A DNA stretch of 64,000 nucleotides from Synechococcus sp. A18-25c (GTDB lineage Bacteria > Cyanobacteriota > Cyanobacteriia > PCC-6307 > Cyanobiaceae). Location of the stretch: positions 868,001 through 932,000 of the forward strand of contig NZ_CP047957.1 of assembly GCF_014280035.1 (NCBI RefSeq), in the 5' to 3' direction. The notes beneath the pieces are model-generated. The model saw only the letters and a list, made by a program, of their open reading frames with translations. It ran no database searches and was not told where the DNA came from. Every line of letters starts with the position of its first letter. Position 1 is the stretch's first letter. Positions 1 through 64,000 of this stretch are shown here, piece by piece. The position numbers and the translations under genes are program-made.

Positions 1-181
1 CCCCGACGCCAAGGTGCACATCGGAATGTCCTCGCTCATTTGCGATCTGGACAATGCGTTCCAGGCTCGGTGCTGACTCCAGATCGGAGGGCATGGCTCT
101 GATCGGTGCCGGTGTCGGATGACGGTGGGGAACTGGAACCGTGGTGGACGGGAACCCTGGGGGGAAAATCGTTTGACTCAC
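1..181 (-). CDS. pilT: PilT-like type IV pilus retraction ATPase, N-terminal part
   Basis: The reverse strand stays open from a GTG at 181 to the window edge (60 codons) and so is cut off at its C-terminus. An in-frame ATG at 94 is an alternative start giving a protein that begins MPSDLESAPSLERIV. The visible end, LERIVQIANERGHSDVHLGV, matches the conserved N-terminal block of PilT/PilU hexameric ATPases, where the family has (E/D)RGxSDxHLxxG ahead of the PAS-like domain. PilT powers pilus retraction at the inner face of the cytoplasmic membrane. The Walker motifs lie outside the window, so PilB or another GspE-type ATPase cannot be fully excluded. It is divergent from wecB with about 110 bases between starts. 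Confidence 0.72.
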   Translation of the reverse strand, partial: MSQTIFPPGFPSTTVPVPHRHPTPAPIRAMPSDLESAPSLERIVQIANERGHSDVHLGVG

Positions 182-291
182 GCCGGCTCCGCTGCTGGGT
201 TCAGCTTCGCTGAGATCACTGACCTGGCGAGTGAAGGCTTGGTGGGAGCTTGGTGAAACGCGATTAAGATTTCGCCATCAGTTTTCTATCT

Positions 292-1404
292 ATGGCTGCC
301 AAGCCCCGCGTCACAATCGTGCTTGGCACTCGTCCAGAAGCCATCAAACTGGCCCCTGTCATTCAGGAATTCCGTGCCTGCGATGCCCTCGACACCCGCG
401 TGGTGCTGACGGGACAGCACCGTGAAATGGTGTCTCAGGTGATGGATCTGTTCCGTCTGAAACCGGATCAGGATCTCAATCTGATGGCCCCGCGTCAGAC
501 ACTGACGCATGTCACCTGTGCTGCCCTGCAGGGGCTCCGCGACGATTTCCAGGCGTTCCCACCTGGACTGGTGCTCGTTCAAGGCGATACCACCACCGCT
601 TTCGCTGCTGCCCTAGCGGCCTTCTATGAGCAAATCCCGGTCGGTCATGTGGAAGCTGGCCTGCGGACCGACAACCTGCTGGATCCCTTCCCAGAGGAAG
701 CCAACCGCCGGCTGATTTCACAGGTGTCGCAGCTGCATTTCGCCCCAACACACCGCTCCCACGACAACCTTCAGGCCTCTGCTGTGGTCGGTCGGGTAAT
801 AGTCACGGGAAACACTGTGATCGACGCTCTGCTGCGGATGGCAAAGCAAGCCCCATCGCTCGATGATCTGCCCATCGATTGGGCTCATCAGAAGGTGATC
901 CTGGCCACGGTGCATCGACGGGAAAACTGGGGTGAGCGTCTGAAAAGCATTGCGGCAGGCATGCGCCTGGTGATTGAGAGTCATCCGGATACTGTGCTGT
1001 TGCTGCCGCTTCACCGCAATCCCACGGTGCGTGAGCCCCTGCAGGCTCTTCTCGGTGACCATCCCAGGGTCGTGCTCACCGAGCCACTCGATTACGACAG
1101 GCTGGTGGCGGCCATGAAGGGATGCACGCTCCTGCTTACCGACTCAGGCGGACTGCAGGAAGAAGCCCCGGCCCTTGGGAAGCCCGTTTTGGTGCTGCGC
1201 AGAACCACCGAACGTCCCGAGGCTGTGGATGCAGGAACCGCTCGCTTGATTGGCACCGACAGTGCGTCGATTGCCCGTGAAGCCTCGCTTCTGCTCGATG
1301 ATCCCGAGGCTTATGACCAGATGGCCCGAGCGGTGAATCCATTCGGCGACGGCCTGGCCAGTGGTCGGATTCTTGAGGCTGCCCGTGGTCTGCTGGAGGT
1401 CTGA
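292..1404 (+). CDS. wecB: UDP-N-acetylglucosamine 2-epimerase (non-hydrolysing)
   Basis: 370 residues, the usual length of bacterial WecB. It interconverts UDP-GlcNAc and UDP-ManNAc in the cytoplasm, feeding surface polysaccharide synthesis. The N-terminal VLGTRPEAIKLAPVI, the VQGDTTTAFAAALAA and GHVEAGLRT blocks and the C-terminal LLTDSGGLQEEAPALGKP with the following RTTERPEAV are diagnostic of this GT-B fold family. The ATG at 292 gives the family N-terminus directly. The next gene starts inside its last codons. No other polysaccharide genes are visible, so the end product is unknown. Confidence 0.95.
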   Translation: MAAKPRVTIVLGTRPEAIKLAPVIQEFRACDALDTRVVLTGQHREMVSQVMDLFRLKPDQDLNLMAPRQTLTHVTCAALQGLRDDFQAFPPGLVLVQGDTTTAFAAALAAFYEQIPVGHVEAGLRTDNLLDPFPEEANRRLISQVSQLHFAPTHRSHDNLQASAVVGRVIVTGNTVIDALLRMAKQAPSLDDLPIDWAHQKVILATVHRRENWGERLKSIAAGMRLVIESHPDTVLLLPLHRNPTVREPLQALLGDHPRVVLTEPLDYDRLVAAMKGCTLLLTDSGGLQEEAPALGKPVLVLRRTTERPEAVDAGTARLIGTDSASIAREASLLLDDPEAYDQMARAVNPFGDGLASGRILEAARGLLEV

Positions 1405-1930
1405 AGCCTCCTTCAGCACCTGCGGCCAGTACCGATGGGAGCTTCAGCGTGTCGTTTCAACACCCGCACAGGATGAGCGTCGGCGCGTTCTTCTGTTTGT
1501 GGGGTTGAATCCTTCCCGCGCTGATGCAGATCGTGACGACCCAACCCTTCGGCGGCTGAAGGGATTTGCCCAGGCCTGGGGGCATCATCAGCTTGTGGTG
1601 CTCAATCTGTTCGCTCGGATTTCACCGGCTCCTGTGGCCCTACGACGTTGCGCCGATCCGGTCGGCGAGAACACCGACCGGGTCTTGATCCGCTGGTTCC
1701 AAGGTTGGGCATCTCACCCTGGTTGGGATCTCTGGCTCGGTTGGGGTGCCGCCGGTGGTTTGCACCAAAGGGATCAGCAAGTGGTGCAGATGCTGAAACA
1801 GTCCCTGAGGCACCGACGAGCAGGGACGGCCCCGCTGGCCATGGGCACCACCCGAAGCGGGCAACCGCGTCATCCTCTCTATCTTTCGAGTGGGAGCTCA
1901 CCCACACCCTGGACCTGTACGGTTCGCTGA
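1385..1930 (+). CDS. DUF1643 domain protein
   Basis: About 181 residues. The EASFSTCGQYRWELQR opening and the LFVGLNPSRADADRDDPTLRR stretch (Asn-Pro-Ser-x-Ala, then Asp-Pro-Thr) are hallmarks of DUF1643, a cytosolic family without an assigned function that often accompanies phage or nucleic-acid genes. I chose the GTG at 1385 because it puts the conserved block near the N-terminus; a GTG at 1361 in the same frame is also open. It overlaps the end of wecB by about 20 bases and its TGA overlaps the next ATG by one base, so the three are probably cotranscribed. Confidence 0.75.
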   Translation: MVCWRSEASFSTCGQYRWELQRVVSTPAQDERRRVLLFVGLNPSRADADRDDPTLRRLKGFAQAWGHHQLVVLNLFARISPAPVALRRCADPVGENTDRVLIRWFQGWASHPGWDLWLGWGAAGGLHQRDQQVVQMLKQSLRHRRAGTAPLAMGTTRSGQPRHPLYLSSGSSPTPWTCTVR

Positions 1931-2175
1931 TGACACGTACCCCCCGTCGCTATCGCATTTCGCTCCACTTATCTGGAGGTCAGACGGAGGTGGTTCATTT
2001 CCCCACGCTCGAGACGTTTCAGAATTGGTATCAGGGGCTGGTCAACGGTGGCAGCGCACAGGCCTTCGTGAATGTTCCCTTGGGTGATTTCGAAGGTGAA
2101 TATCTCGTGATCCGTCCGGATGCGGTGATCGGTGTGCGTGTGGAACCGCAATACGCCTCGATCGATGACGCCTGA
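1930..2175 (+). CDS. Small conserved-type hypothetical protein (81 aa)
   Basis: The reading frame starts at an ATG that shares one base with the upstream stop codon and ends 11 bases inside the antiporter gene, an arrangement typical of translational coupling. The product is soluble, with no signal peptide or membrane segment. The sequence RRYRISLHLSGGQTEVVHF followed by a TLETFQNWYQGL helix suggests a small alpha/beta fold. I do not recognise a family. Coding is supported by the tight spacing on both sides and codon use like its neighbours. Confidence 0.6.
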   Translation: MTRTPRRYRISLHLSGGQTEVVHFPTLETFQNWYQGLVNGGSAQAFVNVPLGDFEGEYLVIRPDAVIGVRVEPQYASIDDA

Positions 2176-3424
2176 CAGGCTCGGACTGCTCTGGGGAATC
2201 ACGGTCTTCGCCGGTGCCTGTGCACGTTTGCTTGCTGCCTTGTCGGGTCTTCAGGCTGTGGTGCTCCTGCTGCTGTCCGGCCTGTTGATCGGGCGCTCCG
2301 GTCTGGGACTGGTTGAACCTCTGGACCTCGGCCTTGGGCTGGAAACAACCGTCGGGCTGCTGGTCAGCCTGGTGTTGTTCGACGGTGGTCTGAACCTGCG
2401 TCTCCCTGGGGACACGATCAAAGCCACTGTGCTTCGCATCTCCTTGGCGCGCCTGGTGTTGTCATTTGGGGCTGCCATGTTGGCGGCCCATTGGTTGGCA
2501 GGCCTGGGATGGTCCCTCGCGGGGGTCTACAGCGCGATCGTGCTGTCCACTGGCCCCACGGTGGTGACTCCAATCGTGCAGCAAATCCGACTGGCTTCGC
2601 CCCTGGGCGATGTGCTCGAGGCGGAAGGTCTGGTGTTGGAACCCATTGGTGCTGTCCTGGCATTGTTGCTGTTGGAGCAGTTGTTGGGTGACCTCTACGG
2701 CTGGAGAGGCCTGGCCATGGGTTTGCTTTCAAGACTCGGTGGTGGGGTGCTCATCGGTTTGGCGGTGGGCTGGCTCCTGTCCGAGGTGTTGCGGCGCCTT
2801 CCATCGGAGCATTCGGTGGGGCTGCGTCTGCAGATCACGCTGGGCGTCCTGTTCCTGATGTTCTCGATCTGCGAGTGGCTTCTGCCCGAATCCGGTCTGC
2901 CTGCATCCGTGGCTGCTGGTGTGGTGGTGGGTCGTCGTCCTTCGACGCAGGCTGCTCAGCTGGATGCCTTGATCCGTGAACTGGCCAGCCTCGCCATCAC
3001 CATGCTGTTCCCGCTCTTGGCGGCCGACGTGTCCTGGGCCGAGCTCAGTCCACTGGGATGGGGCGGTGTCAGCTGCGTGCTTGTGCTGATGGTGCTGGTC
3101 CGTCCAATTGCCGTTGGTGTGTCCACTATGGGATTGCCGCTCGACTGGCGTCAGCGCCTGTTCATGGGCTGGCTGGCTCCGCGGGGGATTGTGACGGCTG
3201 CTGTTGCATCACTGTTCGCCATTCGGCTGGAACAGGCGGGTGTACTCGGGGCCGGCCGCCTCCAGGGTCTGGTGTTCCTAACGATTCTGATGACGGTTGG
3301 CTTGCAGGGCCTGAGCGCCCAACCCCTCGCCAGAGCGCTTGGGTTGACTCAGAAGGATCCTGAACCCTCAGTCCAGACAGCGCCTAAGGCGGGGCAAGTC
3401 TTGCTCGATTCGGGCCAGCAGTGA
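2165..3424 (+). CDS. CPA1-type Na+/H+ (cation/proton) antiporter
   Basis: 419 residues, nearly all in about 12 hydrophobic segments, so an integral membrane exchanger. Features of the NhaP/CPA1 family include the [12 protein letters not shown] segment in TM4, [14 protein letters not shown] (the family has TDPxxV/T; here S-T-G-P) and ...[14 protein letters not shown] (family E-S-x-x-N-D; here E-A-E-G-L-V-L-E-P), then the [15 protein letters not shown] segment. The usual Asn-Asp pair of TM5 is replaced by Leu-Glu-Pro-type residues, so its ion specificity may differ. The ATG at 2165 overlaps the previous gene by 11 bases; the 3' end overlaps gltX by 57 bases, tail to tail. Confidence 0.82.
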
Positions 3425-4801
3425 CCAGGTCGTGATCAGATCCGGTCCTTGCAAACGGCCCAACAATGCGGCGCGCAGGGATTTCATCATTACGCCCTTC
3501 TTGACGCCCGTCGCTTTGGCCGCATCGCTGAGCATCGCTTGGGCTTTGCTGGTGTCGAGCCCATCCCAGGGATCGGATTCCAAGGTTGTCACCAGATGGG
3601 CGATGGCTGTTTTGGCCCCCTCCACAGCAAGTTGCTTCACACCATCCTCTTCGAGTTCTGGGCAGATAAAGAAGGGTGATGCCTGTTCGACGCCGTCTTT
3701 GATCAGTGTGAGCGATGGACCCAGCAGTTCACACAGCGCCAGCGCCCAACTTTGATCCTCAGGAAGCGACCAGCCCTCTGACGTCCACAGCGGCGTCACG
3801 TCCTGGAGCAATTGCTCTGGCGGCAGAGCGTGCAGCACCTGCCCATTGAGCCAGTTGAGCTTGTCCCAGTCGAAACGGGCCCCCGCTTTGTTCACACGAT
3901 CGAAGCTGAACACCTCCGCTGCCTGCTGCAGGGTGAAGCGTTCCTCCATGCCTTCCGGTACGGACCAGCCCAACAGGGTCATGTAGTTGGCAATGGCTTC
4001 TGCTGTGTAGCCCATGCTGCGGAAGTCATTGATGGAGGTCACCCCATCGCGCTTCGAGAGCTTGCGGCCCTCGGCGTTAAGAATCAGCGGTGCGTGAGCG
4101 AACGTCGGCTGGGCCAGACCAAGGGCTTGATACAGCAGCAGTTGCTTGGCGGTGTTGGCAATGTGATCTTCTCCGCGGATGACGTGGGTGATGGCCATGG
4201 CTGCGTCATCAACCACCACCACCAGGTTGTAGAGCGGATCACCGATCTGATCAGCAGGTGCCCGTCGGGCGACCACCATGTCGCCCCCGAGGTCGGCGCC
4301 GCGCCAACGCATTGGTCCGCGAACCAAGTCCTTCCACAGAATCTCAGCGTTGTCATCGATCTTGAAGCGGATCACGGCCTCTCGCCCTTCAGCCTGAAAC
4401 GCGGCCTCTTGTTGCGGTGTGAGTTCGCGATGGCGATTGTCGTATCGCGGCGCCTGATTGGAGGCTTTCTGGGTCTCCCGCATCCGCTCCAGCTCCTCTT
4501 CGCTGGCGTAACAGCGATAGGCGAGGCCTTTGTCGAGCAAGGTTTGAATCGCTGCTTGGTGCTGATTCACCCGCTCGCTCTGAATCACGGGATCTTCATC
4601 CCAGTCGATCCCGAGCCACTGGAGACCCTCAAGGATGTTGCGGGTGAATTCAGGTTTGGATCGCTCCTTGTCGGTGTCTTCAATGCGCAGCAGGAACGAT
4701 CCGCCCTCTTTCCTGGCGTAGAGCCAATTGAACACAGCTGTTCGAGCCGTGCCGATGTGCAAAGTTCCCGTTGGGCTGGGTGCCAGACGAACGCGAACCA
4801 T
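3368..4801 (-). CDS. gltX: Glutamyl-tRNA synthetase
   Basis: 477 residues. It charges tRNA-Glu with glutamate; in cyanobacteria Glu-tRNA is also the precursor of tetrapyrroles and often of Gln-tRNA. The class I signatures are present: the HIGH-type motif in [15 protein letters not shown] near the N-terminus and the KMSKS-type motif in [10 protein letters not shown]. The start at 4801 ([12 protein letters not shown]) is the family N-terminus; a longer open frame would run into the adjacent tRNA gene. It lies just downstream of tRNA-Asp on the same strand. The synthesis of 5-aminolevulinate links it functionally to hemL and hemC further right. Confidence 0.97.
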
Positions 4802-4823
4802 GCGGTGTCGGATGAATTGAAAA

Positions 4824-4897
4824 CGGGACCGACGGGGCTCGAACCCGCAACTTCCGCCGTGACAGGGCGGTGCTCTAACCAATTGAACTACGGTCCC
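4824..4897 (-). tRNA. trnD: tRNA-Asp (GTC)
   Basis: On the minus strand a 7-bp acceptor stem (GGGACCG with CGGTCCC), a D-arm, the anticodon arm CCGCC-CTGTCAC-GGCGG with anticodon GTC, and the T-arm GGGTTCGAGCCCC are all in register. The discriminator base is G and no CCA is encoded. It stands 22 bases upstream of gltX on the same strand and may be cotranscribed with it. Confidence 0.96.
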
Positions 4898-5216
4898 AGG
4901 TGCTGCGTCGCCAACGGCTCGGTTGGGAGCGGACCTGTGTCGCGATCGCGACGAGTGAAGTATCGACCTCAGCCCTGCCCTTCGTCAACATCAGGGCGTG
5001 TGAACGGGTTTGGAGCTCTCAGGTCAAAGCCTGAGATCACTTGTCTTCACAAGGTTGTCAGTTTCAAAATTGCAGGAGCGGTGGCGAGGATCTCAGAAAT
5101 AAGAAGGACGACCATCTGGCAATGCCCGACCAGCCCCAGTGACTGCGTTCCGGTGAAGCCGCCACCAAACCAAGACACCTTGGCTAGTGCCAGTGTTTGG
5201 CTCTTGAATCCAAGTG
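4898..5216. other. Intergenic region without a clear gene
   Basis: About 320 bases between tRNA-Asp and a possible small gene. No reading frame with convincing codon use or start was found on either strand, and I see no strong hairpin. It presumably holds the promoter of the minus-strand tRNA-Asp/gltX unit and that of the small plus-strand frame that follows. Confidence 0.4.
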
Positions 5217-5372
5217 ATGCCAAAGCTTGTGCTGCTGAATGTTGATCAGGGTTTGTCCAGTGGTGAAGGTCTGTTGATTGGTCGTGGTTTGAAGAAGCAG
5301 CCGACGATTCCAGCGTTGCTGTCTGCGCTGCGATCGCGTCGGGCCGACAAGATGGCAGTCGACTCAGAGTGA
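5217..5372 (+). CDS. Possible 51-residue small protein
   Basis: An ATG-to-TGA frame of 52 codons beginning MPKLVLLNVDQGLSSGEG and ending in a basic then acidic tail (LRSRRADKMAVDSE). Codon use is rich in CTG, TTG, GGT and GCG, as in neighbouring genes, whereas the overlapping minus-strand frame uses many CAA, ACA and TCA codons. There is no obvious Shine-Dalgarno sequence. No family is recognised. A GTG three bases upstream could also start it. Confidence 0.4.
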   Translation: MPKLVLLNVDQGLSSGEGLLIGRGLKKQPTIPALLSALRSRRADKMAVDSE

Positions 5373-5385
5373 CAGTTCCTTTCAT

Positions 5386-5417
5386 AAAAAGAACCCGGCA
5401 GTGTTCCTGCCGGGTTC
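5386..5417 (-). terminator. Rho-independent terminator
   Basis: An 11-bp perfect stem (GAACCCGGCAG with CTGCCGGGTTC, 5391-5401 and 5407-5417) around a five-base loop is followed, reading the minus strand, by five T. It ends transcription of the minus-strand unit rplS, tRNA-Trp and the 62-residue gene. Confidence 0.85.
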
Positions 5418-5447
5418 AGCGGACCAATTCGACGACAGCGATTGTCG

Positions 5448-5636
5448 TTAGGGCCTGAAACCTGCTGGTTCAATCAAGCGCACCTGATTGCCACGGGCAG
5501 TGAATTCGCGGCCTTGGTCGCTTTGAACGACCACACGTCCGCCGGATTTGACACGGATCACACGGGCACGAACCCAGCCGAGGGCGGCGGATTCGAGGAC
5601 CTTGACCACATCACCAGGTTGAAGATCCAACTCCAT
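5448..5636 (-). CDS. Small SH3-like hypothetical protein (62 aa)
   Basis: The protein begins MELDLQPGDVVKVLESAALG and alternates short hydrophobic strands with turns, as in SH3-like or KOW-type barrels; the VQSDQGREFTARGNQVRLIE end supports this. The ATG at 5636 is preferred to an upstream in-frame start that would run into tRNA-Trp. It sits between tRNA-Trp and a strong terminator, so it is probably the last gene of the rplS-tRNA-Trp unit. A role in RNA or protein binding is a guess from fold alone. Confidence 0.72.
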   Translation of the reverse strand: MELDLQPGDVVKVLESAALGWVRARVIRVKSGGRVVVQSDQGREFTARGNQVRLIEPAGFRP

Positions 5637-5672
5637 GCTCGAAATCAGGAAACTGCAGAAGGGGCCATCGGA

Positions 5673-5745
5673 CGCGCCGTGGAGGACTCGAACCCCCGAC
5701 ATCAGGTTTTGGAGACCTGCGTTCTACCAACTGAACTAACGGCGC
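5673..5745 (-). tRNA. trnW: tRNA-Trp (CCA)
   Basis: The minus strand folds into a tRNA with a 7-bp acceptor stem (GCGCCGT with ACGGCGC), anticodon arm CAGGT-CTCCAAA-ACCTG carrying CCA, and T-arm GGGGGTTCGAGTCCTCC. Discriminator G; CCA tail not encoded. It lies between rplS and the small SH3-like gene on the same strand. Confidence 0.96.
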
Positions 5746-5807
5746 AAGGCGATGAACCCCTCGACCACCACCGAAGCGATGGCATTGGATTGAACGAGGC
5801 CGGAGCC

Positions 5808-6269
5808 TCAGCGATCGAAGCGCTGCTTCACGCGGGTGGCCTTGCCCACCCGTTCCCGCAGATAGAAAAGCTTCGCCCTCCGTACCTTACCGCGGCGCTC
5901 CACCTTGATGGAGGCCACTTGAGGGCTGTGAAGCATAAACACTCTTTCCACACCGATGCCCTGGAAAATTCGACGGACGGTGATGGTTTGGTTCATCCCG
6001 CCATGGCGCTTAGCGATGACGACGCCCTCATAGGGCTGAACCCGCTCTTTGTTGCCCTCGCTGATGCGAACGCCGACGCGCACGGTGTCCCCGACATAGA
6101 TGTCGGGAAGGTCACTCTTGAGTTGAGCGTGCTCAAACTCTTTGATGAGATCAGCAGGACTCAAGCGCTCAGCCTTGGCGGTGGTGGCAGCGGCCTTGGG
6201 GGTCTCGCTGTCAGTGGCTACTGCATCAGCAGTGTCCTGCGCAGATGTTTCTTTCGGGTCCGCTGCCAT
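5808..6269 (-). CDS. rplS: Ribosomal protein bL19
   Basis: 153 residues. L19 sits at the interface of the 30S and 50S subunits. The core from about residue 36 carries the family blocks [41 protein letters not shown] and the end [11 protein letters not shown]. About 35 N-terminal residues rich in Ala, Thr and acidic residues precede the core, an extension common in picocyanobacteria. It is followed on the same strand by tRNA-Trp and the SH3-like gene before a terminator. Confidence 0.97.
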
Positions 6270-6302
6270 CCCAGCTCCGGGTAATCACGCCAAACAATCA
6301 CT

Positions 6303-6626
6303 TTACCCTGCCGGCTCACCCTTCTCTGAACGCTGTTTCCAACTTGTTCGCCAGGACTGCAACACCATGCTTCCGCCGGTGACGATCAACCAGAGAACGC
6401 CAACGCCATTGAGAATCACGACGACAGGCTCCAATTGCGGTCCCAGCCATTCCCCTTCGTGGAGACTCATTAACCAATGCGCATCGTCGCGACTAAAGCC
6501 GAACCAGTCGCGAAGCACGCGGTAAGCGGTTCCGGTGATCACACTGGTCAGCAACGGCAGCACCACAAAAGGAGCCACCCATCGATGCAAGCGTCGCAAT
6601 TGTGCGATTAAACGCGCCACTGTCAT
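6303..6626 (-). CDS. Small PepSY-TM-like membrane protein (107 aa)
   Basis: Two hydrophobic segments are visible, around residues 18-36 ([20 protein letters not shown]) and 66-86 ([20 protein letters not shown]). The [10 protein letters not shown] opening and the [10 protein letters not shown] stretch resemble PepSY-associated TM proteins, where an H-R-W helix precedes a short loop. No enzyme function is visible. It reads toward rplS with only 33 bases between them, so it may be the first gene of that unit; it is divergent from map. Confidence 0.65.
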
Positions 6627-6686
6627 CTGCCCGTCACGATTGATAGCGTGACAGCAGGACGTCGGGACTACCCGAAGACATCACCG

Positions 6687-7526
6687 ATGAACTTGTTTGC
6701 TGATCTGCTTGCCTCAACAAAGAATGGCGGCGTGACCGCTACCGGTCCTCGCATTCAGCAGCGTCGGGGCGTGGAGATCAAGTCAGCGCGTGAATTGAAA
6801 ATCATGGCCAAGGCCAGTCGCATCGTGGCCACGGTTCTGAAGGAGACCATCGCCATGGTCGAACCGGGCCAAACCACAGGTGATCTGGATGCCTATGCCG
6901 AGCGACGCATTCGTGAAATGGGAGCCACACCAAGCTTCAAGGGTTACCACGGATTCCCCGCCAGCATTTGCGCCAGTATCAACGACGAGGTGGTCCACGG
7001 CATCCCCAGCAACAAACGGGTGATCCGCGCCGGTGATCTGCTCAAGGTCGATACGGGTGCCTTCTACGACGGCTACCACGGCGACAGCTGTGTCACCATC
7101 TGCGTTGGTGAGGTGAAAGAAGAGGCGGCAGTTCTCAGCCGTGTTGCCCAGGAATCATTGATGGCAGGCTTGGCTCAGATCCGACCTGGCAACACCTTGC
7201 TTGACATCGCCGGTGCCGTGGAAGACCGGGTGCTGGAAGGTGGCTTCAGTGTTGTTGAGGATTACACCGGTCATGGAGTCGGCCGTAATCTCCATGAGGA
7301 ACCCTCGGTGTTCAATTTCCGAACCGATGCTCTTCCGAATGTGACCTTGCGGCCTGGGATGACCCTGGCTGTTGAACCCATTTTGAATGCCGGTAGCAAG
7401 GCTTGCCGCACCCTCAAGGATCGCTGGACGGTTGTCACCCGCGATGGAGGCCTCTCTGCGCAATGGGAACACACCATTGTTGTGACATCCGATGGTTGCG
7501 AGATCCTTACGGATCGGGGTGACTGA
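6687..7526 (+). CDS. map: Methionine aminopeptidase, type I
   Basis: 279 residues. It removes the initiator Met from nascent proteins. The substrate His is in [18 protein letters not shown], and the metal ligands are in [20 protein letters not shown] (two Asp), [17 protein letters not shown] (His), VEPIL (Glu) and [10 protein letters not shown] (Glu). About 30 residues precede the catalytic fold. The ATG at 6687 is favoured over an upstream GTG-like start because MNLFADLL follows directly. The 3' end overlaps the oppositely oriented dehydrogenase gene by 20 bases. Confidence 0.96.
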
Positions 7527-8301
7527 CTCTGAAGATCCGGTAATAGAGCAGCCGTCCGAATTCCGTTAAGGGCATCACCACCCAGGTGATCGGATTGGGA
7601 GTGATGATGATGAGCGGCAGTCCAAACTCCGCTTGCCAAACAATTTGTTTGGCCACGAAATCAGCCGACATCACGCCAATAGGGTTCAGTTTGGAACGAA
7701 ACGGACCTAAAACCAATTTGCGCAATTTTGGAAGGCCGGCGCGTTCTCTTGCAGGAGCACTCCAACGCAAACTCACCAGCTGGCCGATCAAACGCTTGCT
7801 GAGCTCATAGGCGGGACTCAGCGCCGGCTGAATCTCTGCTTCTGAGGTGTTCACCCAAACCTCCGCAGGCTTCGATCCTGTTGCTTCGGTGCTGTGCAAT
7901 CGCTCAAAACGTTGCAGCAGCCGCCAGTGGCTCATGGCGTTCACCTCGATCGCCAGGCTCAGGCTCTCGGGGCATTGGTCCCCACCGGGATTGATGCCAT
8001 GGTTCAGCACCAGCAGGTCGAGATCCTGCAGGGTCGAATCCAGCGCGTCTTCCCGACCGCAGCTCCAGCGCACCCAGTCATTGGGGCCTGCGTTCAAATC
8101 GCGTTCCGAGGGTTCTGATCGATGACTCAGGGCGATGACATGAGCTCCTCGCTCCCTCAAACAACGGGTCAAGGCACGGCCCAGTTCGCCCCCAGCTCCT
8201 GTGATCCCTACGCGGCGCCCGTTCCAGACATCGGCCGCGGAACCGGATCGGGGGCTTGTGGATCTGGACGAGGACTGGGCCATCGCAGCGAGCTTGGGCA
8301 T
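7507..8301 (-). CDS. Short-chain dehydrogenase/reductase, possibly membrane-linked
   Basis: About 264 residues. A Rossmann nucleotide-binding site ([13 protein letters not shown]), the LVLNHG strand (family NNAG, here N-H-G) and an active-site Tyr-x-x-x-Lys in [11 protein letters not shown] identify an SDR. The C-terminal third is hydrophobic ([20 protein letters not shown]) and could anchor it at a membrane. Similar proteins are found in cyanobacteria without a defined substrate. An ATG at 8283 could be the true start. The C-terminal codons overlap the end of map. Confidence 0.8.
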
Positions 8302-8321
8302 GCTTGGAACAGCTCGACGGT

Positions 8322-8699
8322 ATGACGTTGTCCAGCCCGTCTGGAGAAGCCCAACTCGCCCTGTTTGCGCCTTACTGCGGTGGTCGCCGTCGGGAAGAGG
8401 AGCTGCGGCGAGCGCTCGAGTGGCTTGCGATCGGGCAGTTCCAGGGTGAGCGCCAACTCAGCAATGCTGGGTCTCACCGCTTCCGCATGGATTGGTCTCC
8501 CACGCGATCCCCTCTGGAGATCAGCCGTTGCCAGCTGGTCCTTTTGGATGTGCAGCAACAGCCTTACCGCTTTGCATGTCCTGCCCATCAGTTGGTGCAG
8601 TGGCTGATGGATGTGGAAGCTGCGGAGCCCATGGATCTGCCGGATGCATTCTGGCGATGGTTATTGCTGGAGCGGATTCCTGACGAGGGACCCCTTTAA
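8322..8699 (+). CDS. Hypothetical protein, 125 aa
   Basis: Starts at ATG 8322 (MTLSSPSGEAQLALF). A soluble protein with a basic patch GGRRREEELRRALEWL followed by a strand-rich middle (HRFRMDWSPTR, LVLLDVQQQPYRFACP) and a Trp-rich end (FWRWLLLERIP). I do not recognise the family. It lies 29 bases upstream of the DRTGG-domain gene in the same direction, so the two are probably one transcript. Confidence 0.62.
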   Translation: MTLSSPSGEAQLALFAPYCGGRRREEELRRALEWLAIGQFQGERQLSNAGSHRFRMDWSPTRSPLEISRCQLVLLDVQQQPYRFACPAHQLVQWLMDVEAAEPMDLPDAFWRWLLLERIPDEGPL

Positions 8700-8728
8700 A
8701 TTGTGGCGATTGACATCAGTACTCCCGG

Positions 8729-9838
8729 ATGGGCTCAACCCTGCTGATCGGATCCTGTGAACCCTTCAGCGGAAAATCCGCGCTTGTACTGGGGATCGCG
8801 CGGCATCTTCGTTCAGCTGGTGCAAGGGTTCTGTTTGGCAAACCACTGGCCACGAGCCTTGACTGGGAGCCTGGGGAGGGAACGCCTCCATCGCCTCTGA
8901 TTGATGACGACGTGCGTTTCGTCGGAGAGATCCTCGGGTTGGCGGAGCAGGATTTGCTGCCCTCTTTGCATCTGCTCTCGGCCCATTCAGGCAAGCACCG
9001 GCTTGCCGATGGGGTGCTTACGGCAGGTGACGGCCTCGATCATCTGCGTTCCAGCCTGCAGCAGCCAGACAGCGGCATCACACTGCTCGAAGCGGCGGGC
9101 AGCCTGCATGAGGGACTGCTGTATGGCCTCAGCCTTGTGCAGCTGGCCAGAGACCTGGATGCTCCTGTGGTTCTTGTGCATTTGTGGGAGGACAGTCGCA
9201 GTGTGGATGCCTTGCTGGCTGCACAGCAGCAGCTCGGCGAGCGTCTGCGCGGTGTCGTGCTGAATGCGGTGACGCCGGAGGACGTCGAGACCCTCGAACG
9301 CGACGTGGTTCCGGCATTGCAAGCGCTTGGTATCGAGGTGTTTGGTGTGATGCCACGGTCCCCTCTGCTGCGCAGCGTCACGGTTGGTGAGCTCGTGCGA
9401 CGTCTGGATGCCCGAGTTTTGTGCTGTCGGGAAAAGCTCGATCTTCTGGTCGAGACCCTGAGCATCGGTGCGATGAATGTGAATTCCGCTATGGAATTCT
9501 TCCGGCGTCGCCGAAACATGGCGGTGGTTACCGGTGCGGATCGCACCGACATCCAGCTGGCGGCTCTGGAAGCTTCAACGCAATGTCTGATCCTGACCGG
9601 TGCGGGTGATCCGCTTCCCCAGCTCATCAGTCGTGCCGACGAACTGGAGGTGCCTCTACTCAAGGTTGAACAGGACACCCTGGGGACCGTTGAAGTGATT
9701 GAGCAGGCGTTCGGTCATGTGCGCCTGCATGAGGCGGTGAAGGCGACCTACGCCTTCCGCCTCGTTGAAGAACACTGCCGCTTGAATGATCTGTTCGAGG
9801 CCGTCGGCTTTGAAGCCTTGGCGATTCCCTCAAATTGA
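8729..9838 (+). CDS. BioD-like P-loop plus DRTGG-domain protein
   Basis: 369 residues. The N-terminal half is a dethiobiotin-synthetase-like P-loop domain with Walker A-like GSCEPFSGKSALVLG. The second half (about 215-330) is a DRTGG domain, with IGAMNVNSAMEFFRRRRNM followed by VVTGADRTDIQLAAL. This matches the N-terminal part of long phosphotransacetylases, yet the acetyltransferase domain is absent. Free-standing copies occur in cyanobacteria and archaea. Nucleotide sensing or a regulatory ATPase is an inference; no substrate can be named. Confidence 0.8.
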   Translation: MGSTLLIGSCEPFSGKSALVLGIARHLRSAGARVLFGKPLATSLDWEPGEGTPPSPLIDDDVRFVGEILGLAEQDLLPSLHLLSAHSGKHRLADGVLTAGDGLDHLRSSLQQPDSGITLLEAAGSLHEGLLYGLSLVQLARDLDAPVVLVHLWEDSRSVDALLAAQQQLGERLRGVVLNAVTPEDVETLERDVVPALQALGIEVFGVMPRSPLLRSVTVGELVRRLDARVLCCREKLDLLVETLSIGAMNVNSAMEFFRRRRNMAVVTGADRTDIQLAALEASTQCLILTGAGDPLPQLISRADELEVPLLKVEQDTLGTVEVIEQAFGHVRLHEAVKATYAFRLVEEHCRLNDLFEAVGFEALAIPSN

Positions 9839-9892
9839 TGGCTCCGACTGGGTTCATCACTGCTAGTTTTTAGAAACAACGGCGGGTAGTCA

Positions 9893-10405
9893 TTGAGCCA
9901 GTCACTTGATCTCCCTGCACTGGACAGGGTGGACACACTTGCTCAGGAACTGGCCCTTCTGCAGGACAAGGGCAAGCGGCGAATCGCCATTCTCGGAAGC
10001 CGGCACGTTCCGGTGGTTGCGATTCATTTGATCGAACTGATTGCCCGCTCCCTGGCTCAGGAGGGGCATTCCTTGGTCACCTCGGGGGCGCAAGGTGTTA
10101 ACGCTGCCGTCATTCGCGGTGTTCTTCCCGTCGATCCCGCCAAGCTCACGGTGCTGTTGCCCCAAAGCCTCAGTCGTCAGGCTGTCGAGATTCGCGATCA
10201 ACTGGAACAGGTTTTGCATCTCATCGAAAAGCCTGAGCACGATGATCTGCCGTTGCCCATGGCTAGCAGCCTCTGCAATCAAGACATCATTAGTCGTTGC
10301 GATCAACTGATCTGTTTTGCCTTTCACGACAGCGAGACTTTGCTGGCCAGTTGTCGCAACGCTGAGGACATGGGCAAGGTGGTCAGTTTGTTGTTCTTTG
10401 ACTGA
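9893..10405 (+). CDS. DprA/LOG-like Rossmann protein (170 aa)
   Basis: A single Rossmann domain with RIAILGSRHVPVVAIHLIEL, then HSLVTSGAQGVNAAVIRGV, resembling the GSR...SGGAxGID blocks of DprA and the SLOG superfamily. The C-terminal winged helix of DprA is absent. The annotated start is a TTG at 9893 preceded by GGCGGG; no in-frame ATG is nearby, so the N-terminus is uncertain. SLOG proteins bind nucleotides or single-stranded DNA; which applies here is unknown. Confidence 0.65.
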   Translation: MSQSLDLPALDRVDTLAQELALLQDKGKRRIAILGSRHVPVVAIHLIELIARSLAQEGHSLVTSGAQGVNAAVIRGVLPVDPAKLTVLLPQSLSRQAVEIRDQLEQVLHLIEKPEHDDLPLPMASSLCNQDIISRCDQLICFAFHDSETLLASCRNAEDMGKVVSLLFFD

Positions 10406-10421
10406 GCCTCCAGGAGGGGTC

Positions 10422-10865
10422 TCAAAGCGGTGGAAGTGTGGGCAGCACCTGCAACCTGGTGCCGTCCCGCCCCATGACCAGCACCTGATCCCCTGGCTTC
10501 AAGAGGGTTTCGATATCCAAGGAGTGTGCTGCCCAGCTTTGCCCGTGCCAGCGGACACGGCCTTCGCCGCCTGGCGCGATGGCATCCAAGACTTCAGCGG
10601 TGTCCTCCCGAAGTTGGCGCCTGCCGGTTCGCGGCGTGCGTTTGGCTGACCAGCGCGTCAGCCAAAGTGTTCCCAGCACGGTCATCAACACAAACAGGCT
10701 GATCTGTAGCCAGATCGGCACGGGTAGCAGAGCTGTCAGCACGGAGACGGTCAGCCCCGCGATGGCCGCGAACATCAACCCGTCAAAACTGGGGGACACC
10801 AGTTCGATCCCCAATAAGGATCCCGCCACCAGCAACCAGATCAGGGGAATCCACAGGGATGGCAT
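10422..10865 (-). CDS. NfeD-family membrane protein
   Basis: Starts at ATG 10865 (MPSLWIPLIWLLVAGSLLGIE). Three to four membrane segments are followed by a soluble OB-fold (about residues 90-145: EDTAEVLDAIAPGGEGRVRW ... PGDQVLVMGRDGTRLQVLP), the NfeD-b architecture. It is divergent from an SPFH gene across 60 bases. NfeD and SPFH proteins are known partners in membrane microdomain assembly, so the pairing supports both calls. Confidence 0.85.
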   Translation of the reverse strand: MPSLWIPLIWLLVAGSLLGIELVSPSFDGLMFAAIAGLTVSVLTALLPVPIWLQISLFVLMTVLGTLWLTRWSAKRTPRTGRRQLREDTAEVLDAIAPGGEGRVRWHGQSWAAHSLDIETLLKPGDQVLVMGRDGTRLQVLPTLPPL

Positions 10866-10925
10866 AACGGGTTGGTTTGCTTGCTCCACTTTGGGGGCTA
10901 CGTTCCCAACAGACACCCTCTCGTC

Positions 10926-11840
10926 ATGGAAGCCTTTCTGAGTCTGCCGGCCCTGATTTTGATCGCGCTGCTGGGCAGCGGAAGTGTGAAAGTCACGAGT
11001 GGGGGGCGATCAAGACTGGTGGAACGTCTCGGCAAATTCGATCGTGAGCTGCAGCCTGGTCTTTCCATCGTGATTCCCGTTGTGGAGAGAGTGGTCAGCC
11101 ATGAATCACTGAAAGAACGTGTGCTCGATATTCCGCCTCAGCTGTGCATCACCCGTGACAATGTGTCCATCGAAGTTGATGCAGTCGTCTACTGGCAGTT
11201 GTTGGAGCATTCTCAGGCGTATTACGCCGTTGATAATCTGCAGGCCGCGATGGTGAATCTGGTGCTCACCCAGATCCGTGCGGAGATGGGAAAACTGGAT
11301 CTCGATCAGACGTTCACGACTCGCAATGAAGTGAATGAACTGCTGCTTAAAGAACTGGACGAAGCCACGGACCCCTGGGGAGTGAAAGTGACCCGTGTGG
11401 AGATGCGCGATATCAATCCATCGCCCGGTGTGAAGCAGGCGATGGAGGCTCAGATGACTGCGGAACGCGAAAAGCGAGCCGCCATTCTTCGATCGGAAGG
11501 CGAAAAAGAAGCCCAGTTGAATGAGGCTCGCGGGCGTGCTGAGGCTCTCGTTCTTGATGCGCGTGCCCAGAAAGAGGCGCTGATGTTGGAGGCCGAGGCT
11601 CAAGCCAATCAGCAGAGCGTGCTGGCTGAGGCCAAATCAGAGGCAGCTCGGGTAATGGCCAAAGCGCTGGCGGAAAGTCCTGAAGCCGAAGAAGCTGTTC
11701 GCCTGATGTTGGCTCAGGATTGGATGGCCATGGGTCAGCAGATGGCGAATTCCCCCGCTGGCAGTGTGTTGATGGTGGATCCCCAATCACCGGCTTCGCT
11801 GATTGCGGCGCTCAAGCAGTTCCAGCAGTCGAAGTCCTAA
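10926..11840 (+). CDS. SPFH (stomatin/prohibitin) membrane protein, QmcA-like
   Basis: 304 residues from ATG 10926. One N-terminal hydrophobic segment (LPALILIALLGSGSV), then the SPFH domain with RLVERLGKFDRELQPGLSIV, DIPPQLCITRDNVSIEVDAV and RAEMGKLDLDQTFTTRNEVN, then a charged Ala/Glu-rich coiled coil (about 195-265) that mediates oligomerisation in the family. It forms a divergent pair with the NfeD gene. Its 3' end overlaps the MAPEG gene by four bases. Confidence 0.9.
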   Translation: MEAFLSLPALILIALLGSGSVKVTSGGRSRLVERLGKFDRELQPGLSIVIPVVERVVSHESLKERVLDIPPQLCITRDNVSIEVDAVVYWQLLEHSQAYYAVDNLQAAMVNLVLTQIRAEMGKLDLDQTFTTRNEVNELLLKELDEATDPWGVKVTRVEMRDINPSPGVKQAMEAQMTAEREKRAAILRSEGEKEAQLNEARGRAEALVLDARAQKEALMLEAEAQANQQSVLAEAKSEAARVMAKALAESPEAEEAVRLMLAQDWMAMGQQMANSPAGSVLMVDPQSPASLIAALKQFQQSKS

Positions 11841-12370
11841 GCGACGAGCAGGGCTTTGAGTCCTTCGCTGTAGAGGATGCCGGTGCACAGCAATGCTCCG
11901 GCCCAGCACATGCCGCGCAACGGTGGAAGATTGGCGATGTAGGCGGGCAGGTAGAGGAAGCGCAGCAGGGGTTGCAGCAGTGCAGCTGGAACCGCCAAGC
12001 CAGGCAGTTCCCCCACCTGAAGTACGGCAATTAAGGCCAGCAACGCTGCCGGTGCATGGAGAGTGAAGGCTTCAAAACTGTTTTGATGCGCCCAGCTGGC
12101 CCGTTGCCCCCAGGCAGGCAGGCGCTCGAACATGGCCCTTGGTGCCTTCATATCGGCCATGGTGAAGTCAGCCTGGGAGCGGGCAGCACCCAGTGGAATG
12201 ATGCTCGCGATGACGGCTGCTCCTGATAGCACGAGCGACCAGGCGTAGGGAGCAGCAGGGGTCTGGGTCAGCCAATCCGTGATGTTCACGACCGATCGCA
12301 AGAGACCCCAAACAATAGAGATCGACTGTTCATGAATGCGAAAGCTCATTTGAGCCTCCGTCCAGCGCAT
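11837..12370 (-). CDS. MAPEG-family membrane protein
   Basis: About 177 residues with four predicted membrane segments. The block APRAMFERLPAWGQRASWAH followed by QNSFEAFTLHAPAALLA is the MAPEG signature (E-x-x-P, then N-x-x-E). MAPEG proteins are glutathione- or lipid-linked trimeric enzymes in eukaryotes; the bacterial role is unsettled. The N-terminal 40 residues look atypical, so an internal start is possible; an ATG at 12349 is one option. Confidence 0.82.
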   Translation of the reverse strand: MRWTEAQMSFRIHEQSISIVWGLLRSVVNITDWLTQTPAAPYAWSLVLSGAAVIASIIPLGAARSQADFTMADMKAPRAMFERLPAWGQRASWAHQNSFEAFTLHAPAALLALIAVLQVGELPGLAVPAALLQPLLRFLYLPAYIANLPPLRGMCWAGALLCTGILYSEGLKALLVA

Positions 12371-12430
12371 TGCATGGCAAGAGAGCGATCGGATGGCGAT
12401 TGCTAGCCTTCAAACATCTGGTCGTTTTCG

Positions 12431-12925
12431 ATGGCTTCATACTCTTTTGATGTGGTGTCTGACTTTGATCGCCAAGAACTGGTCAACACCCTTGATCAAG
12501 TGCGGCGAGATGTTTCTCAGCGTTATGACCTCAAGGATTCGGGCACTGAGATTAAGCTTGAAGAGACTGCTGTGGTCATCAACACAGCGAGCGATATGAC
12601 CCTTCAGGCTGTTGAGGACATCCTTCGGACGAAAGCAACCAAAAGAAATTTGTCCCTCAAGATCTTTGATTTCCAGCCAGCAGAAACAGTCGGCGGCAAC
12701 CGTGTTCAACAGACCGTCAAGCTGAAAAAAGGACTGAGCCAAGAGCTTGCCAAGAAAATGAGCAAGATGGTGCGTGATGAAATGAAGAAAGTAACAGTCG
12801 CTATTCAAGGGGAGAGTTTGCGAATTACAGGAAAAAGTAAGGATGATTTGCAACAGGTAATTCAGCTGCTGCGCTCAAAGGATGACGAGCTGGATGTTCC
12901 CCTTCAGTTTGAAAACTACCGATAG
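12431..12925 (+). CDS. YajQ-family nucleotide-binding protein
   Basis: 164 residues, the standard length of the YajQ (DUF520) family. MASYSFDVVSDFDRQELVNT, the YDLKDSGTEIKLEE strand pair and KKMSKMVRDEMKKVTVAIQG are typical. The family has two ferredoxin-like domains and binds nucleotides, cyclic di-GMP in some species. The gene is more AT-rich than its neighbours. It converges on the porin gene across about 150 bases that hold no clear terminator. Confidence 0.92.
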   Translation: MASYSFDVVSDFDRQELVNTLDQVRRDVSQRYDLKDSGTEIKLEETAVVINTASDMTLQAVEDILRTKATKRNLSLKIFDFQPAETVGGNRVQQTVKLKKGLSQELAKKMSKMVRDEMKKVTVAIQGESLRITGKSKDDLQQVIQLLRSKDDELDVPLQFENYR

Positions 12926-13072
12926 AGCTTCGATCGATTCGAGAATTAGTAATGACTCTATTGCCCTAATTTTTGTTTATTCTGTTGCTTGCCTGGAGAA
13001 AGAGGCTTGCAGGTATTGACACATTTGTGGCGCGTGGAATAAGCAATCGAGTATTAGCTGTTCTGCTAACGA

Positions 13073-14347
13073 TCAAAGGTTCAGGTTGAGTTGAACGCCT
13101 CCGGCCCAGATCCCTGGTGTTTCGCCTGCACCGCCCGGGTTGATGATCCATTGCATGACTGGCTGGATTTGCAGCATTTCGGAAACGTAGATCGAATAAT
13201 TGAGTTCAATCGTGGCTTCGTAGCTCTTGCCGGATAAAAGTGTTGAGCTGAAACTCGTGCGTTCGAGACCGAGGGCAAGCACGTCGAGTGGGCGGCTCGG
13301 AACAACACCCTGCGTCAGCCAGCCGCCGCCAACGAAGGTCGGATAAGGGTTGTTCTCAGGGTCAAGGCTGACAGTGCCTGCGACCCATAGGCGACTGTCG
13401 AGGCCGATGGGTAGGTCCAGTGGCCAGGTGATGGATCCGTAAATGCCACGGTTCAGTCCCTCACCCAGCTCATCTGCGTCATCGCTCAAGAGACGCGTGG
13501 ATGTCAGATAGCCGCCCAATTGAAGCTCGGGCAAGGGCAATTGCCGGATCACGTTCGCCTGGGTGTCAGGACGAGGGATGGGTTTCGATAGATCGGTTCG
13601 CGATGGAAGCGGATTTCGGGTCCATTGAAGAGCTTGCATACCTCCCTGCACCTCGGGGATGCCCGGATTGACCCCCAGGCTTGAAGCAATGGTCGTCTGT
13701 GGATCGAGATAGAAGTACCCGTAGCCCAGACTTCCGAGCGTCTCGGAATGCGCCTTCACCTTGAGACCGGGTGCCACAAAAGGATTGATTGGCATGCCGA
13801 TCACCAGCAAATTCATGGTGTTGTTGAACACCGAGCTGAAGTAGTTATTCATCACTGGTGAGGACACAAAGCCAGGCTCACCAGCCATGTCGGGTGCCAG
13901 CGACATCAGACCGAGTTGCGCTTCCCACCATCCACGGCCGCGGTTTCTAACAACGCTGGCCTCGGTGAGCCAGGTGCCAACGGGGTTCACCAGAGTCTGG
14001 AGGGTGAAGGCGGATCCCAGATCGGTGTTCAGATTGGGATTGCCGGCGTTGCTGGAGAGCTCCACGTTCAGCTGCCAGTGATCGAGCTCACTCCAGCTGT
14101 CTTGGTCTTTTTCGAATCCGCTACTGAGGGACAACCCGAGGTTGATGGATTGGAACCAACTGCTGGCACCAGGTCGATCACCCCCGACGACACCCACCAT
14201 GGGCTGGGCGGTGACCGTGACGCTGAGGTCAGCCCATTCGGGCAGCCCCAATAAGGATTCGAGGGGACTTGTTCGAGCCGATGGGGCAAAGACTGCACTG
14301 CAGGTCAGTGCGAGGGCTGATGAGGTGAGCTTTAGAAACGTTCCCAT
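13073..14347 (-). CDS. OprB-like outer membrane porin without SLH domain
   Basis: 424 residues from ATG 14347 with a signal peptide (MGTFLKLTSSALALTCSAVF, cleavage near APSA). The remainder is beta-rich and ends in a family-typical strand region, ATIELNYSIYVSEMLQIQPV then MQWIINPGGAG, characteristic of OprB carbohydrate-selective porins. Most cyanobacterial OprB-type porins (SomA/SomB) carry an N-terminal S-layer-homology domain and coiled coil; neither is seen here, so the peptidoglycan-anchoring part is missing. It lies 51 bases downstream of hemL on the same strand. Confidence 0.82.
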   Translation of the reverse strand: MGTFLKLTSSALALTCSAVFAPSARTSPLESLLGLPEWADLSVTVTAQPMVGVVGGDRPGASSWFQSINLGLSLSSGFEKDQDSWSELDHWQLNVELSSNAGNPNLNTDLGSAFTLQTLVNPVGTWLTEASVVRNRGRGWWEAQLGLMSLAPDMAGEPGFVSSPVMNNYFSSVFNNTMNLLVIGMPINPFVAPGLKVKAHSETLGSLGYGYFYLDPQTTIASSLGVNPGIPEVQGGMQALQWTRNPLPSRTDLSKPIPRPDTQANVIRQLPLPELQLGGYLTSTRLLSDDADELGEGLNRGIYGSITWPLDLPIGLDSRLWVAGTVSLDPENNPYPTFVGGGWLTQGVVPSRPLDVLALGLERTSFSSTLLSGKSYEATIELNYSIYVSEMLQIQPVMQWIINPGGAGETPGIWAGGVQLNLNL

Positions 14348-14398
14348 CCATCCTGGTTGATGTGGAGGCATGGGAACGCATCAGGAGGGCTCAAAATC

Positions 14399-15700
14399 TC
14401 AGGCGACAGCAGCGAAGCTTTCGCGGAAGGCCTGGATTGTGCTCTCGATGTCTGTATCCGAGTGGGCCAGGGAGGTGAAGCCTGCTTCGAACGCGGATGG
14501 TGCGAGGTAGACACCTCGCTCGAGCATGGCACGATGCAACTTGCCAAAACGTGCGGCGTCAGTGGCTTTGGCTTCTTCGAAGTTCCGCACAGGACCTTCG
14601 CAAAGGAAGAAACCGAACATGGCGCTCACGCTGCCGGCGTAGATCGGCAGACCGGCGGCGGTGGCGGCCTCTTTGATCCCAGCCACCAACTTCTCGGTGG
14701 TGGCCGTCAGCTTCTCGTAGCTACCGGGTTGTTTTAGTAGCTCAAGGGTTTTAATCCCGGCCGTCATGGCCAGAGGGTTTCCACTGAGGGTGCCGGCCTG
14801 ATACATCGGGCCTGCAGGGGCCACCATCTCCATGATCTCTCGACGGCCGCCGTAAGCGCCAACAGGAAGACCGCCACCGATCACTTTGCCCATGGTGGTG
14901 AGGTCTGGGGTCACGCCGAAATGGGCCTGGGCGCCGCCATAGCTGATGCGGAAGCCCGTCATCACTTCGTCGAACACCAGCAGGGCGCCATGTTCCTTGG
15001 TGAGCTCACGCAGGCCTTCAAGGAATCCTGGTTCGGGCTGAATGAAACCGGCGTTGCCGACGATCGGCTCGAGAATCACTCCGGCGATGGCCTCGGGATT
15101 CTCGGCGAAAAGTTGCTTGACCGCCTCAAGATCGTTGTAAGGAGCGGTGAGAGTGTTGGCGGTGGTGCTGCGGGGCACACCTGGAGAGTCGGGAAGTCCG
15201 AGCGTGGCGACACCGGAGCCCGCCTTCACCAGGAACATGTCCGCATGGCCGTGATAGCAGCCTTCGAACTTGATCACTTTGTCGCGACCTGTATACGCGC
15301 GCATCAATCGCAGAACAGCCATGCAGGCTTCTGTGCCGCTGTTCACGAAGCGAACCATCTCGACACTGGGGACCGCGTCGATCACCATTTCTGCCAGGGT
15401 GTTCTCCAATGAACATGGGGCTCCGAAACTGGTGCCCTTCTCAATGGTTTCTTGCAGCGCGCCGATGACTTCAGGGTGCGCGTGACCGCAGATGGCGGGG
15501 CCCCAACTACCGATGTAGTCGATGTATTTGTTGTCGTCCACGTCCCAGGCATAGGGTCCTTTGACGCGGTCGAAGACAATCGGCTGGCCTCCCACGGACT
15601 TGAACGCGCGCACGGGAGAGCTCACGCCGCCGGGCATCAAAGCCTGGGCTGCATGGAAGAGCTCCTGGGAGCGAGTGGTGTTCAAGCTTGGTGCTGTCAC
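14399..15700 (-). CDS. hemL: Glutamate-1-semialdehyde 2,1-aminomutase
   Basis: 433 residues from GTG 15700 ([20 protein letters not shown]). A PLP enzyme that makes 5-aminolevulinate, the first committed tetrapyrrole precursor for chlorophyll, haem, bilins and cobalamin. Family blocks: SRAQ-like N-terminus, [64 protein letters not shown] and the PLP lysine in [23 protein letters not shown] at 15715 is an alternative start. It is divergent from glcD with a 136-base shared control region. Confidence 0.97.
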
Positions 15701-15836
15701 GGGGGCGGAAGCCAAAGGGCCGATGCAAACCGTGCAACATCCTGACCCAAGAACGACCCAAATCGGCTGATCTGTGTACGAAGACGCGTTTCCGAGTCTT
15801 TCGATGGCATGGTTGGTCCAGTGATTCAGACCGGTT

Positions 15837-17309
15837 TTGGTCCACGACTGGGCAGCTCTTGAGCAGGACCTGAGACGGTTTCTGGCCCCGCGCGACATCG
15901 TTTGTCGACGTGAGGAGTTGCTTGTATACGACTGTGACGGTCTCACCATGGATCGGCATAGCCCGCCGCTCGCAGTGCTGCCGAAAAGCACCGAACAAGT
16001 GGCAGCGGTGCTCAAGGCCTGTCATGCCCGCAGCATCCCCTTCGTGGCCCGTGGCAGTGGAACCGGGCTGTCGGGAGGGGCACTGGTGGAACAGGAGGCG
16101 CTGCTGGTGATCACCAGTCGCATGCGCCGGATCCTCTCCGTGGATCTGCCCAACCAGACGATCACGGTGGAGCCAGGTGTGATCAACAGCTGGGTGTCGC
16201 GTGCCGTTGCGGGGGATGGCTTTTATTACGCCCCTGACCCATCCAGCCAGGTGATTTGCAGCATCGGCGGAAACGTGGCGGAGAACTCCGGCGGCGTGCA
16301 CTGCCTCAAATACGGCGTCACCAGCAACCACGTCCTCTCGATGCAGGTGGTTCTCCCCGATGGCGAGGTGACGCGCTTAGGGAGCGATCTCTCCGACAGC
16401 GCCGCCCTTGATCTGCGCGGCTCTTTCATCGGTAGCGAAGGCACGTTGGGCATCGCCACGGCGATCACGTTGCGGCTCTTGCGCGCTCCCCAAACTGTGG
16501 CGGTGCTGCTCGCCGACTTTCCTTCGATGGCGGCGGCGGGCGATGCCGTGCGCAGGATCACCCAGGCAGGGGTGTTGCCCGCTGGTCTGGAGATCATGGA
16601 TCACACCTGCATTGCAGCTGTGAATGCGGCGTTCGAGCGGGAGGAATATCCAGCGGATGCCGGGGCCGTGTTGCTGATCGAACTTGATGGTCAGACCCAG
16701 GAAGTGAAGGAAGCCGTTGCCCTCACCAGTGCCCTGTGCCGTGAGGCCGGCGCGGGTGGTTTGCGAGAGGCCTGGGATGAAGCCGAGCGCGCCCGCCTCT
16801 GGAAAGGTCGTAAAAGTGCCATCTCGGCCCTCGGCCGCCAATGCCCGAGTTACTACCTCCAGGATGGTGTAGTGCCCAGGACTGCGCTTCCCTCGGTGCT
16901 CGCCGCGATCGACAGGCTTAGTGAAGAGCGCGGGCTGGTCGTCGCCAATGTGTTTCACGCCGGCGACGGCAACCTTCACCCGTTGATCCTCTACCGCGCC
17001 TCAGAACCTGGGGTGAATGAGCGGGTCAAAGCACTCGGGGCCGCCATCATGGAGTTGTGTCTGGATGCGGGCGGCAGCATCTCTGGGGAGCACGGGGTTG
17101 GCAGCGATAAGCGTTGTTTCCTGGATCGGATGTTCTCCACAGATGATCTGGCCACCATGCGTTTACTGCGCTCAGCCTTCGACCCTGAAGGGCGCGCCAA
17201 TCCTGGAAAGATCTTCCCGACACCCCGCACCTGTGGTGAATCCCAGCGGCGTTACGTGGAATTGAAAAACCAGGCCGCACCGCTTCCTGATGAAGCAGTG
17301 GTCTACTAA
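15837..17309 (+). CDS. glcD: Glycolate dehydrogenase subunit GlcD
   Basis: 490 residues, the FAD subunit that oxidises glycolate to glyoxylate in photorespiration. The VAO/PCMH-type FAD domain shows [34 protein letters not shown] and [10 protein letters not shown]; the C-terminal FAD-linked oxidase region has [14 protein letters not shown] and [13 protein letters not shown]. The start is a TTG at 15837, with an in-frame stop just upstream, so the choice is well limited. GlcE and GlcF are not in the window. It ends four bases into the convergent xth. Confidence 0.95.
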
Positions 17310-18139
17310 ACGTTGAAGGTGTCTTCGTCGGCTTCTTCGTCGTCTTCCCAGGCAAGATCAACCACGACGGGCGCGTGGTCACTGGGCTGCTCCAGGCCGC
17401 GTTCCTGTTTATCGATGCTGCAGCTGCGCGCTAGCTCCTGCAGGTCACTGCTGAGATAGATGTGATCGATGCGCCAGCCGGCATCACGGTTCCAGGCCCC
17501 ACTGCGGTAGTCCCACCAACTCCAGTGCCCGCTGCTGGATTCGAACAGGCGGAAAGCATCCTTGAGGTCTGCTCCCAGGGCCTGCGTTAGGGCGAGGCGT
17601 TCGGCTTCGGTGGCCATGATCCCGCCGGTGAGACGGGCGGGGTCGTGTAGATCTCTGTCTTCCGGGCCAATGTTGAAATCACCAACAACACAAAGGGGTT
17701 CGTCCCGCGACTCCAACTGACGCAGGTAGCGCTCAAGGCAGCCCAGCCACGCCAGCTTGTAGCTGTATTTCTCTGAAGTGAGGCTTGAACCATTGGGGAC
17801 GTAGAGATCGACCACTCGGATTCCATCCACCAGAGCACTGATCACCCGCTTCTGTTCGCTCAGGTCGGCGGCGACGTCATCGTTCTGCAACTCTCCGCTG
17901 AAGCCCACTCGCACGTCCTCCAAGGGATGGCGGCTGATCAAAGCAACGCCGTTGTATGACTTCTGGCCGTCGATGCTTACCTCGTAACCCCTCGACTGGA
18001 ACGGCTCGAGAGGGAACAGAGGGTTGTCGACCTTGGTCTCTTGAAGGGCCAGCAGGTCCACATCACTCCGGTCCAGCCAAGCCAGCACATGGTCCAGCCG
18101 AGTCCGCACCGAATTGACATTCCAGCTGGCGATCCGCAC
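17306..18139 (-). CDS. xth: Exodeoxyribonuclease III (AP endonuclease)
   Basis: 277 residues from GTG 18139 (RIASWNVNSVRTRLDHVL follows directly). It acts in base-excision repair. Active-site blocks of the EEP superfamily: LLALQETKV (Glu), DLYVPNGS (Tyr), VVGDFNIGPEDRDLHDP (Asp, Asn), RIDHIYLS (Asp) and QPSDHAPVVVDL (Asp-His). The last 13 residues are acidic. A longer frame from TTG 18211 is unlikely because it would add unconserved sequence. Confidence 0.95.
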   Translation of the reverse strand: MRIASWNVNSVRTRLDHVLAWLDRSDVDLLALQETKVDNPLFPLEPFQSRGYEVSIDGQKSYNGVALISRHPLEDVRVGFSGELQNDDVAADLSEQKRVISALVDGIRVVDLYVPNGSSLTSEKYSYKLAWLGCLERYLRQLESRDEPLCVVGDFNIGPEDRDLHDPARLTGGIMATEAERLALTQALGADLKDAFRLFESSSGHWSWWDYRSGAWNRDAGWRIDHIYLSSDLQELARSCSIDKQERGLEQPSDHAPVVVDLAWEDDEEADEDTFNV

Positions 18140-18199
18140 AGATCCTTTCGAGCAAGACGTGTGACCCTTAGCATCTGACCGGCCCGCTGACTCGTCACC

Positions 18200-18493
18200 A
18201 TGCCTTTTCAACGCATGTTCGCAGCTGTTGTGATGGCTGTCAGCGCAACATCTATCTGGCTGACCCCTGCAGCCATCGCCCAGTCATCGTTTGGGGGTCA
18301 GAGCCCTTTCGAAACCAACGAGGATCGCGACATTTTCAATAATCTCCCTGATGCGAAACGGCAGGGATCGGTGCTGGATGCCACCAACCCCATGGAACTG
18401 ATGCAGCGTTTGCGCGAGGCCACGTCGATGAATGACGCCACGGACCCAGTGGATGCCATCGACGCCGCCCTGCAGGAGTTCAATCAGCCCTGA
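18200..18493 (+). CDS. Small secreted protein (97 aa)
   Basis: Begins MPFQRMFAAVVMAVSATSIW with a Sec-type signal peptide ending near PAAIAQSS. The mature part, about 70 residues, is acidic and lacks Cys: NEDRDIFNNLPDAKRQGSV then PMELMQRLREATSMND. Small proteins like this are widespread in cyanobacteria with unknown function. Divergent from xth with 60 bases between starts. Confidence 0.72.
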   Translation: MPFQRMFAAVVMAVSATSIWLTPAAIAQSSFGGQSPFETNEDRDIFNNLPDAKRQGSVLDATNPMELMQRLREATSMNDATDPVDAIDAALQEFNQP

Positions 18494-18560
18494 TGCCGGT
18501 GCAGATTGATTGGCTGAAGACAACATCCCAATGCTGGTTACAGTTGCTGCGGGCTAGTGG

Positions 18561-19241
18561 ATGCCCTTGAAACTGATGCGCGACCATCCCATTCCCGCGG
18601 TGACCGAGCCGCTGCAGTACCGGGCCATCGGTGTCGTGCGAGGAATCTTTAGACCGGAATCCGAGGACCAGCCCACGCGCGGGCATCTTGTTGATGCCGA
18701 CGGCCAGGAGATCGAAGCTGTCGTGCTTGGGAGGATGCTCACGCTCATGCGTCGTCATCTCGAGATGAGCCAGCCGCACCTCTGGGTCGTCTATCCCCGT
18801 TGTCGGGAAGCCGGTCAATTGCATCTCCAGATTGCAGGAATTTGGGAGCCGAGCACGCTGGCGGCAACCCAAGATGACGGCGAAGCCCTCGACCCCTCAG
18901 TGGATCAGCTCCCCGAAGGAGACGACTACTTCTCGATTCGGGGTGAGCTGATTTACACCAAGCCTGAATCCTCTGAGCTGGTGATCAAGGTGCGCCAGTT
19001 GCCGCGCGCCGATGGATTCAAGCCCCTGCCCTTCAAGCTTCAGCTGAGTGGTGACGTGGAGTTGGCACATCTGCGTCACTTCGTAAGTTTGGATGTGCGC
19101 CGCCAGGGTCAGGCGCTGCAGGTGGAGTCGTTTGAGGTGATCGCCCCCATGCCAACCCGAGGCGGAAAGGGGCGTGGTGGGGCCTCCCGCCGAGGTGGTG
19201 CCGGGGCCGGCGCTCGTAACAGGCCTGCTCGTAACGGATGA
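18561..19241 (+). CDS. Hypothetical protein with Arg/Gly-rich C-terminal tail
   Basis: 226 residues from ATG 18561. The N-terminal 190 residues form a globular beta-rich protein (QYRAIGVVRGIFRPES, GHLVDADGQEIEAVVLGRML, RGELIYTKPESSELVIKVRQ). The last 30 are low-complexity Arg/Gly/Ala, e.g. RGGKGRGGASRRGGAGAGAR. Such tails bind RNA or acidic partners in other proteins; here this is inference. Its stop overlaps the ATG of the metalloprotease-like gene by four bases, starting the overlapping run with larC and the UPF0104 gene. Confidence 0.75.
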   Translation: MPLKLMRDHPIPAVTEPLQYRAIGVVRGIFRPESEDQPTRGHLVDADGQEIEAVVLGRMLTLMRRHLEMSQPHLWVVYPRCREAGQLHLQIAGIWEPSTLAATQDDGEALDPSVDQLPEGDDYFSIRGELIYTKPESSELVIKVRQLPRADGFKPLPFKLQLSGDVELAHLRHFVSLDVRRQGQALQVESFEVIAPMPTRGGKGRGGASRRGGAGAGARNRPARNG

Positions 19242-19876
19242 ACGCTTCACCGGTGTCTGCAACCACTGCTGGTTTTGCAGTGGCTGGCTGCACCGGCCTT
19301 GCGGTGTTCGGCCCTCTCGTCGGACTGTCTCCGGCCTGGATTGCCTTGCTCATCGGCAGTGGACTCCTGGGTCTCACCGTTGATGCGTCTCAGCTGGAAG
19401 GCATGGGCGGCCATCTTCTGGCGGAAGCCCTGCCTGGTGGTCGGTCCCGCCTTCGTCGGGTCGCACGCCATGAAGCGGGCCACTGGTTGGTGGCTCAGCA
19501 GGAGGAGCTGGCGGTTCGACGGGTCCTCGTAGGAACACGCGCCTGTCTGAAGGCTGGTTTGCGTTGCAATGGGGCGACGGAATTCGATCTGCCGGAGCAA
19601 GTGAGATTGCCTCTCGAGGATTTACGTCGCTGGAGCCGCGTCCTGCAGGCGGGAATGGTGGCCGAGGCCCTGCTGGAGGGAGAAGCTCGTGGTGGTGCTG
19701 ATGATCGCGCCTTATTAGGTCGGATCTGGGGCTTGTCGGGACAAGATGTAGCAACAGCTCAGCGTGAGCAACGCCGTGCCCGCCGTGAGGTGGAGCAGTT
19801 GCTGAAGAAGCGATTGGATGAGCTGGATGGTGTAGCGGAACGGCTGCTGGAGGGCCTGGAGCCGGAGCCGGCATGA
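19238..19876 (+). CDS. Orphan M41 (FtsH-type) metalloprotease-like membrane protein
   Basis: 212 residues. Two N-terminal hydrophobic segments (about 10-47) precede an M41-like domain: HEAGH at residues 78-82 is the Zn site, and GEARGGADDRALL near 148-160 supplies an Asp like the third ligand of FtsH (GAxND). FtsH's AAA ATPase domain is entirely missing. A charged coiled coil follows (QREQRRARREVEQLLKKRLD). It may be a stand-alone or regulatory protease. Four-base overlaps join it to the genes on both sides, and it precedes larC. Confidence 0.78.
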   Translation: MNASPVSATTAGFAVAGCTGLAVFGPLVGLSPAWIALLIGSGLLGLTVDASQLEGMGGHLLAEALPGGRSRLRRVARHEAGHWLVAQQEELAVRRVLVGTRACLKAGLRCNGATEFDLPEQVRLPLEDLRRWSRVLQAGMVAEALLEGEARGGADDRALLGRIWGLSGQDVATAQREQRRARREVEQLLKKRLDELDGVAERLLEGLEPEPA

Positions 19877-21108
19877 CCACGCCGGTTTCAGCCGATTTTT
19901 TTGTGGATTGTCCGACCGGGCTTGCCGGAGACATGCTCCTGGCGGCCTGCCTGGATCTTGGTGTTCCGACTTCGGTGATTCAAGCGCCACTCCAGCAGCT
20001 TGGTCTTGATACGGCCTACGCGCTGCGTGTGTCTGAGGCCCAAAGTGGTGGCTTGCGAGGCCTGCGGCTCAAGGTGGATGCACTGGAGCCCGATCCAGCG
20101 CATCGCCATTGGGGTGATCTGCGCCGGCAAATCCTGGCGGCTGAGCTGAAGCCTTCTCTCCGGGACATGGTGCTTGCTGTGTTCTCCAACTTGGCGGAAG
20201 CCGAAGCAGCCGTTCACGGTGAGGCTCCTGAACAGGTGCATTTCCACGAAGTGGGTGCCATTGACAGCCTGGTGGATGTGGTGGGCGTCTGCGCCGCCTT
20301 CGATGTTCTGCAGCCTCGTTCCCTTTGCTGTCTGCCACCGCCGTCCGGCCGCGGCACGGTGTCCACGGCCCATGGCGTGTTGCCGGTGCCGGCACCGGCG
20401 GTGCTGGAGCTGGCTCAACGCCATGGTGTGACGCTGCGCAGCGGGGATGACTGGCCGGAAACCGAGCTGACAACTCCGACAGGGTTGGCCTTGATGACGG
20501 TGCTGGCCGATCGATTCGGCTGGCCGTCTCTGCTGGAACCCGAGTCCATCGGGATCGGTCTTGGACATCGCCAGCTGGACCGTCCCAATCTGCTTCGACT
20601 GATTCGGATGCGCCCCCGTTCGTCGGTGGCCCTCAACCAGCCGCACTGGCAGGAGTTGATGGTTCAAGAAGCATGGATCGATGATGCATCCGCTGAAGCG
20701 ATTGCCTGGTTGTGTGAGCAACTGCGGGATGCAGGTGCTGTGGATGTGGCCTCTGCGCCTCTTCAGATGAAGAAAGGTCGACCCGGCACCTCGGTCATGG
20801 CCCTGGTGTTTCCCGAGTCTGCTGAGCGCCTGCGTCAGATCTGGTGGACGGCAAGCCCCACGCTTGGTGTGCGTGAACGGTTTCAGGGCCGCTGGGTGCT
20901 GCCCCGTCGGTGTGGATCCCTGGACACGCCCTGGGGTGCTCTCGCCGCCAAACAGGCCATGAAGCCGGATGGAAGCCTGGTGGTCAAACCAGAGCAGGAT
21001 GCGCTTCAGTCCCTGGCTGATCGGGAAGGCCTTTCGCCGGAATCACTCCGCCAAACGCTGCGCTCGTCGACCCTGCCGTTTCGGCCAGAGGAGGACTGGA
21101 CATGTTGA
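19873..21108 (+). CDS. larC: Nickel-pincer cofactor synthase LarC
   Basis: 411 residues. LarC inserts nickel into the pyridinium-3,5-bisthiocarboxylate mononucleotide made by LarB and LarE, as the last step before lactate racemase and related enzymes. Seen here: DCPTGLAGDMLLAACLDLG (family D-x-x-x-G-x-A-G-D-M), VHFHEVGAIDSLVDVVG with the metal-binding HFHE, and SGRGTVSTAHGVLPVPAPAV. The C-terminal part has KKGRPGTSVMALVFPE. The His-rich internal segment of some LarC proteins is absent. Overlaps both neighbours. Confidence 0.93.
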   Translation: MTTPVSADFFVDCPTGLAGDMLLAACLDLGVPTSVIQAPLQQLGLDTAYALRVSEAQSGGLRGLRLKVDALEPDPAHRHWGDLRRQILAAELKPSLRDMVLAVFSNLAEAEAAVHGEAPEQVHFHEVGAIDSLVDVVGVCAAFDVLQPRSLCCLPPPSGRGTVSTAHGVLPVPAPAVLELAQRHGVTLRSGDDWPETELTTPTGLALMTVLADRFGWPSLLEPESIGIGLGHRQLDRPNLLRLIRMRPRSSVALNQPHWQELMVQEAWIDDASAEAIAWLCEQLRDAGAVDVASAPLQMKKGRPGTSVMALVFPESAERLRQIWWTASPTLGVRERFQGRWVLPRRCGSLDTPWGALAAKQAMKPDGSLVVKPEQDALQSLADREGLSPESLRQTLRSSTLPFRPEEDWTC

Positions 21109-22088
21109 AGCGACTCCAAGCTCGCTTGTCCTCGTTCCTCCCCGGCGGCTTGAAACTCTGGGTCACTTTCCTCACCCTTGGTTTTGTGGGATGGGCCCTG
21201 GCAGGCCATGCCAAGGGTCTGAGTGAGCTGTCGATTTCAACCCGTGGTTGGTGGTGGTTGGTGACGGGACTGGGGCTGAGCTGGCTGAGCCTGGTGGTCA
21301 ACGCCCTTGCCTGGAAAGTTCTTGTGGCATGGCTAGGCCATGGCTCCGGCCCGGTGCCATTGGTGCCTTTGTATCTCAGCAGCAACTTGTTGAAATACCT
21401 GCCGGGCGGGGTCTGGCATTTCCTGCGGCGTGTCCGGGCTCTTGGGCCCTCCATCGGCACAGGTCCTGCTCTCGTTTCTGTGCTGTTGGAGCCGATGCTG
21501 ATGGCTGTGGCTGCGGTGCTGTGGATACCGTTGGGCGGATGGCAGAACGGTTTGGTTCTGTTGGCCCCGCTTCCTGCGCTTCTGTTGCTTCCTCGCTGGA
21601 GAGAGCCTCTGCTGTGTCGCCTCGAGCGCAGTCGACTCAAGCAGCTGAATCAGGCTGAACCCGCTCTCGAGGCTTTGCCACCCCCAGAGCAACTTGGCAG
21701 TGGTCGTCGTGGCTACCCCTGGGCTCCACTCGGGGCTGAGTTGCTGTTTATCGCTTCACGCTTCTCGGGATTTTGGTGTTGCATCCAGGTGTTTGATCTG
21801 GGAACTGTGTTGCCCGCTGGACGCTGGATGGCGGCCTTTTCCTTGGCTTGGGCCGCGGGGCTCGTTGTTCCCGCTGCTCCTGGAGGTCTGGGTCTGTTTG
21901 AGGCCGTCTTGTTGCTGCGTCTGGGTACATCCGTGCCGGAAGCAGGATTGTTGGCCGTTGCTTTGAGTTATCGCTTGGTGGTCACGCTGGCCGATGTGCT
22001 TGCTGCTGCAGGAGCACGGGCCGATCGTCTGCTTGCTGAGTCGATCAGCAAGCGATCGAGTTCTGGATCGCCTTCCGTTGCCCCTTGA
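21102..22088 (+). CDS. UPF0104/LPG-synthase-type membrane protein (YbhN-like)
   Basis: 328 residues with about eight membrane segments. The LSSNLLKYLPGGVWHFLRR segment and WAAGLVVPAAPGGLGLFEAV with the PGGLG(x)E motif are typical of the lysylphosphatidylglycerol synthase TM region (UPF0104). The soluble aminoacyl-transferase domain of MprF is absent, so amino-acylation of lipid is not implied. It starts seven bases inside larC and ends one base before the oppositely oriented futB. Confidence 0.82.
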   Translation: MLKRLQARLSSFLPGGLKLWVTFLTLGFVGWALAGHAKGLSELSISTRGWWWLVTGLGLSWLSLVVNALAWKVLVAWLGHGSGPVPLVPLYLSSNLLKYLPGGVWHFLRRVRALGPSIGTGPALVSVLLEPMLMAVAAVLWIPLGGWQNGLVLLAPLPALLLLPRWREPLLCRLERSRLKQLNQAEPALEALPPPEQLGSGRRGYPWAPLGAELLFIASRFSGFWCCIQVFDLGTVLPAGRWMAAFSLAWAAGLVVPAAPGGLGLFEAVLLLRLGTSVPEAGLLAVALSYRLVVTLADVLAAAGARADRLLAESISKRSSSGSPSVAP

Positions 22089-22089
22089 A

Positions 22090-23676
22090 TCATGAGGGAC
22101 TTGCCTGAGCATCACGGTCGAGTCGCGGTATGAGGGCTGAGGCCGCCAGTAGACCCAGAGCCAGGATCATCAGCGCAGGCCAGAGAGCTGCTGCAAGACG
22201 CTCATCGCCGGCGTACTGATAGACCCGTACCGCCAGGGTGTCGAAATCAAAGGGTCGCAGAGCAAAGGTGAGCGGAAGCTCTTTCACGGTGTCCACAAAC
22301 ACCAGCAAGCCCCCCACCACGATGGGGCCACGCAGAAGCGGGAAATGAACCCGTTTCAGAACGGCTGGCCAGCGGAGGCCAAGTCCTGTTGCGGCTTCAT
22401 CGAGGCTTGGCGAGAGGCGTTCAAGAGCGGCATCAATGCCTCCTTTGTTGACGGCGAGGAATCGATCGCTGTAGCCCCAGAGCAGCAGAAGGATCGGTGA
22501 GAGCTGCCAAGGACCGCCTAGCAGCAACAGGGATAGCGCCAGCACGGCGCCAGGGATGGCGTATCCCATCCCCGCCAGGAACGTGACAGTTCTCAGCCAG
22601 TGCGATCGACTCCAGCGTTTTGCGATTGAGAGCAACAATGCGGCGCAACCCGCTAGCAGGGTGGCGGCCAGGGCAAGTGCGAGGCTCCGAAGCGTCAGCA
22701 AGATGAGCTCGGGTTCAAGACCATTGGTGAGTTGGTCTGCATTGATTCCTGCCCAGGTGAGTGGAACGCCAAGACTGATCAGGGGCGGAAAGACGCTTAA
22801 TGCCTGCGCAACGAAGGCGCGTCCCCCATGCAGGGTCCAGGCCGGCGATTCTCCACCCGCCACGCCTTCCGACCAGCGGCGGCTGCGGCGACGCAGCCAG
22901 CGTTCTCCCACCAAAAGCATCAGCACAATGCAGAGTGTGATCAGGGCTAACCCCACCGCACCAGTGGCATCACCATCCATCTGCCAGGCCTGCAAGATGC
23001 CCGCCGACAGACTGGGAATGCCTAACAGCTGAACGGCGCCCAGTTCATTGGCTACTTCCATGCCCATCAGCGCGATGCCTGCACCAATGGCTGGAAGAGC
23101 CATCGGAAGGGCGATCCGTCTGAAGCTGCTCCAGGGGCCGACCCCCAATGATCGGCAGGCTTCGAGCTGACGACGCCCGCTAATGCTGAAGCTCTCCGTG
23201 CTGAGGAGGAACACGTAGGGATAGGTCGTCAAAGCCATGACGGCGATTCCCCATCCCAGTCCATGGATGCGGATGCCATGAAGACTGCCCAGATCCACCA
23301 ACGTTCCCGCCAACAGATAAGAGGGTGTTGCTAGAGGAAGCAGCTGAGCGATCCGCAATCCGCGGCGGCCGGGGAACCGGCAGTTGGCTAAAAGCCAGCC
23401 ATTGGCTGTGCCCACCAAGCCCCCCAGTCCTGCGGTGCCGAGCAGCAGTGTCAACGTGCCGCGAACCTGTGCCAGTCCATCAGAGCCGAGGCTGGCATTG
23501 CCATGGGTCAGTCCGAATAGGCCCTCCCTTAGCAGTCCGGCAATGGGGAGAAGCGCCAAGAGTGCAATCAACAGGGCTCCTGTGACCAACAGAAACCGAC
23601 CCGACAGCAAGTTGAACGACTGGGGGCGGGTGGCCTTGCAGAAGATGCCTGGCATCGCGAAGGGATCGCTGCTCAC
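22090..23676 (-). CDS. futB: Iron(III) ABC transporter permease, FutB/FbpB type
   Basis: 528 residues with about 12 membrane segments and two tandem BPD_transp modules. EAA loops are visible as EACRSLGVGPWSSFRRIALP in the first half and EAATGLGLRWPAVLKRVHFP in the second. This double permease is typical of bacterial ferric iron importers (Fbp, Sfu, Fut). The binding protein and ATPase are not adjacent, as in other cyanobacteria where fut genes are scattered. A Fur-like palindrome lies just upstream, which supports iron transport over thiamine or spermidine. Confidence 0.9.
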   Translation of the reverse strand: MSSDPFAMPGIFCKATRPQSFNLLSGRFLLVTGALLIALLALLPIAGLLREGLFGLTHGNASLGSDGLAQVRGTLTLLLGTAGLGGLVGTANGWLLANCRFPGRRGLRIAQLLPLATPSYLLAGTLVDLGSLHGIRIHGLGWGIAVMALTTYPYVFLLSTESFSISGRRQLEACRSLGVGPWSSFRRIALPMALPAIGAGIALMGMEVANELGAVQLLGIPSLSAGILQAWQMDGDATGAVGLALITLCIVLMLLVGERWLRRRSRRWSEGVAGGESPAWTLHGGRAFVAQALSVFPPLISLGVPLTWAGINADQLTNGLEPELILLTLRSLALALAATLLAGCAALLLSIAKRWSRSHWLRTVTFLAGMGYAIPGAVLALSLLLLGGPWQLSPILLLLWGYSDRFLAVNKGGIDAALERLSPSLDEAATGLGLRWPAVLKRVHFPLLRGPIVVGGLLVFVDTVKELPLTFALRPFDFDTLAVRVYQYAGDERLAAALWPALMILALGLLAASALIPRLDRDAQASPS

Positions 23677-23703
23677 AGTCGAATCAAGAACAAGCCAATG
23701 AAT

Positions 23704-23718
23704 TGAGAATCATATTCA
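23704..23718 (-). promoter_or_regulatory. Fur-box-like palindrome upstream of futB
   Basis: Reading toward futB the sequence is TGAATATGATTCTCA. It matches the 7-1-7 Fur core TGATAAT-N-ATTATCA at 11 of 14 positions and includes a TATGAT that could be the -10 element. It lies 28-42 bases before the futB start, so Fur binding here would block transcription when iron is sufficient. Confidence 0.6.
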
Positions 23719-23740
23719 ATTTCAATAGCTCGCTGACTTC

Positions 23741-23776
23741 AATAAAAAACCACCCGCCGCGATTGCGGTGGGTGGT
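23741..23776 (-). terminator. Rho-independent terminator
   Basis: A 12-bp stem with a single mismatch (ACCACCCGCCGC with GCGGTGGGTGGT) around GATT is flanked, on the minus strand, by a T-rich run. It lies 45 bases beyond the stop of the 48-residue gene and separates it from futB. Confidence 0.78.
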
Positions 23777-23821
23777 CCTAATAGTGGAGTAAGCAGGGAA
23801 AGAGTGAGGGAACGTTGAGGA

Positions 23822-23968
23822 TCAGCGACGTGAGCTGCGGACGGGGATAGGAACGAGCCTCGGCTCCATCAGACCGCCGCCGCCATTGTCATCATCGGAA
23901 TCGAGCAGCAACCAGAACGCGAGTGCCAGGGCGGTTATGAGGCCGCCTGCTGCGAGAACTTCAATCAT
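23822..23968 (-). CDS. 48-residue single-span membrane protein
   Basis: The ATG at 23968 is preceded by a strong Shine-Dalgarno sequence (GGAGGGAGC). The product reads MIEVLAAGGLITALALAFWL at the start, a single hydrophobic helix of about 20 residues, then DSDDDNGGGG, then a basic tail PIPVRSSRR. This layout (helix, acidic Gly hinge, basic end) suggests a small thylakoid or plasma membrane subunit. No family is named with confidence. It has its own terminator 45 bases downstream, which supports a real, independently ended gene. cobW lies upstream on the same strand. Confidence 0.75.
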   Translation of the reverse strand: MIEVLAAGGLITALALAFWLLLDSDDDNGGGGLMEPRLVPIPVRSSRR

Positions 23969-24031
23969 GCTCCCTCCGCTTTGATGAGCAGCTTAATCGT
24001 GATTTCCGCCCGTGGGTGAATCAATCACGAC

Positions 24032-25129
24032 TCATTCAGGAATGTCGCAGACACAGGCTTGAAGCTGTTGTCTCAGGATGTCGTGTTCCAGGTCACGGCC
24101 GATCAGCACCAGTTGGTTCTTGCGTTCACCAGTCCAGTCGCTGTCATCGATGGAGAAGCGTTTTCCAGCCAAATGGAACACATGACGGCGCTCACTCTCC
24201 TTGAACCAAAGAATTCCCTTGGCGCGGAACACGCTCTCAGGCAGCTGGTTGTCGAGGAAGTTCTGGAACGCTCTCAGATCGAAAGGGCGAGGGCTTGCGA
24301 ATGACAGCGATGTGAACCCCTCAATGGCGAGGTGGTCGGCAGAACCATGGTCATGGCTGTGATCGTGATGGCTGTGATCGTGATGGCTGTGTCCATGATC
24401 GTGATGGTGTTCATGGTCATGGTCATGGTCATGGCTGCAGTGTCCGTGGTCGTGATCGCAGTCGCTGTGATCAAGGCTTGGATCCTGGGCCGGACTCACC
24501 ACCCGGTCGGATTCGAACAAGCCCACGCTCAGAAGCAAAGGGAGCGGCACCTCGCCTTTCACTGAGCGCAAAATTCGGGCATCTTTTTTGACTTCGCGCA
24601 GCTCGTTCTCCAGGGCCACAAGCCGGCTCTCTTCCACGAGATCAGTCTTGTTGAGCATCAGGATGTCGCCATAGATGACCTGGGAACGGCCCACTTCGCT
24701 GGCGAGGATTTCGGAGCCGAAATTCTCGGCATCCACCAAAGTGATGATTGAGTCAAGCCTGGTCTGATCGCGCAGTTCGCTGCCCAGAAAGGTCATCGCG
24801 ACAGGCAGTGGATCCGCTAGCCCTGTGGTTTCCACGACGAGATACTCCACGCCATTGGGGCGTTCGAGAATCCGTTCGACGGCATCCAGAAGTTCGCCAT
24901 TGATCGAGCAGCAAATGCAGCCGTTGCTCAGTTCGACCATGTCCTCGCTGGTGCTCACCACCAGCTCGTTGTCGATCCCAATTTCTCCAAACTCATTCAC
25001 CAGAACGGCGGTTTTTAGCCCGTCTTGATTGCTCAGAATGTGATTGAGCAGCGTGGTTTTGCCAGCCCCTAGGAACCCGGTGAGAATCGTCACCGGAACT
25101 GCTGATTTATGGGTCGCGCTGGCCGTCAT
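24032..25129 (-). CDS. CobW/ZNG1-family GTPase, zinc metallochaperone type
   Basis: 365 residues from ATG 25129. A COG0523 G3E GTPase: Walker A in TGFLGAGKTTLL, the metal-binding CxCC in NGCICCSINGEL, DAENFGSEI and the GTP-specificity block LMLNKTDL. Between the GTPase and the CobW C-terminal domain is a tract of about 45 residues dominated by His and Asp. Such tracts bind Zn or Ni. The last domain ends with two Cys. The upstream gene is phhB, a common pairing in bacteria. No Zur-type operator is evident. Confidence 0.9.
   Translation of the reverse strand: MTASATHKSAVPVTILTGFLGAGKTTLLNHILSNQDGLKTAVLVNEFGEIGIDNELVVSTSEDMVELSNGCICCSINGELLDAVERILERPNGVEYLVVETTGLADPLPVAMTFLGSELRDQTRLDSIITLVDAENFGSEILASEVGRSQVIYGDILMLNKTDLVEESRLVALENELREVKKDARILRSVKGEVPLPLLLSVGLFESDRVVSPAQDPSLDHSDCDHDHGHCSHDHDHDHEHHHDHGHSHHDHSHHDHSHDHGSADHLAIEGFTSLSFASPRPFDLRAFQNFLDNQLPESVFRAKGILWFKESERRHVFHLAGKRFSIDDSDWTGERKNQLVLIGRDLEHDILRQQLQACVCDIPE
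24347..24438. repeat. Short tandem repeats encoding the His/Asp tract of the CobW-like protein
   Basis: The 15-base unit GGCTGTGATCGTGAT occurs twice back to back (24355-24369 and 24370-24384), and a CATGGT unit repeats three times further right. The array is inside the gene and in frame, so slippage would change the length of the metal-binding tract by whole residues. Confidence 0.75.
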
Positions 25130-25167
25130 CGAAACTGATTTCACCACCCTTTTATTCTGACAGTGGT

Positions 25168-25449
25168 TCAAAGAAGCGCGTCGATGGCGTGGGCCATCGC
25201 AGCATCTAGGTCACTCAGGCCCCCGAGATCGTGTGTGGTCAGTTCGATCGTCACGCGGTTGTAGACGTTGCTCCAGTTGGGATGGTGCTGCATGGTTTCC
25301 GCCAGCAGCGCTACCCGGGTCATGAAAGCGAACGCCTCGCTGAAGTTCTTGAACTGCCATTGACGCTTCAAGCGGTCGCCCGTCACCTGCCAGTGCTTCA
25401 GCGTGAAGCCAAGCTCTTCCTTCTCTTGTGCGCTGAGCAGTGCTGCCAT
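25168..25449 (-). CDS. phhB: Pterin-4a-carbinolamine dehydratase
   Basis: 93 residues, the normal length. It dehydrates 4a-hydroxytetrahydropterins. The family motif is present in FMTRVALLAETMQHHPNWSN with its HHP and the following VYNRVTIELTTHDLGGLS; the domain ends LDAAMAHAIDALL. It lies 38 bases upstream of the CobW-like gene on the same strand. In organisms without aromatic amino-acid hydroxylase it is thought to serve molybdopterin or folate chemistry. Confidence 0.94.
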   Translation of the reverse strand: MAALLSAQEKEELGFTLKHWQVTGDRLKRQWQFKNFSEAFAFMTRVALLAETMQHHPNWSNVYNRVTIELTTHDLGGLSDLDAAMAHAIDALL

Positions 25450-25506
25450 GACGAAGATCGTTTCTGGACTTCAGCTCTAGTCTGAGCACGGTGAAACGCT
25501 TCGATT

Positions 25507-25758
25507 GTGCGGATGTTCAACAGGAAGCTCTGGCTCCCGCTGATCATCGTGGTTGTTTGCGATCTTCAGGCCTCTACGGCCCGCGCCCAACGCGTCGTGA
25601 AAAAGCTCACGAGCGAGTGCCCCATGGGCTACATCGACACGGCTAACGGCAAGTGCAGCGCCCTGGGGTTGATGACTTACACCCTCAGGCCCGCGATGGG
25701 TGATGAGTGTCCGCCAGGCTGGAGCAGCATTGGTGGCGATTACTGCCGCCGGGACTGA
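25507..25758 (+). CDS. Small secreted Cys-containing protein (83 aa)
   Basis: A signal peptide (LWLPLIIVVVCDLQASTARA) is followed by about 55 mature residues with four Cys in an ordered pattern: SECPMGYIDTANGKCSALG and DECPPGWSSIGGDYC. The repeated C-P-x-G-(Y/W) units with matching spacing suggest two disulfide hairpins arising from internal duplication. GTG 25507 or ATG 25513 can start it. Similar small periplasmic proteins occur in marine cyanobacteria; function is unknown. Confidence 0.7.
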   Translation: MRMFNRKLWLPLIIVVVCDLQASTARAQRVVKKLTSECPMGYIDTANGKCSALGLMTYTLRPAMGDECPPGWSSIGGDYCRRD

Positions 25759-25768
25759 CTGAGCGCAG

Positions 25769-27304
25769 ATGATTCGCAGTGCGACCCCCAACGCCTGGAC
25801 ACGCCTTGGCGAGCACCTGAAGGAAACCCAGCTGCTTGGTTCAATCCAGAGCACCCTCTATTGGGATCAGAACACGCGCATGCCCAGCGGCGGTGCAGCT
25901 TGGCGTGGCCAACAACTGGCACTGTTGGCTCGTCAGTTGCATGCCCGACAAAGTTCGCAGCGTTATGCCGATTTGATTGCGGACGCTCGCGCTGAGTGGA
26001 ACGCCAGCACCAGTTCTGGGGAGGCTGGCGAGCTGAAGGAGCAGGCCCGCAACCTTGATCTGCTCGAGCAGGATCTGCGTCGTCAACAGTCGCTGGACCC
26101 TGCCTTGGTCAGTGCTCTCGCAACAGCGAAATCCCAGGGATACAACCTCTGGCAGCAAGCCAAAGCGGCATCGGATTTTCAGATCTTTGCACCTGCATTG
26201 CGGCAGATGGTGGAGTTGCGCCAGGAACAGGCTCGTCAGTTGTCGGAATCCCGCAGCTGCTGGGAAACCTTGGCGCAACCATTTGAGCCTGATCTCACCC
26301 TGACCCGGCTTGAAGACCTGTTCGCACCATTGCGCAGCCGTCTTCCCGCTCTGCTGGATTCGCTCCCAGGTGGGCCCCGTCCTGCTTCGCTCAGCTGGGA
26401 TCTGACGCCGGCGACGCAGCAACAGCTCTGTGAGCAGTTGCTGCAGGAGTGGGGCCGTGATTCAGCGATCACGTGTGTTGCGGCCTCTCCCCATCCTTTT
26501 TCCATCACCCTTGGACCCCGCGACTTCCGCATCACCACCCGGGTGGTGGCAGGTCAACCTCTCTCTTGCTTTTTGGCGACGGCCCATGAGTGGGGACACA
26601 GTCTTTACGAGCAAGGGTTGCCGGAATCCAGCCATCAGTGGTTCGCCTGGCCCCTCGGTCAGGCCACGTCGATGGCCGTGCACGAAAGCCAGTCGCTGTT
26701 CTGGGAGAACCGGGTGGCCCGTAGCCAGCCGTTCTCGGAGCGCTGGTGGCAGCCTTTTGCCGCCGCCGGAGCCCCGGTGACGTCCTCGTTGGATCTCTGG
26801 CAAGCCATGAATCCCATGGCCCCCGGCTGCAATCGTGTGGAGGCTGATGAACTCAGTTACGGGCTACATATTCTGATTCGCACGGATCTGGAATTGGCCC
26901 TGCTTGAGCAGGGAATGCCGGTTGAAGATCTGCCCAGCGAGTGGAATCGCCGCTACAGCGAACTGCTCGGCGTGACACCAGCCAACGATGCCGAGGGCTG
27001 TCTGCAGGACGTGCATTGGAGTGAAGGCCTCTTCGGTTATTTCCCGTCCTATCTGCTCGGTCATCTCGTCAGTGCCCAGATCAGCGAGGCGATGACCGCA
27101 GCGATCGGTTCACCGGAAGAGCATGTGTCTCGGGGGGACGTGACGCCGTTGCTGGCCTGGCTCAGGGAGCATGTGCATCCTGTGGGCCGAGCGTTGAACG
27201 CTGAGCAGCTCGTGGAGCAGGTGTCGGGTCGAGCGTTGTCGAGTGCGCCTTTTTTGACCTACCTCGACGACAAGATTGAAAGACTTCAAGCACAGGGCCA
27301 CTGA
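25769..27304 (+). CDS. M32 carboxypeptidase (Taq type)
   Basis: 511 residues, the usual family length. A zinc metallocarboxypeptidase removing C-terminal residues in the cytoplasm. HEWGH in ATAHEWGHSLYEQGLPE provides two His and the catalytic Glu; HESQSLFWENRVARS holds the third ligand; NPGGRVEADE-like ... MAPGCNRVEADELSYGLHIL is a further family block. The N-terminal WDQNTRMPSGGAAWRG is also typical. Begins ten bases after the small secreted protein gene. Confidence 0.93.
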   Translation: MIRSATPNAWTRLGEHLKETQLLGSIQSTLYWDQNTRMPSGGAAWRGQQLALLARQLHARQSSQRYADLIADARAEWNASTSSGEAGELKEQARNLDLLEQDLRRQQSLDPALVSALATAKSQGYNLWQQAKAASDFQIFAPALRQMVELRQEQARQLSESRSCWETLAQPFEPDLTLTRLEDLFAPLRSRLPALLDSLPGGPRPASLSWDLTPATQQQLCEQLLQEWGRDSAITCVAASPHPFSITLGPRDFRITTRVVAGQPLSCFLATAHEWGHSLYEQGLPESSHQWFAWPLGQATSMAVHESQSLFWENRVARSQPFSERWWQPFAAAGAPVTSSLDLWQAMNPMAPGCNRVEADELSYGLHILIRTDLELALLEQGMPVEDLPSEWNRRYSELLGVTPANDAEGCLQDVHWSEGLFGYFPSYLLGHLVSAQISEAMTAAIGSPEEHVSRGDVTPLLAWLREHVHPVGRALNAEQLVEQVSGRALSSAPFLTYLDDKIERLQAQGH

Positions 27305-27557
27305 GAGACAAACCGTCCCGATTGGTCGAGCTTCTCGACGTGCTCTTGTGGCATGGATGGCTGCTGTTCTGGGACGGAAGATCTGCGATGACGAATCCGT
27401 TGTGCGCGGTTTTTGCGGTGATTCACCACGATGGTGCTGGTCAGGGCGCCTCGATGGTTGGCCGGCTGCCGAGAAGGCATCCTTTCCCCGTTTCGGCTTC
27501 GCTTCAAAAGCGTTCATGGAACGGTCCGTAGGATCACTGCGCCGATCGCCGTCTCCC

Positions 27558-28145
27558 ATGGCCAATCTCGACCAGGCTCCCAGCCGGAGCATGCCCAATC
27601 TGTTGCATGTGCTCCCCGCTTTTGCGGATGAATCCGAGCTGCGTCTGAACACGATCGTCGAGCTCAACTCGAACACGATCAACAAGTACGAGCTGATCAC
27701 CGAGACCGGTCATCTGAAGCTGGATCGGGTTGGTTATTCATCCCTGTCCTACCCCTTCGCTTACGGCTGTATCCCCCGAACCTGGGATGAGGATGGCGAT
27801 CCGCTTGACATTGAGATTGTCAATGTCACTGAACCGCTGATTCCTGGCTCAATTGTGGAAGCTCGCATCATCGGCATCATGACTTTCGATGATGGTGGCG
27901 AGGTCGACGACAAAGTCATCGCTGTGCTGGCGGATGACAAGCGAATGGATCACATCAAGAGCTTTGAGGATCTTGGCGACCATTGGAAAAAAGAAACCAC
28001 TTACTACTGGGAGCACTACAAAGATCTGAAGAAGCCTGGAACCTGCAGCGTCAACGGTTTCTTCGGAACCGAGAAGGCTGTCGAGATCGTCAAGAGCTGT
28101 GAGGCCCGCTACGTGGCGGAAATCGACCCCAAGCTGGTCGACTGA
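27558..28145 (+). CDS. ppa: Inorganic pyrophosphatase, family I (copy 1)
   Basis: 195 residues from ATG 27558. It hydrolyses PPi. The active site is complete: KYELITETGHLKLDRV, YPFAYGCIPRTWDEDGDPLD (all three Asp of DGDPxD), then MTFDDGGEVDDKVIAV (two further Asp) and HYKDLKK. The first 25 residues (MANLDQAPSRSMPNLLHVLP) are an extension absent from short bacterial enzymes. A second family I copy is at 47223. The 253 bases before it show no other gene. A strong hairpin terminator follows. Confidence 0.93.
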   Translation: MANLDQAPSRSMPNLLHVLPAFADESELRLNTIVELNSNTINKYELITETGHLKLDRVGYSSLSYPFAYGCIPRTWDEDGDPLDIEIVNVTEPLIPGSIVEARIIGIMTFDDGGEVDDKVIAVLADDKRMDHIKSFEDLGDHWKKETTYYWEHYKDLKKPGTCSVNGFFGTEKAVEIVKSCEARYVAEIDPKLVD

Positions 28146-28181
28146 GCTTCAGCCGTCACGTCCTGCAACGGTGAACACAAC

Positions 28182-28217
28182 CATGAACAAGGTGGGGGAG
28201 CCCCCGCCTTGTTCATG
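28182..28217. terminator. Long hairpin, probable bidirectional terminator
   Basis: CATGAACAAGG (28182-28192) pairs with CCTTGTTCATG, and an inner GGGGG pairs with CCCCC, giving a stem of about 17 bp with one T-G step and a two-base loop. It lies between convergent ppa and the TerB/Coq4-like gene and includes the stop codon of the latter. No long T run follows on either side, so termination efficiency is uncertain. Confidence 0.65.
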
Positions 28218-29193
28218 GTTTGAGCAAGACAGGCCCGGGTGTCTGGGGGATGTGGAACTGCTCCCTGAGTTGAGTGACTTGTTGCTCAGCGTGCCTCCAG
28301 AAATCGAAGTCTTGAATCAGATTCACGTTGCAGGCCAATCCTTTTTCGTAGCCAGCCATGGCGTCGTCGGGGATGAACTGCCCTGTTTCCGGCGGTATCA
28401 GACTGTTGGTGGTGCTGAAGGATTTTCCAAGATGGAAATCGAGCATCACTTCAAGCAGTGATTCAAAGCCGAATCCATCGGTAAAAAGTCCGGCTTGAAA
28501 GGCTGCCACATTCATTTCCCCTTGCGTGTCGGTGTTGAAGCCACCCAGGATGTGGCAACAGTCATGATTCACTAGCAATTCCGAGGTGCTCTTGTGCTCG
28601 CCGGGCAGCGCCCAGTTGCGGTCGCGATACCAGTGGAAAAAGCTGTGGCCAAGGCTTCCTTCTGGAAACTCTTGCAGGGCTTGGTAACGACTGGCGAGGA
28701 TTGGATCCCCGACGGCTTGGTGGATTGCGCTGATGATGCCGCGTACAAATTTTGAGGGACTGTCGAGGCGTAAGAATTCACTCATGCTCCGGCGGCCGTA
28801 ATCGAGCAGCAGGCGCCTGAGGTGGTTGTCGCGAACCTGGTGGAGGTCCTGCAGCGTCTGGGGTGTCACCTCAAGACATTCGGCAAAGTCGTCCACCACG
28901 CCCACCATGCGCGCATCCACTGTCATGTCGACGTAAGGAATCAGCACCAGCATTTGGATGAGTTGTTCTCGCTGCGCTGGATCAACAATCAGATCCGGAT
29001 ATTGGATGGGGGGAATGATTGCCAGGTTGTCCAGATCAATGTCTGAATGCAGAACATGCGTCTGAATCGCGTGCATCATCTCCAGGATGATCGGCTGCAG
29101 TTTCAGCACGCCACCAGCGGTGCCTACGTTTTTGATGGCCTGAAGCACAAGTTTGGCTTCGGCAGTCGTCCACGTCAGTTGCTGCGGCATCAC
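28213..29193 (-). CDS. Hypothetical protein with TerB-like and Coq4-like parts
   Basis: 326 residues. Residues about 10-125 are helical, with LVLIPYVDMTVDARMVGVVD resembling the TerB tellurite-resistance fold. The second half contains HDCCHILGGFNTDTQGEMNV, matching the HDxxHxLxG...E metal-binding motif of Coq4 and related four-helix proteins. I do not know this combination as a named family. A soluble di-metal or lipid-interacting protein is an inference from the His/Asp/Glu motif. No TerC/TerD genes are near. Confidence 0.65.
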   Translation of the reverse strand: MMPQQLTWTTAEAKLVLQAIKNVGTAGGVLKLQPIILEMMHAIQTHVLHSDIDLDNLAIIPPIQYPDLIVDPAQREQLIQMLVLIPYVDMTVDARMVGVVDDFAECLEVTPQTLQDLHQVRDNHLRRLLLDYGRRSMSEFLRLDSPSKFVRGIISAIHQAVGDPILASRYQALQEFPEGSLGHSFFHWYRDRNWALPGEHKSTSELLVNHDCCHILGGFNTDTQGEMNVAAFQAGLFTDGFGFESLLEVMLDFHLGKSFSTTNSLIPPETGQFIPDDAMAGYEKGLACNVNLIQDFDFWRHAEQQVTQLREQFHIPQTPGPVLLKP

Positions 29194-29337
29194 TTAAGAG
29201 GCTGGTAGTCGCGTTTAGCACGTCTTTCTCAGCAGGTCTGGGCCCGAACGACTGGTTTCTAAAGAAAGTCCTCCACTGATGGTCGGTTTTATATCTGACC
29301 AGTGAATACGTTGAGACCAGTGAGTCTTGAAAGTCCG

Positions 29338-29880
29338 ATGTTGCGTCTCGATTGCGTCGGATGGCGTCATTTGGCTGGCGTTGGTGTTGTCTCGGCGGTG
29401 CTGGCAGGTTCGGCTGCTTCGGTTGCTTCCGTGCAGGGGGCAACGGTGCCGAGCGCATCGGTGCCATGGCAGGCCGCAGCCCCCGCGACGCGGATTCATC
29501 TCGATCTGCGGGAACGCCGCATCAGCGTGATTCGAGATGGCCAACCATTGGGTCGCTGGCCTGTGGCCATCGGCGACCCCAGCACACCCACGCCGACAGG
29601 ATTGTTTCAGGTGGAATCGAAGCTGGAGAATCCTCAATATCAGAGCACCACGTCAGGCAAGGTGCATCCAGTCACCGGCCCTTCCAGCCCTCTAGGACAT
29701 CGATGGATTGGGTTTCTTCAGCAGGGCCCTAATCAGTTCGGCATTCATGGAACACCCTGGCCCCACTGGGTCAAGATTCGTGCTGCTGTCTCCAACGGAT
29801 GCGTGCGGATGCTCAATGCCGATGTGCAAAAGCTGTATGAGCTCGTTGAAGTGGGTACTCCCGTGGTCATCACCCAATGA
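29338..29880 (+). CDS. L,D-transpeptidase (YkuD domain)
   Basis: About 180 residues from ATG 29338, or 192 from GTG 29302. A signal peptide (VGVVSAVLAGSAASVASVQG) precedes one YkuD domain: IHLDLRERRISVIRDGQPLG, PTPTGLFQVESK, and the active site GIHGTPWPHWV followed by SNGCVRMLNADV with catalytic Cys. It makes 3-3 peptidoglycan cross-links or attaches proteins in the periplasm. The 3' end overlaps the marC remnant by 11 bases. A short inverted repeat (TGGTC/GACCA) lies just upstream of the GTG. Confidence 0.9.
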   Translation: MLRLDCVGWRHLAGVGVVSAVLAGSAASVASVQGATVPSASVPWQAAAPATRIHLDLRERRISVIRDGQPLGRWPVAIGDPSTPTPTGLFQVESKLENPQYQSTTSGKVHPVTGPSSPLGHRWIGFLQQGPNQFGIHGTPWPHWVKIRAAVSNGCVRMLNADVQKLYELVEVGTPVVITQ

Positions 29881-30506
29881 GTCCAGAGTCCTTGAGGATG
29901 GGAAAGCCGACGTTTAGGCCTGTGAACAGCATCTGAATCGCGATTGCCGTGAACAACAGTCCCATGATTTTGGTCAGCACTTGCAAGGCTGAGGCGCTGA
30001 TTTTTGAGGACAGCATTTCGCCAGCATTGTTAACCAGATAAACGACGGCGCTGAGAGCGACCACCACCAGACTGGGGCTGACTTTGCCTTCAAGGCTTGC
30101 GGCGTGAGGATCAGCGATCACCACCGTGAGGGTGCCTGGCCCGGCGAGAAGGGGAATGCCCAAAGGCACGATGCCTTTGACGGCAGAATTTTGATCTCGG
30201 TCTACTGACTCGGGATCGTGGTGGACTTTCGATGGCTCGGAGTGCAGCATCGAAAGCCCGATCAACACCACAATCAACCCTCCTGCGACCTGAAAGACAG
30301 CACGGCTAATGCCGAAGAACCCCAAGAGGTCATTCCCAAGCCAGGTTGCTAACAGCAGTGCACTTAGAAAGGTAAAAGCGCCGCTGCGGGCAATCCTCGA
30401 TCTTTTTTTTGTTCCCGTCGGTGAAGGAGAGATAGATCGGAAGGTTGCCGATCGGGTTGGAGATGGTGAAAATTCCGACCGCGGTGTGCAGCAGAGACCT
30501 GCTCAG
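29870..30506 (-). pseudogene. MarC-family membrane protein, frameshifted
   Basis: Two frames encode one MarC protein. The 5' part reads TAVGIFTISNPIGNLPIYLS and FTDGNKKK; the 3' part reads RIARSGAFTFLSALLLATWL, then GFFGISRAVFQVAGG to the end. The switch is at a run of eight A (minus strand; plus 30403-30410). Seven A, or ten, would restore one frame. There is also no ATG, GTG or TTG in frame upstream of the conserved start, so initiation is unclear. Sequencing error, recent inactivation or transcript slippage are all possible. Confidence 0.8.
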
Positions 30507-31456
30507 GCTTCGGGGCGAACCGAGGCAAAGATCTCCTGAAGGATCTCTCCTGCACCGCGTGATTTCAACTCGCCGGCCAATTTCACGCCGAGAACTTCCG
30601 GATCAGAAACAGGTCCGCTGCACTCATCTCGGATCAAGCGCGTGCCATCAAGGCTCGCCACCATGCCAGTGAGGGTGAGGGTGTCGTCTTCGATCACAGT
30701 GTTCACGCCGATCGGCACCTGGCAGCCACCTTCGAGTTCCCTTAAAAACGCTCGTTCCGCGAGGCAACGCGCTGCAGTGGGGGCGTGTTCGAGGACCTTG
30801 ATCAACTCCAGAACTTCGGGGCTGCCTTCCACGCATTCGATGCCGAGTGCGCCCTGACCAACGGCGTGAAGAGAGATGTTGCTGGGGATGATCTGATGAA
30901 TGCGGTCGCCGAAACCCAGGCGTGAGAGTCCTGCGGCCGCCAGGATCAGACAGTCGTAGTCACCAGAATCCAGCTTTTCAAGGCGGGTGATCACGTTGCC
31001 CCGCACATCCTTGAACTGGAGGTGGGGATAGTGATGACGTAGTTGTGCCAGCCGACGCAGGGAACTGGTTCCCACCACGGATCCATCAGGCAGCGTTTCC
31101 AGGGTGTGATCAGCATTTTTTTTGTTCACCACTAGGGCATCGGCAGGATCCTCCCGTTCGGTGACACAACCCAACATCAACCCCTCTGGAAGGTTGGTGG
31201 GCAAATCCTTCAGGGAGTGAACGGCGATCTCCGCGCGGCCCACCAGCATCTGGGCCTCGAGCTCCTTGGTAAACAATCCCTTGTCGCCGATCTTGGCGAG
31301 GGCGACGTCGAGGATTTTGTCTCCCTGGGTGGCCATGGCTTCCACGGAGATCGCCAGACCCGGATGAGCTTTTTCGAGTTCAGCTTTGACCCAATTGGTT
31401 TGCACCATGGCCAGCTGGCTTCGGCGGGAGGCGATGCGCAGTTGCTCGAGGGCCAT
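30503..31456 (-). CDS. hemC: Porphobilinogen deaminase (hydroxymethylbilane synthase)
   Basis: 317 residues. It polymerises four porphobilinogens into the linear tetrapyrrole. Family blocks: [64 protein letters not shown] and the dipyrromethane-cofactor Cys in [17 protein letters not shown] 31456 gives the family start. Its stop overlaps the conserved start region of the marC remnant. Part of the same pathway as hemL upstream. Confidence 0.97.
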
Positions 31457-31622
31457 GGGCAGGGGGAAGTGGCCATGAAGCTTACGGACTCAATGGCCCC
31501 GATCCGGTCAAGATTTCACAGAACGCAGGCCCTTCGTTCATGGGGAAGGCGAGCATCAACACAGACAGATGCCGACAATCCGCCGGAACAGCTTTACGAT
31601 CTGTAAGCATTCGAGAGTCGTT

Positions 31623-32075
31623 ATGCCTGGGCCTGTAGTGAATGGGGTTAAGGCGCAACGGGCAACATCTGCCGTTTCTTTGGGCCAGGAGGGGGAAGCA
31701 ACTCCTTTCCTACCCGTGTTGAGCGAGGGATCGATTCGACTGGTGTTGCTCACCAGTGGTCAGATGCTGGTGGCACGACTCCGGCAGACCACTGACTCTG
31801 ATGGAGATCGGGCTTACCAGCTCATTCGTCCCCTTCGTTTGGTGAAAGAAGCAGAAACCGAGCCGTGGTCACTGCTGCCTTATCTGGCCGGTCTCACCCC
31901 ACAGCGGAATGTGGTGATGTTGAAGCCGGCCGTGGCAGCTGTGCTGGAGCCGGAAGCACGCATCCTTCAGGCCTATACGCAGTCCACGAATCAGGAATGC
32001 CCACCCTCGGAGACGCCCGTGGAACGCCTGAAAAAAGCTTTTCAGGAATTCACAGACAGCATCGAGGCCGGTTGA
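31623..32075 (+). CDS. Hypothetical protein, 150 aa
   Basis: Starts at ATG 31623 (MPGPVVNGVKAQRATSAVSL); a longer frame to 31569 is less likely. Middle strands SIRLVLLTSGQMLVARLRQT and YQLIRPLRLVKE look like a small Sm-like barrel, then a helical, acidic end (ERLKKAFQEFTDSIEAG). No membrane segment. I do not recognise the family with confidence. Divergent from hemC across 166 bases. Confidence 0.65.
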   Translation: MPGPVVNGVKAQRATSAVSLGQEGEATPFLPVLSEGSIRLVLLTSGQMLVARLRQTTDSDGDRAYQLIRPLRLVKEAETEPWSLLPYLAGLTPQRNVVMLKPAVAAVLEPEARILQAYTQSTNQECPPSETPVERLKKAFQEFTDSIEAG

Positions 32076-32129
32076 GCCAATCGATGTTGGCTGACAAACG
32101 GCAACATCTGGGAGACATCCAAGCGATGT

Positions 32130-32591
32130 GTGGTTGCAATGGTCTCGGTGATGTTCCGACGGAGAAATGTTTTGAGGATTCATGCCTTGCCCGCACTGTT
32201 GTCGCTGACAATGGTTGGGATACCGCTTCCGGTGAGAGCTGCTGTCGTCAGCTTTGAATGCAGGGGGGAGAAGACACAAGGGTCTGGGGTGGCGACGGGG
32301 CTGCCGATGAATCATCCGCTTCGCGTTCGCTACCGATTGGATACCGATGCATCAATGCTCACTGAAATGGAAATCAGCGATGAGCAATTGTCAACCGGTC
32401 AACAGCTGATACCCGTCAAAATCTATGGAAATTTATTGATAGCTAAATTCAGTAATCTCAATACAGGTAAAGATTACGAGATTCAAATTCGTGGTGATGA
32501 AAAGCGCTTTTCCATCACTGTTTATCCAGAAGGAATCTATGAACCAGATGCATGGTATGGAGCCTGTCAATCATTGCTCGTTGAAGAATAA
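32130..32591 (+). CDS. Secreted hypothetical protein (153 aa)
   Basis: A basic start (MFRRRNVLRIH) and a hydrophobic segment ALPALLSLTMVGIPLPVRA form a signal peptide. The mature part has two Cys (ECRGE near the start, GACQSL near the end) and is beta-rich. An internal ATG (MFRRRN) about eight codons in may be the true start. The 3' half is clearly more AT-rich than the rest of the region, as is the next gene. Function unknown. Confidence 0.62.
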   Translation: MVAMVSVMFRRRNVLRIHALPALLSLTMVGIPLPVRAAVVSFECRGEKTQGSGVATGLPMNHPLRVRYRLDTDASMLTEMEISDEQLSTGQQLIPVKIYGNLLIAKFSNLNTGKDYEIQIRGDEKRFSITVYPEGIYEPDAWYGACQSLLVEE

Positions 32592-32624
32592 CTCTGCGAG
32601 TGGCGTTATCTCTCTCGGTTTGAA

Positions 32625-32882
32625 TCAATCACCAAATCCCTTGGAGTTCTTCAGCTTTTTCTGTATTTTTTTGTCAACGACTTTCACCACGGTGTTGTCA
32701 GAAGTGTTGTCTTTGAAGATTACCCCATCTAGCCAAATAGTCAGGATGTAAACAACGACGAGAACGGGAATGATCACTCCCCATTCGTTGGGAAATTCAT
32801 AGGGAATTTGTCTGATGCCAAAGATCGCTAAATAGCCTGTGATCAGTGTGAGGACGAACCGTCTGATGCTTGAAGGGTTCAT
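32625..32882 (-). CDS. Small membrane protein (85 aa)
   Basis: Two hydrophobic segments (FVLTLITGYLAIFGI and WGVIIPVLVVVYILTIWLDG) are followed by a Lys-rich cytosolic tail (VVDKKIQKKLKNSKGFGD). AT-rich compared with neighbours. No family recognised. It converges on the secreted-protein gene with 33 bases between stops. Confidence 0.6.
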   Translation of the reverse strand: MNPSSIRRFVLTLITGYLAIFGIRQIPYEFPNEWGVIIPVLVVVYILTIWLDGVIFKDNTSDNTVVKVVDKKIQKKLKNSKGFGD

Positions 32883-33150
32883 TGTGGTTGATCTTCTAAA
32901 TGATCCTAAGTGAATTGGCTCACTATTGATTTGCAGCTTGTTCGTTGCGGGATCACCAATGAGAGGGCGTTCTGAGGCATTGCATCTTGAGTTCGCCCTT
33001 GCGTATCGATCTAGCTCACAGTGCCAGGTTTCAAATCACGTTGAAAGATGCAGCGTTGGGGTGTCATGAGATTCCCATCTGCGTTGAGAGGTGCCGAATT
33101 TTTTCCACCCCGAACAAATGGTCGTCGTTGTGTTCTCAACACTTAGTTAG
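32883..33150. other. Intergenic region, no gene seen
   Basis: About 270 bases upstream of the 85-residue gene and beyond the rpoD terminator. Reading frames present here lack starts and codon bias consistent with coding. It presumably contains the promoter for the minus-strand membrane protein gene. Confidence 0.4.
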
Positions 33151-33192
33151 TAAAAAACCCCAGAACTCCTGTGTTGTCCAGGGTCCTGGGGG
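33151..33192 (-). terminator. Terminator of rpoD
   Basis: On the minus strand CCCCAGGAC pairs with GTTCTGGGG (nine bp, one G-T), enclosing a second small stem CCTG/CAGG, and six T follow. It lies 23 bases beyond the rpoD stop. Confidence 0.82.
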
Positions 33193-33214
33193 ATCGATCG
33201 GATGAAAGGTCTTA

Positions 33215-34564
<1,350 letters not shown>

Positions 34565-34861
34565 GGGAAAGAAGAAGGAGGATTAAGGGGTTAACGGGGC
34601 TTCAACACCCAAGAACAACTCAGACACTTTTCAATGCGCTGCTAGACCTCGCCATCGAAGGGCGTCGACGTCATCAGAGCAATGATCAAAATTAATGTGT
34701 TGGTCTGTGGTCCGTGGCAGGGCTGTCAGGGGCTTTCGCAGACCGGTCGGCCGTCGGGCAGAACCCTGGCTCGAGCTTCGTGTCTTCCCACTGGACGGAA
34801 CTCTGCTTTGTTCCGACAACAGCTCGTTAGCTGTCCAACAAATGTATCTTAAGAAAAACAT
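34565..34861. promoter_or_regulatory. Divergent control region of rpoD and priA
   Basis: 297 bases with no convincing reading frame. It must hold the promoters of the divergent rpoD and priA. A TATCTT element sits about 10 bases upstream of the priA GTG region, but I cannot place start sites with confidence. A long leader for rpoD mRNA is possible. Confidence 0.5.
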
Positions 34862-37147
34862 GTGACGTCGGCAACCCCTGCCGAGTTACCGTGCTGCGTG
34901 CTTCCCGAACAGTCGGTTTCCGTTGTTGACGTCTGGCTGGAGGCCGGTCGAGACGGTCGTACGTTTCGCTACTGCGACAGTCTCCGACTCGGTGTTGGTT
35001 TGGGAGATCTGGTGTCCGTCCGCCTGAGAGGCCGACGGTTGCAGGGACTGGTGACCAGCTGCCGCGGCTTCGACGAGGATTCCCACGCTGAGGGTTTCAG
35101 CGGGCAGCCTCTCCAGCCTGTGGATGCACTGGTGCAATCCGCTGCGGTTGATGCCGGTTGGAGGGAGTGGCTCGACGCCATGGCAGATCGATGCCATACC
35201 AGTTCCTTTCGGATGCTCAAAGCGGCTTTGCCACCCGGATGGCTGGGGCAGCGGCCCACCCCTTCTGCGGCTGGCCGTCGGATGTGGTGGGTTGCCTTGC
35301 GAGACGTCGCGCCCTCCGCCGACCTCTCCAACGCGTCACGCCAGCAAGCCTTAATGGATGTGCTTGCGCAACGGGGTGGGGGGGCCTGGCAGCGCGATCT
35401 CCTGGCGGAAGGGTTTCAGTCGGGAAGTGTCCAGGCCTTGGAATCCAAAGGGTTGATCCAACGTGAGCAGCGCTGCTGCAACGACCTGGAGTCCTCCGTT
35501 TCGCCACCCTTTCATGCGGAGCCTCCGCGAGCGCTGACTGAAGAACAGCAGGCTGCAATTACGCGCTTTCAGAGGCTCCCGGATGGCAGCGAAATGCTGC
35601 TTTGGGGAATCACCGGGTCAGGAAAAACTGAGGTGTATCTGCAGCTGGCTGCGGCTGAGCTTGGGGCCGGACGGCACGTTCTGATGCTCACGCCGGAGAT
35701 CGGATTAATCCCACAACTGGTGGACCGTTGCCGCAAGCGTTTTGGCGCGCAGGTTGTGGAGTACCACAGTGGTTGCACTGATCGGGAGCGCGTCGCTACC
35801 TGGCGTCGTTGTCTTGCCTCTGATCAGCCCCTCGTGGTGGTGGGCACGCGTTCGGCTGTGTTTCTGCCGCTGCGCCCGTTGGGATTACTGGTGCTTGATG
35901 AAGAGCACGACAACTCCTACAAGCAGGAGTCGCCGATGCCTTGCTACCACGCTCGGGATCTGGCATCCGAGCGGGTGAGGTTGCAGGGTGGCCGTTTGCT
36001 GTTGGGAAGTGCCACGCCATCGCTGGAGACCTGGAGCCGTCTTCAACCCGAAGGCCCGGTCATGCTCTCCAAGTTGCGCTCAAGGATCTCCCGTCAGCCG
36101 TTGCCTCCCGTGCGCATCATCGACATGCGCCATGAGTTGGCGGAGGGCAATAAACGCTTGATCAGCCGTGCACTCATGGATCGGCTGGCAGGCCTTCGAG
36201 ATAAGGGCGAGCAGGCGGTGGTGCTCGTTCCGCGCCGCGGGTACAGCACCTTTCTCAGTTGCCGCAGTTGCGGAGAGGTGGTGATGTGTCCCCACTGCGA
36301 TGTGCCTCTCACCGTTCACGGCAGCCGGTCGCATCAGCAGTGGCTGCGCTGTCATTGGTGCGACCATCGCGAGCCGATCGCCGCGTCCTGTTCCGCTTGC
36401 GGATCACTGGCGTTCAAGCCCTTTGGTGCCGGAACGCAGCGGGTGATGGAGCGGTTGGCCGCGGAGCTGAGCGATCTGCGCCTTTTGCGATTTGATCGCG
36501 ACACCACCGGCGGGCGAGATGGGCACCGACGCCTGCTGGACCGATTTGCCGACGGCGAGGCTGATGTGCTGGTGGGAACGCAGATGCTGGCCAAGGGGAT
36601 GGATCTTCCCCATGTGACGCTGGCTGCAGTGCTCGCGGCAGATGGCCTTCTCCATCGCCCTGACCTCAGGGCTGGTGAGCAGTGTCTGCAGTTGCTTCTG
36701 CAACTCGCTGGTCGTGCCGGCCGTGCGGAGAAGCCTGGCGAAGTGCTGGTGCAGACCTACAGCCCGGACCATCCTGTGATTCGGCATCTGGTGGATGGTC
36801 GTTACGAGCGGTTTCTCGAGGAGGAAACCACCTTGCGACGGGAAGCAGGACTCGTGCCGTTCGCTCGGGCTTGTCTGCTGAGGCTCGCAGGTCCATCCGC
36901 CAACGACACGGCGACGGCGGGAACGCTCTTGGCTGAACGCCTGCGCGAACCGTGTGCCGCGGCCGGCTGGCAGTTGCTCGGGCCCGCACCGGCTCCTGTG
37001 GCCAGAGTGGCGGGACGTAGCCGCTGGCAGTTGCTTCTGCACGGTCCCAAAAACAGTCCCATTCCTCTGCCCCCGGGTGCCAGCCTCTGGGACGGCTTGC
37101 CTCGGGATGTGTCGCTGGCTGTGGATCCTGATCCCCTTCAGCTCTGA
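34862..37147 (+). CDS. priA: Primosomal helicase PriA
   Basis: 761 residues from GTG 34862. It restarts stalled replication forks. The N-terminal DNA-binding domain is followed by Walker A GITGSGKTEVYL, DEEHD (motif II), GSATPSLETWSR, and the zinc module with eight Cys (CRSCGEVVMCPHC ... CHWCDHREPIAASCSACG), then GTQMLAKGMD and LAGRAGRAEKPG (motif VI). Length and motifs are complete. Confidence 0.96.
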   Translation: MTSATPAELPCCVLPEQSVSVVDVWLEAGRDGRTFRYCDSLRLGVGLGDLVSVRLRGRRLQGLVTSCRGFDEDSHAEGFSGQPLQPVDALVQSAAVDAGWREWLDAMADRCHTSSFRMLKAALPPGWLGQRPTPSAAGRRMWWVALRDVAPSADLSNASRQQALMDVLAQRGGGAWQRDLLAEGFQSGSVQALESKGLIQREQRCCNDLESSVSPPFHAEPPRALTEEQQAAITRFQRLPDGSEMLLWGITGSGKTEVYLQLAAAELGAGRHVLMLTPEIGLIPQLVDRCRKRFGAQVVEYHSGCTDRERVATWRRCLASDQPLVVVGTRSAVFLPLRPLGLLVLDEEHDNSYKQESPMPCYHARDLASERVRLQGGRLLLGSATPSLETWSRLQPEGPVMLSKLRSRISRQPLPPVRIIDMRHELAEGNKRLISRALMDRLAGLRDKGEQAVVLVPRRGYSTFLSCRSCGEVVMCPHCDVPLTVHGSRSHQQWLRCHWCDHREPIAASCSACGSLAFKPFGAGTQRVMERLAAELSDLRLLRFDRDTTGGRDGHRRLLDRFADGEADVLVGTQMLAKGMDLPHVTLAAVLAADGLLHRPDLRAGEQCLQLLLQLAGRAGRAEKPGEVLVQTYSPDHPVIRHLVDGRYERFLEEETTLRREAGLVPFARACLLRLAGPSANDTATAGTLLAERLREPCAAAGWQLLGPAPAPVARVAGRSRWQLLLHGPKNSPIPLPPGASLWDGLPRDVSLAVDPDPLQL

Positions 37148-37148
37148 G

Positions 37149-38240
37149 TCAAGACGGGAGTTCTGGGTAGCCGAAACCCAGACGCAAGCGCACCGATTGG
37201 AGCATCAGGCTTAGCAGCAGCAGGATGCCAACCACCACACTGCCCAGTCCAAGGCGGCTCCATTGCCAACGACGGATCCGGAGTTGATTGATCGCTCCAT
37301 TCTGCAGCGGCCAGCGCACCACCTGCTGGTTCAGCGTCGCTTCAGTCGGTGATGTCTGCACATGCTTGAGGTTGGCGACCGGTTGAATCGTGATCTGCAG
37401 CTCACCGGTGGTGAACGACGCCAAACCAGTGAGATTCAGCTTGAGGTCGAGGTCTTGCTGGACACCGATCAGCCAGTTCCGTTCCTGCACCGAAAGCTCA
37501 GGAGGCGGAAATGACTGGCCGGCAGTGAGACCCGCTAGTTCGACGCTGCGGCTTAACAGCGTTGAGGCCTGCTGGCCGGTGAGGGTAGGGCTGCTGAGGG
37601 TGAGCCCACCGGTTCGTTGCTGATTCACCGACCAGCTCAGTCCTTCGGATTGCAGTGCGCTAGCAAAATTTTCTTGCCAGGGAAGCCGGCGGCCACTGAG
37701 GCTGTTGATCTGCCAGCGCATCGCCAGTCGATCCGGGCCACCCAGTTCGATATCGGCACTGACACGAACACATCCACTGAGCAACAGGGTCAGCCCCAGC
37801 AGCACAGCCAGCACCAACGCTGCGAAGCCTGCCGATGGACCCCTTGTTGGCCCCGTCGGCGGAGGCGGTGGCGGTTTTGGCTTTCGACTGCGTCGGCTGC
37901 TGCGGGGCCGTTTGCCCAGCTTGGGAGCCATCTCGAGGGTCGGCAGCTGCATCGACCATCGGGCTGGCCGGTCAAGGCTCGGTGCCTCCAGCACGCTCAA
38001 CAATTGCCGGGCTCGGTTGCGCAGCTCGACGTCTTTGCAACGGGTCAGCAGCCGACAGGTGGCAATGGCTTTCTGGTCATCACCCTGTCCCATCCAGGCT
38101 GTCACCATCACCATGCGCACGGAGGCTCCTTTGGGCTCGGTGATCGGATGGGCCTCAGCAAGAGGCTCGAGTAGGCGCAGACACTGGCCATAGTCACCTC
38201 GCTCAAGCGCGTCCTCCGCTGCCTTCAGCCCCGTACTCAT
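37149..38240 (-). CDS. DUF3153 protein with TPR-like N-terminus
   Basis: 363 residues. The first 90 are helical and TPR-like (ALERGDYGQCLRLLEPLAEA). A Pro/Arg-rich linker (KPKPPPPPPTG) leads to a membrane helix AALVLAVLLGLTLLLSGCVR, whose LLSGC resembles a lipobox but lies internally. The DUF3153 domain, beta-rich and periplasm-facing, follows, and a final membrane helix (VVVGILLLLSLML) ends it. DUF3153 is cyanobacterial and plastid-linked, with no assigned function. Last gene of the DUF2854-argB unit; three bases after argB. Confidence 0.8.
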   Translation of the reverse strand: MSTGLKAAEDALERGDYGQCLRLLEPLAEAHPITEPKGASVRMVMVTAWMGQGDDQKAIATCRLLTRCKDVELRNRARQLLSVLEAPSLDRPARWSMQLPTLEMAPKLGKRPRSSRRSRKPKPPPPPPTGPTRGPSAGFAALVLAVLLGLTLLLSGCVRVSADIELGGPDRLAMRWQINSLSGRRLPWQENFASALQSEGLSWSVNQQRTGGLTLSSPTLTGQQASTLLSRSVELAGLTAGQSFPPPELSVQERNWLIGVQQDLDLKLNLTGLASFTTGELQITIQPVANLKHVQTSPTEATLNQQVVRWPLQNGAINQLRIRRWQWSRLGLGSVVVGILLLLSLMLQSVRLRLGFGYPELPS

Positions 38241-38243
38241 CGG

Positions 38244-39101
38244 TCAGCCGCGTCCCACCACCATGGTGCCAATGCCTGCATCGGTAAACACTTCCAGCAG
38301 TAGGGCATGGGGGACGCGGCCATCCACGATGTGGGCGGCTGAGACGCCCTGGGCAAGAGCCCTAATGCAGCATTCGGTCTTCGGCGTCATGCCGCCGGCC
38401 ACGACCCCATCCTGAATCAGCTGTCGTGCCTCGGACAGCTTCAACTGCCGGTACAACGAGGCTGGATCCTCCCGATCTCGGAGAATTCCTGGTGTGTCGG
38501 TCAGCAGAATCAGTTTTTCTGCTTCCAATGCTGCAGCCACTTCGCCGGCCACGGTGTCAGCGTTGATGTTGTGGGCCACACCTTCGGGGTTGGCGGCCAC
38601 GCTCGAAATGACCGGCACATAGCCACGCTCCAGCAAGGGCTCCAGCACGTCGGGTGTGATCCGTGCCACTTCACCCACCATGCCGTGGCTGCCATCACCC
38701 CAGGTGCGAGCTTCCACCAAACTTCCATCGCTCCCGCTCAATCCAACCGCCTTGGCTCCCAAGCGGTTGAGACCATTGACGATTTGCTTGTTGACGCGCC
38801 CAACCAGAACCATTTCCACAATGTCCATGGTGTTGGCATCGGTGACGCGCAGACCATCGCGGAACTCTGGTGCGATCTCCAAGCGATTGAGCCAGTGATT
38901 GATCTCGGGCCCTCCGCCATGCACCACCACCGGCTGGACGCCGACACTGCGCAACAGAGCAAGATCCCGGAACACCGCAGTCTGCAGTTCAGCGTGCGCC
39001 ATGGCCGCTCCGCCGTACTTCACCACAATCCTGCGGCCGGCAAACCGCTGGATGTAGGGAAGGGCCTCACTCAGGACGGAGACCCTGAGAGCATCATCCA
39101 T
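38244..39101 (-). CDS. argB: Acetylglutamate kinase
   Basis: 285 residues from ATG 39101 ([20 protein letters not shown]). It phosphorylates N-acetylglutamate, the controlled step of arginine synthesis and, in cyanobacteria, a target of PII. Seen: [10 protein letters not shown] (phosphate binding), [31 protein letters not shown] and [14 protein letters not shown]. The [14 protein letters not shown] segment is also typical. An ATG at 39125 would add eight residues. It overlaps the DUF2854 gene by eight bases. Confidence 0.97.
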
Positions 39102-39678
39102 GGGATTGTGCGTCGGTCTTCCCATGCTCGCTCTTCGCGAAAACCCCTTCCGGAAGCAGCGTCAGGTCGAGACGATCACCGTCGAGCGGAGTGATGGTGG
39201 CGTCGAGCCCTTTGGCAAAAAAACGACTTAAGCGCTCTTGACGTTCCTGCCAGCGTTCCAGCGGAACTCCCTCACAGGAGAAGCGAAGACGCAACCCGTA
39301 GCTGTTGCCCAGGCTGAGTTCTTCGATTTCCTCGAGCTGTGGCGGATTGTCTTCGTCCCAGAGCTTAAGGGCTTCCAGGGAACTCTCCAGGTGAGCTTTC
39401 TGGCCGTAGCGCCAGCGGGTCACATCAGCCAGGAGTTTGCCTAGTTCGGGAGTGGCAGCTTCGCGCTGAGTTTTCAGCGAAGCTTTGGGCGTGACCCGTC
39501 GTGCGGGCGGAAGCTCAGACGATTTCAGGGCGAGCCCACCCAGAAAAATGGGAATGCCGTAAAAAATTGTCGGCAGGCTCAGGTTGGCGTTGCCTGTGCC
39601 GTAGGCCACAGCTCCGACCACGGTTAAAACACCGCCGGCGATAGTGACCAGGCTTCCCGGCGAGAGCAGATCGGTCAT
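39094..39678 (-). CDS. DUF2854 membrane-associated protein
   Basis: 194 residues from ATG 39678 ([20 protein letters not shown]). Two N-terminal membrane helices (about 10-55) are followed by a soluble domain with [20 protein letters not shown] and a Trp-Arg rich block. DUF2854 is found in cyanobacteria and plastids, and its function is not established. First gene of the unit with argB and DUF3153. Confidence 0.82.
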
Positions 39679-39745
39679 GCGGCCTCGAGAGTGGCGCCAT
39701 TCTGACCATGTGGGGTTCAGGATGGATGGAACCATCCCGCAATCC

Positions 39746-39958
39746 ATGGACAGCTCCCGATCCAACGAACGAGAGTCCACAGAGGATCCCGCCGCCTTGA
39801 TTCAACAGCTGGAGCAAGACCGGGCCTGGCTGCTGGAGCAGATTGATCGTGGACGCTGGGCCGAGTTCCGGCTGGATCTGGCTGCTCTGGAGCGGGAACT
39901 CGGTCAGCTGCTGCAACGGGCCTCCGAGCATTTCACGCCTAGCGCCTCACAACGCTGA
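39746..39958 (+). CDS. Small acidic coiled-coil protein (70 aa)
   Basis: From ATG 39746 (an ATG at 39725 is an alternative). The centre is a predicted long helix, ALIQQLEQDRAWLLEQIDRG and LAALERELGQLLQRASE, with heptad-like Leu spacing. No family recognised. Divergent from DUF2854; convergent with ssb, 16 bases between stops. Confidence 0.6.
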   Translation: MDSSRSNERESTEDPAALIQQLEQDRAWLLEQIDRGRWAEFRLDLAALERELGQLLQRASEHFTPSASQR

Positions 39959-39974
39959 AGCAGACCATCTTTGA

Positions 39975-40442
39975 TCAAAAGGGAATGTCATCGGTGTCAG
40001 GCACCAGAGGCGCACTGTTCCACTGGGCGGCGGGTTCAGCAGTGGGCGCCGCAGCTGATGCAGATGCGGAAGCTGGGGGTGCTTGTCGGCCGGGTGCGCT
40101 CTGCGGCTGAGGTTGGGGTGCTGATGCGGCCGTAGGGGCTCCTTCCACCGCATGCAACCTGGCGAGGGTGAATTCAGCCCGCTTCTCTTTTGTGCCGTCT
40201 TGCCGGGGAACAGTGTTCATGCGCAGTCGCCCTTCGATCACCAGTCGCTGCCCCACTTGAACCCGGTTCTGCAGGTCCTGGGCGAGGTTCCCCCACCCGA
40301 CAACCTTGAGTTGACCACGGGGATCATCCGCACGCAATGCATCGAACCCAACCTCCATCTCAGCGATTGGGGTCTGATTGTCCTGGGTGTAACGCAGGGT
40401 GGGAGCCTGAAGAACATCCACCTCAAGTACGCAATGATTCAT
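39975..40442 (-). CDS. ssb: Single-stranded DNA-binding protein
   Basis: 155 residues. An OB fold (MNHCVLEVDVLQAPTLRYTQ, KVVGWGNLAQDLQNRVQVGQ, RLVIEGRLRM) is followed by an Ala/Pro/Gln-rich linker and the conserved acidic tip DTDDIPF that recruits partner proteins. The fold region is shorter and more divergent than E. coli SSB, as in cyanobacteria. Divergent from cobK across 29 bases, so the two share a promoter region. Confidence 0.92.
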   Translation of the reverse strand: MNHCVLEVDVLQAPTLRYTQDNQTPIAEMEVGFDALRADDPRGQLKVVGWGNLAQDLQNRVQVGQRLVIEGRLRMNTVPRQDGTKEKRAEFTLARLHAVEGAPTAASAPQPQPQSAPGRQAPPASASASAAAPTAEPAAQWNSAPLVPDTDDIPF

Positions 40443-40471
40443 CCTCGACTGGATCAGTGAGCGCCATCCTG

Positions 40472-41299
40472 ATGCACCAATGGCGGAATCGCCATGAGCA
40501 TGTGCTGGTCTTTGCTGGGACCGGAGAGGGCCCTGGGATTGTGCAGTCGCTGCTGGATAGAGGATTCCGCGTCAGCGTCAGTGTGGTGAGTCAAGCGGCG
40601 GCGAGGGGTTTCGCCGCGATGTCATTGCAAGGTCTGCATGTTGGAGCTTTCCCGTCGCAGCAGTCGTTAGCTGATCATTTGGCGACGCAGGCTGTGACCT
40701 GTGTGGTGGATGCCACCCATCCCTTCGCCCTGCGCATCAGTGCTGATTTGCAATTCACCTGTTCCACGGGCCATCCACGGCTCATTCGCTATGAGCGCCC
40801 TGATCACGGAGCCGTTGACCATGGGCTGCTCGCAACGATCGATGACCTGGCACGTTGTCCGTTATCGGGTCATCGTCTGCTGCTGGCGGTTGGAGCAAGG
40901 CAGCTTCATGCTGCAGTGGCAGCGGCGCACCTGGCCGGGGCTGTGGTGCATGCTCGAGTGCTGCCAACGCCCGAGGCCATTCGCAAGGCTGGTGCAGCGG
41001 GCTTGTCCGGCGACCAACTGGCCGTGCTCAGGCCCGGTGCCGGTGAACGTCCCGGGGCTCTTGAAGCAGCCTTATGCCATCGCTGGAAGATCAGCGATGT
41101 GCTGTGTCGCCAGTCGGGTGGTGCAGCTGATGGGCTTTGGAGTCGTCTTTGTGCGGACGGATCGATGCGTCTATGGAAACTGAAGCGACCGCACGCAAGG
41201 CTGGATGTTGACGTGGTCCATAGCGTGAATGCGCTGTGCCGCCTTCTCAATGCCAACACCGCAGGACCTCAAGCTGGTGCTTACAACGGAGGCCAATGA
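40472..41299 (+). CDS. cobK: Precorrin-6A/cobalt-precorrin-6A reductase
   Basis: 275 residues from ATG 40472. It reduces precorrin-6A in cobalamin synthesis. Seen: HVLVFAGTGEGPGIVQSLLD (Rossmann), VVDATHPFALRISAD (the family D-A-T-H-P-(Y/F)-A) and RLIRYERP. The C-terminal blocks LPTPEAIRKA and SGGAADGL are also family-like. A longer upstream frame overlaps ssb and is not used. cobO is at the far right of the window. The end overlaps cutA by 50 bases. Confidence 0.9.
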   Translation: MHQWRNRHEHVLVFAGTGEGPGIVQSLLDRGFRVSVSVVSQAAARGFAAMSLQGLHVGAFPSQQSLADHLATQAVTCVVDATHPFALRISADLQFTCSTGHPRLIRYERPDHGAVDHGLLATIDDLARCPLSGHRLLLAVGARQLHAAVAAAHLAGAVVHARVLPTPEAIRKAGAAGLSGDQLAVLRPGAGERPGALEAALCHRWKISDVLCRQSGGAADGLWSRLCADGSMRLWKLKRPHARLDVDVVHSVNALCRLLNANTAGPQAGAYNGGQ

Positions 41300-41585
41300 A
41301 ACCCTGGCTGAGGCACTGGCCCAGGAGTTGCTGGACCAGCGTCTGGCGGTTTGCGTCAGTCTGATGCCGTTGCAGTCGCGCTACCGCTGGCAGGGTGCGA
41401 TCGAGCGTGCCAATGAGGTGCAGCTGCTGATCAAAACTTGCCCGGACCATTTGCAGGATCTGCTGTCGGTCCTGGAGAGCCTGCACAGTTATGACACGCC
41501 AGAAATCTTGCATTGGTCGGCCCAGGCAGGCAGTGGTTATGCCGCCTGGGCCACAGCGGCGCTCAGCGCAGATGCTCGCTCCTGA
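41250..41585 (+). CDS. cutA: CutA1 divalent-ion tolerance protein
   Basis: 111 residues from ATG 41250. Trimeric CutA1 fold: LVLTTEANETLAEALAQELL, LAVCVSLMPLQSRYRWQGAI, EVQLLIKTCPDHLQDLLSVL and the YDTPEILHW end. It is linked to copper tolerance in E. coli, but other roles are likely. The start lies 50 bases inside cobK, and the 3' end overlaps the PfkB gene by 23 bases. Confidence 0.92.
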   Translation: MPTPQDLKLVLTTEANETLAEALAQELLDQRLAVCVSLMPLQSRYRWQGAIERANEVQLLIKTCPDHLQDLLSVLESLHSYDTPEILHWSAQAGSGYAAWATAALSADARS

Positions 41586-42576
41586 GCTCCTTCAGGCAAA
41601 CCTGAGATCGGGCCCCAAGCTGCGTGACGATCTGACCGGCGCAGAGTGCGCCAAGTTCTCCACAGCGCTTTAGCGACTCCCCCTGGGTGTAGGCGTGCAG
41701 GAAACCACCGGCGTAGAGATCTCCGGCACCGGTTGTATCCACCAATGATCCAAGGTTGAAAATGCCGATGTTCCAGCGTTGATTGCCCTCAAGAACCACC
41801 GAACCCTCTCCGGCACGGGTGATGGCGGTCACGGAGCAGCATCCACAGACCTGCTCGAGTGCTGTGTCGAAGTTGTCGGTTTCATAGAGCGCTTTGATCT
41901 CTGCTTCATTGGCGAAGAGAACATCTACATGACCGTTCACCAGGTCCAGGAAGCTTTCGCGGTGACGATCAACGCAGAATCCGTCAGACAGCGACAAGGC
42001 CACTTGACCTCCTGCTTCTCGGCAGGCCTCCGCCGCTGCGATGAAGGCTCGTTTGGCCGCTGGGCTGTCCCAGAGGTAACCCTCCAGGTAGAGCACTTTG
42101 GTTTCCTTGACCATGGATAGATCGAGATCCTGCGGTTCGAGCTGGGTTGAGGCGCCAAGGAAGGTGCACATCGTGCGCTCTGCATCAGGCGTCACATAGA
42201 TCAAACAGCGAGCCGTGGTGGCTCCGCTGGTGGCCGGAGGTGTGTCAAATCGGGCACCGACCGCGCGGATGTCGTGGCTGAAGATCGAACCAAGCTGGTC
42301 ATCGCGAACGCGGCCGATGAATCCGGTGCGGCCTCCCAGCTGAGCAATGCCCACCATGGTGTTGGCCACGGAACCACCGGAGGTCTCTAGGCCTGGACCA
42401 CTCAATTGGTAGAGCGTTTCAGCCTGCTGCTCATCGATGAGCGCCATTCCCCCTTTGGATAGCCCGTGCTGCTCCAGGAAGCTGTCCTGGGTTTGCACCA
42501 GCACGTCAACAATGGCATTGCCGATCCCCACCACATCCAGTGATGCGCTGGGCTGGAAGCGGTGGGATTCGGCCAT
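41563..42576 (-). CDS. PfkB-family kinase, probably adenosine kinase
   Basis: 337 residues. VGIGNAIVDVLVQTQDSFLE opens it, GGSVANTMVGIAQLGGRTGF is PfkB motif 1 and LVDTTGAGDLYAGGFLHAYT is motif 2 with catalytic Asp. The overall pattern (N-x-x-x-D at the start, long lid) fits adenosine kinases more than ribokinases. It follows purA by 52 bases on the same strand, so an AMP-forming role would fit the context, though it remains inference. Confidence 0.85.
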   Translation of the reverse strand: MAESHRFQPSASLDVVGIGNAIVDVLVQTQDSFLEQHGLSKGGMALIDEQQAETLYQLSGPGLETSGGSVANTMVGIAQLGGRTGFIGRVRDDQLGSIFSHDIRAVGARFDTPPATSGATTARCLIYVTPDAERTMCTFLGASTQLEPQDLDLSMVKETKVLYLEGYLWDSPAAKRAFIAAAEACREAGGQVALSLSDGFCVDRHRESFLDLVNGHVDVLFANEAEIKALYETDNFDTALEQVCGCCSVTAITRAGEGSVVLEGNQRWNIGIFNLGSLVDTTGAGDLYAGGFLHAYTQGESLKRCGELGALCAGQIVTQLGARSQVCLKELRSEHLR

Positions 42577-42628
42577 GAAACGGGGGGATGAATTGCCGCA
42601 GTCTTACGCCTGGACCGACTCCTCCGAA

Positions 42629-43948
42629 TCAAGCGCTCAGCAGAGCGCGCTTCGGTCCATGAATCGGGTCTTCCACCACGATGGTCTGGTCCCGTCCGGC
42701 TCCCAGCGACACGATGGCGATGGGCACTTCCATCAGGTCAGCCAGGAAGCGCAGGTAGGCCATCGCCTTCTCCGGAAGATCTTCAAGGCTGCGGCATTCC
42801 TCGGTGGAGCACTGCCATCCAGGCAGGGTCTCGAAAATAGGGGTGCAGCGAGAGAATTCCTCGGCGCAGGAAGGGAAATGCTCGATGCGGACACCGTCGA
42901 GGTGATAGGCCACACACACTTGGAGCTCGTCGAGTTCGTCGAGCACGTCAAGCTTGGTGATGGCCAGACAATCGAGTCCGTTGACGCCCACCGCATAGCG
43001 ACCGATGACGCCGTCGAACCAGCCACAACGGCGGCGGCGGCCTGTGGTGGTGCCGAATTCACCGCCGCGATCACAGAGGTGATCGTTGAGGCTGCCTTCG
43101 AGCTCGGTGGGGAACGGTCCCTCGCCGACGCGCGTGGTGTAGGCCTTGGCTACGCCGATCACCCGATCAATCAGGGTTGGCCCCACCCCGGCTCCAATGC
43201 ATGCTCCGCCGGAGATGGGATTGGAGGAGGTGACGTAGGGATAGGTGCCGTGGTCGAGATCAAGCAGGGTGCCCTGGGCCCCTTCAAAAAGGATGTTTTT
43301 TCTGTTGCGAGCCGCTTGGTGAATTTCGCGGGTGCAATCCACCACGTGGGGAGCGAGGCGTTGGCCGTAAGCCAAGTACTCGCTGATCACCGCCTCGGCG
43401 TCGAGGGGTTCCACGCCATAAATGGTTTCCAGTAGCTGGTTCTTTTCTTTGAGCGGACCATCAAGGCGATCCCGCAGCCGATCTTCATCGAGTAGGTCGA
43501 TGACACGGATGCCACTGCGTTGTGATTTGTCGGCATAGGTGGGACCAATGCCACGGCCGGTCGTGCCGATTTTCCGGTCGCCACGCTGCTTCTCCATCGC
43601 TTCGTCGAGGAGGCGGTGGTAGGGCATGGTCACGTGGGCTGTCGATGACAGCTTCAGCCCGGAAATATCGATGCCGTTCTCGATCAACATGTCGAGTTCG
43701 CCAAGCATCACCTTTGGATCCACGACGGTGCCGGATCCGATCAGACAGTCGGTGTCCGGGTACAGAATTCCCGATGGGATCAGGTGCAGCTTGAGCACAC
43801 GATCGTCCACAACGATGGTGTGGCCAGCGTTGACACCGCCCTGATAGCGGACGACGACGTCAGCGGAGCGGCTGAGAAGATCTGTGATCTTTCCTTTCCC
43901 CTCGTCACCCCACTGCGCACCGATGACGACAACGTTGGCCAAAGACAC
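42629..43948 (-). CDS. purA: Adenylosuccinate synthetase
   Basis: 439 residues, full length. It converts IMP and Asp to adenylosuccinate with GTP. Seen: [20 protein letters not shown] (P-loop), [55 protein letters not shown] and the [14 protein letters not shown] loop. In a probable proS-psb27-purA-pfkB unit. Confidence 0.97.
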
Positions 43949-44056
43949 AGCGGCCCGAAGCCGCGATTCTGCACAATCTGCGATCTTCTCAGGTCGAGAT
44001 GCCTGAAGTCAAAGCGATTGCGGATTTGTGATGTTGCTGTTGAAGAACAGAGGCGA

Positions 44057-44479
44057 TCAGGTGCCGCGCAGAACTGCTTTTTCAGCTTTGCCAAGCTCCT
44101 TGTCGACCCTGGCTCTCAGATCGTCCGGGACAGGACGATTGGTGTAGGTGTTGTAGTGGCCTTGAAGGGAATTCAGGGCGGTTTGCATTGTGGTGAAAGA
44201 GCTCAGCCCATTCACTCGAGGTTGCGGCCTGTAGCGCGACATGTAGTCGTTGATTAAATCGTGGGCCTCACGCTCTGAGTCTTGAAGTCCCTCGGCGTCT
44301 GCGGGCAGAGCGAGGGTGGTCTGCAGTGTGTGAACCACGGCCACGGTGTCTTCGACATAGTCGCCGGTGAGCATGGAGACGGAATCTCCACAGGCGGTGA
44401 GCAACAAGGTCAGCCCAAGACAGAGAGCCAAGGTGAAGCTTTTGAGCTGTCGGCTCAGGTGGTTCAGCGCGTCTTGCAT
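44057..44479 (-). CDS. psb27: Photosystem II assembly lipoprotein Psb27
   Basis: 140 residues from ATG 44479. A signal peptide with lipobox LLLTAC gives a lumen-side lipoprotein. The four-helix domain shows SMLTGDYVEDTVAVVHTLQT, REAHDLINDYMSRYRP and VNGLSSFTTMQTALNSLQGH then NRPVPDDLRARV. Psb27 binds CP43 and guards photosystem II during assembly and repair of the Mn cluster. Lies between proS and purA on the same strand, which argues for coupling with housekeeping transcription. Confidence 0.94.
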   Translation of the reverse strand: MQDALNHLSRQLKSFTLALCLGLTLLLTACGDSVSMLTGDYVEDTVAVVHTLQTTLALPADAEGLQDSEREAHDLINDYMSRYRPQPRVNGLSSFTTMQTALNSLQGHYNTYTNRPVPDDLRARVDKELGKAEKAVLRGT

Positions 44480-44517
44480 GGTTGGGTCGGTTTGAAGGAC
44501 TTTAGGCGGATAGGGCG

Positions 44518-46308
44518 TCAAATCTGTATTCCTGCCGGGATGGTGTCGATCAAGCGCTTCAGTGCTTCTTCATGCGGAAGCGTCTCACTGGCTCGTGTTG
44601 CTCGCTCAACCAGCTCCACCCGGCCCTCGGCAGCATCACGTCCGACCACGATCCGCCAGGGAACGCCAATCAGATCCGCGTCCTTGAACTTCACTCCAGC
44701 CCGTTCGCCGCGATCATCAAGGAGCGCATCGAGTCCAGCGCTTTTGAGTTGTTGATACAGGGATTCGCCCAGCTCAAGCTGGGTGCTGTCCTTCAGGTTC
44801 GCGACGACGACGATCACCTGAAATGGAGCGATGGCCACAGGCCAGCAAATGCCAGCGTCATCGTGATGTTGTTCGACCGCTGCCTGCGCAAGCCGTGAGA
44901 TGCCGATGCCGTAGCACCCCATCAGCAGGGATTCCTGTTTGCCTTCCTTATTAGTGAAACGCGCGTCTAAGGCATCGGAGTATTTGCGACCTAGCTGGAA
45001 GATGTGGCCGACTTCGATGCCGCGTCTCTCCCCCAGCGTGGCCTCTGCGTTATGGATGCAGCGATCGCCTGATTGGGCATTGCGCACATCCGCGGAATGC
45101 TGTTTCGGCATCGATGACCAGCTGGCTCCCCAACGATGTTGATCCGAGACATTGGAGCCGCAGACGAAACGCTCGACCTCGAGAGCCGTCGGATCTGCTA
45201 GCCGTTCAAAACGGCCTTCCCAGCGGCGGGCTCCTCTTAGAGCGGCGTCGTCCAGATCAGGGCCCAGGGATCCGAAGGCCAAAGGTGCCAGTCCCTGCTG
45301 GCGGACCTGATCGGGCGTGGCCGGAGCGACATCCAGCACGGTTGATTCCAGGAGGCGGGTGAGCGTGTTGGTCAGCTTGACCTCATTCAGTTCCTGGTCG
45401 CCGCGAAGGCTCACAAGGACCGGTTGTTCGCGTCCGTCTTCCAATCTCGCCACGAGCACCAGCACTTTGATGATTTGGGTGGGACTGAATTCGTGGGCCG
45501 AACAAAGTTGCTCAATGGTGGTCTGCCCAGGTGTTTTCAGAGTGCGCTCGTCTCCGGCTGGCAGAGCCTCGGCCGGCGGTGGAATGGAGACAGCTTTCTC
45601 TTGGTTGGCGGCATAGCTGCCATCCGAGCTGGTCAAGATGAGGTCTTCGCCGGCATCGGCGGTGACCATGAACTCCTGGGAGGCAGCCCCTCCAATGGCG
45701 CCGCTGTCGGCATCCACGCCAACGGCATCGAGCCCGCATCGCTCGAAGATGCGTTGATAAGCTCCCGCCATTGCCGCATAGGTCTCCTGCAGGTCTGTCT
45801 CGTCGGCGTGGAAGGAGTAGGCGTCCTTCATGATGAATTCCCGTCCGCGCATTAACCCGAACCGGGGACGGATCTCATCCCTGAACTTCGTCTGGATCTG
45901 ATAGAGGGTGACGGGTAATTGTCGGTAGGAACGCAGCAGGTCGCCTGCCAATTCGGTGATCACCTCTTCATGGGTTGGGCCGAGGCCGAGGCGTCTCTGC
46001 TGTCGATCTTCGAGGTGAAACATGATTCCTTCGCCTGCCGTGTAGCCCTGCCAGCGACCGCTCCGTTCCCAAAGCTCGGCAGGTTGCAGCTGTGGCAGCA
46101 GTGTTTCGAGAGCACCAAGTGCGTCAAGCTCGTCGCGCACAATCGCGCTGATTTTGCGCAAAACCCTCCACATCAGCGGGAGGTAGGCGTAGATACCTGA
46201 TCCGACGCGTCGGATGTATCCACCGCGGATCAGCAGTTGATGTGACGGAATCTCTGCATCTGCGGGGACATCCCGCAACGTCACCAGCGTGAGGCGGGAG
46301 ACGCGCAT
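44518..46308 (-). CDS. proS: Prolyl-tRNA synthetase, bacterial type
   Basis: 596 residues (the upstream Met at 46311 is an alternative). Class II motifs: GSGIYAYLPLMWRVLRKI, FRDEIRPRFGLMRGREFIMK (motif 2) and LMGCYGIGISRL (motif 3). The INS editing domain lies between motifs 2 and 3 (about residues 220-390), so mischarged Ala-tRNA-Pro can be cleared. The C-terminal anticodon domain ends HEEALKRLIDTIPAGI. Starts the unit with psb27 and purA. Confidence 0.96.
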   Translation of the reverse strand: MRVSRLTLVTLRDVPADAEIPSHQLLIRGGYIRRVGSGIYAYLPLMWRVLRKISAIVRDELDALGALETLLPQLQPAELWERSGRWQGYTAGEGIMFHLEDRQQRRLGLGPTHEEVITELAGDLLRSYRQLPVTLYQIQTKFRDEIRPRFGLMRGREFIMKDAYSFHADETDLQETYAAMAGAYQRIFERCGLDAVGVDADSGAIGGAASQEFMVTADAGEDLILTSSDGSYAANQEKAVSIPPPAEALPAGDERTLKTPGQTTIEQLCSAHEFSPTQIIKVLVLVARLEDGREQPVLVSLRGDQELNEVKLTNTLTRLLESTVLDVAPATPDQVRQQGLAPLAFGSLGPDLDDAALRGARRWEGRFERLADPTALEVERFVCGSNVSDQHRWGASWSSMPKQHSADVRNAQSGDRCIHNAEATLGERRGIEVGHIFQLGRKYSDALDARFTNKEGKQESLLMGCYGIGISRLAQAAVEQHHDDAGICWPVAIAPFQVIVVVANLKDSTQLELGESLYQQLKSAGLDALLDDRGERAGVKFKDADLIGVPWRIVVGRDAAEGRVELVERATRASETLPHEEALKRLIDTIPAGIQI

Positions 46309-46453
46309 CACATCACTTCAAGGGTGTGTTGGAAGTTATCACCCGCAAGAAAACGGTCGATTCTGGAACTGTCTCTTTCGCTGTGATCGACGCTGGCGTC
46401 CTGAGTCTCAGCTGCTAAGGTCTGCGGATTCCAAGCTGTCCCAGCGCTGTCTC

Positions 46454-46918
46454 ATGTTTCCTCGGCCGCTCGATGTTTCGGTGCCCTCTGTCACCGAATC
46501 TGGAGAATTACGAGGCGATGCTGGAGCTGCTCTTTCGCAATCGGATGCTTTGGTTGGCATCGATGATGTTCAGAAATCTCTGAATCGTTCACGCGCATCT
46601 GTTTATCGCTACACGAACACTGACCCCCGCAATCTCAACCCCCCTTTCAACCCTCGCAAGCTCAATCCTGAATACAGGAGCGATCAGAAAGATCCCCTTT
46701 TATTTCACCCCAACGAGGTTGCTCGCTTTGCTAAGGACGTCCTGAGGATTAAAGAAGTCACTGTTGAAGTTCTCAACTCTCCGTCCACGGCCACTCAGCA
46801 AGTGCTAGGAGCCATCCTGGAAGAACTTCGTTTGATTCGCAGCCGGCTGGACGGACTCCCTGAAGCGCCTTCAGATCTTGCTTCCCGCAGGGATCGTCAG
46901 GATCGGCCTGCTGCATAA
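46454..46918 (+). CDS. Possible HTH protein (154 aa)
   Basis: From ATG 46454. GIDDVQKSLNRSRASVYRYTN resembles a helix-turn-helix, with S-R-A-S-V-Y-R-Y as a recognition helix. It is followed by NLNPPFNPRKLNPEYRSD and a second helical part. No receiver or ligand domain is present. Could be a small DNA-binding regulator; I do not recognise an established family. Divergent from proS across about 145 bases. Confidence 0.62.
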   Translation: MFPRPLDVSVPSVTESGELRGDAGAALSQSDALVGIDDVQKSLNRSRASVYRYTNTDPRNLNPPFNPRKLNPEYRSDQKDPLLFHPNEVARFAKDVLRIKEVTVEVLNSPSTATQQVLGAILEELRLIRSRLDGLPEAPSDLASRRDRQDRPAA

Positions 46919-47053
46919 GCGTTCCATGAGTGGCAGAATGCAGGTGAAATTGATCGCCTGATCCCTTTCATCTCCCCACCGGTAGCTTCTCGAGGTTTCG
47001 GTGTCTTCAGCGCTTCAAGCTCTGAAGTGTGGGATGTCCTCGATAACCACTGA

Positions 47054-47281
47054 ATGGACCCTGAGCCTGCCCCCCAATCGCCTGCGCACCCAGCGCAGCT
47101 CGTGTCTGTTCCTGCTCTCGCTCTTCTCGGCTTCACCCTTGCCATCACCGGTTTAGGCGTTCCGCTTGCTGCCGTGTTGACCGACCGCCCCAACCATTCC
47201 TCCATCGCTGTTCAGGAGAGTCATGGATCTCAGGGCCCTTACACCCTCACCCTCTCCAGGGCTGATCAATCTGATCGTTGA
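47054..47281 (+). CDS. Small single-helix membrane protein (75 aa), tentative
   Basis: A Pro/Ala-rich start ([16 protein letters not shown]) then one hydrophobic helix ([20 protein letters not shown]) and a short polar tail. Its end overlaps the next gene by 59 bases. No family. The helix and spacing make a real gene plausible, but evidence is weak. Confidence 0.45.
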
Positions 47282-47735
47282 GATTCCTGCCGGAAGCAGC
47301 AACAAATATGAATACCTTGAAGAAGCTGGAGTGATGGCCTTGGACCGCGTTCTCCACTCAGCGGTTCGATACCCCTTTGATTACGGCTTCGTCCCGAACA
47401 CTCTGGCTGAGGATGGATCTCCTCTCGATGCCATGGTCATCATGGCGGAGCCCACGTTTGCTGGTTGCTTAATTCATGCCAGGCCGATCGGTGTGCTCGA
47501 CATGCACGACATGGGTCATTACGACGGCAAGATTCTGTGTGTTCCAGCTGCCGATCCTCGTCAAAGCAGCATTCAGAGCATTCGCCAGATTGCACCCAGT
47601 CAGCTGGAAGACGTGGCTGAATTCTTTCGTACCTATAAGAATATGGAAGGTCGTGTGACCAGCATCGGCGGCTGGCGAGACGTGGATGCTGTGCAGCCTC
47701 TGCTTGAGACCTGTGTCGCAGCGGCAGCCCGATAA
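47223..47735 (+). CDS. Inorganic pyrophosphatase, family I (copy 2, changed active site)
   Basis: 170 residues, the length of standard bacterial PPases. [58 protein letters not shown] and YKNMEGR align with the family. The canonical DGDPxD is DGSPLD here: the middle Asp (Asp67 in E. coli numbering) is Ser. The other metal-site Asp residues remain. Activity may be reduced or altered. Copy 1 at 27558 keeps DGDPLD. Confidence 0.85.
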
Positions 47736-47843
47736 CCCGAGCTGTGATTTTTCCCTTCAAAGGCGGCGGACGAGCTTGGCTGTTTTGCCTCCTCCCATTG
47801 GTTGATTGCTGTAAATTGAGCCACCGACATTTCAGGACGCCCC

Positions 47844-48203
47844 GTGCCCACCATCCGTTTCGAGCAGGAAGGCCAACAGGTCGGCTGTATTGAAGGTGCC
47901 AATCTGCGGAAAGCGGCTCTCTCGGCCGGTGTGAATCCCTACAAAGGTTTGAACAACCTCAACAACTGCGGTGGTGTCGGTCAGTGCGGCACCTGTGTGA
48001 TTGAAGTGATCGAAGGCGCGCAGAACCTCTCACCACGAAGTGATGTCGAGGAGGTTTACTTGGCTGACCGGCCGGCGAACTATCGCCTCAGCTGCCGCAC
48101 CAGCGTCAATGGTGACGTCACGGTTCGCACCCGTCCTCAAGACGGTGTTGGTCAGGGCTCCAACAGCCTGATCGGTGCTGTGAAGAGCTTGCTCGGTCGC
48201 TGA
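47844..48203 (+). CDS. Plant-type [2Fe-2S] ferredoxin
   Basis: 119 residues from GTG 47844. The cluster ligands are Cys42, 48, 51 and 84 (NCGGVGQCGTC and RLSCRT), matching C-x5-C-x2-C-xn-C rather than the C-x4-C-x2-C of PetF. The fold carries strands before and after. It is therefore an accessory ferredoxin rather than the main photosynthetic electron carrier. A basic C-terminal tail of about 25 residues is an extension. The next gene starts five bases later. Confidence 0.88.
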   Translation: MPTIRFEQEGQQVGCIEGANLRKAALSAGVNPYKGLNNLNNCGGVGQCGTCVIEVIEGAQNLSPRSDVEEVYLADRPANYRLSCRTSVNGDVTVRTRPQDGVGQGSNSLIGAVKSLLGR

Positions 48204-48207
48204 TTCC

Positions 48208-48567
48208 TTGGCTGATTACACCGTCTTCAGCTATTCGCGCTGCAGCACGTGCCGAAAGGCCCTCACCTGGCTGGAGAGTCAGGGTCTTTCATGCGAGGTT
48301 CTCGACATCACGCTTGAGCCGCCCTCCATTGATTGGCTCTCTAAGGCTGCCGATCAGTTCGGCAGTCTCAAACCGCTGTTCAATACCAGTGGCCAGAGTT
48401 ATCGCGCCCTTGGTGCCGCCGCCGTCAAGGCCATGACCCATGACCAGGCACTACAAGCCCTCGCCTCCGATGGGAAGTTGATCAAGCGACCCTTTCTTCG
48501 CGGCCCTGATGGCCGTTTTTTGACGGGATTCAAGCCTGAGATTTGGGAGGCTGAACTGTTGGGTTGA
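48208..48567 (+). CDS. ArsC/Spx-family thioredoxin-fold protein
   Basis: 119 residues from TTG 48208. SYSRCSTCRKALTWLESQGL shows the C-x-x-C of Spx/MgsR-type members; then KPLFNTSGQSYRALG and LIKRPFLRGPDGRFLTGF (R-P-x-x at the cis-Pro site). It could act as a redox-sensing regulator or an arsenate reductase; both are family options. Its 3' end overlaps the next, oppositely oriented gene by 38 bases. Confidence 0.88.
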   Translation: MADYTVFSYSRCSTCRKALTWLESQGLSCEVLDITLEPPSIDWLSKAADQFGSLKPLFNTSGQSYRALGAAAVKAMTHDQALQALASDGKLIKRPFLRGPDGRFLTGFKPEIWEAELLG

Positions 48568-50035
48568 AGTTCAAACCATCCAGTTCCTTGATCAGTGCAT
48601 CCACATCCTTCTGCGAGCGCAATTGCGTCATGCTGTTGCGCTTGAGTTCCTCGAGAAACGCAGCAACGAGTTCCTGACTGCGTTCCAGCACGGGGCCTTG
48701 TTCCAAGGTTCTGGCGAGTTCTTCCCAAAAACGATCCACCGTCTGAATGCCAAGGTCCTGAAGTACCTGGTCTTTCTGACCCAGTCGATCGCCGGCGCGG
48801 CGCGAAAGGCTGAGCAGTGAATCGACCAAGCCATTGGAGAGCTGATGGCTGAGGCGGTCTTCGGCGCGTTCCATCCCCGGGAGAGCTCGGAGTGAGGAGG
48901 GAATCGCGGTCTCCTCCAGATTCCGCCGTAAGGCATGGCTGACAAGCGCTACCAATTGTGGACGCATGGCTGGCCCCACTTGCGTCAGCACGAGTGGCAG
49001 CCAGAGTCTCAGCAATTCTGCTAGTTCCCTCTCTCCGTCGTCATCGACGCTTTGGTGGCTGCACAGCCTTCGGATCTGGTCCGGCCAGCGGGGTGAGCGC
49101 ACGGCATCCTGGGCGGCATCCAGGGTTCGAAGGGTGATCACTTCGAATAATTCAAGAGCCAGGACCGCCACCACTCCACGACTGACCGCAGCCCGCAGGG
49201 GCTCCAGCTGAATCATGCGTGTGCTGGACAGACGTTCGGTGACCGGCACCACCCGTAGCAATCTCCAGAAAGGGATCAGCAGTGGCAGATCGATCCAGCG
49301 GCGCAGTAGGGCATCCCGCCAGGCAATCGCGGGAAAGCGTCGTTTCAGGCGAACGGCCCGCAAGACAATGTCCAGCAGGAAGAGGATTTGAAAGGGAAAA
49401 TCAATCCGCCAGGACAAGTCGACCGGTTGCCCGTTCTCATCGGTTCCGCGCCAATAGTTTGTGGCGACCAGGGGCAGGATGCTGTCTTGCCAAAAACGCT
49501 TTTCGTCGTCCCAGTTCTCTGGTGTCAGATGACTTTCCCCCAGCAGATAGGCGGCGGACTGCTTGGCCGAATCCATGTCGGCTCTCGCCCGGAGACGACT
49601 CTTGAGCTTCTCCAATGAACCCGTTTTATTCGAGGCCACGAACGGGTTTTCATCGATCAGCTGACTGCTCTTCACCACCATTTCCAGTCTCAGCTGGCGT
49701 GCTGCTGGGCTGTTGATGCCGCTTGATGCAGCGGTGGCTTCCAGTTGCTGAAAATGCCTGAGGTAGGACTCAGTGTCTGGGTGGGGTTCGATGCCTTTCA
49801 CCCGGTCGTAGACCTTGGTGAGGTTTGGCAGCCAGGGCAGTGGAACCGCGAGGCCAATCGTGGGAAGAGGATAGAGAGTTCGCTGCAACCAGAAGTTGCG
49901 CAATGGCACATAGGTCACGTCGAACACGACCCAGGTCAGGTTCACCGCGGCGATGGCAGCGATCGTCCGATCCCATCTCAGCCAAAATCGGCGGCTCGCT
50001 GTTGGTTTCGCGCTTTGCCACCGGGGTCGGACCAT
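48530..50035 (-). CDS. Large cyanobacterial hypothetical membrane protein
   Basis: 501 residues. Hydrophobic helices lie near residues 25-60 (TIAAIAAVNLTWVVFDVTYV), 215-235 (FQILFLLDIVLRAV), 245-265 and 285-305. The second half is mostly helical and soluble, e.g. REMADLLRLWLPLVLTQ-like and ELVAAFLEELKR. The layout (early membrane part, R-x-x-R-x-x-D-L helix WRDALLRRWIDLPLLIPFWR) recalls voltage-sensor-type ion channels, though no pore loop is seen. No confident family. Convergent with the Spx-like gene. Confidence 0.7.
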   Translation of the reverse strand: MVRPRWQSAKPTASRRFWLRWDRTIAAIAAVNLTWVVFDVTYVPLRNFWLQRTLYPLPTIGLAVPLPWLPNLTKVYDRVKGIEPHPDTESYLRHFQQLEATAASSGINSPAARQLRLEMVVKSSQLIDENPFVASNKTGSLEKLKSRLRARADMDSAKQSAAYLLGESHLTPENWDDEKRFWQDSILPLVATNYWRGTDENGQPVDLSWRIDFPFQILFLLDIVLRAVRLKRRFPAIAWRDALLRRWIDLPLLIPFWRLLRVVPVTERLSSTRMIQLEPLRAAVSRGVVAVLALELFEVITLRTLDAAQDAVRSPRWPDQIRRLCSHQSVDDDGERELAELLRLWLPLVLTQVGPAMRPQLVALVSHALRRNLEETAIPSSLRALPGMERAEDRLSHQLSNGLVDSLLSLSRRAGDRLGQKDQVLQDLGIQTVDRFWEELARTLEQGPVLERSQELVAAFLEELKRNSMTQLRSQKDVDALIKELDGLNFNPTVQPPKSQA

Positions 50036-50086
50036 GGGCGTACTCCGCTGACTTCAGGCTAGGAGGCCAGCGCCATCAGGCCTATC

Positions 50087-50848
50087 TTGGGTGCTCAAAC
50101 GCTTCATCTGGGTTTCTTGCCTGACCCTCAGCCCGACGCCTCATCCAAAGGAGCTGAGTCTCCCCCGGGTTCCTCGCCATCGCCTGCCCCTGCTTCGACC
50201 CGCAAAGCGCATCCCTTTTGGGATTTCTGGGGTCCAGTGCTGTTCACGCTGGCGTTGTATTTCGGCATCCGGCACTACGTGGCTGAGGCACGGTTCATCC
50301 CTTCGGGCTCAATGCTGCCCGGTCTGCAAATTCAGGATCGCTTGTTGGTCGAGAAACTCACCTTCGCAGGCCGGTCACCGCGTCGCGGCGAAATTGTTGT
50401 GTTCAACTCTCCGCATGCGTTTGATCCAGCGTTGAAAACCACCGAATCTCCACCAGTGTTCCGCTGCGCTCTGGCCAATTTCCCGCTGATTGGATTGATC
50501 CCTGGCGTGAGCCAGCCCGCCTGTGATGCCTACATCAAGCGTGTGGTTGCCATCGGTGGTGATCAAGTGACCGTCAACCCGCGCGGTGCCGTGACCGTCA
50601 ATGGAGTTGCACTGGATGAGCCGTATGTCACCAACTACTGCGACGTGGACGATCAGGGCATGAGCCTCTGCCGCACGCTGAATGTGACGGTGCCTGAAGG
50701 CCACGTGCTGGTCTTGGGTGACAACCGAGCCAACAGTTGGGATGGCCGTTACTGGCCTGGCGGGCCCTTTCTTCCTGAGGATGAAATCATCGGTCGTGCG
50801 TTCTGGCGGTTCTGGCCCCTTAACCGCAGTGGCTCTTTGGGGTCCTGA
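50087..50848 (+). CDS. lepB: Signal peptidase I
   Basis: 253 residues from TTG 50087; the first 40 are Pro/Ser-rich and poorly conserved, so the start is uncertain. One membrane anchor (WGPVLFTLALYFGIRHYVAE) precedes the catalytic Ser in RFIPSGSMLPGLQI and Lys in AYIKRVVAIGGDQV, then VLGDNRANSWDGRYWP. It cleaves signal peptides on the periplasmic or lumenal side. Divergent from the large membrane gene; overlaps the DHOase-like gene by 29 bases at the 3' end. Confidence 0.94.
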   Translation: MGAQTLHLGFLPDPQPDASSKGAESPPGSSPSPAPASTRKAHPFWDFWGPVLFTLALYFGIRHYVAEARFIPSGSMLPGLQIQDRLLVEKLTFAGRSPRRGEIVVFNSPHAFDPALKTTESPPVFRCALANFPLIGLIPGVSQPACDAYIKRVVAIGGDQVTVNPRGAVTVNGVALDEPYVTNYCDVDDQGMSLCRTLNVTVPEGHVLVLGDNRANSWDGRYWPGGPFLPEDEIIGRAFWRFWPLNRSGSLGS

Positions 50849-52097
50849 GGCCGCAGGCCACCACTTTTCCCTTGACGGCTCGATGCAGCCAGGGTTGGTT
50901 GGCTGCTTTTGATGCCGAAGGATCATCACGCGATGGCGCCCAAGTCTGCTCGGGGTCGAACAACAGCCAGCGGTTGCTTCCGAGCGCGAGCTGCTCCGGT
51001 GTTCGTCCCAGCAATGTCGCCGGCTTAAAGCTCAGGATGTCCCAAAGCTCTTCGGCGCTCCATCCGCGCGTCACGACCAAGGCCTGCCAAAGAGCGGGCA
51101 GCACGTGTTGATGGCCGGCGACCCCCCGTTGACGCTGATCCGGCGGCAGCAGACATTCCTCGTCATCCAAGGGCAGGGCATGCACCGCAACGGCGTCAAT
51201 CACTCCGTTGCGCAGGCCTTCGATCAGGCCCTGCCGGTCTGCGTCATCGCCTAGGGATGGCGAGACGAACCAAGAGGCCGCGGTTGCGGCACTGTCGCTG
51301 CTGCTCTGGATTAAGTGCCACCAACTCACGGTTGAACCGGGACGCTTGGGCTGTCGCTGGAGGAGGTCGACGCTTGTCGCTGTCGATACCCCCATCACCA
51401 TCAGCCTTCGCTCGGGATGTTCTTGTTGGAGCTGAGCGAGCTGGCTGAGGGGAACCGTTTCACTACTCAGCGGATCACCCGGCCATCCGGCTCTTAGCGC
51501 TTCCGGACCTTCACGCAGCAGGCCTTCGCCCCGCAGGTTGAGGTCAAGGGGCGAGATCAGTAGCGGTGCTGATCCGCACTCCCCCAGAGTGAGTGCTCGA
51601 TCGATCAAGGCCATGGATGGGATCGCACCACCGTCGGACAGTCCGACAGCACCGGCTTCAATCAGATCGGCATGGGGGGTGAGCTGCTCACCCTCTCCTC
51701 CTTGACTGAAACCTGCCCAGAGATGCACGTCCACATCGCAGTCTTTCAATTCAAAGCCATGCAGATGTTCCGGACGTTCGCGACGAGTCTCGCCATCCGG
51801 CAGGAGAGCGATCTGGCCGAAGCCGCCAGCCCCGGCGGATCGCATGAGGCTGTTGAGGGTCTCACCCTGGCCCTGAAACGGGGCGGGCAGAAACGAATGT
51901 GCATCCACCAGGCAGGGTGCAAGCAGTTGCTGTCCGGCGTCTTGCACGGTGATGTTGGCTGCATGAGCAGCCGCACGAGCAGCCTCGCCGAGTGCTTCCA
52001 GCCGGCCATCCCGCAAGAGCGCAGCACCACCGATCTCAACGGCATGACCCGGGCCCTTGAGCACCTGGACGGGGTCGAGCAGCAGCATCTCGGTCAT
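50820..52097 (-). CDS. Degenerate dihydroorotase (PyrC-like), probably non-catalytic
   Basis: 425 residues from ATG 52097. Overall dihydroorotase/TIM-barrel amidohydrolase pattern is clear (LLAPCLVDAHSFL, IEAGAVGLSDGGAIPSMALI, LRNGVIDAVAVHALPLDDEE). The metal ligands are lost: D-x-H-x-H is D-A-H-S-F, the H-x-E-D block is SPLDLNLRGEG, the third-strand His is gone and A-T-D-H-A-P-H is A-V-H-A-L-P-L. Family precedent (PyrX-type pseudo-DHOases) suggests a structural partner of aspartate carbamoyltransferase. That is inference. Confidence 0.82.
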   Translation of the reverse strand: MTEMLLLDPVQVLKGPGHAVEIGGAALLRDGRLEALGEAARAAAHAANITVQDAGQQLLAPCLVDAHSFLPAPFQGQGETLNSLMRSAGAGGFGQIALLPDGETRRERPEHLHGFELKDCDVDVHLWAGFSQGGEGEQLTPHADLIEAGAVGLSDGGAIPSMALIDRALTLGECGSAPLLISPLDLNLRGEGLLREGPEALRAGWPGDPLSSETVPLSQLAQLQQEHPERRLMVMGVSTATSVDLLQRQPKRPGSTVSWWHLIQSSSDSAATAASWFVSPSLGDDADRQGLIEGLRNGVIDAVAVHALPLDDEECLLPPDQRQRGVAGHQHVLPALWQALVVTRGWSAEELWDILSFKPATLLGRTPEQLALGSNRWLLFDPEQTWAPSRDDPSASKAANQPWLHRAVKGKVVACGLRTPKSHCG

Positions 52098-52110
52098 CGG
52101 TCTTGTGATT

Positions 52111-53466
52111 TCAGAGCGCTCCAGCGGCCGTGCGATCGAGAACCCCACCAAGGTGGGAGGTGAGATTCAGGCAAGCCACTACTGCAGGCTGCCCCGGTTC
52201 TGAGGGCATGTCGACCACCGTGACACCGCCGTTGCCTTGTTTGACAGCCCAAATGTCCGCAGGAGTAAGCCCCAGCAGATGGCAGAGGATGGTTTTGTTG
52301 ACAGCGTCATGGGCCACCACCAGCGCGGTTTCGGCAGGGTTCAGGTCCTCGGCGATCGTGTTCCAGCTCTGAACGGATCGCTCCCAGACATCCTGAATGG
52401 TTTCACCCTCAGGCATCTGGACGGTTTCCGGTGTGCGTTTCCATTCCTCGAGCAGAGCACCCCACTCCGCCTTGATTTCGGATTCCAGTTTCCCTTCCCA
52501 GAGGCCATGGCCGATTTCCACCAGACCGTCGGTTTGTTGCAGGGCGACGTCGGGATGCGACATCAGGATCCCCTCAGCTGTTTCCCTCGGACGGGTCATT
52601 GAGCTGCTGAAGGCTTTCTGAATCGGCACATCTGCCAGAAAGCCTCGGGCGGCTTCAGCCTGGGCATGGCCATTGCTGTTGAGCGGGATGTCGATCTGCC
52701 CCTGAAAGCGGCCGTCACGGTTCCAGTTGGTTTCGCCGTGCCGAACCAGGATCAGCCGTGCTCCTTTCCCTTTGGTTGGCAGTGGGGGCGTCAGGTGTGC
52801 GGTGCTGTTCAGGCATTCGATCTGCACTTGATGGCCATCACCTTTTGAGCTGAGATTGAAAATCGAGAGCGATGCATTGTCGAGGCGGAGCCGCCTGAAG
52901 CCCTGTTCCGGTTCACCGAGCAGCGTCACGATCAGGCAGCGCAGGATGGCGTTGTGCCCAACGATGAGAACGGTGTCGTTTCCATCCACAGGGTGCTTGC
53001 TGATCAGTGCGTCGAGAAACTCCCGCGCCTGTTGCATCAGCTCCTGCAGAGGTTTGTAGCGACGTCCATCGGCGCGGCTCAGCTCCAACACTTCCGGCTG
53101 ACGTTTCCAGGTGGCGAATTCCTCGGGAAAGCGCTCGGCCCGCTCGTCGGCGGTGAGTCCGCTCCAGGGTTCAAGATCAATCTCGAGCAGACCGTCGTCG
53201 AAGCTGGGCGAAAGCTTGTCATTGCGTTCAGCCAGCACACCGGCAGCTGTGGATGCCGCTCGTTTCAAAGGAGAGCTATACACCGCTGTGATCGGCACGT
53301 CAGCCAGGGCCAGGCCTGTGCGACGGGCTTGTTCCTCTCCGGTTGTGGTCAGCGTTGAGAGGTCATCACGCCCTTGAATCCGGCGCTCCACGTTGAAGCT
53401 GCTGAGACCGTGGCGAACGAGGAGAAGACGCAAGGACACCGCTTCATGCAGAGAGAGCGCCGCCAT
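52111..53466 (-). CDS. Two-domain histidine phosphatase (CA1P phosphatase / PspA type)
   Basis: 451 residues from ATG 53466. Two phosphoglycerate-mutase-like domains each carry the catalytic signature: LLLVRHGLSSFN with VYSSPLKRAAST and VLIVGHN in the first, ILVRHGETNWNRDGR with FSSSMTRPRETA and VVAHDAV in the second. Cyanobacterial homologues have been assigned as 2-carboxyarabinitol-1-phosphate phosphatase or phosphoserine phosphatase. Both domains look catalytic. The pseudo-DHOase follows 13 bases later; a CPBP protease gene diverges upstream. Confidence 0.88.
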   Translation of the reverse strand: MAALSLHEAVSLRLLLVRHGLSSFNVERRIQGRDDLSTLTTTGEEQARRTGLALADVPITAVYSSPLKRAASTAAGVLAERNDKLSPSFDDGLLEIDLEPWSGLTADERAERFPEEFATWKRQPEVLELSRADGRRYKPLQELMQQAREFLDALISKHPVDGNDTVLIVGHNAILRCLIVTLLGEPEQGFRRLRLDNASLSIFNLSSKGDGHQVQIECLNSTAHLTPPLPTKGKGARLILVRHGETNWNRDGRFQGQIDIPLNSNGHAQAEAARGFLADVPIQKAFSSSMTRPRETAEGILMSHPDVALQQTDGLVEIGHGLWEGKLESEIKAEWGALLEEWKRTPETVQMPEGETIQDVWERSVQSWNTIAEDLNPAETALVVAHDAVNKTILCHLLGLTPADIWAVKQGNGGVTVVDMPSEPGQPAVVACLNLTSHLGGVLDRTAAGAL

Positions 53467-53570
53467 CGTATTGGCGAGCCTCCATGGCTTCCTTTGGATC
53501 GTTCCTTGGATCGTGCGGTCGCCTCGCATGCCCGTGACCGAGGAGAATCTCTTGCAGTTGCTTGCGCTGT

Positions 53571-54947
53571 GTGACCAGCCCACCCTCGGGACGTTCTTCG
53601 GCAGCTCCGACCTGGAAGGTGTTGCTGGCGCTCCTCTCGCTGGTCCTGGCCACCACTGTCTGGGTGCTTGGACTGGTTGACAGTGTCAGCAAGCCATCCG
53701 TCGCGCCTGCTCTCTCTCTTGAGCAGCAGGAGCTGGCTCTGCTGGCTGAGCCGAAGGTGCCAGTACCGCTGCAATCGCTTCTAGTGGGTGCCGATCCCAG
53801 CGCTGCTCTGCTGAACAGCCTGCGCCAAATCCCTCTCGATCGGCTTGATGAGCGTCAGAGGCTGCTCTTCGCCGCATTGGAGTCCGACCCCGAGCATCTC
53901 CGCACACTTCAGCAGGCTGCGCCTCGCGCCGATGCATTCGCCGAGCTTCAGAAGGCCCTGACGGATCCCGGTGCCCGCGATGTTTCGGTCGACGATCGCG
54001 CCAGGTTGCTGAGTCAGGCTCCTGATCCGCTGGTCCGTCGGTTGGCCTGTGAGGCCTTGGGTGGTGATCTCACGTCATGTCTTGACCCCCGATCGGCAAG
54101 TGCAGCGGCCAGGCGGCTGGTGATCAGTGAGCTTCTGCCGTTGTTGGCGCTGCTGCTCGGGGGGCTCTTGCTGATCCGTCATCTTTGGCTGCTGTTCCGC
54201 CGCCGCCTTGCCCCTTGGCCTGCGCTCGTCGCACCACCCCTTGCACCGTTGGACATGGTGCTGCTGGTGGCCGGTGGATTCGTGGTGCTCGGCGAGGTGC
54301 TGGCGCCTCTCGTGGTGTTGCCTGTGGCCGGGCTGGTCACCCGAGGGCTTGCTGCACCTCTTTCCCAGGGCATCACCGTGCTGTTCGGCTACGTCGCGTT
54401 GGCGGTTCCGCCGCTGCTGATCCTGCGCCAGCAGCTCAGAACGTGCGATCCGTCACCACCTCCTTCCGGCGGTTGGTTGCAGTGGCGTTTGCAGCCTTTC
54501 GGAACAGCTGTGCTACAGGCCTTGCGAGGTTGGCTGATGGTGATGCCTCCCGTCGTGCTGACGGGTTGGTTGGTGTCTCGGGTGATCGGTGACCAGGGCG
54601 GCAGCAATCCCCTGCTGGAAATCGTGCTGACCAGCAACAGTTCCCTGGCCCTGCTCCTGCTCGGCTCCACAATCGTGGTGCTGGCGCCGCTGTTCGAGGA
54701 AACCATTTTCCGCGGTGTGCTGCTGCCTGTGCTTGGGCGGTCGCTTGGCCGAGCCGGCGCCGTGATTGTGAGTGCCTTGGTGTTTGCGGTCGCACATCTC
54801 AGCCTTGGTGAACTGCCGCCACTGCTGGTGCTGGGTCTGGGCTTGGGGTTGTTGCGGCTGAGCACCGGGCGCCTGCTCCCCTGCGTGGTGATGCATGCGC
54901 TCTGGAACGGGGTGACCTTCCTGAACCTTCTCCTGCTGGGCAGCTGA
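53571..54947 (+). CDS. CPBP (Rce1/CAAX) family intramembrane protease
   Basis: 458 residues from GTG 53571; a TTG at 53562 is also open. A membrane anchor, then an Ala/Leu-rich soluble region of about 130 residues, then about seven membrane helices. The three CPBP motifs are present: FEETIFRGVLLP (Glu-Glu and Arg), VFAVAHLSLG (His) and MHALWNG (His/Asn). Members cleave prenylated proteins in eukaryotes or serve bacteriocin immunity and membrane proteolysis. The periplasm-facing loop is unusually large. Confidence 0.9.
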   Translation: MTSPPSGRSSAAPTWKVLLALLSLVLATTVWVLGLVDSVSKPSVAPALSLEQQELALLAEPKVPVPLQSLLVGADPSAALLNSLRQIPLDRLDERQRLLFAALESDPEHLRTLQQAAPRADAFAELQKALTDPGARDVSVDDRARLLSQAPDPLVRRLACEALGGDLTSCLDPRSASAAARRLVISELLPLLALLLGGLLLIRHLWLLFRRRLAPWPALVAPPLAPLDMVLLVAGGFVVLGEVLAPLVVLPVAGLVTRGLAAPLSQGITVLFGYVALAVPPLLILRQQLRTCDPSPPPSGGWLQWRLQPFGTAVLQALRGWLMVMPPVVLTGWLVSRVIGDQGGSNPLLEIVLTSNSSLALLLLGSTIVVLAPLFEETIFRGVLLPVLGRSLGRAGAVIVSALVFAVAHLSLGELPPLLVLGLGLGLLRLSTGRLLPCVVMHALWNGVTFLNLLLLGS

Positions 54948-54998
54948 GCGAATCTTCAGTCCTGGTCAAGGTTTCGGCCTTGCGGTGCCCCGTCCCAG

Positions 54999-55487
54999 AT
55001 GGTTAACTGGCGCATTGATCAAACCTTGTCCGTGGTCGCGGTTCCGCAATCTCAACCGTCGTCCACGCAACGACCGGTCGCTACAGGGGCTCTTGAAGTT
55101 ATTCAGGGGTCCCTCTCGGCCCGTCGTGTTGCCCGGCAGTCGCCCCTGCTGGCAGGTCTTCATCGTGCTGCCGATGGAAGCTTGATCGGCGTGTTCGCGG
55201 CTGTGCTGGTGCTGAGTGGCCTCACCTTGCATTGGCAGCATCGCTGGACCCTGGCGTTTCGCCAGTTGGAGATGACCCGTGAGATGGCCCATCGACTGAC
55301 GGAATCCACGGCGATGCTTGAACGTCATCTTCTGGAACGCTCCAGTGGACCTCGCCAGATGGTCCCCACCACCGTCGCCAATTTGGTGTATCTCGATCGT
55401 CCCAGCTTTAATGCCGCTGAGCCTCCGGCTGACCATCTGGCCATGCTCGGATCGTTTATGGACCAACCCATTCGGCACGGCTACTGA
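54999..55487 (+). CDS. FtsL-like small division protein (by position)
   Basis: 162 residues with one membrane helix (SLIGVFAAVLVLSGLTLHWQ) followed by a coiled-coil-prone segment (LEMTREMAHRLTESTAMLER) and a soluble end. It ends five bases before ftsI. This is the layout of FtsL, the small bitopic partner that precedes ftsI in many bacteria. Sequence identity with FtsL is not evident, as usual for this fast-changing family. Confidence 0.6.
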   Translation: MVNWRIDQTLSVVAVPQSQPSSTQRPVATGALEVIQGSLSARRVARQSPLLAGLHRAADGSLIGVFAAVLVLSGLTLHWQHRWTLAFRQLEMTREMAHRLTESTAMLERHLLERSSGPRQMVPTTVANLVYLDRPSFNAAEPPADHLAMLGSFMDQPIRHGY

Positions 55488-55491
55488 GTTG

Positions 55492-57297
55492 ATGGGTCGC
55501 ACCGATCAGTCTCGCCGCACTTCTGGTCAACGCTCGCGCAGGCGTGTGGTGCCCCTCGAGCCGGTTCCACCCGGACGCATGCGATCCGTGTTTGCCCTGT
55601 TGTGTCTGGGATTGATCGGATTGATGGGGCGGATGGCCTGGTTGCAGGTCTTTCAGGCCACAGAACTGGAAGCCCGGGCGCGATCCGTGCAGACGCAGCG
55701 CACCCAACCGCTGGGGACTCGGCGACCGATCGTCGACCGCACAGGGCGACTGGTGGCCTTGGATGAGGAGCGCTATCGCCTTTGGCTGCACCCCCGCTAC
55801 TTCAACTTGCCAGGCGATGAACCGACCCTGATCCGGCCGCCGGCCGATGTGGCGGCTCGCCTGGCTCCGTTGCTTCCTCTGTCTGAGGAAGAGATTCTGC
55901 AGCGCATGGGTGATCGCCCATCCGGGATCAAGCTCATGGATGGTCTAGACCCGGAGACCGCCACCACGATCAAGGCTGAAGGCATCAGCGGTGTTGATCT
56001 CGAGTCGTATCCCCATCGGGTTTATCCCCAAGGTGAACTGTTCGCCAATGTCGTTGGATTTCTGAATCAGGACCGCGAACCCCAGGCCGGTCTCGAACAG
56101 AGCCGTCATGAGGATCTGCAACGCCACGAGCAGGCCCGCAGTCTGCGTCGTGGTGCCGATGGCACACCGTTGCCGGACAATCTCGCTGCCGGTGTCTTCT
56201 TTGGGGATGACCTGAGGCTTCAACTCACCTTGGACGCCCGTCTTCAGGCTGTGGCGGCGAAGGCACTGGCGGATCAAGTCAAGGCCTGGAAAGCCCAGAA
56301 GGGTGTCGCGATTGTGATGGACGTCACCAATGGCGAGTTGCTGGCGCTGGCCTCGGTGCCCACGTATGACCCCAACAACTATTGGAGTTTTCCGACAGCC
56401 CGTTTCCGTGAGTGGTCTGTGCAGGATCTCTATGAGCCTGGCTCCACCTTCAAGCCGATCAATCTGGCCTTGGCGCTTCAGGAGGGCGTGATTGAGGCAT
56501 CGGGTCGTGTGAATGACAATGGTTCGGTCACCATCGGTGGTTGGCCGATCAACAATCACGACCGCAGGGCCAATGGTCTGATCGATTACGCCACCGTTCT
56601 GCAGGTGTCCAGCAACGTGGGCATGGTCAAGGCCATGGGGAATCTTCCCTCGTCCACCTATTGGGACTGGATGAGTCGACTCGGCCTGGATGCAAGGCCA
56701 GATACGGACCTTCCCGGGGCGGTCGCCGGACAGATCAAGACGAAGGAGCAGTTCACCACGCAACCGATTGAACCCGCGACTGCGTCCTTCGGGCAGGGCT
56801 TCTCGCTGACTCCGTTGAAATTGGTGCAGCTTCATGCGCTGTTGGCGAATGGTGGGCGTCTGGTCAGTCCGCATATCACCCGGGGGCTGAGAGCTGGTGA
56901 TGCCCTCGCACCACCTGGATCCCGCCGGGGCAAAGCATTGCTGGACCCTGAGGTCACCCGAACCGTGCTCGCCTGGATGGAGTCAGTGGTCGAGCAGGGC
57001 AGTGGCCAAGGGGTGAAAACACCTGGCTACCGGATTGGTGGAAAGACGGGGACGGCTCAGAAGGCGCTCAATGGTGTGTACGTGCCGGGGGCTTTGATAT
57101 GCAGTTTTGTGGCCACCCTGCCCGTTGAGGACCCTCGGTATGTGGTGCTGGTCGTGGTTGATGAGCCAAAAGGAGACAACGCCTACGGCTCAACTGTGGC
57201 CCTTCCCGTGGCCAAATCGATCATCGATGGTTTGCTGGTGATCGAGAAGGTTCCACCCAGCAGTGCCTCCAGCACAATCTCAACTAAAGGCGGTTGA
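55492..57297 (+). CDS. ftsI: Peptidoglycan D,D-transpeptidase FtsI/PBP3
   Basis: 601 residues from ATG 55492. A short cytosolic basic part and one membrane helix (VFALLCLGLIGLMGRMAWLQ), a dimerisation domain with RPIVDRTGRLVALDEERYRL, then the transpeptidase: EPGSTFKPINLALAL (Ser-x-x-Lys), SSNVG (Ser-x-Asn) and KTGTAQKA (Lys-Thr-Gly). No PASTA domain. It cross-links septal wall. A longer upstream frame overlaps the FtsL-like gene and is not used. Confidence 0.94.
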   Translation: MGRTDQSRRTSGQRSRRRVVPLEPVPPGRMRSVFALLCLGLIGLMGRMAWLQVFQATELEARARSVQTQRTQPLGTRRPIVDRTGRLVALDEERYRLWLHPRYFNLPGDEPTLIRPPADVAARLAPLLPLSEEEILQRMGDRPSGIKLMDGLDPETATTIKAEGISGVDLESYPHRVYPQGELFANVVGFLNQDREPQAGLEQSRHEDLQRHEQARSLRRGADGTPLPDNLAAGVFFGDDLRLQLTLDARLQAVAAKALADQVKAWKAQKGVAIVMDVTNGELLALASVPTYDPNNYWSFPTARFREWSVQDLYEPGSTFKPINLALALQEGVIEASGRVNDNGSVTIGGWPINNHDRRANGLIDYATVLQVSSNVGMVKAMGNLPSSTYWDWMSRLGLDARPDTDLPGAVAGQIKTKEQFTTQPIEPATASFGQGFSLTPLKLVQLHALLANGGRLVSPHITRGLRAGDALAPPGSRRGKALLDPEVTRTVLAWMESVVEQGSGQGVKTPGYRIGGKTGTAQKALNGVYVPGALICSFVATLPVEDPRYVVLVVVDEPKGDNAYGSTVALPVAKSIIDGLLVIEKVPPSSASSTISTKGG

Positions 57298-57390
57298 TCG
57301 GCTGAGTCTGCACAACAATCCAACAGAAAATCTGCCGATGCCAGCACAAAAAAACGCCTGTACGTTACGGACATCAAGCCCTTCAACGTC

Positions 57391-58563
57391 ATGGCCACTC
57401 TTCTAGAGCAGCTTTCCGAAATGACCGTCGTGGTGGCGGACACCGGTGATCTCGAAGCGATCCGCAAGTTCACACCTCGAGATGCGACCACCAACCCTTC
57501 GCTGATTCTCGCGGCTGCCCAGATACCCGATTATCAGAGCCTGATTGATGAATCCCTCCGTTCGTCACGTCATCTGATGGGCGAAAACGCTCCTGTTGAG
57601 CAGGTCGTGCGTGAAGCTCTTGATGAAATCAGCGTGATCTTTGGCAAGGAGATTCTGAAGATCGTGCCTCGCCGGGTTTCTACGGAAGTGGATGCTCGCT
57701 TGAGCTTCGACACCGAAGCCACCATTGAGAAAGGCCGCAAACTCATTCGCCTCTACAACGATGCGGGCATCAGTAACGACCGGGTGTTGATCAAAATTGC
57801 TTCTACCTGGGAAGGCATCAAAGCGGCCGAAGTTCTGGAGAAAGAAGGCATTCATTGCAACCTCACGTTGCTGTTCGGTTTCGGTCAAGCCGTGGCCTGT
57901 GCCGAGGCCGGTGTCACCTTGATCTCTCCCTTCGTTGGGCGCATCCTGGATTGGTACAAGGCTGAGACCGGGCGCGATTCCTATCCAGGTCCTGAGGATC
58001 CAGGGGTCTTGTCTGTGACAAGGATCTTCAACTATTTCAAGTCGTACGGCTACAGCACCGAGGTGATGGGAGCGAGCTTCCGGAACATCGATGAGATCAC
58101 CGAGCTTGCCGGTTGTGATCTGCTTACGATCTCACCCAAGTTGCTGGATCAGCTGCGATCCAGTGAGGCGGTTCTCACCCGCAAACTCGATGCTGACAAC
58201 CCCGCTGGCGGTGAACCTCAGATTCATGTCGACCATGAATCGTTCCAAACGATGATGGCCTCGGATCGCATGGCCACCGACAAGTTGTCGGAGGGGATCA
58301 AAGGTTTCAGTAAAGCGATCGAAACCCTCGAAAGCATGCTGGCCCATCGTCTCGCTGAACTCGAAGGGGGGCACGCGTTCGGCCATGCCGTGCAAGAGAT
58401 CTTTCTGCTCAATGACATGAACGGTGATGGATCCATCACGCGGGATGAATGGTTGGGAACTGACGCCGTCTTCGATGCCCTGGACCTTGACCACGATGGA
58501 CTTCTGTCACAGGAGGACGTGCGCAGAGGCTTTGGTGCCGCACTCTCACTGACAACGGCCTGA
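57391..58563 (+). CDS. tal: Transaldolase with C-terminal EF-hand pair
   Basis: 390 residues. The TalB-type barrel includes [17 protein letters not shown], the Schiff-base Lys135 in [19 protein letters not shown] and [17 protein letters not shown]. It moves three-carbon units in the oxidative pentose phosphate pathway. After the barrel are two EF-hand loops: [12 protein letters not shown] (342-353) and [12 protein letters not shown] (365-376), each with canonical Asp/Glu calcium ligands. The EF-hand pair is known from cyanobacterial transaldolases, and its role is not clear. Confidence 0.95.
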
Positions 58564-58587
58564 CGGCCCCTCGATCGCCCTTTGCCT

Positions 58588-58974
58588 GTGAACGCTCTCG
58601 ACACCATGCGTGCTCTTGCTCAGACGAGCGAGGTTCGCAGTGTCGGAGCAGGTGGCATCATCTTTCGTGCCGATGATCCGGGTACCTCGATGTTCGGGGT
58701 GCTTGAGGGCACCGTGCGATTGTCCTGGACTAACGACAACGGTCAACAGGGCTATGAGGTGATTGAGGCCGGGAATGTCTTTGGCGCCGGTGCCCTGGTG
58801 ATGGATGGTCATCGACGACTGAGCACGGCTCAGGCGGAAAAGGATTGCCGTCTCATCGAGATGAATCGCGAGAAGTTCCTGTTCGCTGTGCAGGAAGCCC
58901 CAATGTTTGCCATTGAATTGTTGGCTTCGGTGGATGAACGACTTCGTGATCTCAAGATCACCTCTCAGCTCTGA
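58588..58974 (+). CDS. Cyclic-nucleotide-binding-domain protein lacking HTH
   Basis: 128 residues from GTG 58588 (a TTG at 58582 is also open). A Crp-like beta-roll: GGIIFRADDPGTSMFGVLEG, IEAGNVFGAGALVMDGHRR, then ENFxF-like MNREKFLFAVQEAPM. The phosphate-binding cassette arginine/serine pattern is incomplete. The dimer helix is short and the C-terminal DNA-binding domain is absent. It may sense a ligand and act by protein contact. 24 bases after tal. Confidence 0.8.
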   Translation: MNALDTMRALAQTSEVRSVGAGGIIFRADDPGTSMFGVLEGTVRLSWTNDNGQQGYEVIEAGNVFGAGALVMDGHRRLSTAQAEKDCRLIEMNREKFLFAVQEAPMFAIELLASVDERLRDLKITSQL

Positions 58975-59024
58975 TTTCAGGCTGTTTAGGGTCGAGACCC
59001 CAACAGCCGAACGCTTCGTCTCCG

Positions 59025-60497
59025 ATGACCCTCCAGCTGGTCTGGTTCAAGCGTGATTTGCGATGGGTGGATCACCAACCCTTGATCCAGGCCCTGGAGA
59101 GAGGTCCTGTGTTGCCGCTCTACATCGTGGAGCCTGAGTTCTGGCGGCAACCCGATGCTTCGGGCCGGCAGTTTGCCTTTTGCAGAGAAGCACTCATCGA
59201 TCTACGTGGCGGGCTTGCTGCTCTAGGTCAGCCGTTGGTGGTGCGCTGTGGTGACGCAGTGGAGGTGCTGGAACGTGCCCGTTGCCAGTTGGGCATTGAG
59301 GCCCTGTGGAGCCATGAAGAGACAGGTAACGACTGGACCTATGCCCGCGATCGGCGTGTGGCGGCCTGGGCCAAGGAGCAGGGCATCCCTTGGCGGGAGA
59401 TCCCCCAGTTTGGCGTCACCCGACGGATGCGCTCCCGCAGGGGATGGGCCCAGCGCTGGGAAGCGCGGATGGGGGAGCCACTCACACCATCGCCTGTCTC
59501 CCTGACACCTCTGCCGACGGTCTCCCCCGGAGACCTGCCGGACGCAACGGCACTCGCACTCCCGGCGGATCCTTGCCCCCATCGACAAACCGGTGGTCGG
59601 CACCAGGGGCTGAGAGAACTGGAGGATTTCATCGAGCGTCGGGTGCAGCGCTACTGCAGTTCCATCTCAAGCCCGAACCGGGCGTTCACGGGTTGTTCCC
59701 GCCTTTCGGCCTATCTCACCTGGGGGTGCCTGTCGATGCGTGAGGTGTTGCAGCGCAGTCGAGAGGTGTCCGGCCGCGGCGCGAGCAGCTTCGGATCTCG
59801 TCTGCACTGGCATTGTCATTTCATTCAGAAGCTGGAAGATCAACCACCGATCGAATGGCAGGATTTTCATCCGTTCATGCGCGGCATTCGCCCCTTGGAT
59901 CCTGAACGGCTGGCTGCCTGGGCGCAGGGGCGCACCGGGGTGCCTTTTGTGGATGCCTGCATGCGTGCGTTGCGAGCCCATGGCTGGATCAACTTCCGCA
60001 TGCGAGCCATGCTCATGTCGTTCGCCAGTTACAACCTCTGGCTTCCCTGGAGAGACAGCGGTCTGCATCTCGCCCGTCAGTTCGTTGATTACGAACCGGG
60101 AATTCACTGGAGCCAGTGCCAGATGCAGTCAGGCAGCACCTCCATCAACACCATCAGGATTTACAACCCGATCAAGCAGGGGCTCGACCACGATCCAGAT
60201 GGGGTGTTCATCCGGCGTTGGTGTCCGGAATTGGCCGATGTTCCCTCCGTGCATTTGCATGAGCCGTGGGGACTCGGTGGTTCCTTGCCACCCCCGATCG
60301 TGGATTGTGCTCAGTCAGCCCGGGAGGCCAAGGATCGCATCTTCGCCATTCGACGTTCAGCTGGCTTCGATCGTCATGCGGATGCCATTCAGCGTCGCCA
60401 TGGATCGAGGCGTGCTGGCCTTCCTTCGACATCCAGGCGCCGCTCGCGACGTCAGGTCGACGATCCGAATGCGCAGCAACTCACCCTTGAGCTTTAA
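59025..60497 (+). CDS. Photolyase/cryptochrome-family flavoprotein
   Basis: 490 residues. The photolyase alpha/beta domain (LQLVWFKRDLRWVDHQPLIQ) and the FAD domain (LHWHCHFIQKLEDQP, WINFRMRAMLMSFASYNLW, EPGIHWSQCQMQSGSTSINT then RIYNPIKQG) are complete. The INFRMR and QCQMQSGSTSINT blocks differ from classic CPD photolyases (INNRMRM, WQWAASTGTD), so this belongs to a cryptochrome-like branch, and its repair activity is unproven. A basic tail (SRRAGLPSTSRRRSRRQ) ends it. Overlaps GGR by four bases. Confidence 0.9.
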   Translation: MTLQLVWFKRDLRWVDHQPLIQALERGPVLPLYIVEPEFWRQPDASGRQFAFCREALIDLRGGLAALGQPLVVRCGDAVEVLERARCQLGIEALWSHEETGNDWTYARDRRVAAWAKEQGIPWREIPQFGVTRRMRSRRGWAQRWEARMGEPLTPSPVSLTPLPTVSPGDLPDATALALPADPCPHRQTGGRHQGLRELEDFIERRVQRYCSSISSPNRAFTGCSRLSAYLTWGCLSMREVLQRSREVSGRGASSFGSRLHWHCHFIQKLEDQPPIEWQDFHPFMRGIRPLDPERLAAWAQGRTGVPFVDACMRALRAHGWINFRMRAMLMSFASYNLWLPWRDSGLHLARQFVDYEPGIHWSQCQMQSGSTSINTIRIYNPIKQGLDHDPDGVFIRRWCPELADVPSVHLHEPWGLGGSLPPPIVDCAQSAREAKDRIFAIRRSAGFDRHADAIQRRHGSRRAGLPSTSRRRSRRQVDDPNAQQLTLEL

Positions 60498-61639
60498 CGA
60501 CGTTTCAGCAATAAACGTTTAATCACTCGCTGGGCGATGTCGCCATATCCCATCTCACCGGAAAGGATTTGGGCGATTCTCTGAGGAGCCGTCGGGCGTT
60601 TAATGCCCAGCTGATAGCCAACCCCAGGAAAGCGATAAAAAACCTGAGCGATGCGACGACCCCAGGCCATCGACTCGCCCCACCGATGTCGCATGGCTTG
60701 GCTGTAACCACGCAGATCATCCTGGTTGCCGCGGAGCCACTGGTCGAGGTGTTGGGCCGCTTCGCAACCGCTCATCAAGGCGGGTCGTAAGCCTTCGGCA
60801 AGAAAGGGATCGCACAGTGACGCCGCATCCCCGACCACCACGATTCCATTGCCATCAATGCGGTGGTGGCCGTTCCAGACCCGCAGCTGGCCGCGCTGGC
60901 GGATTCCCGCGTCAGGGGCAAAACCGAGATCGGGCAAGAGCTTCGCCAGCACCGCCTCCGGGTCGGCATCCTGGCGTCCGATGAAGCTCCCAACCCCGAT
61001 GTTCACGCCACCAGCCACCGGAAAGGCCCAAGCGAACCCCTGCTTCACCAGGCCGAATTCAAATCGGGTGGTTCCATCAGCGAGATGGCCTTGCCCTTCG
61101 AGTCGTACCGACATGGTGGTGGCGGTCTGCACCTGTTTGGCTCCAAGCCCGAGACGTTGCGGCCATGGTGAAGAGGAACCGTCAGCGATCACCACGGCTT
61201 TGCAGCGCCAGCGCCGACCGTCGATGGCTTTGACCTGCCAGAACTCTTGGTTGCGGATGACATCGTCGACATCCACACCATCGATGCGTTCGGCTCCGGC
61301 TTGGCAGGCTTGTTCGGCCAACAGCTGATCAAGCTTCTCCCGCCGCACAATCCAGAAGGGTGCATCTCCCGGCAGTTCAGCCACCACAGGGTCGCTGAGG
61401 CACCAGCTGAAATCGACTCTCCGGATCACTTGCTCGACAGCAGGCTCCAGGGAGAACGGGAACCACTGCTGGACCGACGCAGCCATGCCACCGCCGCAGG
61501 GTTTGATCCGCGTTTCATGATCCTTCTCAAGCAGAAGAATGTCGTGGCCGGCTGCGGCCAGATGGGCAGCTGCTGCGCCGCCGGCGGCGCCGGATCCGAC
61601 GATGACAACATCGCGGATCCGCTGATCAGATCCGTTCAA
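60494..61639 (-). CDS. Geranylgeranyl-reductase-family flavoprotein
   Basis: 381 residues. FAD Rossmann site [20 protein letters not shown], then [29 protein letters not shown] and the second FAD site [20 protein letters not shown] (G-D-A-A). This matches the GGR/ChlP family, but it is more divergent than ChlP, so it may reduce another isoprenoid. Its start overlaps the end of frr by four bases: pyrH-frr-GGR is one unit. Confidence 0.85.
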
Positions 61640-62184
61640 ACCTTGAGAATGTCAGCTTCCTTGTCGCCGAGGTGCTTCTCCAACTCCGCGATGAACTTGT
61701 CGAGCACTTTCTGCACGGCATCTTGTTCATCACGGCTTTGATCTTCACTGAAATCGCCGTCTTTTTCCTTCTTTTTGATCTTGTCGATCGCATCGCGGCG
61801 AAGATTGCGAAGCGCCACCTTGCCTTCTTCGGCGTATTTGGAGGCCAGTTTGCAGAACTCTTTACGACGTTCCTCCGTGAGCGGCGGCACATTGATCCGA
61901 ATCACTTTGCCGTCGTTGTTGGGTGTGAAACCCAGTTCGCTCATGGCGATGGCCTTTTCGATTGAGGCCAGGGCGCTGATGTCGAAGGGCTGGATCTGGA
62001 TGGTCTGGGAGTCTGGTGTCGACAGCGTCGCCAGCGATTTCAGAGGTGTATCAGCTCCGTAGTACTCGACGCTGATGCGATCCAATAGGGATGCGTTAGC
62101 TCGACCGGTGCGGATCGTGTTGAAGTTGCGCTGGGTGGCTTCCACCGACTTGCGCATGCTGGATTCGAGCTCGGGATGAGACAT
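61636..62184 (-). CDS. frr: Ribosome recycling factor
   Basis: 182 residues. It releases ribosomes after termination together with EF-G. Family pattern: [47 protein letters not shown] and [23 protein letters not shown] 62184 lies eight bases after the end of pyrH on the same strand, the classical pyrH-frr order. Confidence 0.97.
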
Positions 62185-62192
62185 GACGTTGA

Positions 62193-62900
62193 TTAATTGC
62201 TGATGCGTGAACCAATGGGTTCGCCCGCGACGGCTCGGCCAATGTTGCCGGCTTCAAACAGATTGAAGACCACGATTGGGATGTTGTTGTCTTTGCAGAG
62301 GGCGATAGCCGTGCTGTCCATCACCGCCAATTCTCCGCTGAGCACCTGTTGGAACGTCAACTGCTCGTAGCGCACCGCATCAGCATGTTTTTCGGGGTCC
62401 TTGTCGTATACCCCATCCACTTTCGTGGCTTTGAAGACGACATCAGCACTGATTTCGGCAGCGCGCAGGGCCGCCGTGGTGTCGGTGGTGAAGAAGGGGT
62501 TGCCGCAGCCGGCCCCAAAGACCACAACCCTTCCTTTTTCCAGATGGCGAATGGCTTTCCTGCGGATGTAAGGCTCTGCCACCTCCTGCATGCCGATGGC
62601 GGTCTGAACGCGGGTCGGCACACCTGCCTGTTCCAAGCCATCCTGCAGCGTGATGGCGTTCATGACAGTGGCCAGCATTCCGACGTAATCGGCCGTAGCA
62701 CGATCCATGCCAGCCGCTGAACCTTTGAGGCCGCGAAAGATGTTGCCCCCGCCCACAACGATGGCCAGCTGAGTGCCACCCTCGATCACTTTGGCGACAT
62801 CTGCAGCAATGGACTGAACAATGGCTGGGTCAATTCCGTAGCCCTGATCTCCCATCAGCGCTTCACCGCTGAGTTTCAGGAGTGCACGCGCGTAGGCCAT
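62193..62900 (-). CDS. pyrH: Uridylate kinase
   Basis: 235 residues. It phosphorylates [63 protein letters not shown]-like stretch and [19 protein letters not shown] are typical of the hexameric bacterial enzyme. First gene of the unit with frr and the GGR-like gene. Confidence 0.97.
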
Positions 62901-62993
62901 TCAGTCACCTGATCCCGCTGACAGTAGCAACCGGGATCGGACGGTCACAGCACTGGCGCGCCGCCGCCGTAGCCGCTTCCATGGAGCAACGAT

Positions 62994-63188
62994 GTGAATG
63001 CGATGTCTGAGGAAATCGGTGAGCGCAGTTCCGTGATGGCCCGCCTCACCTTGTCAGCTCTGGACAAGGCCAGTCAGGATCCGTCCTGTTGGCGCGATCC
63101 CGTGGTGCATCGCGCGTTGTTGGTGAGTGGGTTGTCGGTGTTGACCGCCGCTGCAGGGCTGCTTCGTCATGACCTCGAGCAGTCCTGA
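62994..63188 (+). CDS. Small hypothetical protein (64 aa)
   Basis: From GTG 62994 (ATG 63003 also possible). A helical pair: MARLTLSALDKASQDPSCWR and HRALLVSGLSVLTAAAGLLR. The second helix is semi-hydrophobic. Divergent from pyrH, convergent with cobO. Tentative, supported by codon use and by having no competing frame. Confidence 0.5.
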   Translation: MNAMSEEIGERSSVMARLTLSALDKASQDPSCWRDPVVHRALLVSGLSVLTAAAGLLRHDLEQS

Positions 63189-63215
63189 GCGCACGTCAGT
63201 GGGCCAGAGCTCCAT

Positions 63216-63881
63216 CTAGAACTCAATGCCTGCCTGGGCTTTCACGCCTTGTTCGCGGAAGGGATGGTGCACCAGGGTCATTTCGGTCACCAGATCAGCT
63301 GCTTCGATCAGGTCCTTCGGGGCGCCACGACCGGTCACTGCCACGTGGCAAAGCTCGGGGCGTTCTTGCAATCCAGCGATCACCGTGTCGGCCTCGATGT
63401 AACCCAGCTTCAGTGCCACGTTCAATTCATCGAGAAGCACCAGTTTCACCTGGCTGTCGCGCAGATAGCTCAGTGCGGTCTGCCAGGCCTCGCCGACCAG
63501 TTGTTGATCCCGCTGTCTGTTCTGGGTCTCCCAGGTGAAGCCCTCGCCCAGGGCATGCCAGACCACCTGATCTCCAAAGGCCTTGAGCGCCCGCGCTTCC
63601 CCCGGTTCCCAGCCGCCCTTGATGAACTGGATGATTGCCACCCGTTCGCCATGACCCAGGGTTCGCAGAACCAGACCTAAGCCGGCGGTTGTTTTGCCTT
63701 TTCCCTGGCCGGTGAACACCAGGATCAAACCCTTTTCCCTGTTGCGTTCCTCCACCCGCTGCCGCTGCACTTCCTGGCGACGCTCCATGCGTTTGCGGTA
63801 GCCGCTGTCATCGGCCTCAGGGGCAAGGTTGCCTCCCATGCCCAGGTCTGCGGCGGCCTGATCGAGGTTGCTATCGGTCAT
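63216..63881 (-). CDS. cobO: Cob(I)yrinic acid a,c-diamide adenosyltransferase
   Basis: 221 residues. It adds the 5'-deoxyadenosyl group to the corrinoid. P-loop LILVFTGQGKGKTTAGLGLV, IQFIKGGW and LVLLDELNVALKLGYI are family signatures. About 45 charged N-terminal residues precede the P-loop. With cobK it shows that the organism makes adenosyl-corrinoid. Its ATG overlaps the stop of the upstream gene (ATGA). Confidence 0.95.
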   Translation of the reverse strand: MTDSNLDQAAADLGMGGNLAPEADDSGYRKRMERRQEVQRQRVEERNREKGLILVFTGQGKGKTTAGLGLVLRTLGHGERVAIIQFIKGGWEPGEARALKAFGDQVVWHALGEGFTWETQNRQRDQQLVGEAWQTALSYLRDSQVKLVLLDELNVALKLGYIEADTVIAGLQERPELCHVAVTGRGAPKDLIEAADLVTEMTLVHHPFREQGVKAQAGIEF

Positions 63882-64000
63882 GGGGTGATCGCTGCAGTGG
63901 GACGGGTTGCGGTAATGCGCTGCAGGGCGTTCCCCGCCAGCAGTTCCTGGTCGATGTCGGAGAAACCAAGCGTCTCCAGCTGACCTGGCAGGTCATCTTC
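63878..64000 (-). CDS. C-terminal end of an upstream gene, possibly amidohydrolase
   Basis: The reverse strand is open from the right edge to a TGA that overlaps the cobO ATG. About 40 residues are visible: LETLGFSDIDQELLAGNALQ then RITATRPTAAITP. The GN-A-x-R block before a short tail looks like the end of amidohydrolase-2 (COG2159) proteins (typically GGNAxRLL). With so little sequence this family call is weak. Confidence 0.45.
   Translation of the reverse strand, partial: EDDLPGQLETLGFSDIDQELLAGNALQRITATRPTAAITP

Follow-up and report, generated by a model that had tools for sequence, protein, structure and literature searches.

A predicted fusion of TerB-like and Coq4-like domains in one protein of Synechococcus sp. 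A18-25c

Only recently was a chemistry assigned to Coq4, a human disease protein. Cyanobacteria make plastoquinone and not ubiquinone, yet they often have several Coq4-like genes, so it is worth asking what Coq4 folds do there. Human COQ4 was reported as an oxidative decarboxylase that acts at ring carbon C1 and turns the carboxyl into a hydroxyl in one oxidative step (PMC11495197). For the cyanobacterial homologue Alr8543 (PDB entry 6E12), two Mg ions were reported at the Coq4 motif, with H120, D121, H124, and E136 as the Mg ligands (PMC9774615). An article on marine Synechococcus mentions a singleton prochlorosin cluster that contains a Coq4 gene (PMC10783134).

Here, we analyzed a gene that joins a Coq4-like domain to a TerB-like domain. 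It lies within a stretch of 64,000 nucleotides of Synechococcus sp. A18-25c, which we call the window, and presents these features:

28213..29190, minus strand: gene of the fused TerB-Coq4 protein, 325 aa, with ATG at 29190, stop codon at 28213-28215, and an alternative GTG start at 29193.
28765..29181, minus strand: TerB-like N-terminal domain (predicted), residues 5-143 from the model match to 2H5N; the hhalign match to TerB covers about residues 13-117.
28216..28698, minus strand: Coq4-like C-terminal domain (predicted), about residues 166-326, from profile matches; the model match to Coq4 structures is weak.
28516..28566, minus strand: HDxxH-x11-E motif, H210 to E226, invariant in 33/33 fused relatives.

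The ORF check of the window confirmed that the ORF at 28213-29193 (minus strand) is intact and real. Translation probably starts at the ATG at 29190, one codon after the GTG, and we preferred this codon because the similarity of four relatives in the contig scan begins at residue 2; residue numbers are nevertheless counted from the GTG at 29193. Six ortholog comparisons showed purifying selection on both halves of the gene, with pN/pS of 0.09-0.24 for the C half and 0.17-0.38 for the N half.

The C half is a predicted divergent Coq4-type domain. In Pfam, the window protein alone matched Coq4 with an E of 0.00097 and 18.9 bits, under the cut-off of 22.9. When the 21 alignment members were scanned (window included), 20 matched Coq4 at E 0.1 or better; one relative (L029) matched no Pfam family. 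The profile of this 21-member family found two Coq4 structures in the PDB, 3MSQ (E 7.8e-10) and 6E12 (E 3.8e-8). By profile-profile comparison, the C half reached a probability of 98.9 and a score of 115 against 18 stand-alone Coq4 sequences, and a score of 14.8 against the TerB set. The Coq4 set was 18 of 20 loci, two of the 18 rows being identical; L034 (wrong reading frame) and L050 (a fused protein) were left out, and the 20 did not include L037.

The motif is the most constant part of the family. H210, D211, H214, and E226 were invariant in 33/33 fused proteins by alignment count, and the Coq4 pattern HDxxH-x10-13-E was present in all of them. R134 and P197 were also invariant in the 33 rows, as counted within the fused set. 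This set excludes duplicate records (L007, L008, L012, and L017), broken copies (L019, L020, L021, L039, and L044), single-domain proteins, and the fused loci first found in a profile search of 386 genomes.

The N half is a predicted TerB-like helical domain, and here single-sequence matches were weaker: the window protein matched TerB in Pfam with an E of 0.2 and 12.4 bits, under the cut-off of 24.4, which none of the 21 members scanned reached (best E 0.0013, 19.5 bits). Thus, the fused protein passes neither the Coq4 nor the TerB Pfam cut-off. In profile-profile comparison (hhalign), the N half matched 19 cyanobacterial TerB sequences with a probability of 93.3 and a score of 44.8; the controls reached at most 18.3 in 30 column-shuffled comparisons and 14.2 against the Coq4 set. 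These 19 sequences were taken from 20 fetched loci (L097 left out), out of many more matches. The N half of the family profile also found proteins of mostly 210-270 aa across cyanobacteria, and at least four of these places (in G040, G046, G017, and G028) overlap TerB matches.

Structure models were obtained with AlphaFold from the window protein and four relatives 64-80% identical to it. Residues 5-143 of the model aligned to 2H5N (PG1108), which we take to be TerB-like, with a Z of 9.4 at 3.2 A, 115 of the 124 residues being aligned, and the second entry had a Z of 4.7; helical bundles may reach a Z of up to about 13 without kinship. Such Z scores alone may mislead, so the TerB-like assignment relies on the agreement of profile and structural tests. 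Foldseek on the whole model ranked 2H5N third (E 2.2, probability 0.69), and none of its hits had an E of 0.001 or better. A TerB profile of six sequences matched 2OU3 and 2JXU, named tellurite-resistance and TerB proteins, and 2H5N was absent among its PDB matches.

For the C half, the models were poor. The whole-protein model had a mean pLDDT of 52.6, with 25-59 in ten-residue blocks for residues 171 to 300, around the motif, and the C half modeled alone had a mean pLDDT of 45.5. Among 140 aligned chains, the only PDB entries with a Z of 2 or more for this poor C-half model were two Coq4 homologues, 6E12 (Z 3.1, 83 residues, 5.6 A) and 3MSQ (Z 2.1, 88 residues, 6.5 A). This match weakly supports a predicted Coq4 fold, and not the metal site.

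The initial annotation, made from the letters and their translations, had proposed TerB-like and Coq4-like parts joined in one protein, and the profile-profile comparison of both halves bears this out. For its TerB-like N half, the hhalign score lies well above the shuffled maximum and 2H5N is the best structural match; for its Coq4-like C half with HD..H...E, the family profile finds 3MSQ and 6E12 and the motif residues do not vary. The pairing of domains in the ORF at 28213-29193 exceeds chance. Its further suggestion of a di-metal helical protein was only partly supported: the C half has the Coq4 metal motif and a solved relative (6E12) for which two Mg are reported, but the TerB half lacks the TerB acidic positions. 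These four positions (two D-x6-E pairs) were kept in 19/19 TerB rows, and 0/33 fused rows had at least three of them acidic, the window protein keeping D89 only; their placing on the fused proteins is that of the hhalign alignment. Since 21/33 fused rows have a D-x6-D/E pattern somewhere in the N half, the loss of the TerB acidic positions rests on this alignment. With these acidic positions gone from the TerB half, we expect only the Coq4 half to bind metal.

A tree of 51 C domains had one branch (100/99) that separated the 33 fused from the 18 stand-alone sequences; the tree is unrooted and has long branches, with the fused Coq4 domains far from the stand-alone ones. This split would fit a single old fusion that later gave rise to several paralogue groups. 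Profile matches across both halves were found in at least 18 of 386 sampled cyanobacterial genomes (one of them partial), and 16 of these genomes belong to the same family as the window; no more than five candidates were scored per genome, so these counts are a floor. The genome of Synechococcus sp. A18-25c has five Coq4-like genes, two fused copies and three stand-alone ones, and the contig scan showed that Synechococcus WH7803 also carries the fused gene. Relatives were found neither in viral contigs, searched with the window protein's alignment, nor in phages, searched with the window protein, nor in plasmids, searched with the window protein, L028, or L040. Non-cyanobacterial bacteria were covered by the single-protein contig scan, which picks up close relatives.

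Two side observations concern other Coq4-like genes of the same genome. Immediately upstream of a stand-alone Coq4 gene (L054 7642-8967) is a small ORF whose product by eye resembles an antibiotic-biosynthesis-monooxygenase-type protein. Near the second fused copy (L053 13727-14998), there are two small ORFs that by eye resemble Nif11-type leader peptides.

At the genomic level, the fused gene has ppa on one side, in convergent orientation, and an L,D-transpeptidase gene on the other, in divergent orientation and with hemC farther out. In all 17 same-genus genomes where the gene is intact or broken (loci L001-L021), it is flanked by these three genes, and a MarC-like gene is at the locus in only some of them. 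A 62%-identical copy in another genus (L030) had none of the three as neighbors within the stretch examined. Pfam named nine of the ten neighboring ORFs, all housekeeping, transport, or cell-wall genes, and the tenth matched no family. No tellurite, ter, or quinone gene was among these ten ORFs, in agreement with what the initial annotation had stated for the surroundings. No common partner around the fused paralogues was seen by eye.

The MarC-like gene beside hemC (29870-30497 of the window, minus strand) is split over two frames, with the frame change near 30402-30418, and relatives such as L066, L001, and L003 align to it over 210 residues in a single frame. It is either a pseudogene or a sequencing error. 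Separately, in two close relatives, G007 and G011 (L056 8052-9727 and L024), a fused gene from another group directly abuts, or shares a few bases with, a phosphoribosylanthranilate isomerase (PRAI) family gene; the PRAI match of the L056 copy has an E of 2e-25. This suggests an operon, an arrangement observed in these two relatives only.

The ortholog has been lost in a number of relatives, and its presence is patchy. Among 31 same-genus genomes (the window's own included), 14 had an intact ortholog, three a broken one in the same place (G012, G019, and G023), one a remnant, and 13 none, three of these 13 being only 63-80% complete. The 13 intact relatives were 64-90% identical to the window protein. 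The remnant, of about 29 residues, lies between the L,D-transpeptidase and ppa genes of G024 (L066 10340-10426), and that genome has a different fused paralogue elsewhere. At least 11 of the 17 genomes without an intact ortholog still carry another fused paralogue, so redundancy is possible. In the others, G001 and G023 (99% complete) had no matches but stand-alone Coq4, apart from the broken copy in G023; G027 had a partial match, and G003, G014, and G022 are incomplete genomes. An intact ortholog (14 genomes) and another fused group (five genomes) never occurred together among the 31, with a chance of 0.036 that is confounded by genome relatedness. For at least 17 genomes of the same family that are 99-100% complete, scoring of every candidate gave no match to the protein family at E 1e-8.

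The fused protein could be a true COQ4 equivalent, a ring-decarboxylating or hydroxylating enzyme of cyanobacterial plastoquinone synthesis, as its Coq4 motif in a quinone-rich host and the three stand-alone Coq4 genes elsewhere in the genome would allow. We consider this highly improbable. The state of the ortholog in 17/31 genomes, where it is missing, broken, or reduced to a remnant, argues against it, although this is not decisive alone given the fused paralogues that at least 11 of the 17 retain. So do the 99-100% complete genomes of the same family that lack any match at E 1e-8, since oxygenic photosynthesis requires plastoquinone. The presence of UbiD in the genome makes a role as core plastoquinone enzyme unlikely, and a 4-hydroxy-3-solanesylbenzoate decarboxylase is reportedly required in Synechocystis (Pfaff 2014); an essential plastoquinone role is likewise unlikely, because the ortholog or the whole family is missing from many genomes and UbiD is present in its own. 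A TerB-like role in the response to metal or oxidative stress would follow from the TerB-like N half, and we find it improbable: no fused row keeps three of the four acidic positions common to all TerB rows, even if D-x6-D/E occurs elsewhere in 21/33, and none of the ten neighboring ORFs is a Ter gene.

A non-catalytic role deserves more weight, though we still think it rather unlikely. Here, the protein would be a carrier of lipid or prenyl-lipid and a complex organizer: the Coq4 fold would hold a hydrophobic ligand, the metal would be structural, and the TerB half would be an interaction module. Two articles fit this, one describing oleic acid together with Mg in the Alr8543 crystal (PMC9774615) and the other recording a proposal that Coq4 organizes the CoQ complex (PMC11495197). 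However, none of the four metal-motif residues varies in this divergent family, and that second article now reports human COQ4 as an enzyme (PMC11495197).

We tentatively prefer a catalytic reading, which falls a little short of being probable: the fused protein may be an accessory metal-dependent enzyme that handles an aromatic compound of prenyl- or lipid-like nature, the TerB half serving for docking. In its favor are the profile matches to Coq4 structures, the invariant motif with the Alr8543 spacing, the 2H5N match of the N half, the single-branch split, purifying selection, and the patchy presence; the surroundings, which offer no pathway context, speak against it. The Coq4 half would bind one or two divalent metals via H210, D211, H214, and E226 beside a hydrophobic pocket, and, as part of an accessory pathway, would act on (or hold) an aromatic compound that is prenylated or lipidic. 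The reaction could perhaps be a COQ4-like oxidative decarboxylation; since the fused Coq4 domains are far from the stand-alone ones, the activity may differ. The TerB fold would remain as a scaffold after losing its acidic positions and, as a guess, would dock the Coq4 half to a partner or to the membrane. Substrate, metal, and partner are all inferred here. In its broader form, which we regard as doubtful, these proteins would be an undescribed clade of fused TerB-Coq4 enzymes tailoring accessory prenyl- or aromatic lipids in picocyanobacteria, with TerB turned from metal binding into a scaffold. If true, this would place Coq4 chemistry outside ubiquinone synthesis.

Compared with known systems, the fused protein is a variant combining the known Coq4 and TerB kinds, and no description of the fusion was found in the titles and abstract starts searched (Coq4 in cyanobacteria or Synechococcus, TerB with Coq4, and TerB architectures). 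One apparent co-mention of TerB and Coq4 was discarded, as "terb" there stood for terbinafine. With the TerB superfamily (PF05099; 2JXU and 2OU3, with 2H5N as structural match), the N half shares a profile match and the helical fold, whereas the fused proteins do not keep the two D-x6-E acidic pairs in place, and none of the 21 members scanned reaches the TerB cut-off in single-sequence Pfam. With the Coq4 family (PF05019) and its Nostoc members Alr8543 (6E12) and Npun02000094 (3MSQ), the fused protein shares the HDxxH-x11-E spacing and the preceding LG motif, and H120/D121/H124/E136 of Alr8543 are spaced as H210/D211/H214/E226 of the window protein. It differs from this family in falling singly below the Pfam cut-off, in its additional N-terminal domain, and in its place on the other side of the tree.
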